Shown here piece by piece: positions 1-64,000 of a stretch of DNA of 64,000 nucleotides. The notes beneath the pieces are model-generated. The model worked only from the letters and a program-made list of their open reading frames with translations, did no database searches and was not told the DNA's origin. The stretch covers positions 992,001-1,056,000 of the forward strand of contig NZ_JAUSYQ010000002.1 in NCBI RefSeq assembly GCF_030816965.1, in the 5' to 3' direction. The stretch is from Streptomyces canus. GTDB lineage: Bacteria; Actinomycetota; Actinomycetes; Streptomycetales; Streptomycetaceae. How positions within the stretch are numbered: position 1 is the first letter of the stretch; each line of letters begins with the position of its first letter. A program made the position numbers and the translations under genes.

Positions 1-874
1 AGCGCCCCGTGCTGCCGCGCAGGGTGATCAGCGGTTTCAGCAGGACGTGCCGGGGAGGCGAGTCCGGTGAGCGCAGCCGCCGCATCATCAGGTCGACGGC
101 GACCCGGCTCATCTCCTTGGCGGGTATATCGGCGGCGGTGAGGGGCGGATTCACCTGTTCGGCCCAGGGGCTGGCCGCGACGCCGACGACGGAGAAGTCG
201 CGCGGCACGCTGCGGCCGTGTCGGGTGAGTCCGCGGTAGACGCCTTCCAGGGCCGCTTCGTTCATGGTGACCAGCGACGTCGTCGCCGGGTCCTCGCTCA
301 GGATCCGCTCCACGACCTCCTCTCCCGAGGCGAGGTCGTCGCCGCAGAGATAGGCGTGCGGGGTGAGCAGCAGTTTCTTCATCGCCTCGGTGTAGCCCTC
401 GTCCCCCAGCCGTGCGAAGCCGTAGCCGCTGTTGAACAGTTGCTCGGACCGGTTGACGAAGGCGATTCTGCGGTGACCGAGGTCGGCGAGGTGCTGGACG
501 CAGCCGCCGGCCAGGCCGGCGAAGTCCAGATCGACCCAGCCGGCCACGTCGGCCCGATGGTTGCGGCCGATGGCCACGAAGGGGAAACCCGCCTCGGCCA
601 GGCTCTCGACGCGGTCGTCCTCCCGGCGGATCTCCATGACGATCACGCCGTCCACCCGCCGGTCGTCGATCATCCGCAGGAAAGAGGGGTCGTCATGGCT
701 GCCGGCGGGGGCGAGCAGCAGGTCGTAGCCCTGCTGGGCGGCGGCCTCGGCCACCCCGCCCACGAAGGCGAGCTGCATGGTGGTGTAGTCACGGAGGCGG
801 CCGGCGGGCGGGTAGAGGAGCCCCACCGTGTGCGTGCCGCCGCCGGAGTCGTCGGTTCTGGGTCGCGCTGCCAT
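1..874 (-). CDS. LacI/GalR-type sugar-binding sensor lacking the HTH domain (3' end outside window)
   Basis: The ATG at 874 lies two bases after the stop of the upstream phosphatase gene. The protein begins MAARPRTDDSGGGTHTVGLLYP and goes straight into a periplasmic-binding-protein-like ligand domain (GYDLLL, DGVIVMEI, GHRRIAFVNRS, ADIPAKEM). It reaches the typical LacI C-terminal 'LRGSTG' near the window edge, so about 290 residues are visible and little is missing. LacI regulators normally start with a 50-55 residue DNA-binding helix-turn-helix; here that space is taken by the phosphatase's HATPase domain in another frame, so the HTH is absent rather than overlooked. It may be a cytoplasmic ligand sensor working with the phosphatase, or a decayed regulator. 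Family call firm; role inferred. Confidence 0.8.
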   Translation of the reverse strand, partial: MAARPRTDDSGGGTHTVGLLYPPAGRLRDYTTMQLAFVGGVAEAAAQQGYDLLLAPAGSHDDPSFLRMIDDRRVDGVIVMEIRREDDRVESLAEAGFPFVAIGRNHRADVAGWVDLDFAGLAGGCVQHLADLGHRRIAFVNRSEQLFNSGYGFARLGDEGYTEAMKKLLLTPHAYLCGDDLASGEEVVERILSEDPATTSLVTMNEAALEGVYRGLTRHGRSVPRDFSVVGVAASPWAEQVNPPLTAADIPAKEMSRVAVDLMMRRLRSPDSPPRHVLLKPLITLRGSTGR

Positions 875-876
875 GG

Positions 877-3498
877 TCAGCCGGCCGGGAGGGATTGTTC
901 GGCCCAGATGGTCTTGCCCAGGGGGGTCTGGCGGGTGCCCCAGCCCTGGGTGAGCTGGGCGACCATGTGCAGGCCGCGGCCGCCCTCGTCGTAGGTGCGG
1001 GCGCGGCGCAGATGCGGGGCGGTGTTGCTGGCGTCGGAGACCTCGCAGATCAGGGTCCGGTCACGGATGAGCCGGAGGCCGATCGGAACGGCGCCGTAGC
1101 GGATGGCGTTGGTGACCAGCTCGCTCACCACCAGCTCGGTGACGAACGCCGCCTCCTCCAGCCCCCACGCGGTGAGCTGACGGGTGGTCTGGGCGCGGGC
1201 GTCGGCCACGATCGACGGGTCGGAGGGCAGGGACCAGGCGGCGACCTGGTCGGCGTGCAGGGCACGGGTGCGGGCGAGGAGCAGCGCCACGTCGTCGGAG
1301 GGGCTCTTGGGCAGCAGATCCTTGAGAATGATGTCGCAGGTCGTTTCCAGCGAGGTGACCGGACCGGCCAGGGACTCGCACAGCCGGTCGAGCCCGAGGC
1401 CGACGTCACGGTCGCGCGCCTCGACCAGACCGTCGGTGCAGAAGGCCAGCAGACTGCCCTCGGGCAGCTCCAGCTCGGTGCACTCGAAGGGCAGCCCTCC
1501 GACGCCGAGCAACGGCCCCGGCGTCAGATCCACCACCCGGGCCGTGCCGTCGGGGAGGAGCACGACGGGCGGGACATGACCTGCGCTGGCGAAGGTGCAC
1601 ACACGGGAGACCGGGTCGTAGACGGCGTACAGACAGGTCGCACCGATCTCGCCGCTGACGACGTACGGCTCGTCCGGAGCGATGTCCTCCTCGTCCGTGG
1701 ACAGGTGGGTGACCAGATCGTCCAGGTGGGTGAGGAGTTCGTCCGGGGGGAGGTCCACGTCGGCGAGGGTGCGGACGGCGGTGCGGAGCCGGCCCATGGT
1801 GGCGGAGGCATGGATGCCGTGCCCGACGACGTCCCCCACGACCAGGGCCACGCGGGTGCCCGACAGGGGCACGACGTCGAACCAGTCGCCGCCCACGCCC
1901 GCGCCGGTGCCGGCGGGCAGGTAGCGGTACGCCACCTCGACGGCCGCCTGTTTGGGCAGGTCCCGGGGCAGGAGGCTGCGCTGGAGGGTGAGGGCGTTGG
2001 TGCGCTCACGGGTGTAGCGGCGGGCGTTGTCGACGCCGACCGCGGCCCGGCCCGCGAGTTCCTCGGCGAGGATCAGGTCGTCCGGTTCGAAGGGCGGGGA
2101 GCCGCTGCTGCGGGCGAAGACCGCGACGCCGAGGGTGATGCCCCGGGCGCGCAGGGGGGTGGCCATGACGGAGTGGAACCCGTACTCCGCCACGCGTGCG
2201 GTGCGCGTCTCGTGTCCGGCGATCCAGGCCGCGAAGTCGGGGTCGTCCGCGCCGCTGAGCACCGGTTTTCCCTCGGCCAGACAGCGGGCGGGCGGCGAGA
2301 ACGGCGGGTAGGTGTCCATCCCGCCGAGATCGATGGCCGCCTCGGGTACGCCCTCCCCCTCGGCGGCGGACTGGTGGGCGACCCTGCGGAGCACCACGGC
2401 CGCATCGACCGGTCCCGGCACGGGTTCGTCCCCGCGCAGCACGGAGTCGAGGAGGTCCACACTGACGAAGTCGGCGAGGCGCGGGGCGGCGAGATCGGCG
2501 AGCTCCTGGGCGGTGCGGGTCACGTTCAGGGTGGTGCCGATGCAGGTGCCGGCCTCCTGCAGCAGGGCGAGCCGCTGCCGGGCCGCGTGCTGGTCGCTGC
2601 TGTCGAACGCGGCGGTGCCCACGCCGACTACCTCACCGGTCGCGGGGTCGCGGACGGGCCAGAGCTCGATGACCCAGGCGCGGTGGTGGGCGGAGCCGCG
2701 GGGGACGGCAGCGCCCGGAGCGCAGGCCGGTTCCGGGGCCAGACACTCGTAGCGCATCGGGGCGCGTTCTTCGGCGACTCGGCGGACACACTGGAGGAAA
2801 CCCTCATCGGCGGGAGCGGGCGCCTGCGGCTCGTATCCGGCGTCGAGGGCCACCCCGCGTGCGGCTTGGCGCATCGCCGGTTCACCCCCGTCCCTGGCGG
2901 TCGGCCGGTCTCCGTCCCCGGCCGGCGGCTCGCCTCCCTCGGTTCCTGCCGCTCGCTCCCCGCCGTCGGCTCGTACCTCTCGCTCCTCGGCTCCTACCGC
3001 TCGTGCTCCGCCCTCGACCCCTGTCCCTCTCTCCCCGCTCCCCCTCTCCCCGCTCTCCGCCGTCGCGTTCCGGCGCCACGAGCCGGACGTCACGCTGTGG
3101 GCGGAGAGCGCGATCGAGGCCTGGTCGAAGGCCCACTCCACCAGACTTCGGTCGGGGCCCGGGGAGAGGGTCACGACGAAGGAGTGGGCCGTGCCGTCGC
3201 GGCCCAGCGACGGCTGGGCGTGCAGGGCCGTTTCGACGGGGTGGCCGTCCCGATGCCGCAGTGCCGCCGTGCCCCTCCATTCCTGGGAGCCGGTGAGAGA
3301 GAGTCCGGTCGCCCCGGGAACTCCCTCACCGAGCAGCAGATCTGTCGCGGCGCGCCCTACGACCTCCGGGGCTCGGTGGCCCAGCAGTCGTCGAGCGCCC
3401 TCGCTCCACCCTGTGACCACGCCGTCCAGGCTGAGGGTGACCGTCGCGACATCGGATGACCACCCGCTGTGACCGTTTCCTTGATCAAAAGTGGCCAT
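877..3498 (-). CDS. SpoIIE-type PP2C phosphatase with PAS, GAF and HATPase domains
   Basis: A multi-domain cytoplasmic signalling protein of about 873 residues. In order: an N-terminal PAS-like segment, a low-complexity Gly/Glu/Arg-rich linker (roughly residues 150-215), a second sensor segment, a GAF domain (about 315-490), a SpoIIE/PP2C catalytic domain (GVGGDWFDVV near 533 and GDVVGHGI, supplying metal-binding Asp residues), and a C-terminal GHKL ATPase domain (LVVSELVTNAIRYG near 786, GGRGLHMV). Such Streptomyces proteins dephosphorylate anti-anti-sigma factors and may phosphorylate them through the anti-sigma-like kinase domain. An upstream GTG at 3552 would add 18 residues, but the ATG at 3498 starts the PAS-like region better; neither has a strong ribosome-binding site. 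The headless LacI gene follows after two bases. Confidence 0.88.
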   Translation of the reverse strand: MATFDQGNGHSGWSSDVATVTLSLDGVVTGWSEGARRLLGHRAPEVVGRAATDLLLGEGVPGATGLSLTGSQEWRGTAALRHRDGHPVETALHAQPSLGRDGTAHSFVVTLSPGPDRSLVEWAFDQASIALSAHSVTSGSWRRNATAESGERGSGERGTGVEGGARAVGAEEREVRADGGERAAGTEGGEPPAGDGDRPTARDGGEPAMRQAARGVALDAGYEPQAPAPADEGFLQCVRRVAEERAPMRYECLAPEPACAPGAAVPRGSAHHRAWVIELWPVRDPATGEVVGVGTAAFDSSDQHAARQRLALLQEAGTCIGTTLNVTRTAQELADLAAPRLADFVSVDLLDSVLRGDEPVPGPVDAAVVLRRVAHQSAAEGEGVPEAAIDLGGMDTYPPFSPPARCLAEGKPVLSGADDPDFAAWIAGHETRTARVAEYGFHSVMATPLRARGITLGVAVFARSSGSPPFEPDDLILAEELAGRAAVGVDNARRYTRERTNALTLQRSLLPRDLPKQAAVEVAYRYLPAGTGAGVGGDWFDVVPLSGTRVALVVGDVVGHGIHASATMGRLRTAVRTLADVDLPPDELLTHLDDLVTHLSTDEEDIAPDEPYVVSGEIGATCLYAVYDPVSRVCTFASAGHVPPVVLLPDGTARVVDLTPGPLLGVGGLPFECTELELPEGSLLAFCTDGLVEARDRDVGLGLDRLCESLAGPVTSLETTCDIILKDLLPKSPSDDVALLLARTRALHADQVAAWSLPSDPSIVADARAQTTRQLTAWGLEEAAFVTELVVSELVTNAIRYGAVPIGLRLIRDRTLICEVSDASNTAPHLRRARTYDEGGRGLHMVAQLTQGWGTRQTPLGKTIWAEQSLPAG

Positions 3499-3622
3499 TC
3501 TTGCTCTATTCGCGCGGTGAGGTGCCTCACAGACCCAGAGTGCGCGCCGCACAGGAATCGGACAAGTCAGATCCAGGGACCCGTAGGCGTCCAGGCGTCA
3601 GACCTGCATCGCCCGGTGTCCC

Positions 3623-6600
3623 TCACAGCGCGGTCCCCGGATCGCAGCATCCCTCACGCCGCAGCTGTTCGCTCACGCCGAGCCATTCCGCCTCGGAGGT
3701 CGCGTCGGAGAACACACCGGAGCGTCGCACGGAGTCGAAGGCGTCCACGAGGTCCGTCTGCTCGAAGCAGACACCTCCGCGCAGCACAGCCACCGTGCGG
3801 ATCAGAGTGTCGAAGTCGGTGAAGGGGTCACCGTCCACGACCGTGAGATCGGCGAGCTTGCCCTCCTCCAGCGTGCCCAGGTCGGCGTCCGCGCCGAACA
3901 CACGGGCGGGCAGCAGGGTGGCGGTGCGCAGGGCCTCGGCGGGAGACAGCCCGCCGCGGTGCAGCGCCCGCAGGGCGAGGTGCAGGTGCAGACCGACCGG
4001 CACGAGTGGCTGGTCCGTGCCGAGCGCGATATGACCGCCGTCGGCCAGGATGCGCCCATACACGGCCATCTCCCGGTCGAGAGTGGCCAGTTGGGCGGCC
4101 GTGGGCGGCTGACCGGCCTGCTGGCGGACCAACGCGGTGTCCCACGGCGGCATCAGGGAGGTGACACGGCGGTCCTCCGCGAGGGCGGGGTCCGCGCCCA
4201 GCAGGGCGAGCGCCGTGAACGGGGTGGCGACGAGATGGAAGCCCGCCTTGGTGTAGATCTCCTGGACGTCCTGGTGGACACGGCCCGTGGCGGTGGTCGC
4301 GTGCCCGAACTCCAGTCGCTGGGTCGCCTGCAGATGGGTCGTCAGGTCCTGTCCGAGCTGCACGCCCGGCGTGCAGAGATGGCTGCCGCTGCGCACACCG
4401 AGCCGCTCGTGCGCGAAGTCCGCGGCCTCCTTCATCACCCAGCCAGGGGCACGGACGTACGTCTTCACGAAGTCCCAGTCCAGCGCCGCCCCGCGCTCCA
4501 GCGAGCGCCGCAGCCCCTCGGGGGTGCGGTGCGCGCGGCCCATGCTGTAGGCGACGCGGGCCCCGTCGAGCAGTTCCCCGGTGGCCAGCAGCCGCGGCCC
4601 GGCGAGTACTCCGGCGGCGACCGCCTCACGGATACGGGCCTGCTCGTAGGCGAAGCCGCCCAGGGAGACGGCGGTGGTGATGCCGTAGGCGAGTTGCAGC
4701 GCGGTCTGACGTCCGCCGTAGGTGCTCTGCCAGGGGTGGGTGTGCGCGTCCCAGAGCCCTGGGAGCACGGTGCGGTCGCTCGCGTCGAGTCGGCGTGCGG
4801 CCGATCGCCCGGTGCGGTGCGGGGAGACCTCCGCGATACGGCCGTCACGGATCAGGATGTCGATGTCCTCGCGGACGTCCGGTCCGGTGCCGTCCCAGAA
4901 GCGGCCGGCGTGCACGAGCGTGTCGGCGGGGCGGGGGCGCCGGTACTCCAACGACACCTTGACGGTACGGGCCTTGCCGCTGCGGACGTCGATCAGGCGC
5001 AGGGCGCCGGCGGAGAGGTGGAGCAGGGTGTGGCCGTCGGCGGACCAGGAGGGGTGGTCGGCGGGCTCGGTGGTGAGGCGGCGCGGCGCACCGTCGGGGG
5101 TACCGTCCGAGCGGACCGGCAGCAGCCACAGAGCGGACTCGGCGACCACGGCCATCCAGCGGCCGTCCGGCGACCAGACCGGGCCGGAGTCGTAGCGGTC
5201 GGAGACAGAGGTGTGCGGGGCGAGGGCGTGCAGGGCGGCGGTGCCGGTAGTGGTGTCGACGACCCGGATGAGGTTGTAGCCCTCGCGGAAGCGCTGGTTG
5301 AGTCGGTTGCGATCGCACAGGGCGAGGTACCGCCCGTCGGGAGACCAGCTGGGGCGGCCCGGCAGACCGCCCGCGCCGAGCGGTGCGACGAGGGCCCGTT
5401 CGCTGCCGTCGGGCAGGTCGCGCACGACCAGGGTGCCGGACATGTCCAGGCAGGCCAGCCGGGTCCCGTCGGGCGAGAGGGCGGGGAAGACCCGGCCGCC
5501 GTCGGCAAGCACGGTCTCCTCGCCGGAGTCGAGGTCCCGGCGCCGTACGGCGAACAGTCCGTCCCGGTCGTCGGCGAAGACCAGCCCCGTGCCGTCGGGT
5601 GTCCAGGTCGGCCCCAGCACATAGCGCGTGTGCGGGACTTGGAGCACCCTGCGGGGTGCTCGCCCGCCCGTCGTCCCGGCGGTCCACAGGGAGTTGAGCG
5701 CGGCGAAGGCGACACTGCGTCCGTCGGGCGAGAGGGCGGGCAGATGCAGGGCGCGCACGGGCCGGGTGCCGGCGCCTTCGAAGTCGTACGCCTTGCCGCG
5801 GTAGCGGGGCCGTGGCACGGGCATTGCGGCCGTGAACGGGATCTCCTCCCCCGCCGCGGGCGCCTCGGGGTCCGCGAGGCGGAAGTGACCGTCCACCGCG
5901 AGCAGGAGCCGTTCGCCGTCGGTCCAGCGGGGCGGCGCCGGAAGGACGTCGCCGTCGATGGCGATCGGCGTGCCGTCCACGACGAGGGTGCACGAGGCGC
6001 TGGGGGCGGGCGTGGTGCGCAGATACGCGAGGCGGCCGCCCGGTGAGACGGCCGGGGTCATGAGCTGGGCGCCGGAATCGTCGGTGTGCTCGACGGTGAC
6101 CGGTCCCGAACCGTCGGCGGCGACCGAGGCGACGGTGTCGGCGCGCAGGGTGCCCGTGGTGGTGACGGCCGCGCGCACGAACAGCACGCGCTCGCCGTCC
6201 GCCGACCAGGTCGGGTCGAAGTCCTCCCAGGCACGCCCCTGTACAGGGCCTTGCTGGGCGGCGCGTCCGGTGAGCCGGGTCAGTGCGCCGGAGCGTACGT
6301 CGACGACCCAGATGCGGTACGGGCTGCCGGTCACGGTGTCGCCGCCGCGCTCGGAGGCGAACGCGACCCGGGTGCCGTCCGGCGACCAGGCGGGGCCGCG
6401 GTCGTCCCAGGGCCCGTCGGTGAGCTGTCGTACGTCGCTGCCGTCGGACCGCAGCGTCCAGAGGTGGAAGCCGCCGCCGCGGTAGGCGCACACGACGAGG
6501 CGGCCGCCGTCGGGCGAGAACTGCGGACGGGTGGGTTCGAGGCCGGGCGAGGTGAGCGCGACGGCGGTGCCACCGGTGCGCGGAATGGACCAGAGCACGT

Positions 6601-6817
6601 TCTGCACTTCGGCGACGAGCCGGTCGCCTGCCGGGGAGAGCGTCGCGGAACCGCCGGTGGCGGCGGTGAGGGAGAGGGTGACCGTGTGGGAGGGCTCGGC
6701 CGAGGCGGGTGGACCGGCGGCCGCGACGGCGGTGGCGGTGACACCGGCGGCCTGGAGGAATCTGCGGCGGGAGAGCGGACCGGTCCGGAAGGTGTCATGT
6801 GTGCCGTGGGCGTCCAA
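3623..6817 (-). CDS. Tat-exported amidohydrolase with N-terminal TolB/WD40-like propeller
   Basis: This 1064-residue secreted protein carries a twin-arginine signal (LSRRRFLQAAG, residues 16-26) followed by ASA. Residues about 45-620 are repeated TolB-like beta-propeller blades with recurring 'SPDG' and 'WSPDG' motifs. Residues about 640-1040 are a metal-dependent amidohydrolase domain with the HxH motif (LWDAHTHPW near 686) and a late Asp (GTDQPL near 931). The architecture matches the family of propeller-amidohydrolase fusions thought to hydrolyse cyclic amides or peptides; the substrate is unknown. The start codon is TTG, supported by GGAGG five bases upstream and by the signal peptide beginning just behind it. 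The gene stands alone on the minus strand. Confidence 0.88.
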   Translation of the reverse strand: MDAHGTHDTFRTGPLSRRRFLQAAGVTATAVAAAGPPASAEPSHTVTLSLTAATGGSATLSPAGDRLVAEVQNVLWSIPRTGGTAVALTSPGLEPTRPQFSPDGGRLVVCAYRGGGFHLWTLRSDGSDVRQLTDGPWDDRGPAWSPDGTRVAFASERGGDTVTGSPYRIWVVDVRSGALTRLTGRAAQQGPVQGRAWEDFDPTWSADGERVLFVRAAVTTTGTLRADTVASVAADGSGPVTVEHTDDSGAQLMTPAVSPGGRLAYLRTTPAPSASCTLVVDGTPIAIDGDVLPAPPRWTDGERLLLAVDGHFRLADPEAPAAGEEIPFTAAMPVPRPRYRGKAYDFEGAGTRPVRALHLPALSPDGRSVAFAALNSLWTAGTTGGRAPRRVLQVPHTRYVLGPTWTPDGTGLVFADDRDGLFAVRRRDLDSGEETVLADGGRVFPALSPDGTRLACLDMSGTLVVRDLPDGSERALVAPLGAGGLPGRPSWSPDGRYLALCDRNRLNQRFREGYNLIRVVDTTTGTAALHALAPHTSVSDRYDSGPVWSPDGRWMAVVAESALWLLPVRSDGTPDGAPRRLTTEPADHPSWSADGHTLLHLSAGALRLIDVRSGKARTVKVSLEYRRPRPADTLVHAGRFWDGTGPDVREDIDILIRDGRIAEVSPHRTGRSAARRLDASDRTVLPGLWDAHTHPWQSTYGGRQTALQLAYGITTAVSLGGFAYEQARIREAVAAGVLAGPRLLATGELLDGARVAYSMGRAHRTPEGLRRSLERGAALDWDFVKTYVRAPGWVMKEAADFAHERLGVRSGSHLCTPGVQLGQDLTTHLQATQRLEFGHATTATGRVHQDVQEIYTKAGFHLVATPFTALALLGADPALAEDRRVTSLMPPWDTALVRQQAGQPPTAAQLATLDREMAVYGRILADGGHIALGTDQPLVPVGLHLHLALRALHRGGLSPAEALRTATLLPARVFGADADLGTLEEGKLADLTVVDGDPFTDFDTLIRTVAVLRGGVCFEQTDLVDAFDSVRRSGVFSDATSEAEWLGVSEQLRREGCCDPGTAL

Positions 6818-6939
6818 GGGAGCCTCCAGTGCGCGGGTGAGATGCCGGTCGACAAGGGCCCTTCCCCGCAGGGGCCGCTCCTGCTCCCGAACACCGGGTC
6901 CGGGAGCGGTTTTCCGCCCCCGGACACCAACCCCTCAGC

Positions 6940-7539
6940 TCACAGACCGTCACGCACCATCGCGTCGACGATCCGCACGTGGCGGTCGGCCGCCGTGCCG
7001 GAGAACTCGTTCTCATAGTTGAGGCCGTAGGGCCAGAAGTGCCCGCCGCCGGTGGACAACTTGGCCGAGGAACCGTCGAACTGCCGCACGAGGGCCGTCG
7101 CCTGAGCACCCGTCCAGGTGCCACTGCCGCCGAGAGAGGACCAGCCCGAGCTCGTGCCCACGCCGATGGTGTGGGCGATCTCGTGCAGAGCGGTCCGCTC
7201 GGTCATGTAACTGCGGTTGCTGCCGAAGCGGATGGTTCCGTTGAGGTTGCCGTCCGCGGTGGGCACGCTCGTGTCGTAGCGGACGGTGATGGACTTCCCC
7301 AGGTCGCTGAGGTTGTTGTAGCGCGCCACCGCGGCGTTCATCGCCGAGGTGATGAGGGTGTACGCCGCCTGCTGGTCCGCGGTCGGGTTGCTCGCCCGCT
7401 CCAGGGTCCAGGTGATGGTGGCCGCCGCGACCTGTTCCTGGGGTGCGGGCGCGGCGGGCGGGGCGGCCTGGGCGACGCCGGGGCCGGCCAGAAGCAGGGC
7501 GGCGAGCGCTGCTGCCACTGCGGTCTTTCGTGGGTTCAT
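6940..7539 (-). CDS. small secreted zinc metalloprotease
   Basis: A 199-residue protein with a Sec signal peptide (MNPRKTAVAAALAALLLAG...AQAAP). The catalytic zinc motif HEIAHTIGVG (about residue 117) fits HExxHxxGxxH-like metzincin proteases except that the third ligand is not obvious. The mature part includes an aromatic C-terminal segment (GGHFWPYGLNYENEFS) found in small Streptomyces secreted proteases. It probably degrades extracellular protein. The ATG at 7539 has an upstream GAGGA. The upstream region holds a tandem repeat (7553-7594) and a 16-bp perfect palindrome (7608-7623), suggesting control by a LacI-type repressor. Exact peptidase family not certain. Confidence 0.78.
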   Translation of the reverse strand: MNPRKTAVAAALAALLLAGPGVAQAAPPAAPAPQEQVAAATITWTLERASNPTADQQAAYTLITSAMNAAVARYNNLSDLGKSITVRYDTSVPTADGNLNGTIRFGSNRSYMTERTALHEIAHTIGVGTSSGWSSLGGSGTWTGAQATALVRQFDGSSAKLSTGGGHFWPYGLNYENEFSGTAADRHVRIVDAMVRDGL

Positions 7540-7552
7540 GTGGGGTCCTCTT

Positions 7553-7594
7553 GTGGGGGTGGATCCTGTGGGGGGTGGATCCCGTGGGGGGAAG
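7553..7594. repeat. short tandem repeat in the protease leader
   Basis: Two full units and one partial unit of GTGGGGG(G)TGGATCCY stand head to tail (7553-7567, 7568-7583, then 7584-7594). They lie between the protease start codon and the palindrome at 7608, so they would be in the 5' untranslated leader if transcription starts near the palindrome. No function is known. Confidence 0.6.
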
Positions 7595-7607
7595 TCGAGG
7601 CATGAAC

Positions 7608-7623
7608 TGGAAAGCGCTTTCCA
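7608..7623. promoter_or_regulatory. 16-bp perfect palindrome, LacI-type operator candidate
   Basis: TGGAAAGCGCTTTCCA is a perfect palindrome with the central CG typical of LacI/GalR operators. It lies about 70 bp upstream of the protease start codon (7539) and downstream of gudD. The regulator is not identifiable here: the nearest LacI-like protein (1-874) has no DNA-binding domain. Confidence 0.6.
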
Positions 7624-7710
7624 AGGTGTCCCGGATGCTAATGAGGTGTCTTGGTCATGTCAACGACTTCGGACGCCCGGAATCCGGCGACACCCCCTCG
7701 CCGCTCCGGC

Positions 7711-9039
7711 TCAGCGCACGAGACAGGGACGCTTGGCGTCGAAGGCCCAGTCCTTGACCAGGTACCGCATCCCGACGGCGTCGTCGCGCCCCGACGAGGC
7801 GACCTGCTCGTGCAGTTCGTGTGCCGCGAGGAGCCGGTCCATGTCCAGACGGACCCCGAGACCGGGCGTGTCCGGGACGGCGACCTCGCCGCCGGTGATC
7901 CGCGGCGGTTCGACGGTGAGCCGTTCCAGGCCTTCCTGCCAGATCCAGTGGGTGTCGAGGGCGTTGTACTCGCCCGGGGCGGCGGCACCGCAGTGCGCCA
8001 TCATCGCGAGCGAGATGTCGAAGTGGTTGTTGGAGTGGCAGCCCCAGGTCAGCCCCATGGCATGGCACAGCTGCGCGACCCGGACCGAGCCCTGCATGGT
8101 CCAGAAGTGCGGGTCGGCGAGCGGGATGGACACCGACTGCAGGGCCAGGGCGTGGGTCAGCTGCCGCCAGTCCGTGGCGATCATGTTGGTCGCGGTGGGC
8201 AGCCCGGTGGCCCGGCGGAACTCGGCGAGGATCTCCCGGCCCGAGTAACCGCCTTCCGCACCGCACGGATCCTCGGCATAGGCGAGCGTGCCGACGAGCG
8301 GACGGCACAGCTCGACCGCCTCGCGCAGGGACCAGGCACCGTTCGGATCGAGGGTGATCCGGGCCTCGGGGAACCGCTCCTTGAGCGCGTGGACGGCTTT
8401 CACCTCCTCGCTGCCCGGCAGGACACCGCCCTTGAGCTTGAAGTCACGGAAGCCGTAGTGGTCGTAGGTGGCCTCGGCCTGGCGGACGATCGCCTCGGGG
8501 GTCAGTGCCTCCTCGCGCCGGATGCGGTACCACTCCGCTTCCGCACCGGGCTCACGGACGTAGTCGAGGTCGGTGCGGCCCGGGTCGCCGACGTAGAAGA
8601 GGTATCCCAGAACCCGTACGGCAGCGCGCTGCCGGCCGTCGCCGAGCAACGTCACGACCGGGACGTCGAGGTGCTGTCCGAGCAGGTCCAGAAGCGCCGA
8701 CTCGACGGCGGTGACCGCGTGCACGGTCGTCCGCAGATCGAAGGTCTGGGCACCGCGGCCGCCCGAGTCACGGTCGGCGAAGGTGTCGTGGAGAGTGCGC
8801 AGGACGCGCTTGTAGTCGCCGACACGGGCACCGACGACCAGCCGCTCGGCGTCGCGGAGGGTGCGCGTGATGCCGTCGCCGCCCGGCACCTCGCCGAGGC
8901 CGGTGCGTCCCTCGGAGTCCTCGAGGACGACGACGTTCCGGGTGAAGTAGGGAGCGTGGGCACCGGAGAGGTTCAGGAGCATGGAGTCCCGGCCGGCGAC
9001 GGGATAGACGGAGAACTTCGTGACGACGGGCTGGCTCAT
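7711..9039 (-). CDS. gudD: glucarate dehydratase
   Basis: A 442-residue cytoplasmic member of the mandelate racemase/enolase superfamily, predicted to dehydrate D-glucarate to 5-keto-4-deoxyglucarate. The family landmarks are present: the N-terminal [13 protein letters not shown] capping region, the KLKGG lysine motif, the metal-binding DPNGAW, the NMIAT strand and the catalytic-His segment [10 protein letters not shown]. Length matches known GudD. It follows the GntP-type permease gene by 37 bp on the same strand, so the two are probably one transcript: uptake then first catabolic step. Regulation is expected from the divergent IclR gene and the palindrome at 10496-10526. Later pathway enzymes are not in the window. 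Confidence 0.93.
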
Positions 9040-9076
9040 GGCGAGGCGGTCCTTCTGACGAGTGATGAGGGAGAGG

Positions 9077-10414
9077 TCAGACCTTCAGGGCGTCCAGCAC
9101 CTGTTCCAGCACCAGTACACCGCCGAGGCCCAGGATCGCGAGTACCGTCGTGTACGTGGTGCGCGCCTTGATCGCGTCGATGACGGACAGGTTGAAGTAC
9201 TCCTTGAACATCCAGAAGCCCGGGTCGTTGACGTGCGAGAAGGCGATCGACCCGCAGGAGACGGCGAGCACCATGACCTCGGCGTGGACCCCGCTTCCCG
9301 CGAGCAGCGGCAGTGCCACGCCGGAGGCGGTGACGACCGCGACGGTCGCGGACCCGAGGGCCACGCGCAGGATCGCGGCGATCAGCCAGGCCAGGATGAT
9401 CGGCGAGATGGACCAGCCGTCGGTCGCGTCCTTGATGTAGTCGGATATCCCGCCCTCGACGAGGACGTTCTTGAAGGCACCGCCCGCGCCGATGACCAGC
9501 AGGATCATCGCCATGGCCTGGGCGGCCTCCTTGCACGAGGTACTGACCTCGGCCAGGCTGCGCCCCATGCGCGGCCCGAAGACCCAGACGGCCACGAGCA
9601 GCGTCAGCAGCAGGGCGATCGGCGCGGAGCCGATGAAGGCGACGAAGTGCAGCCCGGCGCTGTCCCCCGAGGTGGCCAGGTCGGTCACCGCGGCACCGGC
9701 GATCAGCACGACGGGCAGCAGGGCCACCGCCAGCGACCAGGCCATGCCGGGCATCTCCTCCTCCTCGAAGACCCGGTCGCTGACCAGGCCCTTGGGGATC
9801 TCGGGGTTCATCCGCCGGACGAACGGCAGGCGCGGCCACAGCAGCGCGATGAACGCGCCGACCGGGACCGCGATGAACAGGCCGTAGAACAGGGTCAGTC
9901 CGACAGAGGCGTGGAAGGTGGCGGCCACGGCCGTGGGGCCCGGGTGGGGCGGCAGGAAACTGTGCATGGTGGACAGGGCGATCGACATCGGCAGTCCCAC
10001 CCAGAGGAGGTTCACCCGGGTGACCCGGACGAGGGTGAAGGCGATCGGCACGATGATCACGAAGGCCACCTCGTAGAACATCGTCACACCGATGAGCATC
10101 GCGGACAGCACCATGGCGACCTGCACCCAGCGCGGGCCGCAGACGTCGAGGAGTTTGCCGGCGATCCGTTGCGCGGCGCCGGAGTCCCCCATCACACGAC
10201 CGACCATGGCGCCGAGCCCGATGGTGAGCATCGTGTCGCCGATCTGGTCACCGATGCCCTCGGAGAGGACGTCCGGTATGTCCTCGAGGCCGATGCCGCG
10301 TACCAGGGCGACACCCACGGCGACCAGGAGGAGGGCGGCGAAGCCGTTCAGTCTCAGCTTCGTCATCAAAAAGAGCAGGACGAGGACGCTGATCCCGACC
10401 ACGACGAGTGGCAT
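9077..10414 (-). CDS. GntP-family gluconate/glucarate permease
   Basis: A 445-residue polytopic membrane protein with about 12 hydrophobic segments and the GntP-family motifs [11 protein letters not shown] and [11 protein letters not shown]. Members carry gluconate and related sugar acids with protons. Because gudD follows directly, D-glucarate (or galactarate) is the likely substrate. The ATG has a clear AAAGGAG ribosome-binding site about nine bases upstream. It is the first gene of the gntP-gudD transcript; the promoter must lie in the 10415-10592 region shared with iclR. Confidence 0.9.
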
Positions 10415-10495
10415 GTGTCAGTTCTCCTTTGAACTGGCAGTGCGATGAGGAGAGTTCACCGGAGCATCCCTTGAAGTCACTCTGCTGAACGCGAT

Positions 10496-10526
10496 CCTCA
10501 TACAAAGACGTTGTCTACATATGAGG
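10496..10526. promoter_or_regulatory. nested palindrome, probable IclR-family operator
   Basis: CCTCATA (10496-10502) pairs with TATGAGG (10520-10526), and inside it AGAC (10506-10509) pairs with GTCT (10513-10516); both share the centre 10511. The nested dyad lies between the divergent permease and iclR genes, where an IclR-type repressor/activator would be expected to bind. Confidence 0.72.
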
Positions 10527-10592
10527 ACGGAGGCTAGATGGACAGATCACCGGGGGTCAATGGGTCTGCACGAATCGCCTTACGATCGGCCC

Positions 10593-11363
10593 ATGTCGCA
10601 GCGCGCAGGCGTACCCGAGGTGAAGTCGGCGGTCCGTACCGTCGCGGTGCTCGAGCTGCTCGCCGCGCGGGGCGAGCGGCCCGCGCGGCTGCGCGAACTC
10701 TCCGAGGCGTTGGGGGTGCCGCGCAGCAGCATGTACGCCCTCCTCCAGACCCTCGTGGAGTGCGGCTGGGTCCGCACCGACGCGACCGGATCCCTCTACA
10801 GCGTCGGGATCCGCGCCCTGCTCACCGGGACCAGCTATCTGGACAGCGACCTGTACGTCCGCGCGGTGCGGCCGTATCTCGACGAGGCGTCGGACGCGCT
10901 CGGCGAGACCATCCACCTTGCGCGACTGGACGGTTCGGACGTGGTCTACCTCGCGACACGGGAGTCGCACGAGTACCTGCGCACGATCAGCCGCGTGGGC
11001 CGGCGGGTGCCCGCGCACGCCGGGGCACTGGGCAAGGCACTGCTCGCGGAGCGTGCCGACGACGACCTCCCGCTCGGTGACGAGCCGTTGAGGGCGCTCA
11101 CGGCCAACACCCATATCGCTCGGGCCACTCTGCTGGCCGATCTCGCGGAGGTACGGGCGCGTGGTTACTCGGTCGACCGGGAGGAGACGGTCGTCGGCAT
11201 CGCCGGCTTCGGGTTCGCCTTGCGGTACGACGCGCCGGCCGTCGATGCGATCAGTTGCTCGGTGCCGGTGTCCCGGCTCACAGCGGAGCATGAGCGGCGC
11301 ATTGTGGCGGTGATGCGGGAGATTCGTTCGAAGATCGAATCGGCGGTGCCGTTCCGCGGGTAG
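10593..11363 (+). CDS. IclR-family transcriptional regulator of the glucarate genes
   Basis: A cytoplasmic DNA-binding protein of about 256 residues from ATG 10593 (an upstream in-frame ATG at 10521 lies inside the operator palindrome and is unlikely). The N-terminal winged helix (VKSAVRTVAVLELLA, LSEALGVPRSSMYALL) is followed by the IclR effector domain (GETIHLARLDGSDVVYL, PAHAGALGKALLA, GIAGFGFAL). It is divergent from the permease/gudD pair with the nested palindrome between them, so it probably controls those genes in response to glucarate or a breakdown product. No strong ribosome-binding site is seen. Confidence 0.9.
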   Translation: MSQRAGVPEVKSAVRTVAVLELLAARGERPARLRELSEALGVPRSSMYALLQTLVECGWVRTDATGSLYSVGIRALLTGTSYLDSDLYVRAVRPYLDEASDALGETIHLARLDGSDVVYLATRESHEYLRTISRVGRRVPAHAGALGKALLAERADDDLPLGDEPLRALTANTHIARATLLADLAEVRARGYSVDREETVVGIAGFGFALRYDAPAVDAISCSVPVSRLTAEHERRIVAVMREIRSKIESAVPFRG

Positions 11364-11429
11364 GGGGCCCCTTGGCTGCGGGCAGGCTGAGGCGGAGCCG
11401 CGTGTCCATGCAGCTTCGCGTCCCTGGGC

Positions 11430-11840
11430 GCCGATATGGACCAGATCCCCGCCGCACGACCTCTTGCACCTTCGGTGACAGCACCTCCAGCGGGGCGACC
11501 GCACGCCCACCGCGGACCACCTGAAGCCCTCGCACCGTCCGGTCGATCACGAGCTCGTAGCGCAGGCCCACGTCGGCGAGGTGGCCGTCCTCCCCGTGAC
11601 CGCTCCGTCGGCGGGGTGCCGGCGTACGGTGTCGCAACCTCGACGGTGAAGTCACCGCTGTGGAGGTGGAGACAGTCGGGTACCGGGGCCCACCAGCGCA
11701 GGCGCCCACCGACCGCGGAAAGAAGGAACTCGTCCCAGGTGACCGCCGGCCTGGTGGGTCGTCTCCGTGGTCGGCAGATCGAGAACGTCGCGCCGGAGGG
11801 CGACGAGCGCTCAGCCGCCGCGACGCACTTGGGCCGCAAC
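11430..11840 (-). pseudogene. possible decayed coding remnant of unknown family
   Basis: Two stretches of protein-like sequence occur in different minus-strand frames: 11840 to about 11640 (containing WDEFLLSAVGGRLRWW and LHSGDFTVEVATPY) and about 11615 to 11430 (containing GLRYELVIDRTVRGLQVVRG and LEVLSPKVQEVV). Joining them needs one frameshift near 11610-11640. I recognise no family. The stretch 11364-12000 has no intact gene I can support and lies next to a clearly broken AraC gene. Confidence 0.3.
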
Positions 11841-11999
11841 GCCTGCGCGGATTCTCAACCGCCCCGCTGCCACAGGGAGACGGCCAGTGCGGTTCCTGAG
11901 CCGATGGACGTGTCCTGGCCGGGCGGCTTCCTCTGCGGCCTCGGACGGCGCGGGCCGACCGGTCGGACGGTCCCCCGTGCCATCCGACCGGCCGCCGGT

Positions 12000-12806
12000 T
12001 GTTCAAGCGCGCACGCTACAGGCCCGCACTCGACGCGGTCTTGGACAAATTTGCACTCGTGGAGAGAGCCAGAGAGAGCCAACGTCCCCTCCACGTGTCG
12101 CGAGGACACCATCTGTCCGGGCGTGGTCCCGGCGATGGCCCGGAACTCACGGTTGAGGTGCGCCTGATCGTAGAAGCCGCAGACCGTGAGATCTCGGTCA
12201 GACTCGTGGCCCCGCGACCGAGCAACGCCACGGCGTGACGGAAGCGCAGCACCCGGGCGGACGCCTTGGGGGTGAGTCCGATCTGCTGCGTGGACCGGCA
12301 GGTCAAGTACCCCTTGCTCCACCCCACTTCGGCGGCGATACGGGTGATCGGGATCGCCTCCGCGCTGCCGGCGAGCAATTGGCAGAGGCGCGTCCCACCT
12401 CGGGCGTGGGCCGCGGGCCGTACTCGAGCCGGGCGAGCAGCGCCGCGTCCAGCAGGTCGAAGCTGGCGGTCCAGTCAGGAGTGGCCGCCATCCGCTCCAC
12501 CAACACCCCGGCTTCGGGCCCCAGAACGTCCCGGATCTCGACGGCCAGATTCGTCAACTCGCCCATCGGCAGGCCGAACAGCCGGTACGCACCCAGTGGC
12601 GTGAACTCCACCCGGGTCGCCTCCTGGCCGCCGGGATGCGTACAGGTCGCGGGCCGGTCCTCCAGCCCTACCACCAGCGACCCGATGTTCCCACTGCCCG
12701 CGTCCGGCACGCCCAGCCGGCGTACCTGTGAGAACGGCTCCGCGAGACTGATCAACAGGGTCGCGCGCCCCGTCGGCACCAACCGTGCCTCGTACGGTGT
12801 GGCCAC
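12000..12806 (-). pseudogene. AraC-family regulator, inactivated by two frameshifts
   Basis: The N-terminal sensor part is intact from ATG 12806 (EARLVPTGRATLLISL, LTNLAVEIRDVLG). Near 12395 the frame shifts, after which the HTH region continues (LAGSAEAIPITRIAAEVGWS, QQIGLTPKASARVLRFRHA). Near 12200 one base is missing after ACC GAG ATC, and the last helix continues in a third frame (CGFYDQAHLNREFRAIAGTT). Read together the three frames give a full-length AraC protein of about 265 residues, so this is a recent pseudogene or carries sequencing errors. Clearly minus strand; the exact 3' limit is approximate. Confidence 0.82.
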
Positions 12807-13189
12807 CGCTTCCCAGTAGCCGACACAACTGCGTAAGTACGGCCGTAACCCCCGGATGCCAGGGCCGGGTCACCCGCCACAGCCCACCGAGCCGCGCGAC
12901 CTCGACCGGCCCTGCCCCGGCCATGACACCCCGTGCACCAGGCACCACCAGGAGCGCTCCTCTCGCCCTCGAGGAACCGCCCCTGAGCCAACCGCCTGGC
13001 AGCTCCGTGCTTTCCAGCATCCAAGTCACCGCACCGGACTCGCGAGCAACCGGGTGAAGTTGGCATGCAGGGGGTGCGGATCTGACGGCGGTGGGCCTCA
13101 AGCCCGTGGTGATCGTCGGGCCCGACGGCCGGACCTGTTTCCCACGTCCGCCGCGGCCACCCCCACACCCCCCGCTCACTCGAACACCC

Positions 13190-13218
13190 TTGCCGACAAT
13201 CGAGCACACGCCTACGAT
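13190..13218 (+). promoter_or_regulatory. promoter of the MFS gene, leaderless
   Basis: A vegetative-type promoter TTGCCG (13190-13195), 17-bp spacer, TACGAT (13213-13218). Transcription would start about seven bases on, at 13225, exactly at an in-frame GTG. This supports a leaderless mRNA and fixes the start of the MFS gene. Confidence 0.65.
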
Positions 13219-13224
13219 CACTTT

Positions 13225-14421
13225 GTGCCGCTCATAAACAAAATGCGTACGCGCATCACCGTGCCGGACGACACCCTCACCCGACTCCGTATCGCCCTCA
13301 CCGTCTTCTTCGCCCTCGACGGCTTCGTCTTCGCCGGGTGGGTCGTCCGCATCCCCGCGATCAAGGAACAGACCGGCGCCTCCGCCAGCGCCCTGGGCCT
13401 CGCCCTCCTCGGCGTCTCGGCCGGTGCGGTGATCACCATGATGCTCACCGGCCGCCTCTGCCGCCGTTACGGCACCCACCGGGTCACCGTCGTCTGCGCC
13501 GTCCTGCTCTCCCTCAGCGTCGCGCTGCCGCCGCTCACCCACTCCGCGGTGGCACTCGGCGCCGTACTCCTGGTCTTCGGCGCCGCGTACGGCAGCATCA
13601 ACGTCGCCTTCAACAGCGCCGCGGTCGATCTCGTGGGCGCTCTGCGGCGGCCCATCATGCCCAGCTTCCACGCCGCCTTCAGCCTGGGCGGAATGCTCGG
13701 TGCCGGGCTCGGCGGGCTGGTCGCCGGAGCCCTGTCCCCCACACGGCACCTGTTCGGCCTCACCGTGATCGGACTGCTCGTCACCGCCGTCGCGGGCCGG
13801 ACCCTGCTGCGCATCCCGGCCCCGACACCCCCGCAGGAGGTGCCCCGGCAGACGTCCGCGCCCCGCCGCCGGGGCACCCGCACCCGCGGTCTGGTCATCA
13901 CCTTCGGCCTGATCGCCCTGTGCACGGCCTACGGCGAGGGCGCGCTGGCCGACTGGAGCGCCCTGCATCTGGAGCACGACCTGGACGCCACACCCGGCGT
14001 CGCCGCGGTCGGTTACTCGTGTTTCGCGCTCGCCATGACCATCGGCAGGCTGACCGGTACCAGGCTGCTCGAACGACTCGGCCAGACCCGCACGCTCGTG
14101 GGCGGCGGCACCACGGCCGCCCTCGGCATGCTGCTCGGCGCCCTCGCCCCCGCCGTCTGGGCGGCACTGCTCGGCTTCATGATCACCGGGCTCGGCCTCG
14201 CCAACCTCTTCCCCGTCGCCGTCGAGCGCGCGGGCAGGCTGGCCGGGCCCGACGGGGTGGCCATCGCCTCCACCCTCGGCTACGGCGGCATGCTCCTCGG
14301 CCCGCCCGCCATCGGCTTCATGGCCGACTGGTTCTCCCTCCCCGCCGCCCTCACCAGCGTCGCGGCGCTCGCCGCCACCGCCGCGGTCATCGCACTGCTG
14401 ACCCGACGCGCGGCGGGCTGA
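13225..14421 (+). CDS. MFS transporter (12-segment type)
   Basis: About 398 residues with some 12 membrane segments and the MFS loop motif GRLCRRYGTHR after segment 2. The C-terminal half has GLGLANLFPVAVERAG and ends at TRRAAG. It resembles the FucP/YbjJ-like subgroup of MFS proteins; substrate unknown. Start: GTG 13225 is placed by the promoter at 13190-13218; ATG 13243 (MRTRITVPDD) is the alternative. No Shine-Dalgarno is visible at either, consistent with leaderless translation. It is flanked by decayed genes on the left and a small hypothetical gene on the right, so no operon partner hints at function. Confidence 0.85.
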   Translation: MPLINKMRTRITVPDDTLTRLRIALTVFFALDGFVFAGWVVRIPAIKEQTGASASALGLALLGVSAGAVITMMLTGRLCRRYGTHRVTVVCAVLLSLSVALPPLTHSAVALGAVLLVFGAAYGSINVAFNSAAVDLVGALRRPIMPSFHAAFSLGGMLGAGLGGLVAGALSPTRHLFGLTVIGLLVTAVAGRTLLRIPAPTPPQEVPRQTSAPRRRGTRTRGLVITFGLIALCTAYGEGALADWSALHLEHDLDATPGVAAVGYSCFALAMTIGRLTGTRLLERLGQTRTLVGGGTTAALGMLLGALAPAVWAALLGFMITGLGLANLFPVAVERAGRLAGPDGVAIASTLGYGGMLLGPPAIGFMADWFSLPAALTSVAALAATAAVIALLTRRAAG

Positions 14422-14448
14422 TGCGCGCACAGGCGCAGGCCCGCCGGA

Positions 14449-14805
14449 TCACTCGGGATGGGCCACCGCCTCCTTCTGCAACTCCACGGCCGCCAACAGG
14501 CTCAGCTTCGGCTCCGCCTTGCGCAGTGCCCGTACCGCCGCGACCGAGGTGATGTCGCCCGTGAAGCCGACGGCGGCCCACCGGGAGCGGACCCAGCGGG
14601 CGCGCAGCTCGGTCTCGGTGGCGGCGGCGGTGGACTCGACGAGTGCCAGGGCGCGTTCCAGCCCGGGGCGTTCCTCGGGCGGGGCCTCGGCCAGTGCCTG
14701 GCGCAGGGCCGCTCCGACGACGTCCGTGTCCCGGACGAGCAGCACGAAGTTGTGTTTCTTGTTCAGTCCCGCGATTCCCGACATGCGGCTCATCGTGACG
14801 GCCAT
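14449..14805 (-). CDS. small conserved-type hypothetical protein
   Basis: A 118-residue soluble protein beginning MAVTMSRMSGIAGLNKKHNF; internal ATGs at 14793 and 14784 are alternative starts. It is rich in Ala, Glu and Arg with long predicted helices (PPEERPGLERALALVESTAAAT) and no signal peptide, membrane segment or recognisable motif. Codon usage is typical of the surrounding genes, which supports it being real. It converges with the MFS gene, 27 bp apart. Function unknown. Confidence 0.6.
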   Translation of the reverse strand: MAVTMSRMSGIAGLNKKHNFVLLVRDTDVVGAALRQALAEAPPEERPGLERALALVESTAAATETELRARWVRSRWAAVGFTGDITSVAAVRALRKAEPKLSLLAAVELQKEAVAHPE

Positions 14806-14836
14806 GTTCCGTGTCCGCCAAGCGACTTGAGGAGCC

Positions 14837-15180
14837 TCAGAGGCTCGGCCCCCTGTCCTTCAGGGCCGGGCCCCGCGCTCGGGCACGCACCCCGCGCAGG
14901 AACAGGTCGAGGAACCCCTCCCGGACCCCACGCACGGTGACGCCACGGAGGCACGCGACGTAGGTACTGAAGGAGGCGACCGGGGTCGTGAAGGTCTCCG
15001 CGACGTTCGAAGGTGCAGCGGGCCGCGATCAGCCGGCCGGGGGCTGTCGCAGGTCTCGGCGAGGGCGTCGTACAAGATCCCGATGCCCGTGTCGAGGCTG
15101 CCCGTGCGGGGTGGGCGTCGGCCGACCCGGCCTTCGTCGGCACCTGCACCGACGCCGTGGTGCTGCCCGCTCTCGGGGTC
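14837..15180 (-). pseudogene. C-terminal remnant of a regulator-like gene
   Basis: Reading the minus strand, a coherent segment with FSTYVACLRGVTVRGVREGF and DLFLRGVRARARG runs to a stop at 14837. A related fragment (SLDTGIGILYDALAET) lies in another frame upstream. The helix-rich end recalls the ligand-binding half of TetR regulators, but no HTH remains. Together with the AraC pseudogene it marks 11.4-15.2 kb as a decaying stretch. Family assignment is weak. Confidence 0.3.
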
Positions 15181-15193
15181 TGAGCCCGAGGGA

Positions 15194-15889
15194 TCAGTCC
15201 AGCTTCTTCAGCAGTTCGACGGCGAGGGGCGCGGAGGACGCCGGGTTCTGCCCGGTCACCAGGTTGCCGTCGACGATCACATGCGGAGCCCAGGGCTCGG
15301 ACACGTCGACCTGGACGCCGGCCTCGGTGAGCCGGTCCTGGAGCAGCCACTTGGCCTTGCCGGCGAGGCCCGCCTGGGTCTCCTCGGCGTTGGTGAAGGC
15401 GGCCACCCGGCGCCCGGCGAACGCGTTGGAGCCGTCGGCCTTCGTCGCCACGAGCAGGGCGGCGGGGGCGTGGCAGACGACACCGAGAGGCTTGCCGCTC
15501 TCCAGGGCGAGGGTGAGCAGCCGGCCCGAGTCCGCGTCGACCGCGAGGTCCTCCATCGGTCCGTGGCCGCCGGGGTAGAAGACGGCCGCGTAGTCGTCGA
15601 GGTTCACGTCCTCCAGCCGTACCGGCTGCTGGAGTTCGGCGGCCGAGGCGAGCACCCCGGCGATGCGGTCGGCGTTCTCCTGGCCGCCGTTGACCTCGGC
15701 CGCGAGGCTGCCCTTGTCCACGGTCGGCACGACACCGCCAGGGGTGGCCACGACGATCTCGTGTCCGGCGGCCTTGAATGCCTCGTAGGGAGCGACGGCC
15801 TCCTCGGCCCAGAAGCCGGTGGGGTGCTGGGTGCCGTCGGCCAGGGTCCAGTGGTCGGCACCGGTCATCACAAAGAGAATCTTCGACAT
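15194..15889 (-). CDS. DJ-1/PfpI-family protein (type 1 glutamine amidotransferase-like)
   Basis: About 231 residues from ATG 15889 (MSKILFVMTG). The fold's landmarks are present: the glutamate strand (FWAEEAVAPYEAF), YPGGHGPMEDL, and the nucleophile elbow VCHAPAALL with the catalytic Cys. It resembles the Hsp31-like/chaperone-glyoxalase branch of DJ-1 proteins, which detoxify methylglyoxal or protect proteins. It is divergent from a LysR gene with a 50-bp gap. A TACGGT -10 box ends about six bases before the ATG, suggesting leaderless transcription. Control by the neighbouring LysR protein is likely. Confidence 0.88.
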   Translation of the reverse strand: MSKILFVMTGADHWTLADGTQHPTGFWAEEAVAPYEAFKAAGHEIVVATPGGVVPTVDKGSLAAEVNGGQENADRIAGVLASAAELQQPVRLEDVNLDDYAAVFYPGGHGPMEDLAVDADSGRLLTLALESGKPLGVVCHAPAALLVATKADGSNAFAGRRVAAFTNAEETQAGLAGKAKWLLQDRLTEAGVQVDVSEPWAPHVIVDGNLVTGQNPASSAPLAVELLKKLD

Positions 15890-15939
15890 GGTGAGACCGT
15901 AGTCCCGCCCTGCCATAGAAATCCAATAGGCTCAGGCAT

Positions 15940-16884
15940 ATGAGGGATAGGAACACCAATGGCTTCGAGGAGCCGGGGCAGACCTTCGGCGTCCCGCTGG
16001 ACCTGAACCTGCTGCGGACGTTCCTGACGGTGTACCGCACCGGCTCCTTCACCGCCGCCGCCCCTCTGCTCGGCCTGTCCCAGCCCACGGTCACCACCCA
16101 GATCCGCACTCTGGAGCGGCGGTTGGGCCGCGAGCTGTTCGAGCGCCGGGCGCGGGGCGTGACCCCGGCGCCCTACGCGGACGAGCTCGCCGCCAGGATC
16201 GTGCAGCCCCTGGACTCGCTCGCCATGGTGGCAGGGCCCGCCGGGGACAGGGAGGACGCCCCGGCGGAGCCGGTGCATCTCGCCGGCCCGGCCGAGCTGC
16301 TGTCCCGGTGCGTCCTGCCCGGTCTCGCGCCCCTGGTGGACCAAGGGGTACGGCTGCGCATCACGCCGGGTCTGACCGAACCGCTCCTGGACGACCTGCG
16401 CGCGGGCCGCCACGACCTGGTGATCGCCACGTTCCGGCCGCGCGGCCGGACCCTGACGGCCGTGCCCCTCAACGACGAGGAGTTCGTGCTGGTCGCCTCT
16501 CCCACCTGGGCACAGCGGCTGAGCGCCCCCGCGTCCGTCGCGCCCGCGCTGCACGGCGTCCCGCTCGTCGCCTACGCCGACGATCTGCCCATCGTGCGCC
16601 GCTACTGGCGGCACGTCTTCGGCCGACGTCTGGTCCGCCAGCCCGCGGTCACGATGCCGGACCTGAACGCGGTCAAGGCCGCGGTCGTCGGCGGCACCGG
16701 ATTCACCGTGCTCCCCCGTTATCTGTGCGTCGAGGAGCTGCGTTCGGGGACCCTGGTCCTGCTCCACGACCCCGAAGACCCGCCCCTCAACACGAGCTTC
16801 CTGGTGCAGCGGCCCGGCACCTCCGGCAACCCGCACGTGGCGCTCGTCCGCGACCACCTGCTCCAGGCCGCCCGCGACTGGTGA
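15940..16884 (+). CDS. LysR-family transcriptional regulator
   Basis: 314 residues. The N-terminal winged helix (LDLNLLRTFLTVYRTGSFTA, LGLSQPTVTTQIRTLERRLG, ELFERR) is followed by the LysR effector domain (GRHDLVIATF, VVGGTGFTVLPRYL). A TAGGCT -10-like box lies at 15927-15932, so the ATG at 15940 may be leaderless. LysR proteins usually control the divergent gene, here the DJ-1 protein; the AT-rich ATTGGATTTCTAT in the gap is a candidate T-N11-A box. Confidence 0.9.
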   Translation: MRDRNTNGFEEPGQTFGVPLDLNLLRTFLTVYRTGSFTAAAPLLGLSQPTVTTQIRTLERRLGRELFERRARGVTPAPYADELAARIVQPLDSLAMVAGPAGDREDAPAEPVHLAGPAELLSRCVLPGLAPLVDQGVRLRITPGLTEPLLDDLRAGRHDLVIATFRPRGRTLTAVPLNDEEFVLVASPTWAQRLSAPASVAPALHGVPLVAYADDLPIVRRYWRHVFGRRLVRQPAVTMPDLNAVKAAVVGGTGFTVLPRYLCVEELRSGTLVLLHDPEDPPLNTSFLVQRPGTSGNPHVALVRDHLLQAARDW

Positions 16885-16961
16885 CTTGGTCGATGTCATC
16901 CCCTGACGACGAAGTGTGGAAGGCGCGCGAGCAGGGCATCGCCCTGGGGCACACTCAGTCC

Positions 16962-17696
16962 ATGGAGACTGCCGAGTTCATCCACATCCTGAACCGGGAA
17001 GGCCTGTTGCTCGCGTCGGCCGCCGAGCAGGCCGGACCGGACGCCAAGGTGCCGACCTGCCCGGACTGGCAGGTGCGGGACCTGCTGAAGCACACGGGGA
17101 CCGTGCACCGTTGGGCGACCGCGTTCGTGGCCGAGGGACACTCCGACCCCGTTCCCTTCCCCGACCGGCCCGATCTCGACGGTGCGGAGTTGCTCGACTG
17201 GTTCCGCGAGGGACACCGCCTCCTGGTCGGTGCCCTCGGCGCCGCCGACCCCGGCTTGCAGTGCTTCCAGTTCCTGCCGGCCCCGTCGCCGCTCGCGTTC
17301 TGGGCCCGGCGGCAGGCGCACGAGACAGCCGTGCACCGCTTCGACGCGGAGGCGGCCCGCGGCGGCACCTCCGAGGAGCTCGGCCGGGACTTCGCGGCCG
17401 ACGGCATCGACGAGTTGCTGCGCGGCTTCCACGCCCGCGCGAAGAGCAGGGTCCGCGCCGACGAGCCCCGGGTGCTGCGGGTGCGGGCGAGCGACACGGA
17501 CGGCGCCGTGTGGACCGTACGACTGACGCAGGAACCGCCCGCGGCCGAGTACGGCGATGCGGGGAAGGCCGACTGCGAGGTGTCCGGGCCCGCCGCCCGG
17601 CTGTATCTGGCGCTGTGGAACCGGTTGCCGTTCCCGCGGGTGACCGGGGACGTGTCGGTCGCCGGCCTGTGGCGGGAGAAGTCCGCCGTGGGCTAG
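16962..17696 (+). CDS. maleylpyruvate isomerase-family, mycothiol-dependent type protein
   Basis: A 244-residue soluble DinB-like protein. The N-terminal helical bundle has CPDWQVRDLLKHTGTVHRW, and a second metal-ligand segment ARRQAHETAVHRFDAEAA supplies Glu and His; these match the metal site of mycothiol-dependent maleylpyruvate isomerase relatives. The C-terminal half carries the SCP2-like domain (GDVSVAGLW). Members act as mycothiol S-transferases or isomerases; the substrate is unknown. Its stop codon TAG coincides with the left end of the IS630 element (TA of the target plus the element's first G), yet the reading frame appears undamaged. Confidence 0.82.
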   Translation: METAEFIHILNREGLLLASAAEQAGPDAKVPTCPDWQVRDLLKHTGTVHRWATAFVAEGHSDPVPFPDRPDLDGAELLDWFREGHRLLVGALGAADPGLQCFQFLPAPSPLAFWARRQAHETAVHRFDAEAARGGTSEELGRDFAADGIDELLRGFHARAKSRVRADEPRVLRVRASDTDGAVWTVRLTQEPPAAEYGDAGKADCEVSGPAARLYLALWNRLPFPRVTGDVSVAGLWREKSAVG

Positions 17697-17733
17697 TGCT
17701 GCGCCGCGGACGTTCCGCGATGGCCATCGGCTC
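17694..17733 (+). repeat. left terminal inverted repeat of the IS630-type element
   Basis: Starts TAGTGCTGCGCCGCGGACG and continues GTTCCGCGATGGCCATCGGC. The outer 23 bases match the reverse complement of the right end at 19 positions, and similarity continues inward with a one-base gap. Confidence 0.78.
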
Positions 17734-17744
17734 GTTGACCGGGC

Positions 17745-18817
17745 ATGGTGCTTGACGCTGATGATCGGCGTGTGCTGGAGGCACGGGTACGGGCCGATAC
17801 CACGCCGCAGCGCGATGCCCGGCGGGCTCACACAGTCCTGCTCGCGGCCGGTGGCTGTCGGGCCTGGCGGATGGCGGAGATCGTCCGGGTAGATGTCTCG
17901 CCGGTGGTGCGATGGCGGGACCGGTTCGCCCGGGAGGGAATGGCCGGACAGAAGGACCGGCCCCGCTCGGGCCGGCCGCCGGTCTACGGGCCGCAGGTGA
18001 GGCTGCGGGTCGTGGCGGCGGCCACCAGCACGCCGCCGCACCCCTGTGACGGCGGGTCGCATCGGCTGATCGCCGATCATCTGGCGGACACGGGCATCTC
18101 CGCCTCCCAGGTCGGACGCATCCTGGCCGAGCTGCGGCTCAAGCCGCACCGGGTCCGAGGCTGGCCGACCCGGCCCGCCGACCCGCAGTTCTTCGCCAAG
18201 GCGGCCGAGGTATGCGCCCTCTACCGCATCTGCCCGCCGGGCTCAATGGTGCTGTCAGTGGACGAGAAGACCGCGATGGCCGCCCGCTCGCGCAAGCATC
18301 CCGGTCGGCCGCCGGGCCCGGGACGGGTGCGGCGGCGGGAATGCGAGTACATCCGCCACGGCACCGTCTCGGTCACCGTCGCGCTGGACGTGCACACCGG
18401 TCAGGTGGTCATGGAGGAGCTGGAGCGCAACGACTCGCGCACTTCATCCGGTTCCTGGCCCGGCTTCAGCGGTGCGTTCCAGCCGGGCTGACGATCCATC
18501 TGATCCTGGACAACGGCTCCTCGCACACTTCCAGGGCCATCCGGGCGTGGCTGAAGCGGCATCCGCGGATCGTGCCGCACTACACCCCCGAGCAAGACTC
18601 CTGGCTGAACCAGGTGGAGATCTCCTTCTCCCTGCCGGCCCGCGCCGTCCTGCGTCACGGCGACTTCTCCTCCCGCACCGACCTGCTTGAGAAGGTCAGC
18701 GACTTCGCCATCGTCCACAACGAGACGGCTTGTCCGTTCCGTTGGAACTACGACGGTCGACCCCGCCAGACCGGGGACGAGCCCGCAGCCGCGAGGGAAG
18801 AGTGCCATGCCCGCTGA
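17745..18817 (+). pseudogene. IS630-family transposase with one frameshift
   Basis: Part one (17745 to about 18436) has the helix-turn-helix DNA-binding region and the first catalytic Asp (LSVDEKTAMAA). After a one-base loss near 18437 the frame continues with AHFIRFLARLQ, the second Asp (ILDNGSSHTS) and the Glu segment (DSWLNQVEISF), completing the DDE triad, and ends at 18817. Joined, it is a full-length IS630 transposase of about 357 residues. No slippery heptamer is evident at the shift, so this looks like inactivation or a sequencing error rather than programmed frameshifting. The last 11 bases overlap the start of the next gene. Confidence 0.85.
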
Positions 18818-19415
18818 CTCCGTCCGTCAGATCAAGGTCACCCTGGCCGACATCCACCCGCCGATCTGGCGGCGGCTGCAGGTCCCGGCCGACCTCAGAC
18901 TCGCCCGTCTGCACCTGGCGATCCAGCCCGCGACGGGCTGGGAGAACCACCACATGCACCTCTTCACCCTCCCGGCCGGCGACGACGGGCTACGCGACAG
19001 CGAACCCGGTCACCGCGACGAGCGGAAGGCCCCCGCTGGATACGGTCGCTCCCACCGTCGGCGACACGTCAGCTGCACCTATGACGTCGGCGACGACTGG
19101 GTCCACCACATCGAGGTGGAGAAGGTCCTGTCCACCGCGCCAGGTGCCACCTACCCGCGCTGCCTGACCGGCCGTCGAGCCTGCCCACCCGAGGACCGCG
19201 GCGGCCCCTGGGGCTACGCGGACTTCCTCGCCGCGATCACCGACCCCCAGCACGAGCAGCACGAAGAACTCCTCGACTGGATCGGCGGCACCTTCGATCC
19301 CGACCGCCTCACCACCGACGCCATCAACCAGCACCTCACCGCCCGAGCCATCGGCGGGACTTGTGCGGTGCAGCAACTCTTGTGCGGTACAGAGCAACTA
19401 GGGTACGGCGTATGA
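18807..19415 (+). CDS. plasmid pRiA4b ORF-3-family protein (transposon passenger)
   Basis: About 202 residues from ATG 18807, which lies inside the transposase 3' end. The family signature is clear: IKVTLADIHPPIWRRLQVPAD, ATGWENHHMHLF, YDVGDDWVHHIEVE, RACPPEDRGGPWGYADFL and the C-terminal DPDRLTTDAINQHL. This family of unknown function is common on plasmids and beside transposases. The last 20 or so residues (AIGGTCAVQQLLCG) are encoded by sequence resembling the element's terminal repeat, so the natural C-terminus was probably earlier. Confidence 0.82.
   Translation: MPADSVRQIKVTLADIHPPIWRRLQVPADLRLARLHLAIQPATGWENHHMHLFTLPAGDDGLRDSEPGHRDERKAPAGYGRSHRRRHVSCTYDVGDDWVHHIEVEKVLSTAPGATYPRCLTGRRACPPEDRGGPWGYADFLAAITDPQHEQHEELLDWIGGTFDPDRLTTDAINQHLTARAIGGTCAVQQLLCGTEQLGYGV
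19302..19401. repeat. internal copy of the element's right end
   Basis: The pRiA4b 3' end plus terminal-repeat-like DNA (19302-19375) is repeated at 20368-20443 with a few substitutions and a 2-bp insertion. Just after it CTTGTGCGGTRCAG occurs twice (19360-19373, 19379-19392) and ends at ACTAG (19397-19401), like a second terminus. It looks like the right end of an older, shorter element of about 1.7 kb. Confidence 0.72.
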
Positions 19416-20212
19416 GCCAGACTCCCGTCGACCCCGTCGCGCACAACCGCCTTGCCTGGGACCGCGAGGTGGAGGAGGGCAACGAGTGGTCACGCCCGGT
19501 CGGCCCCGAGGTGATCGCGAAGGCGCGGGCCGGCCAGTGGTCCATCGTCCTGATCGGGTACCAGCCGGTCGACCCGACCTGGTTCCCGCCGGAGATCGCC
19601 GGTCGCGACGTGCTCTGCCTCGCCTCCGGCGGCGGGCAGCAGGGTCCGGTGCTGGCCGCGGCGGGCGCGCGGGTGACCGTCTTCGACAACTCGCCCCGCC
19701 AGCTGGCGCAGGACGAGATGGTCGCGGCGCGGGAGGGGCTCGACCTACGCACCGTGCTCGGCGACGCGCGCGACCTGAGCCCGTTCCCGGACGCCTCGTT
19801 CGACCTTGTCGTCCACCCGGTCTCCAACCTGTTCATCCCGGAGCTTGCGCCGGTCTGGCGCGAGTGCCACCGCGTGCTGCGCCCCGGCGGGACGCTGCTG
19901 TCCGGCTTCCTCAACCCGGACGTCTACCTCTTCGACGCCGAGTCCTTGGAGGCGCGCGGCGAGCTGGTGGTGCGCCACCGTCTGCCCTACAGCGACCTCA
20001 CCCACCTGGAGCCCGCCGAGCGGGAACGGCTGTGGGGCCTCGACGCGCCGGTGGAGTACAGCCACACGCTCACCGAGCAGCTCGGCGGGCAGATCGCGGC
20101 GGGCTTCGCCATCACCGGCTTCGCCGAGGCGCCGCACCACTCGGAGGCCACCGCCGGCTGGCTCTCCGGCTACTTCGCCACGAAAGCGGTCAAGGCCGGC
20201 GCCGGTCACTGA
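19412..20212 (+). CDS. SAM-dependent methyltransferase (class I)
   Basis: A 266-residue cytosolic protein from ATG 19412. The Rossmann SAM-binding motif I is VLCLASGGGQQGPVLAAAG; motif II gives VFDNSPRQL; then GDARDLSPFPDASFDLVV and the post-motif LRPGGTLLSGF. The substrate is unknown; related proteins are annotated only as class I methyltransferases. It sits between two copies of the element's right end and is therefore transposon cargo. A TAGGGT box (19399-19404) seven bases before the ATG may give a leaderless transcript, placing its promoter in the older element terminus. Confidence 0.85.
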   Translation: MSQTPVDPVAHNRLAWDREVEEGNEWSRPVGPEVIAKARAGQWSIVLIGYQPVDPTWFPPEIAGRDVLCLASGGGQQGPVLAAAGARVTVFDNSPRQLAQDEMVAAREGLDLRTVLGDARDLSPFPDASFDLVVHPVSNLFIPELAPVWRECHRVLRPGGTLLSGFLNPDVYLFDAESLEARGELVVRHRLPYSDLTHLEPAERERLWGLDAPVEYSHTLTEQLGGQIAAGFAITGFAEAPHHSEATAGWLSGYFATKAVKAGAGH

Positions 20213-20367
20213 CCCTCCACCGGCCGGGCCAGGTCAGCAGTGAGTCCGGCGGGCGGCTGGGTCAGGCGGGCAACGACCCTGCTGATACACAAACCGGGAA
20301 CACCCCGGCCTCAGCAACACCGCGTCGCTCATCGTGGCGGCAACCGTGGGGCACCCGCACCACGCGT

Positions 20368-20446
20368 GACCGCCTCGACATCGACGCCATCAACAAACAC
20401 CTCACCGCCCGACAGCCATCGGCGGAACTTGTGCGGTGCAGCACTA
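20368..20446 (+). repeat. relic of the pRiA4b gene end plus right terminal inverted repeat
   Basis: Encodes the fragment DRLDIDAINKHLTAR, matching the pRiA4b protein's C-terminus, then the terminal repeat ending GTGCAGCACTA. The final TA is the target duplication, and the last three bases read as the TAG stop of marR on the other strand. Confidence 0.75.
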
Positions 20447-20824
20447 GGACGGCTCCAACATCCTTGTCAGGACCGCGCGTTGCACCGGCAGGGCGTCGCC
20501 GTGCAACGCGCGTCCCTTCGATGTGAGGGACACCTGCACGCCCCGCCGGTCCTCCGGGCACATGCCGCGCTCGACGAGCCCGTCCTTCTCCAGCCGGGCG
20601 ATCAGTCGCGACAGCGCGCTCTGGCTCAGATGGACCCGCTCGGAGATCTCCTGCACGCGGTAGGCGCAGCCGCCGTCGGCCAGGACGTCCAGCACCTCGA
20701 AGTCGCTGCCGCACAGGCCGTGTTGATGAAGAGCACGGTCCAGTTCGCACTGCGTGCGCGCGTGCAGCGCCAGGAGGTCCCGCCACTGTTCCGCGAGCTC
20801 CTGCTCGGGCTTCTTCGCCGCCAT
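20444..20824 (-). CDS. MarR-family transcriptional regulator
   Basis: About 126 residues (MAAKKPEQELAEQW...). The winged-helix core is clear: CGSDFEVLDVLA, ISERVHLSQSALSRLIARLE, and the wing RGMCPEDRRGVQVSLT. It is divergent from an MFS exporter, the classic arrangement in which MarR represses the pump and ligand binding releases it. An ACCGTA (TACGGT on the minus strand) -10 box at 20832-20837 puts transcription start at ATG 20824, so it is probably leaderless; GTG 20833 is the alternative. The stop codon is shared with the IS630 element's right terminus. Confidence 0.9.
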   Translation of the reverse strand: MAAKKPEQELAEQWRDLLALHARTQCELDRALHQHGLCGSDFEVLDVLADGGCAYRVQEISERVHLSQSALSRLIARLEKDGLVERGMCPEDRRGVQVSLTSKGRALHGDALPVQRAVLTRMLEPS

Positions 20825-20875
20825 GGGCGGCACCGTAGCAGAGAAGAAGAATTATTGCATCAGAATTAAATGCGC

Positions 20876-20903
20876 TTGCATCCGATGCATGCGCATGTAA
20901 TCT
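20876..20903 (+). promoter_or_regulatory. MFS promoter overlapped by MarR operator palindrome
   Basis: TTGCAT (20876-20881), a 16-bp spacer and TAATCT (20898-20903) give a strong promoter whose start falls at the MFS ATG (20911). TGCATCCGATGCA (20877-20889) is a perfect palindrome covering the -35 box, and related TTGCAT/ATGCGC motifs lie at 20855-20875. This fits repression by the divergent MarR protein. Confidence 0.72.
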
Positions 20904-20910
20904 CTTCGGC

Positions 20911-22398
20911 ATGACCTCTCCGCTCACCACCCCCACGGACCCTTCCTCAGCGGTCCGCTGGACACCCAGGCTCTGGGGCACCCTGCTGGTGCTGTGCGCC
21001 GCGATGTTCCTGGACGCGCTGGACGTGTCGATGGTCGGCGTCGCGCTGCCGTCCATCGGCGCCGACCTGGGCCTCTCCACCTCCACACTGCAATGGATCG
21101 TCAGCGGCTACATCCTCGGCTACGGCGGTCTCCTGCTCCTGGGCGGCCGGGCCGCCGACCTGCTGGGCCGGCGCCAGGTCTTCCTGATCGCCCTCGGCGT
21201 GTTCGCGGTCGCCTCACTGCTCGGCGGCCTCGTCGACTCGGGCCCGCTGCTGATCGCCAGCCGGTTCATCAAGGGCCTGAGCGCGGCCTTCACCGCGCCC
21301 GCGGGCCTGTCCATCATCACCACGACGTTCCCGGAGGGCCCGCTGCGCAACCGCGCGCTCTCCATCTACACCACCTGCGCCGCCACCGGCTTCTCCATGG
21401 GCCTGGTGCTGTCCGGCCTGCTCACCGAGGCCAGTTGGCGGCTGACCATGCTGCTGCCCGCGCCCATCGCGCTGATCGCGCTCGTCGCCGGACTCAGGCT
21501 GCTGCCGCGCAGCGCCCGCGAGAAGGACCACAACGGCTACGACATCCCCGGCGCTGTTCTCGGCACCGCCTCGATGCTGCTGCTGGTCTTCACCGTCGTC
21601 CAGGCTCCGGAGTCCGGCTGGGCCTCGGCCCGCACCCTGCTGTCCTTCCTCGCCGTGGCCGTACTGCTGACGGTGTTCGTCCTCGTCGAGCGGCGTTCGC
21701 CGGGTCCGCTGGTCCGGCTCGGCGTGCTGCGCTCCGGCACCCAGATCCGCGCCCAGCTCGGTGCCATGGCCTTCTTCGGCTCGTACGTGGGCTTCCAGTT
21801 CCTCGTGACCCTGTACATGCAGTCACTGCTCGGCTGGTCGGCGCTGCACACCGCGCTCGCCTTCCTGCCCGCGGGCGCGCTGGTGGCGGTGTCCTCGACG
21901 AAGGTCGGCTCGATCGTCGACCGGTTCGGCACTCAGCGGCTGATCCCGGCCGGCTTCGCACTGATGGTCGTCGGTTACGCACTGTTCCTGGGGGTCGACC
22001 TGGACCCGGGGTACGCCGCCGCGATCCTGCCGTCGATGCTGCTCATCGGCGCCGCCTGCGCACTGGTCTTCCCGTCGCTCAACATCCAGGCCACCAACGG
22101 CGTCGAGGACCACGAGCAGGGCATGGTCTCCGGACTGCTCAACACCTCGGTCCAGGTCGGCGGTGCGATCTTCCTGGCCGTCGTCACCGCCGTGGTGACG
22201 GCGGGCGCCCCCGAGAACGCCACCCCGCAGGCCGTCCTCGACAGCTACCGCCCCGGCCTTGTCGTGGTCACGGCCATCGCTGCGGCCGGGCTGCTGATCA
22301 CCCTCACGGGACTGCGCGCCCCGCGTCGCCCGCAGCGGTCCGTCGTGGTCGTCAAGTCCACTGTGCAGGAGGCGGAGCGCGTCACCGTACGCGACTAG
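20911..22398 (+). CDS. EmrB/QacA-type MFS multidrug exporter
   Basis: 495 residues with about 14 membrane segments (DHA2 family). Motifs: LDALDVSMVGVALPSIGADL in segment 1, QWIVSGYILGYGGLLLLGGR after segment 2, and the loop GRRQVFL. Drug/proton antiporters of this family export lipophilic compounds. The mRNA is predicted leaderless from the promoter at 20876-20903; a divergent MarR gene and operator point to induction by a toxic substrate. A 12-bp stem-loop terminator follows at 22415. Confidence 0.92.
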   Translation: MTSPLTTPTDPSSAVRWTPRLWGTLLVLCAAMFLDALDVSMVGVALPSIGADLGLSTSTLQWIVSGYILGYGGLLLLGGRAADLLGRRQVFLIALGVFAVASLLGGLVDSGPLLIASRFIKGLSAAFTAPAGLSIITTTFPEGPLRNRALSIYTTCAATGFSMGLVLSGLLTEASWRLTMLLPAPIALIALVAGLRLLPRSAREKDHNGYDIPGAVLGTASMLLLVFTVVQAPESGWASARTLLSFLAVAVLLTVFVLVERRSPGPLVRLGVLRSGTQIRAQLGAMAFFGSYVGFQFLVTLYMQSLLGWSALHTALAFLPAGALVAVSSTKVGSIVDRFGTQRLIPAGFALMVVGYALFLGVDLDPGYAAAILPSMLLIGAACALVFPSLNIQATNGVEDHEQGMVSGLLNTSVQVGGAIFLAVVTAVVTAGAPENATPQAVLDSYRPGLVVVTAIAAAGLLITLTGLRAPRRPQRSVVVVKSTVQEAERVTVRD

Positions 22399-22414
22399 GG
22401 GGACGCCTCCGACA

Positions 22415-22455
22415 CCGTGTGCCCGGCCGAGCTGCTTGCTCCGCCGGGCACACGG
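22415..22455 (+). terminator. stem-loop terminator of the MFS gene
   Basis: CCGTGTGCCCGG (22415-22426) pairs perfectly with CCGGGCACACGG (22444-22455) across a 17-base loop. It lies 17 bases after the MFS stop codon. Confidence 0.75.
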
Positions 22456-22471
22456 CTGTGAGACTTCAAGG

Positions 22472-22759
22472 GTGGAGACTCACGGGGGACGCCGGAACAA
22501 GGCCGAGCAGGACGCCATCACCGTCGAGACCGGATACGCCCTGTGCAGTGCGCTGTTCGCGGCGGCCGTGCTCTTCGGGGCGGTGGCCGGACCGGCGCTG
22601 CTGTTCGAACTGCCGGGAACCGTCGAGAAGTTGCTGCTGCGCATCGGGCTCACGATCGCGCCCGTGGTCTTCGTCGCCCGGGTGATCAGTGTGCTCGTGC
22701 GCTTCCGGAAGCAGAGCCCTCAGCCCAGCCAGCCCGGCCGCACCAACCCCGACTCGTAG
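22472..22759 (+). CDS. DUF6332-type small membrane protein
   Basis: About 95 residues from GTG 22472 (METHGGRRNKAEQDAITVE). Two predicted membrane helices (YALCSALFAAAVLFGAVAG; LRIGLTIAPVVFVARVISVL) are separated by a short loop, followed by a basic, Pro-rich tail. It matches what I recall of the DUF6332 family, known mainly from Streptomyces and of unknown function. Its last 40 bases overlap the 3' end of the convergent response-regulator gene. A start further upstream would place it inside the terminator hairpin. Confidence 0.7.
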   Translation: METHGGRRNKAEQDAITVETGYALCSALFAAAVLFGAVAGPALLFELPGTVEKLLLRIGLTIAPVVFVARVISVLVRFRKQSPQPSQPGRTNPDS

Positions 22760-23385
22760 GCCAGCACCACCAGTTGGGCGCGGTCGCGGGCGCCGAGCTT
22801 GACCATCGTGCGGCTGACGTGGGTCTTGGCGGTGAGGGGGCTGACGACCAGGCGGCGGGCGATCTCCTCGTTGGACAGGCCGATGCCGACCAGGGCCATC
22901 ACCTCCCGTTCCCGTTCGGTGAGTTCGGCGAGGGCGCCTTCGGCCGCGGGTTCCTTGGAGCGGGCCGCGAACTCGGCGATGAGACGGCGGGTCACGCCCG
23001 GCGAGAGGAGCGCGTCGCCGTCGACCACGGCCCGTACGGCGCGCAGGAGTTCCTCCGGTTCGGTGTCCTTGACCAGGAAGCCGGAGGCGCCGGAACGGAT
23101 CGCCTCGAAGACGTACTCGTCGAGTTCGAAGGTGGTGAGCATGACCACCCTCACGTCCTTCAACGCGTCGTCCTCCGTGATGCGCCGGGTCGCGGCGAGG
23201 CCGTCGAGCAGCGGCATCCGGATGTCCATCAGGACGATGTCCGGCCGCAGTTCGCGCACCCTGGCCAGCGCCTCCTCGCCGTCGGAGGCCTCACCGGCCA
23301 CCTCGATGTCCGGCTGCGCGTCGAGCAGGGCCCGGAAGCCGGCCCGCACGAGTGACTGGTCGTCGGCGAGCAGTACGCGGATCAC
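22720..23385 (-). CDS. NarL/LuxR-type response regulator
   Basis: 221 residues. The receiver domain (MIRVLLADDQSLVRAGF, phospho-acceptor Asp in IVLMDIRMP, VVMLTTF, SGASGFLVKD) is followed by a LuxR-type HTH (LTEREREVMALVGIGLSNEE, TAKTHVSRTMVKLGARDR). Its start overlaps the stop of the histidine kinase gene by four bases (ATGA), so the two are translationally coupled and form a two-component pair. The target genes are unknown; the pair sits alone between the DUF6332 and TetR genes. Confidence 0.94.
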   Translation of the reverse strand: MIRVLLADDQSLVRAGFRALLDAQPDIEVAGEASDGEEALARVRELRPDIVLMDIRMPLLDGLAATRRITEDDALKDVRVVMLTTFELDEYVFEAIRSGASGFLVKDTEPEELLRAVRAVVDGDALLSPGVTRRLIAEFAARSKEPAAEGALAELTEREREVMALVGIGLSNEEIARRLVVSPLTAKTHVSRTMVKLGARDRAQLVVLAYESGLVRPGWLG

Positions 23386-24617
23386 CGGTCGTCCTCCTTG
23401 GCCATCACCTTGAGCGGCAGTACGGCGAGCACCCGGAACCCTCCGTCGGGACGCGGGCCCGCCTCGATCGTGCCACCGAGTGCGGCGGCCCGCTCCCGCA
23501 TTCCGGCCAGGCCGTTGCCGCTGCCGCCCGCGTCGGTTCCGGTCGCGGGTCCGTCGTCGTCGATACGCAGCCGTAGCGCACCGCCGTCGGGTTCGAGCCG
23601 CACCCGCGCGTGCCGCGATCCCGAGTGCCGTACGACATTGGTGAGCGCCTCCTGGACGATACGGAAGGCGGCGAGGTCCGCGCCGGGAGGCAGACCCGGC
23701 GCCGATCCCTCCAGCTCGACCGTGAGGCCCGCGCCCGCCGCCTGGGACACCAGCTCGGGCAGCCGGTCGAGGCCTGGCGCGGGGGCGCGCGGCGCGTCAC
23801 CCGGGGTGCGCAGGGTGTCGAGCACCTGGCGCACCTCGCCGAGCGCCTCCTTGCTGGCGGCTTTGATGGTGGTGAGCGCGGTGCGGGCCTGTTCGGGGTC
23901 GGTGTCGAGGAGAGCGAGGCCGACGCCGGCCTGGACGTTGATGACGGAGATGCTGTGCGCGAGCACGTCGTGCAGCTCGCGGGCGATCCGCAGCCGCTCC
24001 TCGTCGGCGCGGCGCTGTGCGGCCCGGGCGCGTTCGGCGCGGTCCCGCGCCCACTGTTCGCGCCGGGTCCGGGCCAGCTCCGAGACGGCGACGATCGCGA
24101 CGACCCAGGCGGCGATCACCCCCTCCTGCCCCCAGGGGGCGGCCGAGTCCCCGGAGGGCGGCAGCCACTGGTAGAGCCAGTGGGCCACCAGGACGTGTCC
24201 GGCCCAGAGCATGCCGAGCGCGGTCCAGGCGGCCTTGCGGTGCCCGGCCACGATGGCGTTGAAGCAGGCGAGGGCGACGGCGAGGAACACGGGCCCGTAC
24301 GGATACCCGGCCCCCAGATAGACCATCGCGGCAGCCGCCGTACCGAAGACGACGAGCACCGGCCGCCGGTGCCGCCACAGCAGCAGCCCGGCACCGATCA
24401 CCAGCAGCACCCGTGCGAACGCGTCGAGGTCGGCCCGCTCGCCGGCCTGCTGCCGGGCCGCGTAGTTCGACCCCGCGAGCACGAAGAACGTGAGCAGCAG
24501 GGTGGACGGCCACGGCCGGCGGGCGCCCTGCCCCTCGCCGGAACGCCGCCACCATGACGCCCCGTGCCCTCGCCACCGCGGCGGCTCTTCCCCGCGTACG
24601 CCCTGCTCACCGTCCAT
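23382..24617 (-). CDS. sensor histidine kinase (HisKA_3 type)
   Basis: About 411 residues from ATG 24617. An N-terminal membrane domain of several helices (STLLLTFFVLAGSNYAA, LVIGAGLLLWRHRRPVLVVF, VIAAWVVAIVAVSELA) is followed by a short coiled coil, the HisKA_3 dimerisation helix with the phospho-accepting His (RIARELHDVLAHSISVINVQ), and the HATPase domain (QEALTNVVRHSG, LRIDDDG, GNGLAGMRERAAALGG). The kinase autophosphorylates and passes phosphate to the NarL-type partner downstream. The signal is unknown; there is no large extracellular loop, so sensing may be within the membrane. Confidence 0.92.
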   Translation of the reverse strand: MDGEQGVRGEEPPRWRGHGASWWRRSGEGQGARRPWPSTLLLTFFVLAGSNYAARQQAGERADLDAFARVLLVIGAGLLLWRHRRPVLVVFGTAAAAMVYLGAGYPYGPVFLAVALACFNAIVAGHRKAAWTALGMLWAGHVLVAHWLYQWLPPSGDSAAPWGQEGVIAAWVVAIVAVSELARTRREQWARDRAERARAAQRRADEERLRIARELHDVLAHSISVINVQAGVGLALLDTDPEQARTALTTIKAASKEALGEVRQVLDTLRTPGDAPRAPAPGLDRLPELVSQAAGAGLTVELEGSAPGLPPGADLAAFRIVQEALTNVVRHSGSRHARVRLEPDGGALRLRIDDDGPATGTDAGGSGNGLAGMRERAAALGGTIEAGPRPDGGFRVLAVLPLKVMAKEDDR

Positions 24618-24740
24618 GACAGCCACGCTAGACGCCCCGACCCGGCCAGGGCGTCCCCCGAGCGCGGTGATCACGCGTACTCCCGGCGAAGTACGACGGC
24701 CCGGGGCATCCAGTGTGTCCACGGCCGGGCCGCACACCCT

Positions 24741-25433
24741 CTACCGCAGCCCCACGCCCCGTCCCAGCTCACCCACCGCGTGCCGGAAGAACGGCTCCCG
24801 GTCCTCCACCACCCGGTTGAAGTGGCCGAAGAGCTCGAAGCCGACGAGTCCGAAGAGCTGGGCCCAGGCCGCCACCATGGCCGCGGCCACCTCGGGCGGA
24901 AGGTCCGGGGCGAGGTCGGCGGCGATGCGGTCGGCCTCGGCGTGAAGGTCTTCGGGGACCGGGTGCAGTTCCTCCAGGCCCCCCGGGCCTTGGTGGGCGT
25001 CGCGCAGGACGCCGATCAGGAGGAGGCCCACGCGGGCGGCGGGTGGGACGGTCGTCCGGGGGGCGGTGTAGCCGGGGACCGGAGAGCCGTAGATGAGCGC
25101 GTACTCGTGCGGATGCTCCAGTGCCCAGTGGCGCACGGCCTCGCACACCGTGACCCAGCGCTCCAGCGGGCCCGCCCCCGCCACCGCCTCGTGCGCCCGC
25201 TCCGCGCTCTCCCCCAAGGAGTCGTACGCGTCGATGATCAGCGCGGTGAGCAGGTCGTCGCGGCTCGGGAAGTAGCGGTACAGCGCCGAGGAGACCATCC
25301 CCAGCTCACGTGCCACGGCTCGCAGCGAGAGCTTCGCCGCGCCCTCCGCCGCGAGCTGCCGGCGCGCCTCGTCCTTGATGGCGGCGGTGACTTCGATCCG
25401 GGCCCGGGCCCGGGCGCCTTGTGCGGTGCTCAT
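24741..25433 (-). CDS. TetR-family transcriptional regulator
   Basis: About 230 residues from ATG 25433 (MSTAQGARARARIEVTAAIK). The TetR HTH is clear (KLSLRAVARELGMVSSALYR, YFPSRDDLLTALI); the C-terminal ligand domain resembles TetR_C_13/WHG (WALEHPHEYALIYGSPVPGY). It is divergent from the Ddn-like gene, and matched palindromes sit in the gap: an imperfect one about 40 bp from this start and a perfect 19-bp one about 20 bp before the neighbour. It is expected to repress itself and that gene. Confidence 0.92.
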   Translation of the reverse strand: MSTAQGARARARIEVTAAIKDEARRQLAAEGAAKLSLRAVARELGMVSSALYRYFPSRDDLLTALIIDAYDSLGESAERAHEAVAGAGPLERWVTVCEAVRHWALEHPHEYALIYGSPVPGYTAPRTTVPPAARVGLLLIGVLRDAHQGPGGLEELHPVPEDLHAEADRIAADLAPDLPPEVAAAMVAAWAQLFGLVGFELFGHFNRVVEDREPFFRHAVGELGRGVGLR

Positions 25434-25473
25434 AGGGCCAGTGTCCCACAGAGACAGAGCAGTGCACACAATC

Positions 25474-25547
25474 GAGAGCACTGCTCTTGCTTTGTGCCGA
25501 CGATCCGTGCAGACTGGTCCTCACGAAAGCGAGAGCACCGCTCTCGC
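25474..25547. promoter_or_regulatory. pair of TetR operator palindromes
   Basis: GCGAGAGCACCGCTCTCGC (25529-25547) is an 8-bp-arm palindrome with ACC in the middle. GAGAGCACTGCTCTT (25474-25488) is the same motif with one mismatch. A third weaker half (AGAGCAGTGCAC) begins near 25455. Their spacing between the divergent genes suggests one site per promoter. Confidence 0.78.
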
Positions 25548-25566
25548 ACATCTGATGGGGGTCACC

Positions 25567-26016
25567 ATGTCGCAGCCGTACTACCTCAAGGGCAGCCCGC
25601 TCAACGTCCGCCTCAACGGCGTCATCGGCTGGCTCGCCCGGCACGGCTTCAGCCTGGCCGGTACCGCGGAGATGTCGGTGCGCGGCCGCAAGAGCGGGCA
25701 GATGCAGCGGATCCCGGTCAACCCGCACACGTACGAGGGCGGGCAGTACCTGGTCTCGGCGCGCGGTCACTCCCAGTGGGTGCGCAACATGCGGGCCGCC
25801 GGCGGCGGGGAGCTGCGGGTCGGCCGCAAGGTGCGCGAGTTCACCGCGGTGGAGCTCCCCGACACGGAGAAGCTCCCGATCCTGCGGACCTACCTGGAGA
25901 AGTGGGGCTGGGAGGTAAACCAGTACTTCCAGGGCGTGACCGCCAAGTCCTCCGACGGGGAGATCATCGCGGCCGCGACCGACCATCCGGTCTTCCGGAT
26001 CACGGTCGGCAAGTGA
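25567..26016 (+). CDS. Ddn-like deazaflavin (F420)-dependent reductase family protein
   Basis: 149 residues from ATG 25567. The nitroreductase/F420-family split-barrel core is recognisable: LSLAG-like strand, MSVRGRKSGQMQRIPVNPHTYEGGQYLVSARG in part (25676-25770), SQWVRNMRAAGGGELRVGRK, and the C-terminal HPVFRI. These proteins bind F420H2 and reduce quinones or other acceptors. It is controlled by the divergent TetR gene through the palindrome just upstream. It converges on the FAD reductase gene with four bases between the stop codons. Confidence 0.88.
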   Translation: MSQPYYLKGSPLNVRLNGVIGWLARHGFSLAGTAEMSVRGRKSGQMQRIPVNPHTYEGGQYLVSARGHSQWVRNMRAAGGGELRVGRKVREFTAVELPDTEKLPILRTYLEKWGWEVNQYFQGVTAKSSDGEIIAAATDHPVFRITVGK

Positions 26017-26020
26017 CCGG

Positions 26021-27292
26021 TCAGGACGTGGCCTCGCCGCCCGCCCCGCGCTCGGCGGGACGCGGGTCCAGCGCGGCCAGCGCCCGCTGGGCCATCGGCC
26101 GGCCCCGGACGAGCTCGCCCAGCGAGGTCGAACCCTGGGTGATCTCCTTGAACGCGTTCCACGCGGGCCGGAAACCCGTCAGTGCCGCGTGGAACAGGCC
26201 GGGACGGCGCTCGAACGCGGTCAGCAGCCGCTTGCCGACGCTCATCTCCACGCCGAGCCCCGCCTTGACGGCGAACGCGTAGTTCAGCGCCTGGCGCCGG
26301 GTGTCCACCGCGTCGTGGGCCTCCGCGATCCGCACCGCCCACTCCCCCGCGAGCCGTCCGGAGCGCAGCGCGAAGGAAATGCCCTCCCGGGTCCACGGCT
26401 CGAGCAGCCCCGCCGCGTCACCGCACACCAGCACCCGCCCGCGCGAGAGCGGCGAGTCCTCGGCACGGCAGCGGGTCAGGTGGCCGGAGGAGATGCTGGG
26501 TTCGAACCCGGCGAGACCGAGCCGCCCGATGAAGTCCTCCAGGTACCGCTTCGTGGCCGCGCCTTCACCACGCGCCGAGATCACCCCGACCGTCAGGGTG
26601 TCCCCCTTGGGGAAGACCCAGCCGTAACTGCCGGGCATCGGGCCCCAGTCGATGAGCACCCGCCCCTTCCAGTCCTCGGCCACGGTCTCCGGTACCGGGA
26701 TCTCCGCCTCCAGGCCGAGGTCCACCTGGTCGAGCTTCACCCCGACATGCGCTCCTATGCGGCTGGCGCTGCCGTCGGCCCCGACGACCGCCCGCGCGAG
26801 CAGCGTCTCGCCGCCCTGGAGGACCACGGCGACCGTACGCCGGTCGGGCACCGACGAGCCGTGCTGCTCGACGCGCTGGACGGTGACGCCCGTGCGCAGC
26901 TCGGCGCCGGCCTTCTGCGCGTGCTCGACGAGCTGGTGGTCGAACTCGGGCCGGTTGATCAGCCCGAACAGCATCTGCTTGGAGCGCCGGGTGCGGGTGA
27001 AGCGGCCGTTGTTCGAGAAGGTGACCGCGTGCACCCGGTCCCGGAACGGCAGCTCGAAACCGGGCGGCAACGAGTCCCGCGAGGGGCCGATGATGCCGCC
27101 GCCGCACGTCTTGTACCGCGGCAGCTCGGCCTTCTCCAGCAACAGCACACGCCGTCCGGCCACCGCCGCCGCGTAGGCGGCCGAGGCCCCCGCGGGTCCC
27201 GCGCCCACCACGACGACGTCCCACACCCGCTGTCCGTCGTCCTGCACGCCGTCCGCCGAAGCGTCGTCCGCCGAAGAGTTCTCGCTGCTCAC
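26021..27292 (-). CDS. geranylgeranyl reductase-family FAD-dependent oxidoreductase
   Basis: About 423 residues. The FAD-binding motif is WDVVVVGAGPAGASAAYAAA, followed by LPRYKTCGGGI, the second FAD contact VVGADGSASRIGA, and VLVCGDAAGLLEPWTREGIS. This matches the geranylgeranyl reductase branch that saturates isoprenoid chains, including menaquinone or lipid precursors in actinomycetes; the actual substrate is unknown. The start is placed at GTG 27292, where the acidic, disordered leader begins; no clear ribosome-binding site was found and 27361 is also open. It is divergent from the M20 peptidase gene. Confidence 0.85.
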   Translation of the reverse strand: MSSENSSADDASADGVQDDGQRVWDVVVVGAGPAGASAAYAAAVAGRRVLLLEKAELPRYKTCGGGIIGPSRDSLPPGFELPFRDRVHAVTFSNNGRFTRTRRSKQMLFGLINRPEFDHQLVEHAQKAGAELRTGVTVQRVEQHGSSVPDRRTVAVVLQGGETLLARAVVGADGSASRIGAHVGVKLDQVDLGLEAEIPVPETVAEDWKGRVLIDWGPMPGSYGWVFPKGDTLTVGVISARGEGAATKRYLEDFIGRLGLAGFEPSISSGHLTRCRAEDSPLSRGRVLVCGDAAGLLEPWTREGISFALRSGRLAGEWAVRIAEAHDAVDTRRQALNYAFAVKAGLGVEMSVGKRLLTAFERRPGLFHAALTGFRPAWNAFKEITQGSTSLGELVRGRPMAQRALAALDPRPAERGAGGEATS

Positions 27293-27425
27293 GATGGTCT
27301 GCTGCTCCCGATCAAGCCGTTGCCGCACCTGTCTCCCGCATCCTACGGCGGGCCCGCCCACAGACCACTGTGGGAGGATCTACGGCACTCACAGGTACAA
27401 CGTCGCACCCACCAGGAGCGTGCCC

Positions 27426-28781
27426 ATGTCGTCGAATCCGGTCGCCGAGACCGTCGCCTCGCTGATGCCCAGGGCGCAGGCGGAGCTCACCGAACTGGTG
27501 GCGTTCAAGTCGGTGGCGGACTTCGGCCAGTTCCCCAGGAGCGAGAGCGAGGCCGCCGCCCGCTGGGTCGCGGACGCGCTCACCGCCGAGGGCTTCGAGG
27601 ACGTGGCACTGCTCGACACCCCGGACGGCACACAGTCGGTCTACGGCCACCTGCCCGGCCCCGCGGGCGCGAAGACCGTCCTCCTGTACGCCCACTACGA
27701 CGTGCAGCCGCCGCTGAACGAGGCCGGCTGGACGACCCCGCCGTTCGAACTGACCGAGCGCGACGGCCGCTGGTACGGGCGCGGGGCCGCCGACTGCAAG
27801 GGCGGTGTGATCATGCACCTGCTCGCGCTGCGCGCCCTCAAGGCCAACGGCGGGGTGCCGGTCCACGTCAAGTTCATCGCCGAGGGCTCGGAGGAGCAGG
27901 GCACGGGCGGCCTGGAGCGGTACGCCGAGGCGCACCCCGGACTCCTGGACGCGAACGCCATCGTCATCGGCGACGCGGGCAACTTCCGCACCGGTCTGCC
28001 GACGGTCACCGCCACCCTGCGCGGCATGACCATGCTCCGCGTCCAGGTCGACACCCTGGAGGGCAACCTGCACTCCGGCCAGTTCGGCGGCGCGGCCCCC
28101 GACGCGCTGTCGGCGCTGATCCGCGTACTGGACTCGCTGCGCGCGAAGGACGGGACGACGGCGATCGACGGGCTCACCCCGGACGCGTCCTGGGACGGCC
28201 TGCAGTACGACGAGGAGCAGTTCCGCAAGGACGCCAAGGTCCTGGACGGCGTCGACCTGATCGGTGACGGCACGGTCGCCGACCGCATCTGGGCCCGCCC
28301 GGCCGTGACGGTCCTCGGCATCGACTGTCCGCCGGTCGTCGGCGCCACCCCGTCCGTGCAGGCGAGCGCCCGTGCGCTGGTCAGCCTGCGGGTGCCGCCG
28401 GGCATCGACACCGACGAGGCGACCAAGCTGCTCCAGGCCCACCTGGAGACGCACACTCCGTGGGGTGCGCGCGTGAGCATCGAGCGGATCGGCCAGGGCC
28501 AGCCGTTCAGCGCGGACACCACCAGCCCGGCGTACGCGGCGATGGCCGACGCGATGGCGGTGGCCTACCCGGGCCAGGAGATGCAGTACGCCGGCCAGGG
28601 CGGCTCCATCCCCCTGTGCAACACCCTCGCGACGCTCTACCCGCACGCCGAGATCCTCCTCATAGGCCTGAGCGAGCCAGAGGCGCAGATCCACGCCGTG
28701 AACGAGAGCGTCTCCCCGCAGGAGCTGGAGCGCCTGTCGGTGGCGGAGGCCCTGTTCCTGCGCAACTACGCGGCGGGCTGA
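27426..28781 (+). CDS. M20-family metallopeptidase (dipeptidase)
   Basis: 451 residues from ATG 27426, with AGGAG nine bases upstream. The di-zinc site residues are present: His in LLYAHYDVQPP, Asp in GRGAADCKGG, Glu-Glu in AEGSEEQG, Asp in VIGDAG, and His near the C-terminus (IHAVNES). The lid/dimerisation domain lies in the middle (NLHSGQFGGAAPDALSALIR). Such cytosolic enzymes cleave dipeptides or N-acyl amino acids. A terminator hairpin follows at 28807. Firm at family level. Confidence 0.92.
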   Translation: MSSNPVAETVASLMPRAQAELTELVAFKSVADFGQFPRSESEAAARWVADALTAEGFEDVALLDTPDGTQSVYGHLPGPAGAKTVLLYAHYDVQPPLNEAGWTTPPFELTERDGRWYGRGAADCKGGVIMHLLALRALKANGGVPVHVKFIAEGSEEQGTGGLERYAEAHPGLLDANAIVIGDAGNFRTGLPTVTATLRGMTMLRVQVDTLEGNLHSGQFGGAAPDALSALIRVLDSLRAKDGTTAIDGLTPDASWDGLQYDEEQFRKDAKVLDGVDLIGDGTVADRIWARPAVTVLGIDCPPVVGATPSVQASARALVSLRVPPGIDTDEATKLLQAHLETHTPWGARVSIERIGQGQPFSADTTSPAYAAMADAMAVAYPGQEMQYAGQGGSIPLCNTLATLYPHAEILLIGLSEPEAQIHAVNESVSPQELERLSVAEALFLRNYAAG

Positions 28782-28806
28782 ACCGCCGGGTCTGCTGTCG
28801 GCAGAA

Positions 28807-28834
28807 GGCCCTCGTCCGCGGACGGGGGCCTTTC
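28807..28834 (+). terminator. stem-loop terminator of the M20 gene
   Basis: GGCCCTCGTCC (28807-28817) pairs with GGACGGGGGCC (28820-28830) with one G-T wobble, followed by TTTC. It lies 25 bases after the peptidase stop and just before the next start codon. Confidence 0.72.
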
Positions 28835-28846
28835 TACGGTCGTCCC

Positions 28847-29554
28847 ATGGACGTCATCGAGCTGCTCCCGCACCTCCACCTCCTGCGCTTCCCGGTCGGC
28901 CAGGCCTATCTCTGGCGCGACGGCGACGAGTCGACACTGATCGACGCCGGCCCGGCCGGATCGGCCGCGTCGATCGCCGCCTGCGTACCAGGGCGCCTAC
29001 GACGGATCGTGCTCACCCACTTCCACGAGGACCATGTGGGCGGGGCGGGCGAGTTGGCCGCTCTGACCGGCGCCGAGGTGCTGGCACACCAGCTGGACGC
29101 GCCCGTCGTCCGAGGCGAAGTACCGGGCCCGCCACCAGTGTTCGAGGACTGGGAACGCCCCCTGCACGCGGAAGCCCTACGACACCTGCCGCAGGACGAG
29201 TTCGCGAGGCCGTCGAAGCTCACCGAGCTGTCCGACGGTGATCTGCTCGGCTTCGGCGGCGGGGCGCGGGTCGTCCATGTCCCGGGGCACACGCCCGGCA
29301 GTGTCGCGCTCCATCTCGCCGAGCACAACGTGCTGTTCACCGGGGACGCCGTGGCCGCCTCGCCTGTCGACGGGAACGTGATGCCCGGCGTGTTCAACGT
29401 CGACCGGGCCCAAGCCCTGCACTCCTTCGAGAAGTTGGCGGAACTCGGGCCGGACCTCGCGTGTTGCGGCCACGGGGGACCGATCATGGGGCCATGGCCT
29501 CCCCCACCCGTCTCAGCGCCCACGCCGACACCGCCGCCTCCCTCGCCCTCCTGA
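28847..29554 (+). CDS. metallo-beta-lactamase-fold hydrolase
   Basis: 235 residues from ATG 28847. The HxHxDH zinc motif is THFHEDHVGG, with the further ligands in VPGHTPGS and FTGDAVAA and the late His in CCGHGGPIMG. This is the general hydrolase branch (glyoxalase II-like); the substrate is unknown. The C-terminal Pro-rich tail (PWPPPPVSAPTPTPPPPS) comes from the region overlapping the next gene by 61 bases, so the ancestral protein may have ended earlier. Confidence 0.88.
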   Translation: MDVIELLPHLHLLRFPVGQAYLWRDGDESTLIDAGPAGSAASIAACVPGRLRRIVLTHFHEDHVGGAGELAALTGAEVLAHQLDAPVVRGEVPGPPPVFEDWERPLHAEALRHLPQDEFARPSKLTELSDGDLLGFGGGARVVHVPGHTPGSVALHLAEHNVLFTGDAVAASPVDGNVMPGVFNVDRAQALHSFEKLAELGPDLACCGHGGPIMGPWPPPPVSAPTPTPPPPSPS

Positions 29555-30600
29555 GCGACGACGCACTCGCCGACCTGGTGGCATCCGGCACGCCGGCAGG
29601 CACCGGCATCGGCGGACGGGCGACCCTGCTGGAGGTGGACGGTGCACGGATCTTCGTGAAGCAGGTGCCGCTCTCCGCCACCGAGCTCGAGCCCGACCAC
29701 GTCCGCTCCACCGCGAACCTCTTCGGCCTGCCGCCCCACTTCCACTACGGCGTCGGGGCGATCGGCAGCCCCGGCTTCGGCGCCTGGCGTGAGCTGGCCG
29801 TGCACGAGATGACGACCGACTGGGTGCGCTCGGGCACTTTTCCGGGCTTCCCGCTGCTGCACCACTGGCGGGTGCTGCCCGGCCTCCCGCAGCCGCTCCC
29901 CGACGAGCTCGCCGACGTGGAACGGTGCGTGGCCTACTGGGGCGGTGGCCGCGAGCGCGTCGAGGCCCTGCGCACGGCGTCCGCGAGCCTGACCCTGTTC
30001 CTGGAGTACGTGCCGCACACCCTCCACGACTGGTTCTCCGCCCAACTGCGCACGGAGAACGCCGAGTCGGCCTGCGCCCTCGTGGAGCAGGGCCTCGAGG
30101 CCGTCACCGGCTTTCTCCGTGAGCAGCGGCAACTCATCCACTTCGACGCCCACTTCGGCAACATCCTCACCGACGGACACCGGCTCTACTTGACCGACTA
30201 CGGGCTGTCCTTGTCGAGCCGCTTCCCACTCACCCCGCAGGAACGCGACTTCCACGACCGCCACCAGGGTTACGACCGCGCCTACGCCCTCTCCTATCTG
30301 GTGCACTGGCTGGTCGTCGACCAGTACGGCCTCGGCCGGGACGATCGCGAGGAGTTCATCCGCGCATGCGCCGACGGCAGGCACCCCGAGCAGATCCCCG
30401 CAGCGGCGGCCGCACTCATCTCGCGGCACGCCCGACTGGCAGTCGTGGTCGGCGACTTCAACCGGCGACTGGAACAGGAGAGCAGGCTCACCCCATACCC
30501 TCACGACGACGTCGAGGCACTGTCCTCCAGTGCGGTCAGGGCCGGATCGAGCACGATGTCCTCTCCGCGGGCCTCGACACTCGGCTCCTCCGGGAAGTGA
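29494..30600 (+). CDS. kinase-fold (protein kinase/phosphotransferase-like) protein
   Basis: 368 residues from ATG 29494. A glycine-rich region (TGIGGRATLLEVDGARIFVKQV) holds a probable ATP-contacting Lys, and the catalytic loop is LIHFDAHFGNIL with metal-binding LTDYGL, a variant of HxDxxxxN...DFG. This resembles aminoglycoside-phosphotransferase and Fructosamine-kinase-like folds rather than canonical Ser/Thr kinases. Substrate unknown. The last 100 bases overlap the convergent ABC ATPase gene, so the final 33 residues (after about HDDVEALS) are antisense to that gene. Confidence 0.8.
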   Translation: MASPTRLSAHADTAASLALLSDDALADLVASGTPAGTGIGGRATLLEVDGARIFVKQVPLSATELEPDHVRSTANLFGLPPHFHYGVGAIGSPGFGAWRELAVHEMTTDWVRSGTFPGFPLLHHWRVLPGLPQPLPDELADVERCVAYWGGGRERVEALRTASASLTLFLEYVPHTLHDWFSAQLRTENAESACALVEQGLEAVTGFLREQRQLIHFDAHFGNILTDGHRLYLTDYGLSLSSRFPLTPQERDFHDRHQGYDRAYALSYLVHWLVVDQYGLGRDDREEFIRACADGRHPEQIPAAAAALISRHARLAVVVGDFNRRLEQESRLTPYPHDDVEALSSSAVRAGSSTMSSPRASTLGSSGK

Positions 30601-31592
30601 CAGGCTGTCAGGTGCCCCTCCGCGTTCCCCGCCACCCGCACCAGCGGCGGCTCCTCGGTCGCGCACCTGTCCTGGGCCTTCCAGCAGCGGGTACGGAAGC
30701 GGCAGCCGGACGGCGGGTCCACCGGCGAGGGCACGTCCCCGGCGAGCCGGATGCGCTCGCGCCGGCGGACGCCGTCCGGATCGGCCTCGGGCACCGCGGA
30801 CAGCAGGGCGTGGGTGTAGGGGTGCCTCGGCCGCGTGTACAGCGTCTGCCGGTCGGCGACCTCGACGATCTTGCCGAGGTACATCACCGCGACCCGCTCG
30901 CAGAAGTGCCGTACGACAGCGAGGTCATGGGCGATGAAGACGAACGCGATGCCGAACTCCCGCTGCAGGTCCTGGAGCAGGTTGACGATCTGCGCCTGGA
31001 TGGAGACGTCCAGCGCCGACACCGGTTCGTCGGCCACGATGAGCTTCGGCCGCAGCGCGAGCGCGCGGGCGATCCCGATGCGCTGACGCTGGCCCCCGGA
31101 GAACTCGTTCGGGTAGCGGTTGTAGTGCTCGGGGCTGAGACCGACCGTCTCCAGCAGTTCCTGGGCGCGCTTCTTGTGGCCCTGCGGCGGCTTGATGCCG
31201 TTGAGCCGCATCGGCGTCTCGACGATCGTGCCGACCGTGTGCCGGGGGTTCAGTGAGGAGTACGGGTCCTGGAAGATCATCTGGAGGTTCCGGCGCGCCT
31301 CCTTCATCCGGTTCTCCGGGGTGTGGGAGATGTCCTCGCCGTCGAACACGACCTTCCCGGCCGTGGGTTCCAGCAACCGTGTGATCAGGCGGCCCGTCGT
31401 CGACTTGCCGCAGCCGGACTCGCCGACCAGACCGAGCGACTGGCCCGCACCGACCGTGAAGTCGATGCCGTCGACGGCGTGCACGGCGCCGATCTGCCGC
31501 TGGAAGACGATGCCGTGGCGGATCGGGAAGTGCTTGGTGAGGCCGCTGACGTCGAGCAGGTGCTCGCCGGCGGCGGGCTGAGTGGTGCTCAC
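30501..31592 (-). CDS. oligopeptide ABC transporter ATP-binding protein (DppF/OppF type)
   Basis: About 363 residues from GTG 31592, with AGGAG in good position. Walker A (GESGCGKSTTGRLI), the ABC signature (LSGGQRQRIGIARALAL-type, here FSGGQRQRIGIARAL), Walker B (LIVADEPVSALD) and the C-terminal oligopeptide-type Fe-S/dimer region with Cys residues (GCRFRTRCWKAQDRC). It energises peptide uptake with the partner ATPase encoded directly upstream. It is the last gene of the five-gene transporter operon. Its 3' end overlaps the convergent kinase-fold gene. Confidence 0.94.
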   Translation of the reverse strand: MSTTQPAAGEHLLDVSGLTKHFPIRHGIVFQRQIGAVHAVDGIDFTVGAGQSLGLVGESGCGKSTTGRLITRLLEPTAGKVVFDGEDISHTPENRMKEARRNLQMIFQDPYSSLNPRHTVGTIVETPMRLNGIKPPQGHKKRAQELLETVGLSPEHYNRYPNEFSGGQRQRIGIARALALRPKLIVADEPVSALDVSIQAQIVNLLQDLQREFGIAFVFIAHDLAVVRHFCERVAVMYLGKIVEVADRQTLYTRPRHPYTHALLSAVPEADPDGVRRRERIRLAGDVPSPVDPPSGCRFRTRCWKAQDRCATEEPPLVRVAGNAEGHLTACHFPEEPSVEARGEDIVLDPALTALEDSASTSS

Positions 31593-31618
31593 TGCATGCT
31601 CCTGTTCGTCCGCCGCGG

Positions 31619-32695
31619 TCACTGCGCGGTCCCGGCGGCCGTACGCACGCGGATCTCTTGCCTGGTCTCCGGGGTGAGGTGGCAGGCGGCGAGGTGCCGG
31701 CCGGTGCCGGGGACGGCCACCAGTTCGGGCCGCTCCGTCGCACAACGCCCCTCCGGCACCCAGCCCTTGTAGGTGCAGCGGGGGTGGAAGGCGCAGCCTC
31801 CGGGAGGGTTGATGAGGCTGGGCGGTGACCCGGCGATCGGGTTCAGCCGCCGTTCGACGTCCCCGGTGATCTGCGGCATCGACTCCAACAGCCCCCAGGC
31901 GTAGGGGTGCTGGGGTTCCTTGAGTACATCGTGCACGGTGCCGTACTCGATACGGCGGCCGCCGTACATCACCAGGATGTCGTCTGCGATGTCGGCCACC
32001 ACGCCGAGGTCGTGGGTGATGAGGATGACGGCGGAGCCGAACTCCTCCTGGAGATCCCGGATCAGATCCAGGATCTGTGCCTGGACGGTGACGTCCAGGG
32101 CCGTCGTCGGCTCGTCGGCGATGAGCAGCTCGGGGTCGCAGACCAGGGCCATGGCGATCATGGCGCGCTGGCGCATGCCGCCGGAGAACTGATGGGGATA
32201 GTCCCGGATCCGGCGTTCGGGCTGCGGGATGCCGACCCGTTTCAGCATCTCCACCGCACGCTCCCGGGCCTCCTTCTTCGAGACCCTGTGGTGGACCCGG
32301 TAGGCCTCGGCGATCTGGGCGCCGACGGTGAAGTAGGGGTGCAGGGCGGACAACGGGTCCTGGAAGATCATGGAGACGGTCCGGCCGCGCAGGGCGCGCA
32401 TGTCGTGCTCCGGAAGGGCGACCAGGTCCCTGCCGTCCAGCCGGATCTCCCCGGAGACGACTGCGCGTGTGCCCTTGTGCAGCCCGAGCAGGGCCAGCGA
32501 GGTGACCGACTTCCCCGAGCCGGACTCGCCGACGATGCCGAGGGTGCTGCCCTTGTCCAGGGTGAACGAGACTCCGTCGACGGACTTGACGATCCCGTCC
32601 TCAGTCGGGAAGTGCACGCGCAGGTCCCGTACGTCGAGGAAGGGGGCGGCCGCGGGATCGACGTCCGCCGGTTGCGGTGAGGTCTGGAGGGACAC
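31619..32695 (-). CDS. oligopeptide ABC transporter ATP-binding protein (DppD/OppD type)
   Basis: 358 residues. Walker A ([16 protein letters not shown]), signature ([16 protein letters not shown]), Walker B ([12 protein letters not shown]) and the C-terminal OppD-type extension ([12 protein letters not shown]). It pairs with the downstream DppF-type subunit. It lies 27 bp after the DppB-type permease gene and 26 bp before the next start, within the operon. The start ATG at 32695 ([14 protein letters not shown]) follows AAGGAAAA. Confidence 0.94.
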
Positions 32696-32722
32696 GGGTT
32701 TTCCTTGCTGCGGTGAGGGGGC

Positions 32723-33715
32723 TCAGGCGAGGCGGACACGGGGGTCGACGAGGCCGTAGACCACGTCGACGACCACGTTGGCGAGCACGACGAACGTGGC
32801 CGCGAAGAGCGTGGTGCCGAGGATGACCGGCAGGTCGGAGTTCTGCACCGAGTCGACCGCGAGCTTGCCGATGCCGTTGATGCCGAACACCGATTCGGTG
32901 ATGACCGCGGAGCCGCCGATCAGCGAGCCGACGTCCATGCCGAAGATGGTCAGGATCGGGGTGATGGCGGCCCGCAGGCCGTGCTTGAGAACGACCTTGC
33001 CGCTGGACAGGCCCTTGGCCCGGGCGGTGCGCATGTAGTCCTCGGCGAAGACCTCCAGCATGGAGGAGCGGGTGAGGCGGGTGTACATCGCGAGGTAGAC
33101 GATGACCAGGGTGGCCCACGGCAGGATCAGGCCCTCGAACCAGGCGCTCGGGTCCTGGGTGATCGGGGTGTAGCCGGAGGCGGGCAGGATCTGCCACTTG
33201 TCGACGAACAGGTAGAGCAGCAGCAGCCCGACGAAGTAGATCTGCACGGAGACACCGAGCAGGGCGAGTCCCACCGCCGCCTTGTCGGCGGCCTTGCCCC
33301 GGCGGACGGCGGCGAGCGTGCCGAGGCCGACGCCCAGGACCAGGAAGAACACCGCGGCGCCGAGTCCGAGCGAGAGGTCCGCGGGGAAGTCGCCCAGCAG
33401 GGTGCTGAGGACGGGGGTGTCGGTCTGGAAGGAGATGCCGAGGCAGGGCGCGCCGCAGTGCACGCGCAGGCTCTGGTCTCCGTAGTCCCGGCCGACGAAG
33501 AGGCCCTTGAAGAACTCCCAGAACTGGGTGAGGAAGCTCTGGTCGAGCCCGAGCGAATGCTTGATCTCGGTCAGCCGGGAGGGCGAGCAGGTCTTGCCGC
33601 AGGCCAGGAGCGCGGGGTCGGACGGCAGCGCGAAGAAGATCACGAAGGTGATCACGGTGATCACCAGCAGGATCGCGGCCGCTGCCAGCAGGCGCCGGAT
33701 GAGGTAACGAACCAT
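32723..33715 (-). CDS. peptide ABC transporter permease (DppB type)
   Basis: 330 residues from ATG 33715 (MVRYLIRRLLAAAAILL), the typical DppB start. About six membrane segments with the EAA loop (RTARAKGLSSGKVVLKHGLR). A periplasmic loop after segment 1 has Cys residues (ALLACGKTCSPSRL). It forms the channel with the DppC-type permease encoded first in the operon. A GC-rich hairpin in the 71-bp gap upstream separates it from the binding-protein gene. Confidence 0.93.
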   Translation of the reverse strand: MVRYLIRRLLAAAAILLVITVITFVIFFALPSDPALLACGKTCSPSRLTEIKHSLGLDQSFLTQFWEFFKGLFVGRDYGDQSLRVHCGAPCLGISFQTDTPVLSTLLGDFPADLSLGLGAAVFFLVLGVGLGTLAAVRRGKAADKAAVGLALLGVSVQIYFVGLLLLYLFVDKWQILPASGYTPITQDPSAWFEGLILPWATLVIVYLAMYTRLTRSSMLEVFAEDYMRTARAKGLSSGKVVLKHGLRAAITPILTIFGMDVGSLIGGSAVITESVFGINGIGKLAVDSVQNSDLPVILGTTLFAATFVVLANVVVDVVYGLVDPRVRLA

Positions 33716-33744
33716 GTCGTGCTGGACCCTGACGTGAGAGGGGT

Positions 33745-33772
33745 GCCCGCCGGCCGGGGACCGCCGGCGGGC
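33745..33772 (-). terminator. intra-operon hairpin after the binding-protein gene
   Basis: GCCCGCCGGC (33745-33754) and GCCGGCGGGC (33763-33772) form a perfect 10-bp stem with an eight-base loop between the binding-protein stop and the permease start. No T-run follows on the minus strand. Such hairpins stabilise upstream mRNA or cause partial termination, giving more binding protein than permease. Confidence 0.6.
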
Positions 33773-33786
33773 CGAGGTGGGGTGGG

Positions 33787-35454
33787 TCAGCTCTTGACGT
33801 ACACGTGGACGAGGCTGGGCTCGGCGAGGATGGGGTCCGGGATGACCCCGCCGACCTTGGAGCCCGCCAGTTCGCTGAAGTTCATGTACATCAGCGGGAC
33901 CACCGCGGCGTCCTTCATGATCTGCTCGTCCAGAGCGCCGTAGGCGGCGTCGGCCTGCTTGACGTCGGTCATCTTGGCGATCTTGTCGATCTGCGCGTTG
34001 ACCGCGGGGTCGTTCAGGTAGGCCAGGTCCTGGTTGGACTGCGGCAGCTTGGCGATCTGCCGTCCGTCGAAGAGCACGGGCAGCACGGTGGAGGCGTTCG
34101 GCCAGTCCGCGATCCAGTCGACCCAGCTCAGGTCGTACTGGTTCTTCACGTTGTCGATCGTGCTGAAGTAGTTCGCCGCGTCGATCGGCGTGATGTTCAC
34201 GGTGATGCCGATCTTCCCGAGCGAGGCCTTCACCGCGTCGGCGAAGTGCTCCTCGGTCGTGGTGTTCTCCACCGCCAGCGACATGGTGATCTTGGGGTTC
34301 CCGGCCTGCTTCATGAGCGCCTGGGCCTTGGTGAGGTCGCCCGCGGGGTTGGTGCTGTAGAGGTTGAACTTCTGGTAGCCGTCGATGCCGGGGCTGAGCA
34401 TGGTGCTCGCGTAGTCGCCGTACGCCGAGCCACCGAACGCGCCGCGGACGGTCGTCTTGTCGATCGCGTCCTCGATGGCCTGACGGACCTTCAGGTCCTT
34501 GACCCGGGTGGTGTTGATCGCGAGGTAGTTGATGCCAGGGGCCGGGATCTTGTAGAGGCGTGACTTCAGTGACGGGTCGCTGGAGATCGTCGTGAGGTCG
34601 GAGCCCGCGATCGGCCACTGCATGATCGAGGTCTGGGCGGCGCCGGCGTCGGACTTGATCTGCTGGTCGATCGCCGACTGGTCCTGGCCGAGTTTCACGT
34701 CGATCTCATTGACGTTCTGCTGCCGGATCGGGTCGGTCGACTGCTTCCAGCGCGTGTTCTTGGCGAGGACGACTTCCTTGTTCTTGGTGTACGACTTGAT
34801 CATGTACGGCCCGTCGGACCAGACGTGTGTGTCGTACGTGGACCCCGTGTCGTGGGCCTTGGGCACCCCGGACCAGCCGGGCATGGCGGTGGTCTCGTTG
34901 AAGTCCGCGACGGGCTGGACGAGATGGAACACGATCGTGGACGCGTCGGGCGTCTGGATGGAGGCGAGCTCCTTGCCCGAGTAGGGCCCCTTGTAGGAGG
35001 AGCCGCCGACCAGCCACTGACTGGCGTACGGCGGACCGCCGTTGATGTCGGGCGAGAAGGCCCGCTCGACGCCGTACTTGACGTCCTGCGCCGTGACCGC
35101 CGTGCCGTCCTGCCACACGACGCCCTTGCGCAGGTGGAAGGTCCACACCGTGTCGCCCTTGCTGGGTGTTCCCGTGTCGGTGGCCAGATCGCCGACGAGC
35201 TTGGGCTGGGAACCCGTCTCGTCCCATCCGGTCAGGGTGCGCACGAGCTCCTGGTCCATGCTCGAACCCTCGGTCGTGTAGACGCGCTGCGGGTCGAGGT
35301 GGTCGAAGTCGGCGTGGTCTAGGACGGTCAGCGTGCCGCCCTTGGTCGGGGAGCCGCTCCCGGTGGTGCTGGAGGAGCCCCCGCATGCGGTGGCCCCCAG
35401 GGCGATCGCCACGGCGGTGGCCGCGAGCGCGATCGAGCGCCTTCTGCGCGTCAT
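33787..35454 (-). CDS. peptide ABC transporter substrate-binding lipoprotein (SBP family 5)
   Basis: 555 residues from ATG 35454. A lipoprotein signal ends at Cys24 (ALGATACGG), anchoring it outside the membrane. The family 5 binding-protein motifs are present: GGTLTVLDHADFDHLDPQ, VWTFHLRKGVVWQDGTAVTA, and the late PNASTVLPVLFDG. It captures oligopeptides or related solutes. Unusually it lies second in the operon, after the DppC-type permease rather than first; the downstream hairpin probably keeps its mRNA abundant. Confidence 0.93.
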   Translation of the reverse strand: MTRRRRSIALAATAVAIALGATACGGSSSTTGSGSPTKGGTLTVLDHADFDHLDPQRVYTTEGSSMDQELVRTLTGWDETGSQPKLVGDLATDTGTPSKGDTVWTFHLRKGVVWQDGTAVTAQDVKYGVERAFSPDINGGPPYASQWLVGGSSYKGPYSGKELASIQTPDASTIVFHLVQPVADFNETTAMPGWSGVPKAHDTGSTYDTHVWSDGPYMIKSYTKNKEVVLAKNTRWKQSTDPIRQQNVNEIDVKLGQDQSAIDQQIKSDAGAAQTSIMQWPIAGSDLTTISSDPSLKSRLYKIPAPGINYLAINTTRVKDLKVRQAIEDAIDKTTVRGAFGGSAYGDYASTMLSPGIDGYQKFNLYSTNPAGDLTKAQALMKQAGNPKITMSLAVENTTTEEHFADAVKASLGKIGITVNITPIDAANYFSTIDNVKNQYDLSWVDWIADWPNASTVLPVLFDGRQIAKLPQSNQDLAYLNDPAVNAQIDKIAKMTDVKQADAAYGALDEQIMKDAAVVPLMYMNFSELAGSKVGGVIPDPILAEPSLVHVYVKS

Positions 35455-35533
35455 TGGGTAACACTCCGTTCTTCTACGGCTCGGCGGTGCGACCCAAGTG
35501 GGGCCGTGCGTGCCGGTGTTGAGGGGGACCGCG

Positions 35534-36562
35534 TCAGCTGCGGGCCGCGCGGGGATCGAGGGCGTCCCGGACTCCGTCTCCGAGGAGGTTGAGCCCGAGG
35601 ACGAGGACCAGGAGCAGGACGCCGGGGACGAACAGGTACATCGGGTCCTGGAGGAAGTACTGGGACGCGTCCGACAGCAGCGCTCCCCAGTCCGGATTGG
35701 GCGGGATGACACCCACGCCGAGGTACGACAGGGCCGCCTCGGTGGTGATGTTCTGGGGGACGGCCAGCGCGAAGGAGATCAGGACCGGCGCCCACAGGTT
35801 CGGCAGCAGCTGGCGGAAGAGGATGTGCCACCGGCCGGCGCTCATGATCCGCGCGGCGTCGACGAACTCCCGCTCCCGCAGCGACAGGACCTGCCCGCGC
35901 ACCAGCCGGGCGGTGTAGGCCCAGGCGAACACCGCGATGTTGAGGACGAGGACCAGCAGCCGGAGGTTCTCGTCGGTGCCGCCGTGGCTGTTGGTCTGCA
36001 TCGCGTTCTGGATGACCGGGGTCAGCGCGATGATGAACAGCAGTTGCGGGAAGGCCAGCATCACGTCCATGATCCGCGACAGCACGGAGTCGACCCAGCC
36101 GCCGGAGTACCCCGCGGCGAGGCCCGCCACGACACCGACGACGGTGGACAGCACGGCCGAGGCGAAGCCGACGAGGAGCGAGGTGCGCAGGCCGTAGACG
36201 ATCCGGGCGAACAGGTCGTAGCCCGTGCCCGGTTCGACCCCCAGCAGGTGGGTGAGGCCGATGCCGCCCAGCGCGCCGCGCGGGAAGTTGCCGGTGTCCG
36301 GGTCGATCGCCTTGCCGTCGGGGGTGATCGGCCCCCAGCCGGTGGTCGCCGTCAGGACCGGAGCCAGCAGCGCGACCAGGATGAACAGGACGGTGATCAC
36401 GAACGCGATCAGGGTGACCTTGTCCCGTCTGATGCGCCGCCAGGCCATACGGGCGGGCGAACGCCCGGTGATGACCGCGTCGTCGCTCCGCGGGTGCGGC
36501 GACGGTTCACCGGCTTGGGTGGTGCCGGTGTCGGCGGGCATCGGCTGCTGTTGCGTCGTCAT
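35534..36562 (-). CDS. peptide ABC transporter permease (DppC type)
   Basis: About 342 residues from ATG 36562 (MTTQQQPMPADTGTT). The DppC-type N-terminal oligopeptide permease domain (WRRIRRDKVTLIAFVITV), a periplasmic region with GTDxxGRD-like sequence (LLGVEPGTGYDLFARIVYG) and five further membrane segments with the EAA loop (DAARIMSAGRWHILFRQLLP). It is the first gene of the transporter operon, 79 bp before the binding-protein gene. The promoter candidate at 36704-36733 gives a leader of about 135 bases. Confidence 0.92.
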   Translation of the reverse strand: MTTQQQPMPADTGTTQAGEPSPHPRSDDAVITGRSPARMAWRRIRRDKVTLIAFVITVLFILVALLAPVLTATTGWGPITPDGKAIDPDTGNFPRGALGGIGLTHLLGVEPGTGYDLFARIVYGLRTSLLVGFASAVLSTVVGVVAGLAAGYSGGWVDSVLSRIMDVMLAFPQLLFIIALTPVIQNAMQTNSHGGTDENLRLLVLVLNIAVFAWAYTARLVRGQVLSLREREFVDAARIMSAGRWHILFRQLLPNLWAPVLISFALAVPQNITTEAALSYLGVGVIPPNPDWGALLSDASQYFLQDPMYLFVPGVLLLVLVLGLNLLGDGVRDALDPRAARS

Positions 36563-36703
36563 CGTGCGGACGTCCCGGGGATGTGCTGGGGTCGGCGCGG
36601 AGTTTTCGCCGTCGCCGGCGGACAGGGTCTCGTCATGGGGCTGTCGTTCTCCGGGGGAGAGACGGCGGTCGCCGGCCGTTGTCGGCGCCGTGAGACTGAG
36701 CGG

Positions 36704-36733
36704 ACTGTCGCAACACGCCGAGAGTCCGGTCAA
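36704..36733 (-). promoter_or_regulatory. candidate promoter of the peptide transporter operon
   Basis: On the minus strand TTGACC (36733-36728), an 18-bp spacer and GACAGT (36709-36704). The rest of the 371-bp gap 36563-36933 contains the NUDIX gene terminator, a short repeat (TCGAACATG twice near 36868 and 36879) and nothing else I can name. Confidence 0.5.
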
Positions 36734-36891
36734 GGCAGAAAATGACCGAAAGCGGATTGTTTGCGCTCGTTGCCAAGAGTTGACGAGGGCGGGACGTTTC
36801 GTTAGCTCTCATATGGAGGTATCGCGACGATTCCCTTGGCTTGTTCTCGCCCTCCGCTTGCCTGAGTCGAACATGCCTCGAACATGGCGAA

Positions 36892-36920
36892 GCCCCGTCG
36901 GCACCGCATGCCGACGGGGC
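36892..36920 (-). terminator. terminator of the P-loop/NUDIX gene
   Basis: GCCCCGTCGGC (36892-36902) and GCCGACGGGGC (36910-36920) form a perfect 11-bp stem with a seven-base loop, 14 bases after the gene's stop on the minus strand. Confidence 0.75.
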
Positions 36921-36933
36921 CTACCCCCGGACG

Positions 36934-37974
36934 TCAGCCGAACGGAACCCCGGCTTCCAGGTAGAGCGCGGCCCCGCGTTCCCGGGCCCGCAGCGCCCAC
37001 CGCAACCGCTCGTAGCGCACCGGCGGCAACAGCTCGGCGGCCTCCTCCTCGCTGGCGAAACACCAGCCGCGCAGCTCGGGACCGGGCAGCAGAACCGCCT
37101 GTGCCCGGGCGGAGTCCAGCCGGCCGCCGTCGAAGAGGAGGCGCAGTCCGCCGTATCCGGGAGGCGCGGGCGGCTCCCAGTCGACGACGAGGAGACGCGG
37201 TACGTCCTCCAGCTGGATGCCGGTCTCCTCGGCGACCTCGCGCACACCGGCCCGGGCAGGCGCCTCACCGGGCTCGACGACACCGCCGGGGAACTCCCAG
37301 CCGGCCTTGTAGGTGGGGTCGACGAGCAGCACCCGGTCCTGCTCGTCGAAGAGAAGGACCCCGGCGGCCACGGTCTCGGCGCTGGGCTCGGGGGTCTGCA
37401 CGATGTCGCACACCGGCACGGTCCCGGCGCCGAGGTCCTCGGCGATGCGGGCGGCCGTCTCGTACGGGGTGAGCGCGCCGGTGTCGATCAGGTGGGCGTC
37501 GGCGGTGAGCCAGGAGGCGAGGGCTGCCCGGTAGGGCGCGATGTGGTCGTACGCCCAATGCCCCTGCCCCATCTCGCCCGGTGGAAGGGTAGGCGGGGTC
37601 TCCCGCCTGGCTATTCGCTCGCGCAGGATCGTTTCCGCCGGAGCGAGGAGAACATGCCGGACGGCGATCCGGCGGGCGGCGAGGCCGCCGAAGATCTCGT
37701 CGCGGTACTCCTGGCGCAGCAGGGTCAGGGGGACCACGAGGGTCCCGCCGAGCTCGGCGAGCATCGCGGCCGCCGTGTCGATCACCAGACGTCGCCAGAT
37801 CGGCAGGTCCTGGACGTCGCCGACCTCGGTGAGGTGCTTGGGCGGCAGCAGACGCACGACCGCCGCGCCGATGTCCTCGGGGTCGAAGAGCGTGCTGTTC
37901 GGGATCAGTTCGATCAGTTCCCGTGCGGCGGTGGTCTTCCCCGCACCGAACGCGCCGTTGATCCAGACGATCAC
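36934..37974 (-). CDS. fusion of a P-loop kinase-like domain and a NUDIX hydrolase
   Basis: 346 residues from GTG 37974 with GGGGAG upstream. Residues 1-180 form a small nucleoside-triphosphate-binding domain like TmrB/AAA_33 kinases: Walker A GAFGAGKTTAARE at the very N-terminus, FDPEDIGAAV, and a DTGALTPYETAARI end. Residues about 200-335 are a NUDIX domain with a perfect NUDIX box (GVVEPGE...REVAEETGI; G-x5-E-x7-REUxEExGU). NUDIX enzymes cleave nucleoside diphosphates linked to other groups. The joint role may be nucleotide or antibiotic phosphate metabolism; substrate unknown. A single gene with its own terminator. Confidence 0.87.
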   Translation of the reverse strand: MIVWINGAFGAGKTTAARELIELIPNSTLFDPEDIGAAVVRLLPPKHLTEVGDVQDLPIWRRLVIDTAAAMLAELGGTLVVPLTLLRQEYRDEIFGGLAARRIAVRHVLLAPAETILRERIARRETPPTLPPGEMGQGHWAYDHIAPYRAALASWLTADAHLIDTGALTPYETAARIAEDLGAGTVPVCDIVQTPEPSAETVAAGVLLFDEQDRVLLVDPTYKAGWEFPGGVVEPGEAPARAGVREVAEETGIQLEDVPRLLVVDWEPPAPPGYGGLRLLFDGGRLDSARAQAVLLPGPELRGWCFASEEEAAELLPPVRYERLRWALRARERGAALYLEAGVPFG

Positions 37975-38060
37975 GGACTCCCCCTCTTCTGTTGGGCCCC
38001 CTGAGGCTTGCCCGCTCCACCCTGCCACGGAAACCAGCCGCAGATGAGGGCGCACGAACG

Positions 38061-38099
38061 CGGCACCGGGGCCCCTCGTCCAGAGGGGCCCCGGTGCCG
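38061..38099 (-). terminator. terminator of the small secreted protein gene
   Basis: Arms 38061-38077 and 38083-38099 form a perfect 17-bp stem (CGGCACCGGGGCCCCTC and its complement) with the five-base loop GTCCA. It lies 18 bases beyond the stop codon at 38118 on the minus strand. Confidence 0.75.
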
Positions 38100-38117
38100 C
38101 GGTCCGCGCAGGCCTTG

Positions 38118-38312
38118 TCAGCCGTTCCCCCCGAGGGCGGTCCCGTCCACGCCGTCCGGACTGTCGCCGGCGACGGTGTGGTCGAGGGTGCTGAGGGTCT
38201 TGTCGACGTCGACGTGGTCGAGGTCCTCACCCAGGGCGTGCGAGGGAGTGACTGCCGCGACGACGAAGCCGGTGGCGAGGGAGGCGATGGCGAGCATGCT
38301 GCGCTTCTTCAT
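38118..38312 (-). CDS. small secreted protein of unknown function
   Basis: 64 residues. An N-terminal signal peptide (MKKRSMLAIASLATGFVVAA, then SHA cleavage site) leaves a mature peptide of about 38 residues, acidic and Gly-rich (ALGEDLDHVDVDKTLSTLD, GDSPDGVDGTALGGNG), with no Cys. It has good coding bias, a clear terminator and its own start, so it is likely a real gene. Such tiny secreted peptides are common in Streptomyces and mostly unstudied. No chaplin or SapB motif is seen. Confidence 0.7.
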   Translation of the reverse strand: MKKRSMLAIASLATGFVVAAVTPSHALGEDLDHVDVDKTLSTLDHTVAGDSPDGVDGTALGGNG

Positions 38313-38464
38313 GGCCTGATCAACGTCGCCGGACGGAATGGGTCACGCTGCCCTACGCGCGCCGCTCTCTTCCACCACAGTCCAACAGGTCCTACCTTTA
38401 ACCCACACCGAATGACGCGTACATGCCGTCATCGCACCTTCTGCCGGTTCGGAGGAACGTAACG

Positions 38465-40477
38465 ATGCGTCACCTTCACACCCGCACAACCCGCCGAAGG
38501 ACGGTCGCCGCACTCACCGTGCTGCTGTTCGCGGTGTCCGGGGCCCCCGCCGTCGCGGACGAGGAGGGGCCGACGTCACCCGCCCTGGCCGACGGCCTGG
38601 CCCTCACCCCGCCCATGGGCTTCAACAACTGGAACTCCACCCACTGCCGGGCCGAGTTCAATGAGTCCATGGTCAAGGGCATCGCGGACATCTTCGTCGA
38701 GAAGGGCCTCAAGGACGCCGGGTACCAGTACGTCAACCTCGACGACTGCTGGGCCCTGCCGGCCCGGGACGCGGACGGCAAGCTCGTCCCGGACCCGGCC
38801 CGCTTCCCGAACGGCATCAAGGCCGTCGCCGACTATGTGCACTCCAAGGGTCTCAAACTCGGCATCTACTCCAGCGCTGGCACGAAGACGTGCAGCAGCT
38901 CCGGCTTCCCGGGTGCGCTGGGCCACGAGTACAGCGACGCCCAGCAGTTCGCGGACTGGGGCGTCGACTACCTCAAGTACGACAACTGCAACAACCAGGG
39001 CGTGGACGCCAAGCTGCGCTACACGACCATGCGCGACGCCCTGAAGGCGACCGGCAGACCGATCGTCTACAGCATCTGCGAATGGGGCCAGAACAAGCCC
39101 TGGGAGTGGGCCGCCGACGTCGGCCACCTGTGGCGCACCACCGGCGACATCAGCGACACCTGGGGCTCGATGCTCTCGATCCTCAAGCAGAACCTGCCCC
39201 TCGCGCCCCACGCGGGCCCCGGGCACTGGAACGACCCCGACATGCTGGAGGTCGGCAACGGCGGCATGACGGCCACCGAGTACCGCTCGCACTTCTCGAT
39301 GTGGTCGGTCATGGCGGCCCCCCTGCTCATCGGCAGCGACCTGCGCACGGTCTCCGACGAGACCTTCGAGATCCTCGGCAACAAGGAGGTCATCGCCGTC
39401 GACCAGGACCCCCTGGGCAAGCAGGGATCCGTCATCTCCTCCGGGGGCGGACGCTGGGTCGTCGCCAAGGAGATGAAGGACGGCAGCCGCGCGGTCGCCC
39501 TGTTCAACGAGTCGGGCAGCCCGCAGCGCATCGCCACCACCGCCGCGGCCCTCGGCCTGCCCGACGCCGCCGCGTACACCCTGCGCGACCTGTGGCAGCA
39601 CAAGAGCTACAACACGGCGGGCACGATCTCGGCGACCGTCCCCGCGCACGGAACGGTCCTCGTACGGGTCTTTGCCGACCGCAGGTGGACCCAGCACCCG
39701 CCCGCCGTCGAACTCGGCCTGGACGGCAGTCCGTTGGTCCAGGCCGGCACGCGGGCCCCGTTGACGACGACCGTCACCGACCTGGGACGCACCCCGGCCG
39801 GGCAGGTCTCCGTACGGCTGTCCGGCCCGGGGGGCTGGGCTGTGAAGCCGACCTCGCCGACCACCTCCGCAGCCCTGTCCACGGGCCGCTCGCTGCGCAC
39901 GACGTGGACGGTCACCGCTCCACAGGGGACGCCGACGGGGTCGTACGACCTGACGCTCAAGGCGAGTTACCGCTCACCGGCCGGTGTCCGGGTCGAGAAC
40001 GTCCTGCCGTTCACCGCGACCGTGGTGGTGCCGCCGCCGACGGGGACCTCAGAACTCGGTGACCTTCCGTGGCTGTCGGCCGCCAACGGCTACGGTCCCG
40101 TGGAACGCAACACCAGCAACGGGGAGAGCTCCGCGGGCGACGGTCATCCGATCACCATGGGCGGGGTGGTCTACGCCAAGGGGCTCGGCGTGCACGCGGA
40201 GAGCGCCGTCGAGTACTACACGGGCGCGGCCTGCGAGACCGTCACCGCCGACGTCGGCGTCGACGACGAGAAGGGCGCGAACGGCACCGTCGCCTTCGAG
40301 GTCTGGGCGGACGGCACCAAGGTGGCGTCCACCGGCGTCCTCACCAACGCCATGCCGGCCGAGCCGCTCACCGCGGACATCACCGGCGCCCGGCTGGTCC
40401 GGCTCGTCGTCACCGACGGCGGGGACGGCATCGACTCGGACCACGCGGACTGGGCGGACGCGCGGTTGAGCTGCTGA
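38465..40477 (+). CDS. secreted GH27 alpha-galactosidase with NEW3 and NPCBM domains
   Basis: 670 residues from ATG 38465, GGAGG upstream. A Sec signal peptide (about 31 residues) precedes a GH27 catalytic barrel: TPPMGFNNWNSTHC, nucleophile Asp in YLKYDNCNNQG, acid/base Asp in HLWRTTGDI, and GHWNDPDMLEVGN. After a beta-sandwich comes a NEW3-like domain (about 420-530) and a C-terminal NPCBM sugar-binding domain (SAANGYGPVERNTSNG, YAKGLGVHAES). It releases galactose from galactomannans or raffinose-type sugars outside the cell. The ROK kinase and LacI regulator downstream are convergent/nearby and may form a sugar-use locus. Confidence 0.93.
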   Translation: MRHLHTRTTRRRTVAALTVLLFAVSGAPAVADEEGPTSPALADGLALTPPMGFNNWNSTHCRAEFNESMVKGIADIFVEKGLKDAGYQYVNLDDCWALPARDADGKLVPDPARFPNGIKAVADYVHSKGLKLGIYSSAGTKTCSSSGFPGALGHEYSDAQQFADWGVDYLKYDNCNNQGVDAKLRYTTMRDALKATGRPIVYSICEWGQNKPWEWAADVGHLWRTTGDISDTWGSMLSILKQNLPLAPHAGPGHWNDPDMLEVGNGGMTATEYRSHFSMWSVMAAPLLIGSDLRTVSDETFEILGNKEVIAVDQDPLGKQGSVISSGGGRWVVAKEMKDGSRAVALFNESGSPQRIATTAAALGLPDAAAYTLRDLWQHKSYNTAGTISATVPAHGTVLVRVFADRRWTQHPPAVELGLDGSPLVQAGTRAPLTTTVTDLGRTPAGQVSVRLSGPGGWAVKPTSPTTSAALSTGRSLRTTWTVTAPQGTPTGSYDLTLKASYRSPAGVRVENVLPFTATVVVPPPTGTSELGDLPWLSAANGYGPVERNTSNGESSAGDGHPITMGGVVYAKGLGVHAESAVEYYTGAACETVTADVGVDDEKGANGTVAFEVWADGTKVASTGVLTNAMPAEPLTADITGARLVRLVVTDGGDGIDSDHADWADARLSC

Positions 40478-40482
40478 CGGCG

Positions 40483-40516
40483 CTTGGTGGCCGGGTCTTC
40501 GGACCCGGCCGCCAAG
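40483..40516. terminator. bidirectional terminator with UUCG tetraloop
   Basis: CTTGGTGGCCGGGTC (40483-40497) pairs with GACCCGGCCGCCAAG-type sequence (40502-40516) around a TTCG loop, one T-G wobble. It lies between the alpha-galactosidase stop (40477) and the end of the convergent ROK gene (40562). Confidence 0.82.
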
Positions 40517-40561
40517 TGAACGTTTCCGCCGACATCGCCGGCGCCTCGCACCGCCTCGGCG

Positions 40562-41512
40562 TCAGACCGCCGCTGCCGTGTCCGCCTGCTTCGCGAGCGC
40601 CGCCGCGGCTGCGCCGACCAGCCCCGCGTCCGTGCCCATCTGGGCGGGCACGATCGTCAGGCGCTGGACGAAGGAGAGCGTCGCGTAGTCGCCCAGCGCC
40701 TTGCGCAGCGGTTCGAAGAGGACGTCACCCGCCTTGCCGACCCCGCCGCCGATGACGGCGATGTCGATCTCGACGAGGGTCGCGGTGGCGGCGATGCCGG
40801 CGGCGAGCGCCTGGGCGGCCCGCTGGAAGGAGGCCACGGCGACCGGATCGCCGCCCCGGGCAGCGTCGGCCACCGCGGCGGCGGACGTGTCGCCGTCAGG
40901 ACCGGGCCGCCAGCCGTTCTCCAGTGCGCGCCGGGCGATGTTCGGACCGCTGGCTATGCGCTCCACACAGCCGCGCGCGCCGCACGGGCACGGGTCGCCG
41001 TCGAGGTCGACGCTGATGTGCCCGATGTGCCCGGCGTTGCCGGTGGGCCCGGCGTGCAGTTGGCCGTTCAGCACCAGCCCGCCTCCCACACCGGTCGACA
41101 CGACCATGCACAGCGCGTTGTCGTGACCACGGGCGGCGCCCTGCCAGTGCTCCGCCGCCGTGATGGCCACACCGTCGCCGATCAGCTCGACGGGGAGCCC
41201 TCCGGCCGCCTCGCGAACCCTGCTGACCAGCGGATAGTCGCGCCAACCGGGCACGTTCACCGGGCTCACGGTGCCGGTGGAGGCGTCCACCGGGCCCGCG
41301 CTGCCGATACCGAGGGCGCCCGCGCGTCCCCACAACGGCGAGTCCGTGAGCTCGCCGAGGGTCTCCACGACGGCGCGCATCACGGTGTCGCCGTCCTCCT
41401 GCGCGGGCGTGGCGCGCTGTGCCCGGAGCAGGATCCGGCCGTGGCCGTCCACCAGCGCTCCGGCGATCTTGGTGCCGCCGATGTCGAGCGCAGCCACGAG
41501 GTCGGTGTGCAT
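40562..41512 (-). CDS. ROK-family sugar kinase (glucokinase-like)
   Basis: 316 residues from ATG 41512. ROK signature and ATP/sugar motifs: ALDIGGTKIAGALVDGHG, GIGSAGPVDASTGTVSPV, STGVGGGLVLNGQLH, GNAGHIGHISVDLDGDPCPC (zinc-type CxCGxxGC in CPCGARGCVER), and VIGGGVGKAGD. It phosphorylates a hexose in the cytosol with ATP, most likely glucose or a related sugar; no HTH is present, so it is an enzyme rather than a ROK repressor. It is divergent from the LacI gene, with the operator at 41613 between them. Confidence 0.92.
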   Translation of the reverse strand: MHTDLVAALDIGGTKIAGALVDGHGRILLRAQRATPAQEDGDTVMRAVVETLGELTDSPLWGRAGALGIGSAGPVDASTGTVSPVNVPGWRDYPLVSRVREAAGGLPVELIGDGVAITAAEHWQGAARGHDNALCMVVSTGVGGGLVLNGQLHAGPTGNAGHIGHISVDLDGDPCPCGARGCVERIASGPNIARRALENGWRPGPDGDTSAAAVADAARGGDPVAVASFQRAAQALAAGIAATATLVEIDIAVIGGGVGKAGDVLFEPLRKALGDYATLSFVQRLTIVPAQMGTDAGLVGAAAAALAKQADTAAAV

Positions 41513-41612
41513 CAGTGTCAGTTCTCCCCGGTCAACCTTGAGGAATGGACAGGCCGGTCTCGCGGTGGGGGCGCCGGCCGACGGATTGCGGTGGACAGTG
41601 TCTCCCGCATCT

Positions 41613-41624
41613 GACAACGTTGTC
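41613..41624. promoter_or_regulatory. LacI-type operator GACAACGTTGTC
   Basis: A 12-bp perfect palindrome with the central CG that LacI-family HTHs contact. It lies between the divergent ROK kinase and LacI genes, 101 bp before the kinase start and about 84 bp before the LacI start. Confidence 0.75.
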
Positions 41625-41707
41625 CAGGCTCTATGCTCGACGCCATATCCTCATACAAAATCATGGACCGCCGCATCCCCGTCGACTACAGGACAGGACG
41701 CCGTATC

Positions 41708-42757
41708 GTGCCCGACACCCACAGCCGAGCAGACCGCCTCGCCACGAGCCGGTACGGCAACCGTCCGACCATGAAGGACGTGGCCGCGCGGGCCGGCGTC
41801 GGGCTCAAGACGGTCTCCCGTGTGGTCAACGGCGAACCGGGGGTCACACCCGAGACGGAGCACCGGGTGCGGGAGGCCATCGAGGCCCTCGGCTTCCGCC
41901 GCAACGACAGCGCGCGCGTCCTGCGCAAGGGCCGTACCGCCAGCATCGGCCTGGTCCTGGAGGACCTCGCCGACCCGTTCTACGGCCCCCTCAGCCGTGC
42001 GGTGGAGGAGGTGGCCCGGGCCAACGGCGCCCTGCTCATCAACGGCTCCAGCGCCGAGGACCCGGAGCGCGAGCAGGAACTGGTGCTGGCGCTGTGCGCC
42101 CGGCGCGTGGACGGCCTCGTGGTCATCCCGGCCGGTGACGACCACCGTTATCTGGAGCCGGAGCTGAAGGCGGGCGTGGCCACGGTGTTCGTGGACCGTC
42201 CGGCGGGCCGGATCGACGCCGACGTCGTCCTCTCCGACAACTTCGGCGGTGCCCGCGACGCCGTGGCCCACCTCATCGCCCATGGCCACCGGCGGATCGG
42301 TTTCATCGGCGACATGCCCCGTATCCACACGGCCGCCGAGCGGCTGCGCGGGTACCGGGCCGCCATGGAGGACGCCGGCATCGAGGTGGCGGACGCCTGG
42401 ACGTCGCTGGGTGTCACCGACCCGGTGCGGGTGCGCGGGGCGGCCGAGGGGATGCTCTCCGGCCCCTCCCCCGTCACCGCGATCTTCACCGGCAACAACC
42501 GGGTGACGGTCACCGTGATCCGTGTCCTGGCCGAACACACCCGCCGAGTCGCCCTCGTCGGCTTCGACGACATCGAACTCGCCGATCTGCTGCAGCCGGG
42601 CGTCACGGTCGTCGCCCAGGACGCTGCGACGCTGGGCCGTACGGCCGCCGAGCGGCTGTTCCGCCGGCTGGACGGCACGCTGCCGACGCCGGAGCGGATC
42701 GAACTGCCGACCCGGCTGATCACCCGGGGCTCGGGCGAGCTGCCGCCGGCGGACTGA
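41708..42757 (+). CDS. LacI-family transcriptional regulator
   Basis: About 349 residues from GTG 41708 (MPDTHSRADRLATS), though ATG 41633 and 41664 are also in frame. The HTH is complete: TMKDVAARAGVGLKTVSRVVNGE. The ligand domain follows (TASIGLVLEDLADPFYGPLS, DGLVVIPAG, GHRRIGFIGDM, AIFTGNNRVTVTVIRVL, LVGFDDIELADLL, RLITRG). It probably represses the divergent ROK kinase and itself through GACAACGTTGTC, relieved by a sugar. The alpha-galactosidase beyond the kinase is a possible further target. Overall a standard full-length LacI. Confidence 0.9.
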   Translation: MPDTHSRADRLATSRYGNRPTMKDVAARAGVGLKTVSRVVNGEPGVTPETEHRVREAIEALGFRRNDSARVLRKGRTASIGLVLEDLADPFYGPLSRAVEEVARANGALLINGSSAEDPEREQELVLALCARRVDGLVVIPAGDDHRYLEPELKAGVATVFVDRPAGRIDADVVLSDNFGGARDAVAHLIAHGHRRIGFIGDMPRIHTAAERLRGYRAAMEDAGIEVADAWTSLGVTDPVRVRGAAEGMLSGPSPVTAIFTGNNRVTVTVIRVLAEHTRRVALVGFDDIELADLLQPGVTVVAQDAATLGRTAAERLFRRLDGTLPTPERIELPTRLITRGSGELPPAD

Positions 42758-42763
42758 GCAGCC

Positions 42764-43564
42764 ATGGAGGACTTCGCCCTGGAGACCCTCGGTCTGGCCG
42801 AGGCACCTCGCGATCACCCGCTGCGGTATCCCGGCGCCTGGCCGACGGACTCCGCGCTCCTCGACGGTGACCGGCTGGTGCCCCTGCCCCGCGACCGGTG
42901 GTGGTACGAGGACCGCGCGCCCGTCCTGGCGGTCGGCTCCAACGCCAGCCCCGGCCAGCTGCGGCACAAGATGGCCGAGTTCGGGATCACCTCGCCGATC
43001 CCGATGGTGAAGACACGGGTGACCGGCGTCGACGTGGGCGTGTCCGCGCACGTGAGCCGCATGGGATACGTGTCGGCGTCTCCCTTCCACGCCCCGGACA
43101 CCGTACGGGAGTTGTTCGTCATCTGGCTGGACCCCGAGCAACTGGCGATCATCGACGCGAGCGAGGGGGTGCCGCTGCCGAACGGCAACTACGGGCGCGC
43201 CTGGCTGCCCGCGCCCGAGGTGCGGGTCGAACTGCCCGGCGGCGTGCCCCTGCCGGGTGTCCACTCCTACGTCAACCGCCACGGCGTCCTGCACGACGGC
43301 ACCGGCGCTGCGCGCACCCACCCCGGCCAACGGGAGCTGCTGGCCGAACTCCTCGTGGGGTCGGCCCGGTTGCGTCAGCTGTTCGGCGTCACGCCGGAGG
43401 AGTTCGTGGCACGGGCCCGCGCCGACCGTCAGCTGTGCGCGGCGGGCACCCGGCTGTTCGCCGACGAGAAGCGGGTCACGGAGTCCGGCCTGGAGCGGTA
43501 CGTGACGGTTCAGCAGACCGGGAGTCCCGGCACCGGCTCGTCGTTGTTCCCGCCCTTGAGGTAG
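42764..43564 (+). CDS. hypothetical protein with a GGCT-like motif
   Basis: 266 residues, starting six bases after the LacI stop, so probably cotranscribed. The only recognisable motif is VLAVGSNASPGQL (residues about 54-66), which recalls the 'YGSN' loop of gamma-glutamylcyclotransferase folds; the rest (RWWYEDRAPVLAV, PNGNYGRAWLPAPEVRVELP) matches no family I know. No signal or membrane segment. The last 55 bases overlap the convergent kinase gene, and the GGCT-like idea is an inference only. Confidence 0.65.
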   Translation: MEDFALETLGLAEAPRDHPLRYPGAWPTDSALLDGDRLVPLPRDRWWYEDRAPVLAVGSNASPGQLRHKMAEFGITSPIPMVKTRVTGVDVGVSAHVSRMGYVSASPFHAPDTVRELFVIWLDPEQLAIIDASEGVPLPNGNYGRAWLPAPEVRVELPGGVPLPGVHSYVNRHGVLHDGTGAARTHPGQRELLAELLVGSARLRQLFGVTPEEFVARARADRQLCAAGTRLFADEKRVTESGLERYVTVQQTGSPGTGSSLFPPLR

Positions 43565-45621
43565 ACGTCGCTGACGTAGACGCCGGTGTTGCCGCTGTCG
43601 TCGTCCGTCTTCGCCCACCAGACGTTGGTCCACTCGCCCGAGGTCTCGCGGCGGCCCAGGTTCGACTGGCAGTAGAAGTAGTTGGTGCCCGCGTTGAGGA
43701 CGCCGGCCTCGGCGCCGGAGGCGGTGTAGGACGTGGCGGTCTTCCAGACGGTGCAGTTGTACTTGCCGCCGCCGATGGCTGTGCAGGCCGGGGCCGGGGT
43801 GCTGGAGCCGCCGTCCCCGGTCGTGCCGCCGTCGCCGGAGCCGCTGCCGCCTGAACCGCTGCCGCCGGACGAACCGTCCGAGCCGTCGCCCCCTGAGGTG
43901 CCACCACCGGAGGAGTTGGCCGTGGCGGACGCGGAGGCACGGCTCGTGGGCTTGGAGCCCCCGTCGTCGGCGGACGTCCCCTTCGCGCTCGCAGTCTTCT
44001 TGTCGTTCCCGTCCGTGGGCCCGGGACTGCTGGATCGGTCGGCGTCGGTACGGGCGGACGTGGAGGCCGTCGCCGTGGTGGCGGTCGCGGACGGACGGGC
44101 GTCGGCCTCGGCGTCACCCGAGTTGTTCAGCATGGCGACGGCTGTTCCGGCCCCCGCGAGAACAACGGTGACGGCCGCGGCGACAAGCAGGGCGCGGCCC
44201 TTGCGGCGGGGCCGGGGCGCGGTGGTCATGGGGCCCGGCGGGAGCGGGTCGTGGAGCGCGGACGCACCGTGACCGTAAGCCGGAGACGCGGGCTGTCCCG
44301 GAGCGGCGACGAACGCTCCGGGGCGGTGTTCCGAGGGCCCGGGTTGCCCCGGACCACCGGCCTGAGGGGCGAACGCGCCGGGGCCCTGCCCCGGCAGACC
44401 GGTCCGTCCGGGAGCACCGTCCTGAGAGGCGGACGTCACCCACCACGGCGCCGGCGCCCCGGCCTGCCCCGCAGCACCCGCAGCACCCGCAGCGCCCTGC
44501 CCCGGAGTTCCGGGCTCTACAGCCGCCGCGGGCGCGGTCGGCTGCGCGGCCACGGTCCCCGCCGTTTCGTGCTCACCGGGCCCCTGGGCCTGCTCAGCCC
44601 CGTGCGATCCGGATCCCGCCGCCGACCCCGGCCTCGTCGGGTCCGTCGGCCCGAGACCGGCCGATGCCACCGGCGCCGCCGGAACGTCGGGGGCCGTCTC
44701 GGCCCGCCCCGCCGAACCCGCCGTACCCCGCAAGGTAGTCGTGGGCCTGTCCGACCCTGCCCCGTCCGCCACCGCCTGCAGCAGCCCGCGTGCCTCCCCC
44801 GCCCCCGGGCGCGCCTCGGGACGCTTGTCCAGCAGGCGCTGGAGAACCGGGCCGAGGGGGCCGGCACGGCGGGATTCGGGGAGCGGTTCGCCGACGATCG
44901 CGGTGAGCGTGGAGAACGTCGACGTACGGTGGAACGGCGAGGCCCCCTCGACCGCCGCGTACAGCGTGGCACCCAGGCCCCACACGTCGGAGGCCGGTCC
45001 CGGATCGGCACCCTGGGCGCGCTCGGGGGCCATGTAGTCCAGGGAGCCGACGAGATGACCGGTGCGGGTGAGGTTCGTGGCCGAGCCGTCGCCCGGATCG
45101 TCCATCGTGGCGATGCCGAAGTCGGTCAGCAGGACGCGGCCCGAGCGGTCGAGCAGGATGTTGCCGGGTTTGACATCGCGGTGCAGTACGCCGGCTTCGT
45201 GGGCGGCGGCCAGCGCGTCCATGACCTTGGCGCCGATGCCGGCCGCCTCACGCGGGTCGAGGGGACCGCTTTTGCGCAGCACGGCGTCCAGGGACGGCCC
45301 GTCGACCAGCTCCATGACGATCAGTGGACGCCCGTCGACCTCGGCCACGTCGTGCACCGCGACGACGCCGGGATGCCGGACCCGGGCCGCGGCACGGGCC
45401 TCGCGCTGCATCCGCAGCCGCAAATCGGCGAGTTCCGGGCCGTCGGCGTCGGTGTAGGTGCGCAGTTCCTTGACGGCGACCTCACGGCCGAGGACCTCGT
45501 CGACGGCCCGCCAGACCACACCCATGCCGCCGCGACCGAGCTGGGCCACGACACGATAACGCCCGGCCAGCAGCCGACCGGCTTCGTCCTGGCCCTTTCC
45601 GTTGGTCTCCCCCGAAGACAC
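43510..45621 (-). CDS. transmembrane Ser/Thr protein kinase (PknB type)
   Basis: 703 residues. Kinase domain (about 20-285): glycine loop LGRGGMGVVWRA, Lys in VAVKEL, catalytic HRDVKPGNILL, DFGIATMDD and APE in YMAPERAQG. Then a long Pro/Gly/Ala-rich cytoplasmic linker, one membrane helix (about 474-495: ALLVAAAVTVVLAGAGTAVA) and a Ser/Gly-rich extracellular stalk ending in a compact domain of about 95 residues with four Cys (PACTAIGGGKYNCTVW, YFYCQSNLGR, PVC). It lacks PASTA repeats. It probably transduces an outside signal to cytosolic targets. The GC-rich linker explains the many long antisense open frames here. Confidence 0.93.
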   Translation of the reverse strand: MSSGETNGKGQDEAGRLLAGRYRVVAQLGRGGMGVVWRAVDEVLGREVAVKELRTYTDADGPELADLRLRMQREARAAARVRHPGVVAVHDVAEVDGRPLIVMELVDGPSLDAVLRKSGPLDPREAAGIGAKVMDALAAAHEAGVLHRDVKPGNILLDRSGRVLLTDFGIATMDDPGDGSATNLTRTGHLVGSLDYMAPERAQGADPGPASDVWGLGATLYAAVEGASPFHRTSTFSTLTAIVGEPLPESRRAGPLGPVLQRLLDKRPEARPGAGEARGLLQAVADGAGSDRPTTTLRGTAGSAGRAETAPDVPAAPVASAGLGPTDPTRPGSAAGSGSHGAEQAQGPGEHETAGTVAAQPTAPAAAVEPGTPGQGAAGAAGAAGQAGAPAPWWVTSASQDGAPGRTGLPGQGPGAFAPQAGGPGQPGPSEHRPGAFVAAPGQPASPAYGHGASALHDPLPPGPMTTAPRPRRKGRALLVAAAVTVVLAGAGTAVAMLNNSGDAEADARPSATATTATASTSARTDADRSSSPGPTDGNDKKTASAKGTSADDGGSKPTSRASASATANSSGGGTSGGDGSDGSSGGSGSGGSGSGDGGTTGDGGSSTPAPACTAIGGGKYNCTVWKTATSYTASGAEAGVLNAGTNYFYCQSNLGRRETSGEWTNVWWAKTDDDSGNTGVYVSDVYLKGGNNDEPVPGLPVC

Positions 45622-45739
45622 CGCTGCCCCGTTCCTGTGAACACGTCAATGCGTGCCGTACAGACTACGGGGCAGGAGTGACGACTTCAGCCGGCGGTTG
45701 CGACCGTGACAGGGCCGCTACGTCTCCGCCTGCTTCGTG

Positions 45740-47044
45740 CTACTTCGTGGGAACGGTCAGGTCACCGCGCCGGGGCGCCGCGTACGCCTCCAGGTCGGCC
45801 CGGGCCAGACCCGTCAGCCGGGCCACCTCGGCGATGTCGAGCGCGCCGCAGTCGAGACCGCGCAGCAGATAGCCGCTGAGCGCCTTGGCGGTGGCCGGCT
45901 CGTCCATGACGTCGCCGCCGACCCGGCCCGCGTACCGGGCGAGTCGGCCGGCAGCCTGCTCGAAGCCCTCTCGGTAGAAGGCGAACACGGCCGCGTACCG
46001 GGTGGGGATGTGGCCGGGGTGCATGTCCCAGCCCTGGTAGTAGGCGCGGGCCAGCGCCCGGCGCGTCAGGCCGTAGTGCAGTCGCCAGGCGTCGTGGACC
46101 TTCGCCGTCGGACCGACCGGCAGGACGTTCGTGGAGCCGTCCGAGACCCGTACGCCGGTGCCCGCGGCCGCGACCTGCATGATCGCCTTCGCGTGGTCGG
46201 CGGCGGGGTGGTCGCTCGCCTGGTAGGCGGCGGAGACGCCGAGGCAGGCGCTGTAGTCGAAGGTGCCGTAGTGCAGTCCGGTGGCGCGGCCCTCGGCGGC
46301 CTGGATCATACGGGCGACGGTGGCGGTGCCGTCGGTGGCGAGGATGGACTGACTGGTCTCGATCTGGATCTCGAAGCCGATTCGGCCGGAGTCCAGTCCG
46401 TGTGCCTTCTCGAAGGCCTCCAGGAGCCGGACGAACGCGGTGACCTGCTCGGCGTAGGTCACCTTCGGCAGGGTCAGCACCAGTCCCTCGGGCAGGCGGC
46501 CCGCCGCCATGAGGCCCGTGAGGAAGATGTCGAGGGTCCGGATGCCGCGGTCCCGGACGACCGCCTCCATGCACTTCATGCGGATGCCCATGTACGGGGC
46601 CGCCGTGCCGTTCTTGTACGCCTCGGCGATCAGTCGTGCCGCGCGGGCCGCCGTCTCGTCCTCCTCGGCGTCCGGGCGCGGGCCGTAGCCGTCCTCGAAG
46701 TCGACGCGCAGGTCCTCGATCGGTTGGTGCTCCAGCTTGGCGCGCACGCGCGCGTAGACGGGCTCGGCGAGGTCGTCGGACAACCCGAGGACGGCGGCGA
46801 AGGACGCGGCGTCCGGGGCGTGTTCGTCGAGGGCGGCGAGGGCCTTCTCGCCCCAGGAACGGATGGTGTCGGAGGCGAAGGCGTCACCGGGGACGTAGAC
46901 GGTGTGCACGGGCTGGCGGGTGCCGGGGTCTCCGGGGTAGCGGCGCTCCAGTTCGGCGTCGACCGGCGCGAGGGAGGCGCTGATCTCCTCGCTGACGGCA
47001 CCCGCGAGGCTCGTCGCCACCTGCTCCTGCTGGCCGTGACCCAT
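45740..47044 (-). CDS. DUF6986 protein, HpcH/HpaI aldolase/malyl-CoA lyase fold
   Basis: 434 residues from ATG 47044 (MGHGQQEQVATSLAG), with GGAGG nine bases upstream. Aldolase/citrate-lyase-like landmarks: RVDFEDGYGPRPDAEEDE, IRMKCMEAVVRDRG, GLVLTLPKVTYAEQV, FEIQIETSQSIL (metal-binding Glu) and LHYGTFDYSA. It matches DUF6986, a Streptomyces-rich family resembling CitE/malyl-CoA lyases; the reaction is not known. A large 11-bp-arm dyad lies immediately upstream, pointing to specific regulation. Confidence 0.85.
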   Translation of the reverse strand: MGHGQQEQVATSLAGAVSEEISASLAPVDAELERRYPGDPGTRQPVHTVYVPGDAFASDTIRSWGEKALAALDEHAPDAASFAAVLGLSDDLAEPVYARVRAKLEHQPIEDLRVDFEDGYGPRPDAEEDETAARAARLIAEAYKNGTAAPYMGIRMKCMEAVVRDRGIRTLDIFLTGLMAAGRLPEGLVLTLPKVTYAEQVTAFVRLLEAFEKAHGLDSGRIGFEIQIETSQSILATDGTATVARMIQAAEGRATGLHYGTFDYSACLGVSAAYQASDHPAADHAKAIMQVAAAGTGVRVSDGSTNVLPVGPTAKVHDAWRLHYGLTRRALARAYYQGWDMHPGHIPTRYAAVFAFYREGFEQAAGRLARYAGRVGGDVMDEPATAKALSGYLLRGLDCGALDIAEVARLTGLARADLEAYAAPRRGDLTVPTK

Positions 47045-47063
47045 CCCACACCCTCCACTTTTC

Positions 47064-47093
47064 CGCTCTACGGAATCAACAATCCGTAGAGCG
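47064..47093. promoter_or_regulatory. 11-bp-arm inverted repeat upstream of the DUF6986 gene
   Basis: CGCTCTACGGA (47064-47074) and TCCGTAGAGCG (47083-47093) are perfect complements with the eight-base spacer ATCAACAA. It ends 20 bp upstream of the start codon, between the ribosome-binding site and likely promoter, and resembles IclR/GntR-type operators. The regulator is not in the window. Confidence 0.72.
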
Positions 47094-47234
47094 AAGTTAT
47101 CCATGAAGCTTCCGGACGGTCAACACCCCGTCCCCAGCATGAGCCACCGCGTTCATTCAAGGCGCCGAGAACCCCTACGCCCTCTACCGCACTCCGGTTC
47201 GAACATTCATCCTGTCCCGTCGGGAGGGAACAAC

Positions 47235-48128
47235 ATGTCGGACACCCACAGAATGACGCGTCGCATGGGCCTCAGAACCGCCATGGCCGCCGCCGTCACC
47301 GTGCCGCTGATGGGCACGCTGCCGGCCTCCGCCGCCAAGCCGTCCAACCGCCGACTCGATGTCATGACGTTCAATCTCCGCTTCGCCGGCACCGCCGAAC
47401 CCAACAGCTGGGCCGCCCGCCGCCCGGTGATGCGCCGGCTGTTACGTCAGGAGGCCCCTACCCTGATGGGCACCCAGGAAGGCCTCTACCAGCAACTGCG
47501 TGACATCCACGCCGACCTCGGACCGCACTACGACTGGATCGGCACCGGCCGCGAGGGCGGCAGCCACGACGAGTCCACAGCGATCTTCTACGACACACGG
47601 CGCCTGGCCCCGGTCGAGCACGACACGTACTGGCTCTCCGACACGCCCAGGGTCATCGGCTCGAACACCTGGGGTGGAGCGCTCCCCCGGATCGTCACAT
47701 GGGTCCGCTTCCATGACCGGGCCGTCGGCGGACGGGAGTTCCACGTCCTCAACACCCACTTCGACCACCTGGGCCAGTACGCGCGCGAGCGGTCCGCTGT
47801 GTTCCTCGGCCAGAAGATCGCCGAGTTCGACCGCTCGACACCGGTGGTGGTGACCGGCGACTTCAACGCCGCGGCCCACGACAACCAGGCGTACGACACC
47901 CTGCTCGCCACGGGTCTCGTCGACACCTGGGACGCCGCTGTGGAACGCGGCAGGCAGTACGCCACCTTCCACGGCTACAAACCCCTCACCCCCGACGGCG
48001 ACCGCATCGACTGGATCCTCGCCTCGGCCGGCGCCACCGTCCACCGGGCCTCGATCAACACCTTCGCGATGAACGGACAGTTCCCGAGCGACCACCTGCC
48101 GGTGCAGGCCACCGTCACCCTGGGATGA
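47235..48128 (+). CDS. secreted endonuclease/exonuclease/phosphatase-family protein
   Basis: 297 residues from ATG 47235, GGAGGGAA upstream. The N-terminus (MTRRMGLRTAMAAAVTVPLMG, cut near ASA-A) is a Sec or Tat-type signal. The EEP catalytic set is complete: FNLRFAG, GTQEGL, LNTHFDHLG, VVTGDFNAAA, DWILAS, SDHLPVQ. Such proteins are secreted phosphodiesterases or phosphatases for nucleic acid, phosphoinositide or similar substrates. Codon 70 is TTA (47442-47444), the rare leucine codon read by the bldA tRNA, so synthesis should be delayed until development. A bidirectional terminator follows. Confidence 0.9.
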   Translation: MSDTHRMTRRMGLRTAMAAAVTVPLMGTLPASAAKPSNRRLDVMTFNLRFAGTAEPNSWAARRPVMRRLLRQEAPTLMGTQEGLYQQLRDIHADLGPHYDWIGTGREGGSHDESTAIFYDTRRLAPVEHDTYWLSDTPRVIGSNTWGGALPRIVTWVRFHDRAVGGREFHVLNTHFDHLGQYARERSAVFLGQKIAEFDRSTPVVVTGDFNAAAHDNQAYDTLLATGLVDTWDAAVERGRQYATFHGYKPLTPDGDRIDWILASAGATVHRASINTFAMNGQFPSDHLPVQATVTLG

Positions 48129-48130
48129 GC

Positions 48131-48170
48131 CGAGGCCCCCGCGACCGCGTCGGCGGTCACGGGGGCCTCG
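48131..48170. terminator. bidirectional terminator between the EEP gene and etfA
   Basis: CGAGGCCCCCG (48131-48141) pairs with CGGGGGCCTCG (48160-48170), and inside it GACCGC pairs with GCGGTC, with one C/A mismatch between the two helices. It lies three bases after one stop and 17 before the other. Confidence 0.8.
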
Positions 48171-48187
48171 TACGCCCGGAGCGGGGA

Positions 48188-49150
48188 TCAGCCCTTGCGG
48201 GCGTTGATCTCCTCGGTGAGGGCGGGGACGACGTCGAAGAGGTCGCCGACGACGCCGTAGTCGACGAGGTCGAAGATGGGGGCCTCGGCGTCCTTGTTGA
48301 CCGCCACGATGGTCTTGGAGGTCTGCATGCCCGCGCGGTGCTGGATCGCGCCGGAGATACCGTTGGCGATGTACAGCTGCGGCGAGACGCTCTTGCCGGT
48401 CTGGCCGACCTGGTTGGTGTGCGGGTACCAGCCCGCGTCCACCGCGGCGCGGGAGGCGCCGACGGCCGCGCCGAGGGAGTCGGCGAGGGCCTCGATGATG
48501 GCGAAGTTCTCGGAGCCGTTGACGCCGCGGCCGCCGGAGACCACGATCGCGGCCTCGGTCAGCTCCGGACGCCCGGTCGACTCGCGCGGGGTACGGCCGG
48601 TGACCTTGGTGCCGGTGGCCTGCGCGGAGAAGGTCACGGACAGCTCCGAGACCGCTCCGGCGGCCGGGGCGGCCTCGACGGCGGCGGAGTTGGGCTTGAC
48701 GGTGATGACCGGGGTGCCCTTGGAGATGCGGGACTTGGTGGTGAAGGAAGCGGCGAACACCGACTGGGTGGCCACCGGACCGGCGTCGCCGGCTTCCAGG
48801 TCGACGGCGTCGGTGATGATGCCGGAACCGATGCGCAGCGCCAGACGCGCGGCGATCTCCTTGCCCTCGGCGGAGGACGGCACCAGCACGGCGGCCGGGG
48901 ACACTTCGGCGACCGCGGCCTGCAGCGCGTCGACCTTCGGTACGACCAGGTAGTCGGCGTACTCGGAGGCGTCGTGGGTCAGGACCTTGACGGCACCGTG
49001 CTCACCCAGGACGGCGGCGGTGTCGGCGCCACCGGCACCCAGCGCGACGGCGACCGGCTCACCGATACGGCGGGCCAGGGTCAGCAGCTCGAGGGTGGGC
49101 TTGCGGACGGCACCGTCCACGTGGTCGACATAGACGAGAACTTCAGCCAT
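48188..49150 (-). CDS. etfA: electron transfer flavoprotein alpha subunit
   Basis: 320 residues. N-terminal domain starts [13 protein letters not shown]; the C-terminal FAD-binding domain shows the family signature ([36 protein letters not shown]) and ends with [14 protein letters not shown]. With EtfB it forms a heterodimer that passes electrons from acyl-CoA dehydrogenases to an ETF-quinone oxidoreductase. It follows etfB by 77 bp on the same strand, the standard order. Terminator at 48131-48170. Confidence 0.96.
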
Positions 49151-49227
49151 GGGGATGCTCTCCTGCGGATTGCGAAGTCTGAGGGGGCGGTACGGGGTTG
49201 AGCTGAGCCTCAGCGGGCCAGTGACCC

Positions 49228-50016
49228 TTAGATGAACTTCTGGCTCGCGAGGAACTCGGCGAGCTGCTTGCCGCCCTCGCCCTCGTCCTTGACGATCGTG
49301 CCCGCGGTGCGGGCCGGGCGCTCGGTCGCGGAGTCGACGACCGTGTAGGCGCCCTCCAGGCCGACCTGCCCGGCCTCCAGGTCCAGGTCGGACAGGTCCC
49401 AGGCCTGCACCGGCTTCTTCTTGGCCGCCATGATGCCCTTGAAGGAGGGGTAGCGCGCCTCGCCCGACTGGTCGGTCACCGACACCACCGCCGGCAGCGA
49501 GGCCTCCAGCTGCTCCGAGGCGGCATCCCCGTCGCGGCGGCCCCTGACCGTGCCGTCCTCGACCGAGACCTCGGACAGCAGGGTCACCTGCGGCACACCA
49601 AGGCGTTCGGCCAGCAGCGCCGGGACCACGCCCATCGTGCCGTCGGTGGAGGCCATACCGGAGATCACCAGGTCGTAGCCGGCCTTCTCGATCGCCTTGG
49701 CCAGCACCAGCGAGGTGCCCAGGGCGTCGGTGCCGTGCAGGTCGTCGTCCTCGACGTGGACGGCCTTGTCGGCACCCATCGACAGCGCCTTGCGCAGCGC
49801 GTCCTTGGCGTCCTCGGGGCCCACGGTCAGGACCGTGACCTCGACGTCGTCGTCGGAGTTCTCCGAGATCTGCAGCGCCTGCTCGACCGCGTACTCATCG
49901 AGCTCGGAGAGCAGACCGTCCACGTCGTCCCGGTCGACGGTCAGGTCATCGGCGAAGTGCCGGTCGCCGGTGGCGTCGGGCACGTACTTCACAGTGACAA
50001 CGATCCTCAAGCTCAC
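49228..50016 (-). CDS. etfB: electron transfer flavoprotein beta subunit
   Basis: 262 residues. Family features: MSLRIVVTVKYVPDATGDRH, VEQALQISE, the AMP-binding region (LRKALSMGADKAVHVEDDDL, LAKAIEKAGYDLVISGMAS), and PQVTLLSEVSVEDG. It is the first gene of the etfBA operon. A candidate promoter may lie around 50120 (TAATAT on the minus strand), and an AAGCGCTT palindrome at 50159-50166 lies farther upstream. Confidence 0.96.
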   Translation of the reverse strand: MSLRIVVTVKYVPDATGDRHFADDLTVDRDDVDGLLSELDEYAVEQALQISENSDDDVEVTVLTVGPEDAKDALRKALSMGADKAVHVEDDDLHGTDALGTSLVLAKAIEKAGYDLVISGMASTDGTMGVVPALLAERLGVPQVTLLSEVSVEDGTVRGRRDGDAASEQLEASLPAVVSVTDQSGEARYPSFKGIMAAKKKPVQAWDLSDLDLEAGQVGLEGAYTVVDSATERPARTAGTIVKDEGEGGKQLAEFLASQKFI

Positions 50017-50242
50017 GCCGGCTCTCCTACTGCATCGTCATTTCTCGGCTGCCTCTTGCAGGCAGCATAGGCGCCCCAAGCGGCCGATCCCGGTCGGGGC
50101 GGGCTGCGCTCCGACCGCAATATTACTCACCAGTACATCCAGTTCCTGCCCGCTAAGCAAGCGCTTTGAACTGTGACCTTCGCAACGCAGCGTAATCGGA
50201 ACTCGACGGCCGCGCACCACAGCGGAAGGGCCCATGAGCCGA

Positions 50243-50752
50243 TCAGTCGCGCAGGCCGTGGAACCGGCCCTGGTGGTAGAGCAGCGGTCGGCCGGCGCCG
50301 GCGGGGTCGCCGAGCCGCACCTCGGCCAGTACGACGCGGTGGTCCCCGGCGGGCACGCGCGCGACGACCCGGCACACCAGCCAGGCGAGGACGTCGTCGA
50401 GGACGGGCACCCCCTCGGGCCCCTCGCGCCAGGCGGTGGGCGCCGCGAAGCGGTCGGCACCGCTGCGGGCGAAGGTGGCGGCCAGTTCCTCCTGGTGCTC
50501 GCCGAGTATGTGGACGCCGACGTGGTCCGCCCGGGACATCGCGGGCCAGCTGGAGGCGCCCGTGCCGATCCCGAAGGAGAGCATCGGCGGTTCGGCGGAG
50601 ACCGAGGCGAGGGACGTGGCGGTGAAGCCGACCGGACCGGCGTCACCGCTCGCGGTGATCACGGCGACGCCTGCCGCGTGCCGCCGGAAGACGGACCGCA
50701 GGAGATCGGGAGAGGCGAGTCGAGAGGCACCGAGGTCAGGCGTGGCCGTCAT
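50243..50752 (-). CDS. flavin reductase-like domain protein
   Basis: 169 residues from ATG 50752. The split-barrel FMN-binding fold is clear: LLRSVFRRHAAGVAVITASG, PVGFTATSLASVSAEPPML, AMSRADHVGVHILGEHQEEL, and the GDHRVVLAEVRLG end. Such enzymes use NAD(P)H to reduce FMN/FAD for a monooxygenase partner. No oxygenase gene is next to it; etfB lies 226 bp downstream on the same strand. Substrate and partner unknown. Confidence 0.9.
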   Translation of the reverse strand: MTATPDLGASRLASPDLLRSVFRRHAAGVAVITASGDAGPVGFTATSLASVSAEPPMLSFGIGTGASSWPAMSRADHVGVHILGEHQEELAATFARSGADRFAAPTAWREGPEGVPVLDDVLAWLVCRVVARVPAGDHRVVLAEVRLGDPAGAGRPLLYHQGRFHGLRD

Positions 50753-50960
50753 GGGGATTTCCTTCTGCGAGGAGCGTCGAGCTGGACCGTGGCTGCTCAA
50801 CAAGCCGGACAGCGCGCGCTCGCGGTGCGGGCGAGGTCGACGTGGACCCGCCCGAACAGAAGGAGTTCCGTAGGCATACGGTCAGGCTGACGATAGGTGC
50901 GGTGCACAGTCAAGTACGTTCCGGCATCTGGGAGATGCCTCACCGTCGGCGCACCCGGTG

Positions 50961-51392
50961 TCAAACCGCCTCCCCGACCGCCGCGATGACGTCCGCCTTG
51001 CGCGGCTGGCCGGTGGCCCGCCGTACGACCCGGCCGTCGGCGTCGAGGACCAGTACGGTCGGCGTCTTGAGGATGTCGAGTTCGCGGACCAGGTCGAGGT
51101 TCTTCTCGGCGTCGATCTCGACATGGGCCACGCCCGGGACCATGCCGGCGACCTCGCCCAACACCCGCCGGGTCGCCCGGCAGGGCGCGCAGAAGGCGCT
51201 GGAGAACTGGACGAGTGTGGCGCGTTCGCCGAGTTCCTCGCCCAACTCGGCCGCGCCGAGCCTCTTGCCGTCGTCGCGCCCGCGCACCCGCACTCTCCCG
51301 CTCCGCCGCCGCTGCAGCACCCCATAGGCGCTCGCCGCCGCGAGCACCGCCACGCACACCACCAGTCCGGTCATCACCTGCACAGCATTCAC
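50961..51392 (-). CDS. membrane-anchored thioredoxin-like protein
   Basis: 143 residues. One N-terminal membrane helix (VMTGLVVCVAVLAAASAYG) then a basic stretch and a thioredoxin fold with the redox motif FSSAFCAPCRATRRVL and cis-Pro region LKTPTVLVLDADG. The CAPC site suggests disulfide reduction or exchange close to the membrane. It is divergent from a DUF4395 membrane protein; the same pair occurs in many actinomycetes as I recall, suggesting a shared thiol-redox role. GTG/ATG choice at the start is uncertain (51374 also possible). Confidence 0.86.
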   Translation of the reverse strand: MNAVQVMTGLVVCVAVLAAASAYGVLQRRRSGRVRVRGRDDGKRLGAAELGEELGERATLVQFSSAFCAPCRATRRVLGEVAGMVPGVAHVEIDAEKNLDLVRELDILKTPTVLVLDADGRVVRRATGQPRKADVIAAVGEAV

Positions 51393-51448
51393 GAGACTGC
51401 AAAGATTCCCGCCTCCCCCACGTCTCCCCGTTGCGGAATGCTTGATTC

Positions 51449-51865
51449 ATGGACATTGACGCAAGAGGGCCGCGCTTCGGCGCGGCCGTGACGACCGTCG
51501 TGCTGGCGGCCGTTCTGATCACGGGCAGCGCCTGGCTGCTGGCCTGGCAGACGCTGGCGTTCGCCCTGGGCGCGGCGGGCGGGGTGGGCCGCTCACCGTA
51601 CGGCTGGCTGTTCCGTAAGGCCGTACGCCCACGAATCGGGCCGCCGACCGAGTTCGAGGCGCCGGAACCACCGCGGTTCGCGCAGGCGGTGGGCCTCGCC
51701 TTCGCGGGTCTGGGACTCGTGGGTTACGGGATCGGACCGGAGTGGCTCGGGCTCGCCGCGACCGGAGCGGCACTCGCGGCGGCCTTCCTGAACGCCACGT
51801 TCGGGTACTGCCTGGGATGCGAGATGTACCTGCTCGTACGGCGGGTGACAGTACGCGTGGAGTAA
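51449..51865 (+). CDS. DUF4395 integral membrane protein
   Basis: 138 residues with four predicted membrane segments. Conserved features: RFGAAVTTVVLAAVLITGSA, SPYGWLFRKAVRPRIGPP (the FRxxxRPR motif) and the C-terminal NATFGYCLGCEMYLL with a CxxC pair. Function unknown, but it is divergent from a thioredoxin-like gene and its own CxxC may exchange disulfides. A stem-loop terminator follows. Confidence 0.85.
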   Translation: MDIDARGPRFGAAVTTVVLAAVLITGSAWLLAWQTLAFALGAAGGVGRSPYGWLFRKAVRPRIGPPTEFEAPEPPRFAQAVGLAFAGLGLVGYGIGPEWLGLAATGAALAAAFLNATFGYCLGCEMYLLVRRVTVRVE

Positions 51866-51920
51866 AAGAGGATTAAAAGCCCAAGGTGGATCACGGGGCG
51901 ACGTGACGAGAATCTCTCGC

Positions 51921-51951
51921 CGGGCGGGCACCAGGACTGGCTCCCCGCCCG
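51921..51951 (+). terminator. probable terminator of the DUF4395 gene
   Basis: CGGGCGGG (51921-51928) pairs with CCCGCCCG (51944-51951); inside the loop CCAG pairs with CTGG. TTCTT follows. It lies about 56 bases after the stop. Confidence 0.6.
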
Positions 51952-52047
51952 TTCTTGGGGCACGATCTGCGAGATGCCGTAAACCTACGGCTGCGTAACT
52001 TAATGCCGGGAGCTTCCCAGGCAGAGCAGGAAGGGCTCACCCCGCCC

Positions 52048-52776
52048 ATGGCAGAGCTTGTCTACCGTCCCGTCGTCGGATTCGCCCAGGCGCTGTTCAA
52101 GGCCTGGGACCTCAAGATCGACTGCCGGGGTTCGGAGAACATCCCGCGCTCGGGCGGCGCCGTGCTGGTGAGCAACCACATCAGTTACCTGGATTTCGTC
52201 TTCAACGGCCTGGCCGCGCTCCCGCAGAAGCGTCTCGTGCGTTTCATGGCGAAGGAGTCTGTTTTCCGCCACAAAGTCTCCGGTCCGCTGATGCGCGGGA
52301 TGAAGCACATCCCGGTCGACCGCACGCAGGGCGAGACGGCCTACGCCCACGCCCTGGAGTCGCTGCGGTCGGGCGAGATCGTCGGGGTCTTCCCGGAGGC
52401 GACCATCTCGCAGTCCTTCACGCTGAAGAGCTTCAAGTCGGGTGCGGCGCGGATGGCGCAGGAGGCGGGTGTCCCCCTGATCCCGATGGCCGTCTGGGGT
52501 ACGCAGCGGCTGTGGACCAAGGGGCACCCCCGCAACTTCAAGCGCAGCCACATCCCGATCACCATGAGGGTGGGCGAGGCGATCGAGGCTTCGCGGGACA
52601 AGTACGCCGGGGCCATCACGCGGCAACTGCGGGAGCGGGTCAACGAGTTGCTGGAAGCGGCCCAGCGGGCCTACCCCGTGCGCCCCAAGGGGCCGGACGA
52701 CACGTGGTGGATGCCGGCGCATCTTGGAGGTACGGCGCCCACGCCCGAGCAGGTGCGTGAAGCCGACGCTCGCTAG
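52048..52776 (+). CDS. 1-acyl-sn-glycerol-3-phosphate acyltransferase (PlsC-type)
   Basis: 242 residues from ATG 52048 (MAELVYRPVVGFAQAL), the usual start of this family; 51955 and 52003 are longer options. Catalytic motif NHISYLD (HX4D), the Arg/Lys region KRLVRFMAKESVF, and FPEATIS with the second block. It transfers an acyl group to lysophosphatidate or a similar acceptor at the membrane, in phospholipid synthesis. A single gene, converging on the B3/4 protein gene. Confidence 0.91.
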   Translation: MAELVYRPVVGFAQALFKAWDLKIDCRGSENIPRSGGAVLVSNHISYLDFVFNGLAALPQKRLVRFMAKESVFRHKVSGPLMRGMKHIPVDRTQGETAYAHALESLRSGEIVGVFPEATISQSFTLKSFKSGAARMAQEAGVPLIPMAVWGTQRLWTKGHPRNFKRSHIPITMRVGEAIEASRDKYAGAITRQLRERVNELLEAAQRAYPVRPKGPDDTWWMPAHLGGTAPTPEQVREADAR

Positions 52777-52786
52777 CCCTGAGGGG

Positions 52787-53476
52787 CTACCGCGACGCCG
52801 TGGTGATCTGCGCGCCCGGACTGAACTTCTCCAGCAGTTCGGCCAGTTCGGTGGCCGCCTTCTCCATGTCGGCGAGCGGCATCGGGGCCATGCCCTCCAG
52901 CAGGAAGACTCCCGAGACCGTCTCTTCCGTGAGCCTGGTGCGGGGGCCCTGGCGCCAGTTCCAGCGGCGGCAGGTCACACCTTCCTCGTCCCGCCAGATC
53001 ACCTCGCCGACGTCGGGGTGCCCTACGGCCTCCTCCCCTCCGGCCACCGTCACGAAGTCCTCGTCGCCGGCGGCCCGTACGAGCCGCATCCCGCCCCGGA
53101 TGCGGTCGAGGTCCTCGCCGCCGACGGGGACGAGGTGCGCGACGCTGATCGCGTTGTAGAGGTCGACCAGGAGGTTGATGCGGGGCAGGCCCGCGTCCGA
53201 CAGGGCCCTCTTCGCCAGCGCCTCCGCCGAGTTGCGGGTGCGTGACGGCTTCGAGCCGAACGCCGTGTAGACCTCCTGCCAGGCCGCCATGTGCGGGTCC
53301 TCGTGCGGGGCGCGCCCGTCCAGACGTACGGCGAGGCGGCGGGCCGCCTCGTCGAGGAGTGCCGAACTGGCCTCGGTGCTGGGCCCGTTGACGAGTCCGT
53401 GGGCCTCGATGGCGAGGTGCCTGAAGCCGGGCGCGAGGACTCGCACTTCGTCGGACACGGTCAGGGAGAGGGTCAT
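52787..53476 (-). CDS. B3/4 (tRNA-editing-like) domain protein
   Basis: 229 residues. It matches the B3/B4 domain of phenylalanyl-tRNA synthetase beta: the stretch AWQEVYTAFGSKPSRTRNSA, LPRINLLVDLYNAISVAHLV, VPVGGEDLDRI, and GEVIWRDEEGVTCRRWNWRQ. Free-standing B3/4 proteins are thought to clear mischarged tRNA or bind amino-acid-like ligands. It lies nine bases upstream of nothing else but after the transglutaminase gene on the same strand (8-base gap), so the two are probably cotranscribed. Confidence 0.88.
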   Translation of the reverse strand: MTLSLTVSDEVRVLAPGFRHLAIEAHGLVNGPSTEASSALLDEAARRLAVRLDGRAPHEDPHMAAWQEVYTAFGSKPSRTRNSAEALAKRALSDAGLPRINLLVDLYNAISVAHLVPVGGEDLDRIRGGMRLVRAAGDEDFVTVAGGEEAVGHPDVGEVIWRDEEGVTCRRWNWRQGPRTRLTEETVSGVFLLEGMAPMPLADMEKAATELAELLEKFSPGAQITTASR

Positions 53477-53484
53477 CGGGTGCC

Positions 53485-54057
53485 TCAGAGCGCGGTGGGG
53501 AGTGTTTTCCAGAGGTACAGCCGGTCGGGGGCGGCCTTCAGGACGCTCAGGACGGCCGGGTGCGGTTCAGCGTACAGGACCGGGTAGTCCATCTCGTTGG
53601 ACTCCGGTTCGGGCGTGAAGGCCAACCGCTCGCCGTCGAGGGAGAACTGGGCGTCCACTCCGGGCTTGTTGCCCCGGGGGTCCTGGCGGTGCCAGGCGCC
53701 ATTGAACCGCACGGCGACCAGGCCGTGCACCACGTCGAACTTCTGATAGCAGAGTGCGGTCGGGATGTCCTCGACGCGCAGTAGGGCGGCCAGCGCGTGG
53801 GCCTTGGCGTAGCAGATGCCGGTGCCCTGCTCCAGGACGTCGGACGCCCGCCAGGTGACACGGGGATCGCCGGAGTCCTGCGAGTGCGGGATGGTGTCGC
53901 GGACGAATTCGAAGGCCAGCCGCGCATAGGCATACGAGTCGACCGCTTCCTTGGCGAGACGGGCGGCCACTTCTCGGACGACCGGGTGGTCGTGGTCGAT
54001 GACCTCGTCGGCGGCCAGGTATGCGGAAAGGTCAGGGGTGTTCTGGATCAGCTCCAT
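53485..54057 (-). CDS. transglutaminase-like protein
   Basis: 190 residues from ATG 54057. The papain-like triad is present: Cys in GTGICYAKAHAL, His in VVHGLVAVRFN, Asp in WHRQDPRGNKPG. There is no signal peptide, so it acts in the cytosol, probably as a protease or amidase rather than a cross-linker. It is followed by the B3/4 protein gene after eight bases. Upstream the DNA is AT-rich (54085-54120), a likely promoter region. Confidence 0.87.
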   Translation of the reverse strand: MELIQNTPDLSAYLAADEVIDHDHPVVREVAARLAKEAVDSYAYARLAFEFVRDTIPHSQDSGDPRVTWRASDVLEQGTGICYAKAHALAALLRVEDIPTALCYQKFDVVHGLVAVRFNGAWHRQDPRGNKPGVDAQFSLDGERLAFTPEPESNEMDYPVLYAEPHPAVLSVLKAAPDRLYLWKTLPTAL

Positions 54058-54118
54058 GCCCGCAGAGCATAGGAAGACGACCACTCTAGGGTCAATTGAT
54101 TTACAGTGTTCGGTATAT

Positions 54119-54643
54119 TTATGCAGCGTAGCAATGTACGGCGACCACCTGGGACGGGCTCCAGCGCTGTTCGACCGTGGCCAGCCTCGTCCAGCCCAGC
54201 CGTTCGTACAGGGCCGCCGCGGCGGTGTCGGACGCGACGACGTCGAGCACCGGATGCAGGCCGTGGTGCTGGGCCTCCGCCACCGCTCCGCCCATCAGCA
54301 GGGCACCGATCCCGTGCCCTCTCGCCTGCGGGGCGACGAACAACCGGCCGACCACCGCGGTCTGGTCCCCGCTCGTGCCGTTCCGCTCACTCCACAGGAC
54401 AGGGGCCAAGTCGCCTTCGGTGCTGCGGGAGAGGCTGACGTGGCCCGCGACACGGCCGTCCAGCTCGGCGACCCAGCTGCCCAGTGCCGCATCCTGCGAC
54501 AGCCACTCGCCGGGCCGGGCAGGCCAGTTCACCGGATAACCGTCGCGGCGGTGCACCTCCGCCAGCACTCGCACGCATGCCTCGACGTCGTCATCGGTCC
54601 GCGGCCGGACCCGGCACTGTGTCTTGTCCACCCCGGCATGCAA
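54119..54643 (-). CDS. GNAT-family N-acetyltransferase
   Basis: 174 residues. The acetyl-CoA loop is VGRLFVAPQARGHGIGALLM (Q/RxxGxG/A type) and the C-terminal strand LDVVASDTAAAALYERLGWT. It transfers an acetyl group to an unknown small molecule or protein amine. GTG 54631 is an alternative start. It lies between the aldolase and transglutaminase genes on the same strand. Confidence 0.86.
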   Translation of the reverse strand: MHAGVDKTQCRVRPRTDDDVEACVRVLAEVHRRDGYPVNWPARPGEWLSQDAALGSWVAELDGRVAGHVSLSRSTEGDLAPVLWSERNGTSGDQTAVVGRLFVAPQARGHGIGALLMGGAVAEAQHHGLHPVLDVVASDTAAAALYERLGWTRLATVEQRWSPSQVVAVHCYAA

Positions 54644-54668
54644 GCACAGGCCGCCTCGGGTACGCGCC

Positions 54669-55748
54669 TCAGCGCGCCATCTCCTCCTTCAGCGCCGCCA
54701 CGAACGCGTCCACGTCGTCCTCGGTCGTGTCGAAGGCGCACATCCAGCGGACGACGCCGGCGGCCTCGTCCCAGAAGTAGAAGCGGAAGCGCTTCTGGAG
54801 GCGCTCGCTCACGTCGTGCGGGAGTTTGGCGAAGACGCCGTTGGCCTGGACCGGGTAGAGGATCTCGACACCGTGGACGGCGCGGACGCCCTCCGCCAGA
54901 CGCTGGGCCATCTCGTTGGAGTGGCGGGCGTTGCGCAGCCACAGGTCCTTGGCGAGCAGGGCCTCCAACTGGACCGATACGAAACGCATCTTGGAGGCGA
55001 GCTGCATCGACAGCTTGCGCAGGTGCTTCATGTGGGAGACCGCGTCCTGGTTGATCACCACGACCGCCTCGCCGAACAGGGCGCCGTTCTTCGTCCCGCC
55101 CAGGGAGAGGATGTCGACGCCGACCGCGTTGGTGAACGTCCGCATCGGGACGTCGAGGGAAGCGGCCGCGTTGGCTATGCGGGAGCCGTCCAGGTGGACC
55201 TTCATGCCGTGCGCGTGGGCGTGCTCGCAGATCGCGCGGATCTCGTCGGGCGTGTAGAGGGTGCCGAGCTCCGTGGACTGGGTGATCGAGACGACCTGCG
55301 GCATCGCGCGGTGCTCGTCCTCCCAGCCCCAGGCCTGCTTGTCGATCAAGTCGGGCGTGAGCTTGCCGTCCGGGGTGGCCACGGTGAGCAGCTTGAGGCC
55401 GCCCATGCGCTCGGGGGCACCGCCCTCGTCGACGTTGATGTGCGCGCTCTCGGCGCAGATCACCGCGCCCCAGCGGTCGGTGACCGCTTGGAGCGCGACG
55501 ACGTTGGCGCCGGTGCCGTTGAAGACCGGGAACGCCTCGGCCGTAGCGCCGAAGTGGCTGCGGACGACGCTCTGGAGGTTCTCGGTGTAGTCGTCCTCGC
55601 CGTACGCGACCTGGTGCCCGCCGTTGGCCAGGGCCAGGGCGGCGAGCACCTCCGGGTGGGCTCCGGCGTAGTTGTCGCTGGCGAAGCCGCGGACCTGCGG
55701 GTCGTGATGGCGACGAGCCTGTGTGAAGGAGGCCTTCGGGGGGTTCAC
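54669..55748 (-). CDS. threonine aldolase-like PLP enzyme
   Basis: 359 residues from GTG 55748, whose GTGA overlaps the stop of the SDR gene. It is a fold-type I PLP enzyme of the beta-eliminating lyase family: FASDNYAGAHPEVLAALALA, NGTGANVVALQAV, CAESAHINVDEGGAPERM, HLDGSRIANAAASL, and the PLP-Lys motif SLGGTKNGALFG. It probably cleaves L-threonine or a beta-hydroxy amino acid to glycine and an aldehyde. It is the last gene of the coupled DUF6421-SDR-aldolase operon, which points to a joint pathway. Confidence 0.92.
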   Translation of the reverse strand: MNPPKASFTQARRHHDPQVRGFASDNYAGAHPEVLAALALANGGHQVAYGEDDYTENLQSVVRSHFGATAEAFPVFNGTGANVVALQAVTDRWGAVICAESAHINVDEGGAPERMGGLKLLTVATPDGKLTPDLIDKQAWGWEDEHRAMPQVVSITQSTELGTLYTPDEIRAICEHAHAHGMKVHLDGSRIANAAASLDVPMRTFTNAVGVDILSLGGTKNGALFGEAVVVINQDAVSHMKHLRKLSMQLASKMRFVSVQLEALLAKDLWLRNARHSNEMAQRLAEGVRAVHGVEILYPVQANGVFAKLPHDVSERLQKRFRFYFWDEAAGVVRWMCAFDTTEDDVDAFVAALKEEMAR

Positions 55749-56560
55749 GGCTTCTCGGTCAGCCACAGACGATTTCCGTTCACTTCGGCGGCGGGCTTGT
55801 CCCAGACACCGGCGATGGCGTCGGCCAGGTCCTTGACGTGCGTGAAGCCCGCGAACTTCGCGTTGGGCCGGTCGGCGCGCATGGCCTCGTGCACCAGTGC
55901 CTTCACCACCAGGATCGTAGCCGCAGCCTTGGGCCCGTCAGCGCCCCCGGCCTTGCGGAAGGCGTCCGCGAGAGCGAGCGTCCAGGCCTCGGCGGCGGCC
56001 TTGGCGGCGGCGTACGAGGCGTTGCCCGCGGACGGCTTCGTCGCGCCGGCGGCGCTGATCAGGACGTAGCGGCCGCGGTCGCTGCGCTGCAGGCCCTCGT
56101 AGAAGGCGAGCGAGGTGTGCTGCACGGTGCGGATGAGCAGCAGTTCCAGGAAGTCCCAGTCGTCCAGGCTCGACTTGATGAAGGTCTCGCTGCCGCGCCA
56201 GCCGCCGACGAGGTGGACCAGGCCGTCGACGCGGCCGAAGTCCTTCTCGATGTGCGCGGCCCAGTCGCGGGTCGAGTCCAGGTTCAGCAGGTCGACCGGC
56301 TCACCGGTCACGCTGGCGCCGCCCGAGGCGTAGCGTGCCGCGTCCACGGCCTCCGCGAGCCGCTCCGGGTCGTTGTCCGCGCCGACGACGGTCGCGCCCG
56401 CCTCGGCCAGCCGCAGCAGGGCCGCGCGGCCCGCGGGCCCGCCCGCGCCGGCCACCGCGATCACCGCACCGCTGAGAGCTCCGTTCCCCGCCATGTTCTT
56501 CGCCTCCTGAGCAGCCGCCTCGGCGACCTGTGCAGTGTTCCCGGTGCCGCGCTCGCTCAC
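55745..56560 (-). CDS. short-chain dehydrogenase/reductase
   Basis: 271 residues. Rossmann motif VIAVAGAGGPAGRAALLRLA, cofactor acidic residue in VVGADNDPERL (favouring NAD), NAG-equivalent LVGGWRGSE and the active-site YAAAKAA preceded by the Ser segment LISAAGATKPSAG. It is middle gene of the operon: GTG start overlaps the stop of the DUF6421 gene by four bases (GTGA), and its own stop overlaps the aldolase start the same way. It may reduce the aldehyde or ketone made by its neighbours. Confidence 0.9.
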   Translation of the reverse strand: MSERGTGNTAQVAEAAAQEAKNMAGNGALSGAVIAVAGAGGPAGRAALLRLAEAGATVVGADNDPERLAEAVDAARYASGGASVTGEPVDLLNLDSTRDWAAHIEKDFGRVDGLVHLVGGWRGSETFIKSSLDDWDFLELLLIRTVQHTSLAFYEGLQRSDRGRYVLISAAGATKPSAGNASYAAAKAAAEAWTLALADAFRKAGGADGPKAAATILVVKALVHEAMRADRPNAKFAGFTHVKDLADAIAGVWDKPAAEVNGNRLWLTEKP

Positions 56561-57954
56561 GCGGCGACCCGCTCGGCGTTCTGCGCCGTGATGCCCCGGG
56601 TCGAGGCGATCACATGGCGAAGCTTCTTGGAGAGGGCCTCATAGAACATGCTCAGCGGAAACTCGTCCGGAAGCACGTCGTCGACGAGTTTCCGGGGCGG
56701 CAGCGACAGGTCGAGGGCGTCGGGACCCTTGGCCCACTTGGAGCCCGGGTGCGGGGCGAGGTAGGTGGAGACCAGTTCGTAGCCGGCGAACCAGTGGACG
56801 AGCTTCGGGCGGTCGATGCCGTCGCGGTAGAGCTGCTCGATGTCGGCGCACAGCTGGTTGGTGACCTCGGGGGCGCGCTGCCAGTCGATGAACAGCTTGT
56901 TGTCGGTCCAGCGGACGACGTCGTGCTTGTGCAGGTAGGCGAAGAGGAGCTGGCCGCCGAGCCCGTCGTAGTTGCGCACGCGCTCGCCGGTGACCGGGAA
57001 GCGGAACATCCGGTCGAAGAGGACCGCGTACTGCACGTCACGGGCCTGCGGGACGCCGTCCTTCTCCAGCTTCACGGCCTCCTTGAAGGCGGTGAGGTCG
57101 CAGCGCAGCTCTTCGAGGCCGTACATCCAGAACGGCTGGCGCTGCTTGATCATGAACGGGTCGAAGGGCAGGTCGCCGTGACTGTGGGTGCGGTCGTGGA
57201 CCATGTCCCACAGGACGAAGGCCTCCTCGCAGCGTTTCTGGTCGTGGACCATCGCGGCGATGTCCTCGGGCAGCTCCATGCCCAGGATGTCGACGGCCGC
57301 GTCGGTGACCCGGCGGAACCGGGCGGCCTCGCGGTCGCAGAAGATGCCGCCCCAGGAGAAGCGTTCCGGCGCCTCGCGCACGGCGATCGTCTCCGGGAAG
57401 AGGACGGCCGAGTTGGTGTCGTAACCGGCGGTGAAGTCCTCGAACTTGATGCCGCAGAACAGCGGGTTGTCGTAGCGGGTGCGCTCCAGTTCGGCCAGCC
57501 ACTCGGGCCAGACCATGCGCAGCACGACGGCCTCCAGATTGCGGTCCGGGTTGCCGTTCTGCGTGTACATGGGGAAGACGACCAGGTGCTGGAGGCCGTC
57601 CGCACGGTTCGCGGCGGGCTGGAAGGCCAGCAGGGAGTCCAGGAAGTCGGGCACCTCGAAGCCGCCCTCGGACCAGCGCCGGAGGTCCTTGACGAGGGCG
57701 GCGTGGTAGTCGGCGTCGTGCGGCAGCAACGGCGACAGCTCCTGCACCGCGTCGACGACACGCCGTACGGCGGCCTCGGCGTCCCCGCGCGCGGGAGCGC
57801 TCTCGGCCTTGAAGTCGATCGACCCGTCCTTGGACTGCCATGGCCGGATCCGCTCCACGGCATCCTTGAGCACAGGCCACGCCGGGTGCTTCACCACCCT
57901 GGTCACGGGAGGAACCTGGTCCTCCGAAGCCGCCTGCACAAGAATTTCCGTCAT
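56557..57954 (-). CDS. DUF6421 family protein
   Basis: 465 residues from ATG 57954 with GGAGG upstream. It matches DUF6421, an actinomycete family of unknown function. A His/Asp-rich block (WDMVHDRTHSHGDLPFDPFM) looks metal-binding, and EAFVLWDMVHD, FCDREAARFRR and KWAKGPDALDLSLPPRK are other conserved-looking parts. No signal or membrane helix. It opens a three-gene operon with an SDR and a threonine aldolase-like enzyme joined by four-base overlaps, so a metal-dependent enzyme in a shared pathway is the best guess. A palindromic region upstream (57977-58005) may be the operator. Confidence 0.88.
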   Translation of the reverse strand: MTEILVQAASEDQVPPVTRVVKHPAWPVLKDAVERIRPWQSKDGSIDFKAESAPARGDAEAAVRRVVDAVQELSPLLPHDADYHAALVKDLRRWSEGGFEVPDFLDSLLAFQPAANRADGLQHLVVFPMYTQNGNPDRNLEAVVLRMVWPEWLAELERTRYDNPLFCGIKFEDFTAGYDTNSAVLFPETIAVREAPERFSWGGIFCDREAARFRRVTDAAVDILGMELPEDIAAMVHDQKRCEEAFVLWDMVHDRTHSHGDLPFDPFMIKQRQPFWMYGLEELRCDLTAFKEAVKLEKDGVPQARDVQYAVLFDRMFRFPVTGERVRNYDGLGGQLLFAYLHKHDVVRWTDNKLFIDWQRAPEVTNQLCADIEQLYRDGIDRPKLVHWFAGYELVSTYLAPHPGSKWAKGPDALDLSLPPRKLVDDVLPDEFPLSMFYEALSKKLRHVIASTRGITAQNAERVAA

Positions 57955-57976
57955 GTCCCATCCTCCACGGGAGAAA

Positions 57977-58005
57977 CTCGCGTATGGAGACCGTATACAT
58001 ACGAG
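57977..58005. promoter_or_regulatory. dyad upstream of the DUF6421 operon
   Basis: CTCG-CGTATG (57977-57986) and CATACG-AG (57998-58005) are inverted repeats around GAGACCGTATA; GTATAC (57993-57998) is a further palindrome. It lies 23-51 bases before the start codon where a promoter is expected. Confidence 0.5.
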
Positions 58006-58225
58006 CTTCCGTCCAGCAAGAGCGGACTCGGGAAGTTATCCTGCCCACACCAATGGTCACCGAACTTTTTCCTGTCGAGTGCCATGAACACGGGGATTTC
58101 GGGTAAGCGACATCGCTCTCCCGCACGCCACTGCGATCCCTCGTGTACGTACGGGTCCATCACACGGCGTAGCCGTTAGGCTGCGGCTCTGCACTGAGCC
58201 GCCGTCGACGGAAGCGAGTTGAACC

Positions 58226-58909
58226 TTGAACTTCCTTACCATCGGTCATCGCGGAGTCATGGGTACCGAACCCGAGAACACCCTCCGTTCCTTCGTCGCC
58301 GCCCAGCAGGCCGGCCTCGACCTCATCGAACTCGATCTGCATCTGAGCAAGGACGGCGCCCTCGTCGTCATGCACGACACCGACGTGGACCGCACGACCG
58401 ACGGAACCGGACCGATCGCCGAGAAGACCCTCACCGAACTGCGCGCCCTGGACGCGGGCCGCGGGGAACGCGTCCCGGTGTTCGAGGAGGTCCTGGACGC
58501 CGTTCGGTCACCGCTCCAGGCCGAGATCAAGGACATCGCGGCGGCCCGGGCGCTGGCCGAGGTCATGCTCCGGCGGAATCTGGTCTCCCGGGTCGAGGTG
58601 TCCTCGTTCCACGACGAGGCGATCGCCGAGATCGGCCGCCTGGTGCCCGGCGTACGAACCGCGCTCATCGGCAGCCGGTTCGGCCCCGACATCGTGGAGC
58701 GTGCCGTCGAGGCCGGTGCGGGAACGGTCTGCCTGAACATCCGCCGGCTGACCCTGGAGGTCGTCGAGGCGGCTCGCAAGGCGGATCTGAAGATCATCGG
58801 CTGGGTGGTGAACACCCAGGACCATCTGCGGCTGGTGCGGGCCCTGGGACTGGACGGTGCGACGACCGACTACCCGGAGATCAAGCGCACCGGCCGATTC
58901 ACCGCGTGA
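58226..58909 (+). CDS. glycerophosphodiester phosphodiesterase
   Basis: 227 residues from the rare TTG at 58226, the only start giving a complete N-terminus (MNFLTIGHRGVMGTEPENTL). GDPD motifs: catalytic His in GHRG, ELDLHLSKDGALVVMHD with metal Glu/Asp and second His, and the final EIKRTG. No signal peptide, so it hydrolyses glycerophosphodiesters (from phospholipid turnover) in the cytosol. A GGAAG lies about 16 bases upstream. Ends 15 bp before the convergent GNAT gene. Confidence 0.92.
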   Translation: MNFLTIGHRGVMGTEPENTLRSFVAAQQAGLDLIELDLHLSKDGALVVMHDTDVDRTTDGTGPIAEKTLTELRALDAGRGERVPVFEEVLDAVRSPLQAEIKDIAAARALAEVMLRRNLVSRVEVSSFHDEAIAEIGRLVPGVRTALIGSRFGPDIVERAVEAGAGTVCLNIRRLTLEVVEAARKADLKIIGWVVNTQDHLRLVRALGLDGATTDYPEIKRTGRFTA

Positions 58910-58924
58910 ACCGGGGCAGGAACG

Positions 58925-59461
58925 TCACACCAGCGGCTTGACCAGCAGCTCGAACTGCAGGTCGTCGCGCTGCGGAACGCCGAAGCGCTCGTCGCCGTAC
59001 GGGAAGGGCGTCATCTCTCCCGTACGGCGGTAGCCGCGCCGCTCGTACCAGGCGACGAGGTCGTTCCGCACCGAGATCACGGTCATGTGCATCTCGGTGA
59101 CGCCCCAGGTCTCCCGGGCGATCCGCTCCGCCTCCGCGATGATCACCTTGCCGAGGCCGCCGCCCTGGAGGGCGGGACTGACCGCGAACATCCCGAAGTA
59201 CGCGTACATGCCCCGGTGTTCGAGCTGGCAGCAGGCGACGACCTGGCCGTCCCGCTCCACCGTGAGCAGCCGGCTGTCGGGCGACTTGATGACGGCGAGC
59301 ACACCCTCCGGATCCGTCCGCTGCCCCTCCAGAATGTCCGCCTCGGTGGTCCACCCGGCGCGGCTGTCGTCCCCGCGGTACGCCGACTCGACCAGCGCGA
59401 CGAGCGCGTCCACATCGGCGTCGGTGGCGTCACGGAACGTGAGGCCGGCGGTGGTCTCCAT
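58925..59461 (-). CDS. GNAT-family N-acetyltransferase
   Basis: 178 residues from ATG 59461 (METTAGLTFRDATDADVDAL). GNAT fold features: LLTVERDGQVVACCQLEHRG, the acetyl-CoA loop FAVSPALQGGGLGKVII and WYERRGYRRTGEM. It acetylates an unknown amine. It is divergent from the VOC gene with a 71-bp gap. Confidence 0.88.
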   Translation of the reverse strand: METTAGLTFRDATDADVDALVALVESAYRGDDSRAGWTTEADILEGQRTDPEGVLAVIKSPDSRLLTVERDGQVVACCQLEHRGMYAYFGMFAVSPALQGGGLGKVIIAEAERIARETWGVTEMHMTVISVRNDLVAWYERRGYRRTGEMTPFPYGDERFGVPQRDDLQFELLVKPLV

Positions 59462-59532
59462 GGGGCGCGTCTCCACTTCTGGGGCACGACTGGGGCACGG
59501 TCGAGACTAACGCCCCGGATAGGCTCCCCCGC

Positions 59533-59925
59533 ATGGTGCACGTACTGAGCGGCCGCGTCCTGCTGCGGCCCACGGATCCGGAACGTTCCCGAGTCTTCTA
59601 CGGCGACCAGCTGGGCCTCGCGGTGTACCGCGAGTTCGGTACGGGGCCGGAGCGGGGCACCGTCTACTTCCTCGGCGGCGGGTTCCTGGAGCTGTCGGGA
59701 CGCTCCGAGGCCCCACCGGCCGCGGACGTCCGGCTGTGGCTCCAGGTCCCGGACGTGACCGCGGCACACGAGGAACTGCTGGCCAAGGGTGTCGAGATCG
59801 TACGGCCGCCGGTGAAGGAGCCGTGGGGGCTGGTCGAGATGTGGGTGGCGGACCCGGACGGCACACCGATCGTGCTGGTGGAGGTGCCGGCGGACCATCC
59901 GATCCGGTACCGGCCAGGCATCTGA
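59533..59925 (+). CDS. VOC (glyoxalase/bleomycin-resistance) family protein
   Basis: 130 residues. The two beta-alpha-beta-beta-beta halves are visible: FYGDQLGLAVYREFG in the first, and VPDVTAAHEELLAKGVEIV plus WVADPDGTPIVLVEV in the second, with the metal-binding Glu near the end. It may bind a small molecule or isomerise a dicarbonyl; unknown. A TAGGCT -10 box (near 59520) lies seven to ten bases before the ATG, suggesting leaderless transcription. A perfect 28-bp palindromic terminator follows. Confidence 0.86.
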   Translation: MVHVLSGRVLLRPTDPERSRVFYGDQLGLAVYREFGTGPERGTVYFLGGGFLELSGRSEAPPAADVRLWLQVPDVTAAHEELLAKGVEIVRPPVKEPWGLVEMWVADPDGTPIVLVEVPADHPIRYRPGI

Positions 59926-59938
59926 GCGCGGCATCCGC

Positions 59939-59966
59939 CGGCCGGCACCACGCGTGGTGCCGGCCG
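59939..59966 (+). terminator. terminator of the VOC gene
   Basis: A 28-bp perfect palindrome (14-bp arms CGGCCGGCACCACG and its complement) followed by TTTC, 13 bases after the stop. Confidence 0.8.
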
Positions 59967-60032
59967 TTTCGCCGACTTGGATATGCTCCGCCGACCGCCG
60001 TGGCCCGAGGGCGTCGAGCAGTGGAGGAGCAC

Positions 60033-61355
60033 ATGAGCGTGGACGTGAACGCCCGGGGCTGGCACGGGCAGCGTTGGGCGGCCAGGGCCGCCCTGGCGGC
60101 GGCCGCCCTCGCGGTGCTGCTCCCGCTCGGGTACGGCGGCCTCGACGGCGTGGTGCTGCTGGCGGCCGGGCTCGCGGGCGGGGCCGTCACCGCGGCGGCG
60201 GTGTGGTGGACGCTGACCCGGCGCGGCCCGGCACGCTGGCTGGCGGCGGTGCTCGCGGCCGTCACCCCTACCGTGGTCGTCGTTCTCTTCGTGGTCACCC
60301 TGGGATGGGTGCTCGTGCTGTCGCCGGTGCTGTGGGCCGTGGCCGTGTGGAGCGGGCGGTACGCGCTGCGCAGCACCGGCACCCGGCCCAAGCGTATGAA
60401 GGAGCACCGGGCGCGGTCCGTGCGGCGGCCCTTCCTGCTCATGAACCCCCGCTCCGGAGGCGGGAAGGTGGAACGGTTCGGTCTGCGGGAGAAGGCCGAA
60501 CGGCTGGGCGCGCGGGTCGTACTGCTCGACCCGGAGGAGCGCCAGGACGTGACCGCGCTCGCACGGGCGGCCGTGGCGGAGGGCGCGGACCTGCTGGGCG
60601 TCGCGGGCGGGGACGGCACGCAGGCACTGGTCGCCGCCGTCGCCGCGGAACACGACCTCCCGTTCCTCGTCGTGTGCGCCGGTACGCGCAACCACTTCGC
60701 GATGGACCTCGGCCTCGACCGCGCCGACCCCGCGGCCTGTCTGGACGCACTCACCGACGGTGTCGAACTCCGGGTGGATCTCGGTTTCGCCGCGGACCAT
60801 CCCTTCGTCAACAACGCCTCCTTCGGCGCGTACGCGGCGGTCGTCCAGAGTCCCGCCTACCGCGACGACAAGATCGGCACCACTCTGGAGCTCCTGCCCG
60901 ACCTGCTCACCCGACAGCGCGGTCCCCGTCTGACCGCGCGGATCGACGCCACGACACTCGACGGCCCGCAAGCCGTGCTGGTGAGCAACAACGCCTACCG
61001 CACCGACGACCCGGTGGGCCTCGGCCGCCGCGAGCGGCTCGACTCGGGGCTGCTCGGCATCCTCGGCGTCAAGGTGGACAGTGCGGCCGAGGCCGCGGCG
61101 CTGCTGCTCGACCCCGATCCCGAGGGTCTGGCGGTCCTGTCCGCGCGGGAGGTGATCGTCGACGCCGACCAGCCGGAGATCGAGGTCGGCGTCGACGGCG
61201 AGGCCCTGATCCTGCCCACCCCCGTCCACTGCCGAATCGTTCCCGGGTCACTCCGCGTCCACGTCCCGAGGAAAAGACCGGGTGTACCGGAGGCGCAACC
61301 CCGCCTGAACTGGCGCCAGTTGCGCAAACTGGCGGCGACGGCCGGGCGGGCGTGA
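60033..61355 (+). CDS. diacylglycerol kinase-family lipid kinase
   Basis: 440 residues from ATG 60033 with GGAGGAGC upstream. The N-terminal 110 residues hold about three membrane helices (WAARAALAAAALAVLLPLGYG, LLAAGLAGGAVTAAAVWW, VVVVLFVVTLGWVLV). The cytosolic DAGK domain follows: FLLMNPRSGGGKVERF, VAGGDGTQALVAAV, VCAGTRNHFAMDLGLD, NNASFGAYAAVVQ, and VDGEALIL. It phosphorylates diacylglycerol, sphingoid bases or a similar lipid. The membrane helices fused ahead of the kinase domain are a Streptomyces-type feature. Single gene. Confidence 0.92.
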   Translation: MSVDVNARGWHGQRWAARAALAAAALAVLLPLGYGGLDGVVLLAAGLAGGAVTAAAVWWTLTRRGPARWLAAVLAAVTPTVVVVLFVVTLGWVLVLSPVLWAVAVWSGRYALRSTGTRPKRMKEHRARSVRRPFLLMNPRSGGGKVERFGLREKAERLGARVVLLDPEERQDVTALARAAVAEGADLLGVAGGDGTQALVAAVAAEHDLPFLVVCAGTRNHFAMDLGLDRADPAACLDALTDGVELRVDLGFAADHPFVNNASFGAYAAVVQSPAYRDDKIGTTLELLPDLLTRQRGPRLTARIDATTLDGPQAVLVSNNAYRTDDPVGLGRRERLDSGLLGILGVKVDSAAEAAALLLDPDPEGLAVLSAREVIVDADQPEIEVGVDGEALILPTPVHCRIVPGSLRVHVPRKRPGVPEAQPRLNWRQLRKLAATAGRA

Positions 61356-61463
61356 CCCGGCTCCTCGTCTCTGATCTCGCCGTACGGCGACTCCTGCGAG
61401 CCCATGACGTGGGTGAACTGCCGGTGGGGTCGGGGTGCGGCTGCCGCCGCACCCCGGCCAGGG

Positions 61464-61494
61464 TTGCGTTGAAGTGCACTCCAGCCCCTAGCGT
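61464..61494 (+). promoter_or_regulatory. MerR-type promoter of the aldo/keto reductase gene
   Basis: TTGCGT (61464-61469), a 19-bp spacer and TAGCGT (61489-61494). The long spacer is filled by the near-palindrome TGAAGTGCACTCCA with the perfect core AGTGCACT (61473-61480), the arrangement activated by MerR-family proteins that untwist a 19-bp spacer. No merR gene is visible in the window. The rest of the 172-bp gap is unremarkable. Confidence 0.6.
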
Positions 61495-61527
61495 CGTGCG
61501 CACGAATGCCTGAAGGGGGAACTGATC

Positions 61528-62580
61528 GTGCGGTACACACTGTTCGGCAAGACCGGTCTGCGCGTGAGCGAGCTGAGCCTCGGCGCGATGGTCATGGGTG
61601 AGGATCCCGCCTACGGATCCGACAAGGAGACCAGCGCCAGGCTTCTCGACGCGTACGCCGACGCCGGCGGCAACTTCGTCGACACGGCGGACATCTACTC
61701 GGGCGGTACCTCGGAACGCATCCTCGGCGAGCTGCTCGACGGGCGGCGCGAGGAGTTCGTGCTGGCCAGCAAGTACACCTGCGGGACCCGTGCGGGGGAC
61801 GTCAACTCGGCCGGAAACCATCGCAAGAACCTCGTGCAGTCGGTGGAGGCGAGTCTCGGGCGGCTGCGCACCGACCGGCTGGACGTCCTGTGGGTGCATG
61901 CGCGAGACAACTTCACCCCGGTCGAGGAGGTCATGCGGGCACTCGACGACCTCGTGCGCACCGGCAAGGTGCTCTACGTCGGTGTGTCGGACTGGCCCGC
62001 GTGGAAGACGGCGCAGGCCAACACCCTCGCGGATTTGCGGGGTTGGACCGCGTTCGCGGGTTCGCAGTTGCGCTACAACCTGCTGGAGCGTACTCCGGAG
62101 CGTGAACTGCTCCCGCAGGCACGCGCGTTCGGCCAGGCGGTGCTGGCCTGGTCGCCGCTGGCGGGCGGGAAGCTCACCGGCAAGTACCGGCGGGGTGAGG
62201 CGGGACGTCTCGACGCCTCGGGCGACAAGCCGAACCCGCAGGAGGAGGAGGTCGTCTCGGCCGTCATGGAGATCGCCGAGCAGGGCGGCTGGACTCCTGC
62301 CCAGGTGGCCCTGGCCTGGCTGCTGGGCCGCCCCGGCAATGTGGTCCCCATCGTCGCGGCCACCCGGGAGAGCCAGCTCGCCGACAACCTGGGCAGCCTC
62401 GACGTCCGCCTCGACGCCGACGCGGTCGCCCGTCTGGACGAGGTGAGTGCGGTGCCGCTCGGCTTTCCGCACGACTTCCTACGGGAGCCGGAGATCGTCA
62501 AGAACATCTACGGCGACCGCTGGCAGGCCATCGACGACCGGCGCTCGGGATACCGGCGTACCGCGACCGACGTGCTCTAG
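61528..62580 (+). CDS. aldo/keto reductase
   Basis: 350 residues from GTG 61528, AAGGGGGA upstream. Catalytic tetrad Asp and Tyr in FVDTADIYSGGTSE, Lys in LASKYTCG, His in LDVLWVHARDN; NADPH-binding end (NVVPIVAATRESQLADNLGS). It reduces an aldehyde or sugar carbonyl with NADPH. Control by a MerR-family activator is likely from the promoter geometry. The 3' end converges on the carbohydrate-binding protein gene, 12 bp apart. Confidence 0.92.
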   Translation: MRYTLFGKTGLRVSELSLGAMVMGEDPAYGSDKETSARLLDAYADAGGNFVDTADIYSGGTSERILGELLDGRREEFVLASKYTCGTRAGDVNSAGNHRKNLVQSVEASLGRLRTDRLDVLWVHARDNFTPVEEVMRALDDLVRTGKVLYVGVSDWPAWKTAQANTLADLRGWTAFAGSQLRYNLLERTPERELLPQARAFGQAVLAWSPLAGGKLTGKYRRGEAGRLDASGDKPNPQEEEVVSAVMEIAEQGGWTPAQVALAWLLGRPGNVVPIVAATRESQLADNLGSLDVRLDADAVARLDEVSAVPLGFPHDFLREPEIVKNIYGDRWQAIDDRRSGYRRTATDVL

Positions 62581-62592
62581 AGGGGACGCACG

Positions 62593-64000
62593 TCAGTCTT
62601 CCGTGGGGGCGAGCGGTGTCACCGTGACCTGGTCGATGACGGGGGCGTGGGCGGAGCGCTGGCCGAATGCGTTCCTGGTGTGTCCGGCGAAGTCGGGGAG
62701 TTCGTCGGCGGTGAACGTGATCGTGTTGAGGCCGGGGCGCAGGGTGACGGGCACGGAGAGGTTCCAGAAGTTGTTGAAGTGGAAGGTGGTGGGGAACAGG
62801 ACGCGGTGCGCGGGGGCGCCGTTGACGCGGATGTCGGCGTGGCGGCAGACCGGGTCCGGGTTGTAGTGGGTCGAGGGGGGCTGCTCGCCGTTGGAGTAGC
62901 GGATGGTCAGCGCGTGGCGTCCGGGGCGGTCCGCCGTGACCGTCAGGGTGAGCGCGTTCGCGGGCCCGGCGCCGATGCCGTCAACCGCCTTGCCACCGAC
63001 GGCGTACGGGTATCCGGTCACCCTCACCGTGCCGGTCAGGACGCCTTCCTCGGCGGCGTACGCGGTGCTGGGCAGGAGGCCGCGAGAAGGGGCGATCCGC
63101 AGCCGGTCGACGATCAGCCGGTCCGAAGCCCCGGTGACCGTCACCTTGTTGACGCCCCCGGCCAGGAAGAGCGGTACGGCGCCGCGCTCGACGCGTCCGA
63201 TCTCCTCGCCGTTGACGCTCCACACGCCCTCTCCGGGCCCGAGCAGGTCGACGGTCACGGAGGCCTCGCCGTCGTCGGCCGCGTACGTCCAGAAGGTGAC
63301 GGTGCCGCCTCGCGGGAGCACGGCAACTCCTGGCCCCGAGGCGCCGCGGTGGGCGTGACTGACCCGGGCCCCGCCACCGAGGTCCGCGAACTCGGCGTCG
63401 TACAGGGAGGTTTCGTCCTCGCTCCGCAGCACGAGGTCCAGCTTGTCGACGACCGCGTCACCCTTGGTGACGCCGAGGTCGGGGTCCTGGGCGGCGAGGG
63501 TGATCCGGTGCCGGCCCGCGGTCAGCTCCACCCGGGTGTCGGTGTGCCCCCACACCGCCCACTTGTAGCCGAGCGGCAGCCGCAGTTCGCGAGGATTCTC
63601 GCCGTCGACGCGCAGGAAGACGTTGGTGGGGCCCTGCTCGCGCACCAGGTCGGCGAGATTGTGCGAGCCCGCGAACACCGCGAGGTCGTACGTCCCGTCC
63701 TGCGGCACCTCGACGTCGAAGGCGAGCACGCCGTCGGAGCCGGTGCGCAGACCGCCCACGTGGTAGCCACCGGAGGTCGCGAACCGGTCGACGGCGGACG
63801 GGGACCCCTCGGGTCCGTTCTTCGAGTAACCGTCTCCGGTGTAGGCGGCGTCCTCGGCCTCGTACGTCCGCCTCCAGCGCACCGCGGGCGGCAGTGTCGC
63901 GGCCCCGTTGCCGCCCGGCGACAGGATCAGGTGGTAGGCGGACATCGCGTCGAGGTCGGTCAGACCGAGCGTCACTTTCCCGTCCGCGACCGGCAGTTCC
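62593..64000 (-). CDS. C-terminal part of a large carbohydrate-binding protein (5' end outside window)
   Basis: The frame is open to the window edge (ELPVADGKVTLGLTDLDAMS precedes the first visible ATG at 63975), so the gene is truncated by the window. The visible 470 residues are two or three beta-sandwich CBM35/CBM6-like modules: RRTYEAEDAAYTGDGYSKNG, SGGYHVGGLRTGSDG, YKWAVWGHTDTRVELTAGRH, and a later module ending FNNFWNLSVPVTLRPGLNTI. This is the usual C-terminal part of secreted Streptomyces glycoside hydrolases; the catalytic domain and signal peptide lie beyond 64000. Confidence 0.8.
   Translation of the reverse strand, partial: ELPVADGKVTLGLTDLDAMSAYHLILSPGGNGAATLPPAVRWRRTYEAEDAAYTGDGYSKNGPEGSPSAVDRFATSGGYHVGGLRTGSDGVLAFDVEVPQDGTYDLAVFAGSHNLADLVREQGPTNVFLRVDGENPRELRLPLGYKWAVWGHTDTRVELTAGRHRITLAAQDPDLGVTKGDAVVDKLDLVLRSEDETSLYDAEFADLGGGARVSHAHRGASGPGVAVLPRGGTVTFWTYAADDGEASVTVDLLGPGEGVWSVNGEEIGRVERGAVPLFLAGGVNKVTVTGASDRLIVDRLRIAPSRGLLPSTAYAAEEGVLTGTVRVTGYPYAVGGKAVDGIGAGPANALTLTVTADRPGRHALTIRYSNGEQPPSTHYNPDPVCRHADIRVNGAPAHRVLFPTTFHFNNFWNLSVPVTLRPGLNTITFTADELPDFAGHTRNAFGQRSAHAPVIDQVTVTPLAPTED

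Follow-up and report, generated by a model that had tools for sequence, protein, structure and literature searches.

The stretch of DNA analysed here (the window, 64,000 nucleotides of Streptomyces canus) contains an insertion between two convergent genes, one of the MDMPI (maleylpyruvate isomerase) family and a marR gene. The element proper is 2,749 bp long (17696-20444), is flanked by TA duplications within the Streptomyces genome and comprises, in this order, a left end (LE), an IS630 transposase gene, a gene of the pRiA4b-ORF3 kind, the inner right end (RE1), a methyltransferase gene and an outer right end (RE2):

17694..17695, no strand: TA target duplication, left; within the CTAG 17693-17696 that is the stop of the MDMPI-family gene
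17696..17735, plus strand: inverted repeat of LE; tip GTGCTGC, 26-nt match at 85 %
17745..18817, plus strand: IS630-family transposase; two open reading frames (17745-18491 and 18212-18817), frameshift near 18436
18807..19415, plus strand: pRiA4b ORF-3-like gene; PF07929, E 2.8e-53
about 19302..19378, plus strand: RE1, the inner one of two right ends, belonging to the basic insertion sequence (IS); altered tip GCAGCAACT
19398..19404, plus strand: CTAGGGT, a CTAG with the -10-like TAGGGT, 7 bp before the ATG; putative promoter
19412..20212, plus strand: class I SAM-dependent methyltransferase; 266 aa, intact; PF08241, E 7.5e-19
20368..20444, plus strand: RE2, outer right end standing alone; terminal part of an ORF3 gene with inverted repeat, tip GCAGCAC intact
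20445..20446, no strand: TA target duplication, right; within the CTAG 20444-20447 in which marR (minus strand) stops

The inverted ends were detected mechanically over 26 nt with 85 % complementarity (17693-17718 and 20422-20447) and could be followed by eye, across one gap, over about 40 bp, the length proposed in an earlier note on this DNA. The tips read GTGCTGC and GCAGCAC. With G as its first and C as its last base, the element restores CTAG at either junction, so that neither gene has lost its stop codon: 17696 is the last position of the MDMPI-type gene and 20444 that of marR, which is encoded on the minus strand. The TA duplication (17694-17695 and 20445-20446, each within a CTAG), the CTAG target and the regenerated stops, as claimed in the same note, were all recovered. 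The predicted empty site is GGGCTAGGAC. Flank matches were present in many of the 246 genomes of the genus, among the matches listed, and the joined flanks were aligned to 20 loci. Five of these, in G140 (flank match at 96 %), G188, G200, G234 and G241, were contiguous with one CTAG, GGCTAGGA, that ends both flanking genes, and thus provided the empty site that had been expected in related genomes. Among the remaining 15 loci, G221 had a repeat array, the matches in G219 and G243 stopped before the junction, and the rest consisted of diverged intergenic DNA. Element DNA was found at none of the 20 loci in the stretch compared. For G221, a separate insertion event at this CTAG was considered and rejected, the insert of about 160 bp reading as a tandem array and not as an element. 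The unit is single-copy in the 10.66-Mb genome of the window (G000), and none of 100 matching plasmid records had at least 80 % of the whole unit in one place. Genomes G338 and G377 belong to S. phaeoluteigriseus and S. minutiscleroticus, in the same genus as the window's genome.

The first part of the transposase matched the IS630 model NF033545 with 107.7 bits against a cut-off of 100, in agreement with the family assigned earlier; the second part reached 68.8 bits, and PF13358 was also matched. A one-base frameshift near 18436 was observed relative to all three aligned relatives, and L038 is a relative with a long unbroken transposase frame. Programmed frameshifting was rejected: the three relatives lack the gap, so that decay is the likelier cause. 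The ORF3 frame passes through RE1 and its TGA stop overlaps the ATG of the methyltransferase, the start of which reads CTAGGGTACGGCGT-ATG. The family model had 23 matches in the window's genome, and six of these exceeded the cut-off: the first fragment in the window, three matches elsewhere without internal stops and two with an internal stop. A second copy of the element was not found in this genome, therefore its present mobility is doubtful.

The sequence 19302-19375 recurs at 20368-20443 in direct orientation with 89 % identity, the inner copy being a right end that the earlier note had overlooked, and a partial second copy of the RE1 tip, about 20 bp long, follows RE1 up to 19397. A methyltransferase-free IS of the same kind (L005 in G211, 83 %) has CTAG on both sides and ends at the position of RE1. 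Hence the basic IS is bounded by LE and RE1, with the methyltransferase outside it, and RE2 is a solo end. The unit is layered, not a plain IS630 element with a gene inside; the earlier view of one unit holding all genes stands as far as the methyltransferase lies within the outer ends, but the gene is located beyond the altered right end of the IS itself. Terminal inverted repeats are common to the copies, with left ends in L010 and L133, both methyltransferase-free, and right ends in L005, L130, L131, L135 and L114. The canonical right end reads GCAGCA-C-TA-G. Beside the methyltransferase, RE1 had an extra base before the C in eight of nine copies (window, L034, L038, L040, L041, L092, L113 and L095, the last by fuzzy motif search alone), while the ninth, L006, reads CATAG. 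The loci L092 and L113 are situated in one genome. Among methyltransferase-free copies, seven right ends were reached by alignments from within ORF3 (L005, L131, L135, L130, L114 and two in L124), and none of them had the extra base; five were canonical or nearly so, and two, both of L124, were shortened. Left out of this count were a 40-bp end of L005 (389-428) and a minus-strand end of L130, both ambiguous as to left or right, and rows of the fuzzy end searches with six to seven edits were taken as chance and dropped. The eight tips with the extra base probably go back to a single change that was inherited, rather than to eight events. The RE2 of the window is canonical without the extra base, that of L092 is altered at the tip and that of L035 is without TA. 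The junction into RE2 near 20355-20368 is identical in these three copies, at different loci.

Close relatives of the methyltransferase gene, with about 94-98 % protein identity, were located at 18 distinguishable loci in 16 genomes. The hosts are Streptomyces, Streptacidiphilus and, with G552, at least one further genus of the family. Loci present in two collections, recognized by equal match length and identity, were counted once (L034/L069, L036/L093 and L038/L070), as were the further duplicates L039/L094, L041/L097 and L008/L054. IS sequence or RE1 was present upstream in 11 of the 18 loci, window included, and RE2 downstream in three (window, L035, L092); L035 has RE2 only. Both outer ends with a target duplication were observed in one of 18, the window alone. 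Five loci (L037, L047, L007, L039, L096) were without a clear remnant of this IS, and L008, cut by its contig, cannot be judged. Upstream of the gene in L037, a different transposase-like tail was noticed by eye. The earlier note had named a lack of end conservation in other copies as a point against its reading, and this point applies in part: single ends recur in the numbers given, but an intact pair was found at none of the other 17 distinguishable mobile loci. The compared loci had no common flank at the junctions except for two copies in S. canus; L092, L113, L095 and L096 were outside this comparison. Weaker matches of 66-77 % occur elsewhere in the 8-kb flanks of the compared loci. The genome G585 contains an LE-like stretch, RE1, the gene and RE2, and its two copies share about 35 bp outside the LE-like stretch. 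This common outer flank indicates a duplication rather than transposition, and the pair was rejected as evidence for the latter.

The methyltransferase is constrained while the IS decays. A full-length frame was present in all 16 mobile copies compared with that of the window, with dN/dS values of 0.09-0.51, of which single values are rough due to low dS. The IS and the spacer beside the gene diverge more than the gene, in L038 by 9.4 % and 13.8 %, respectively, against 2.0 %. The CTAG with its -10-like box looks like a part of the methyltransferase gene itself: CTAGCAT is situated at about the same distance in L042-L045, relatives from Kribbella and Phytohabitans without a match to this IS. 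The closest solved protein was the SAM-dependent methyltransferase 8k76 (PDB) of Fusobacterium nucleatum (E 3.4e-42), for which the material seen states no function. It was also the best match of the AlphaFold model (pLDDT 87.5), with TM scores of 0.83/0.92 and 35 % identity. The next fold matches, 3bkw and 3g5l, are methyltransferases without stated function, and further down the list were the small-molecule methyltransferases MitM, RebM, TleD and ArsM. Pfam matches were limited to Methyltransf_11, 12, 25 and 31, and PADLOC gave one partial match, mad2 (residues 63-180, E 8.1e-14). A cargo for defence or DNA methylation found little support, as no DNA-methyltransferase family was matched in Pfam and the PADLOC match was partial. 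Most likely, the cargo acts on a small molecule and not on DNA; our guess for its role is the detoxification or tailoring of a small molecule.

CTAG is rare in this DNA. The window has 11, of which three lie within or at the element, compared to 73.4 expected by shuffling. In 400 kb of the same genome, 76 CTAGs comprised 21 TAG stop codons, 46 sites outside predicted genes and nine inside, while 3192 of 4486 TA dinucleotides were inside predicted genes; these calls, made with a home-made gene finder, covered 77 % of the bases, so 'outside' is overstated for CTAG and TA. One convergent gene pair sharing a CTAG was present in the 400 kb. Of the 46 out-of-gene CTAGs, only four form a TAGNNT that points to a predicted start no more than 120 bp away, hence CTAG cannot be taken as a promoter element in general. 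Since CTAGs are mostly located outside genes or at stops, a CTAG-seeking element will as a rule land at gene edges or between genes. A preference for CTAG is named for an IS630-associated composite transposon in a title among the references of PMC2170065 (Tenzen and Ohtsubo 1991), and TA duplication is reported for ISY100 (PMC2170065). The precise landing in shared stop codons follows from this preference of IS630: the junctions are as claimed before, but the precision is not special in itself.

The ORF3 tree separated six methyltransferase-linked rows from eight free rows by a branch with support of 100/100, present in 100 % of 200 bootstrap trees; in this midpoint-rooted tree seven of eleven inner branches are weak, the bootstrap has not settled and four rows are less than half filled. 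The grouping of the linked copies and the shared RE1 tip indicate that the IS of the window probably adjoined the gene before landing, already with the spoiled RE1, and that it most likely used RE2 at landing. In our view the unit is, with good probability, a compound element in decay that belongs to the IS630 (Tc1/mariner) family and in which the role of a spoiled end passed to a similar one downstream. At the beginning, an IS630 element with its ORF3 accessory gene would have inserted at the CTAG overlapping the -10-like box of the methyltransferase. The RE1 tip gained one base and probably stopped serving. The RE2 now observed downstream of the gene is of the same IS lineage and may have arrived there with a second IS copy, the rest of which is absent, or by local duplication. 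The transposase would then have paired LE with RE2 and moved 2.75 kb by cut-and-paste into a new CTAG, the shared stops of the two convergent genes, where the TA is duplicated as the junctions and empty sites document. Later the transposase appears to have been broken by the frameshift, and the methyltransferase has stayed intact and constrained. The TA duplication together with the empty site suggests that the outer ends LE and RE2 may have been functional around the passenger; the transposition of the whole unit is read from one locus, the window.

Alternatively, a simple IS630 arrived first at this CTAG, and the methyltransferase with RE2 was added later by homologous recombination between right ends, so that the whole unit never transposed. 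The two right ends, direct repeats of 89 % identity, could recombine, and the gene with RE2 and without the IS exists at L035; this course of events is nevertheless unlikely, since the window's IS groups with the methyltransferase-linked copies and was probably beside the gene before insertion, the extra base of its RE1 is also seen beside the gene in other species, and no simple IS occupied this site in the 20 aligned flank loci. A classical composite transposon, in which two full IS copies moved the gene here and the second shrank to RE2 in place, would agree with the nature of RE2 as an IS end, alike in kind and orientation, and with the CTAG preference of an IS630-associated composite transposon in the title of Tenzen and Ohtsubo 1991, cited in PMC2170065. 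We regard it as quite improbable: the same RE2 junction in the window, L035 and L092, at different loci, places the shrinkage before the insertion here. Still more improbable is a chance neighbourhood, with the gene spreading by other means and IS630 copies merely favouring its CTAG, as the five of 18 mobile loci without a clear IS remnant and the different transposase-like tail of L037 might suggest, because the linked IS copies group together in the ORF3 tree, share the RE1 tip change and, in the window, enclose the gene in outer ends with a TA duplication.

The compound element with a surrogate end, our preferred reading, may point to a more general route, which we put forward tentatively and with less than even confidence: a one-base change at the RE1 tip would force the transposase to the next like end and make the neighbouring gene an obligatory cargo, while the CTAG targeting leaves genes readable. 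Capture and landing could both be harmless in this way, as the family targets CTAG, which in this genome is mostly found at stops or outside genes and in the methyltransferase gene overlaps a TAGNNT -10-like box. If this is true, a cassette of a single gene with its promoter can form and spread at little cost for the host. The unit in the window also hints at a reason for which elements of the IS630 type can enter gene-dense genomes of high GC content without damage. It further presents a constrained methyltransferase that is spread across Streptomyces, Streptacidiphilus and a minimum of one other genus, with a vehicle that is decaying.

The unit has the characteristics of the IS630 family in its DDE transposase, TA duplication, CTAG target and shared terminal inverted repeats, while an unbroken transposase is missing in the copy of the window. 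IS630 and ISY100 (IS630 / Tc1-mariner; PMC2170065) have the same type of transposase, inverted ends, TA duplication and CTAG target. The unit differs from them by the extra ORF3 gene, the altered inner end, the cargo, the second right end and the frameshifted transposase. A relative of pRiA4 ORF3 as a transposon gene is shared with the ISAzba1 group, Mutator-related transposons with a pRiA4_Orf3-like protein (PMC3942029), but the transposase of that group belongs to another superfamily. Titles and abstract openings of the open-licence literature revealed no IS630 carrying a methyltransferase. Two flanking IS copies, as in a composite transposon, are not present, the second copy being represented by RE2 only (about 76 bp). 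Transporter IS (tIS), according to PMC9330008, PMC7986276 and PMC3129680, are IS with passenger genes unrelated to transposition, and the unit resembles them in having such a passenger between its outer ends; an arrangement with both ends was found at one of the 18 mobile loci, not at several sites. Unlike in transporter IS, the passenger in the window lies beyond the old right end of the IS itself, so the path of capture can be read: from an insertion sequence to a gene-carrying transposon by way of a spoiled end, a surrogate end and a captured gene.

Between the window and L038, a locus likewise linked to the methyltransferase, the synonymous divergence of the methyltransferase gene (19412-20212; comparison set L034-L047) was 0.035. 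For the same pair the insertion sequence differed by 9.4 % and the spacer by 13.8 %, both values exceeding the synonymous divergence of the gene. Codon bias or a recent exchange of the methyltransferase gene alone could account for its low synonymous divergence.

The stop codon of ORF3 seen in L005, a methyltransferase-free copy of the insertion sequence, has been lost from the window ORF3 (18807-19415), and inspection by eye found it likewise missing in the methyltransferase-linked loci L034 and L038. In the window, the reading frame passes the inner right end of the basic insertion sequence and terminates at a TGA overlapping the ATG of the methyltransferase (ATGA), thus the sequence makes a translational coupling of both genes possible.

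Reduced derivatives were also observed. Plasmid NZ_CP109486.1 carries a miniature insertion sequence of the same kind as the window element (L114, 1501-2227), which has retained ORF3 and the right end, while the transposase is mostly deleted. A transposase-less derivative is present in genome G585 in two copies (L092 and L113) 42 kb apart, which have about 35 bp beyond the stretch resembling the left end in common. Apart from these derivatives, at the CTAG between the MDMPI-family and marR genes that is occupied by the element in the window, genome G221 has an array of units of about 18 bp (L015, 1337-1505). The full array occurs once in this genome, and its predicted folding is strong (z -2.9).

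S. canus V4I20 possesses the methyltransferase twice (L037, L047), within a 2.1-kb block common to both with 98.6 % identity; the copies are in opposite orientation, one lying towards either end of the contig. Relatives of the methyltransferase with about 73 % identity were present in the Streptomyces plasmid records H5-H12, where the match extends onto a gene annotated as DinB family.
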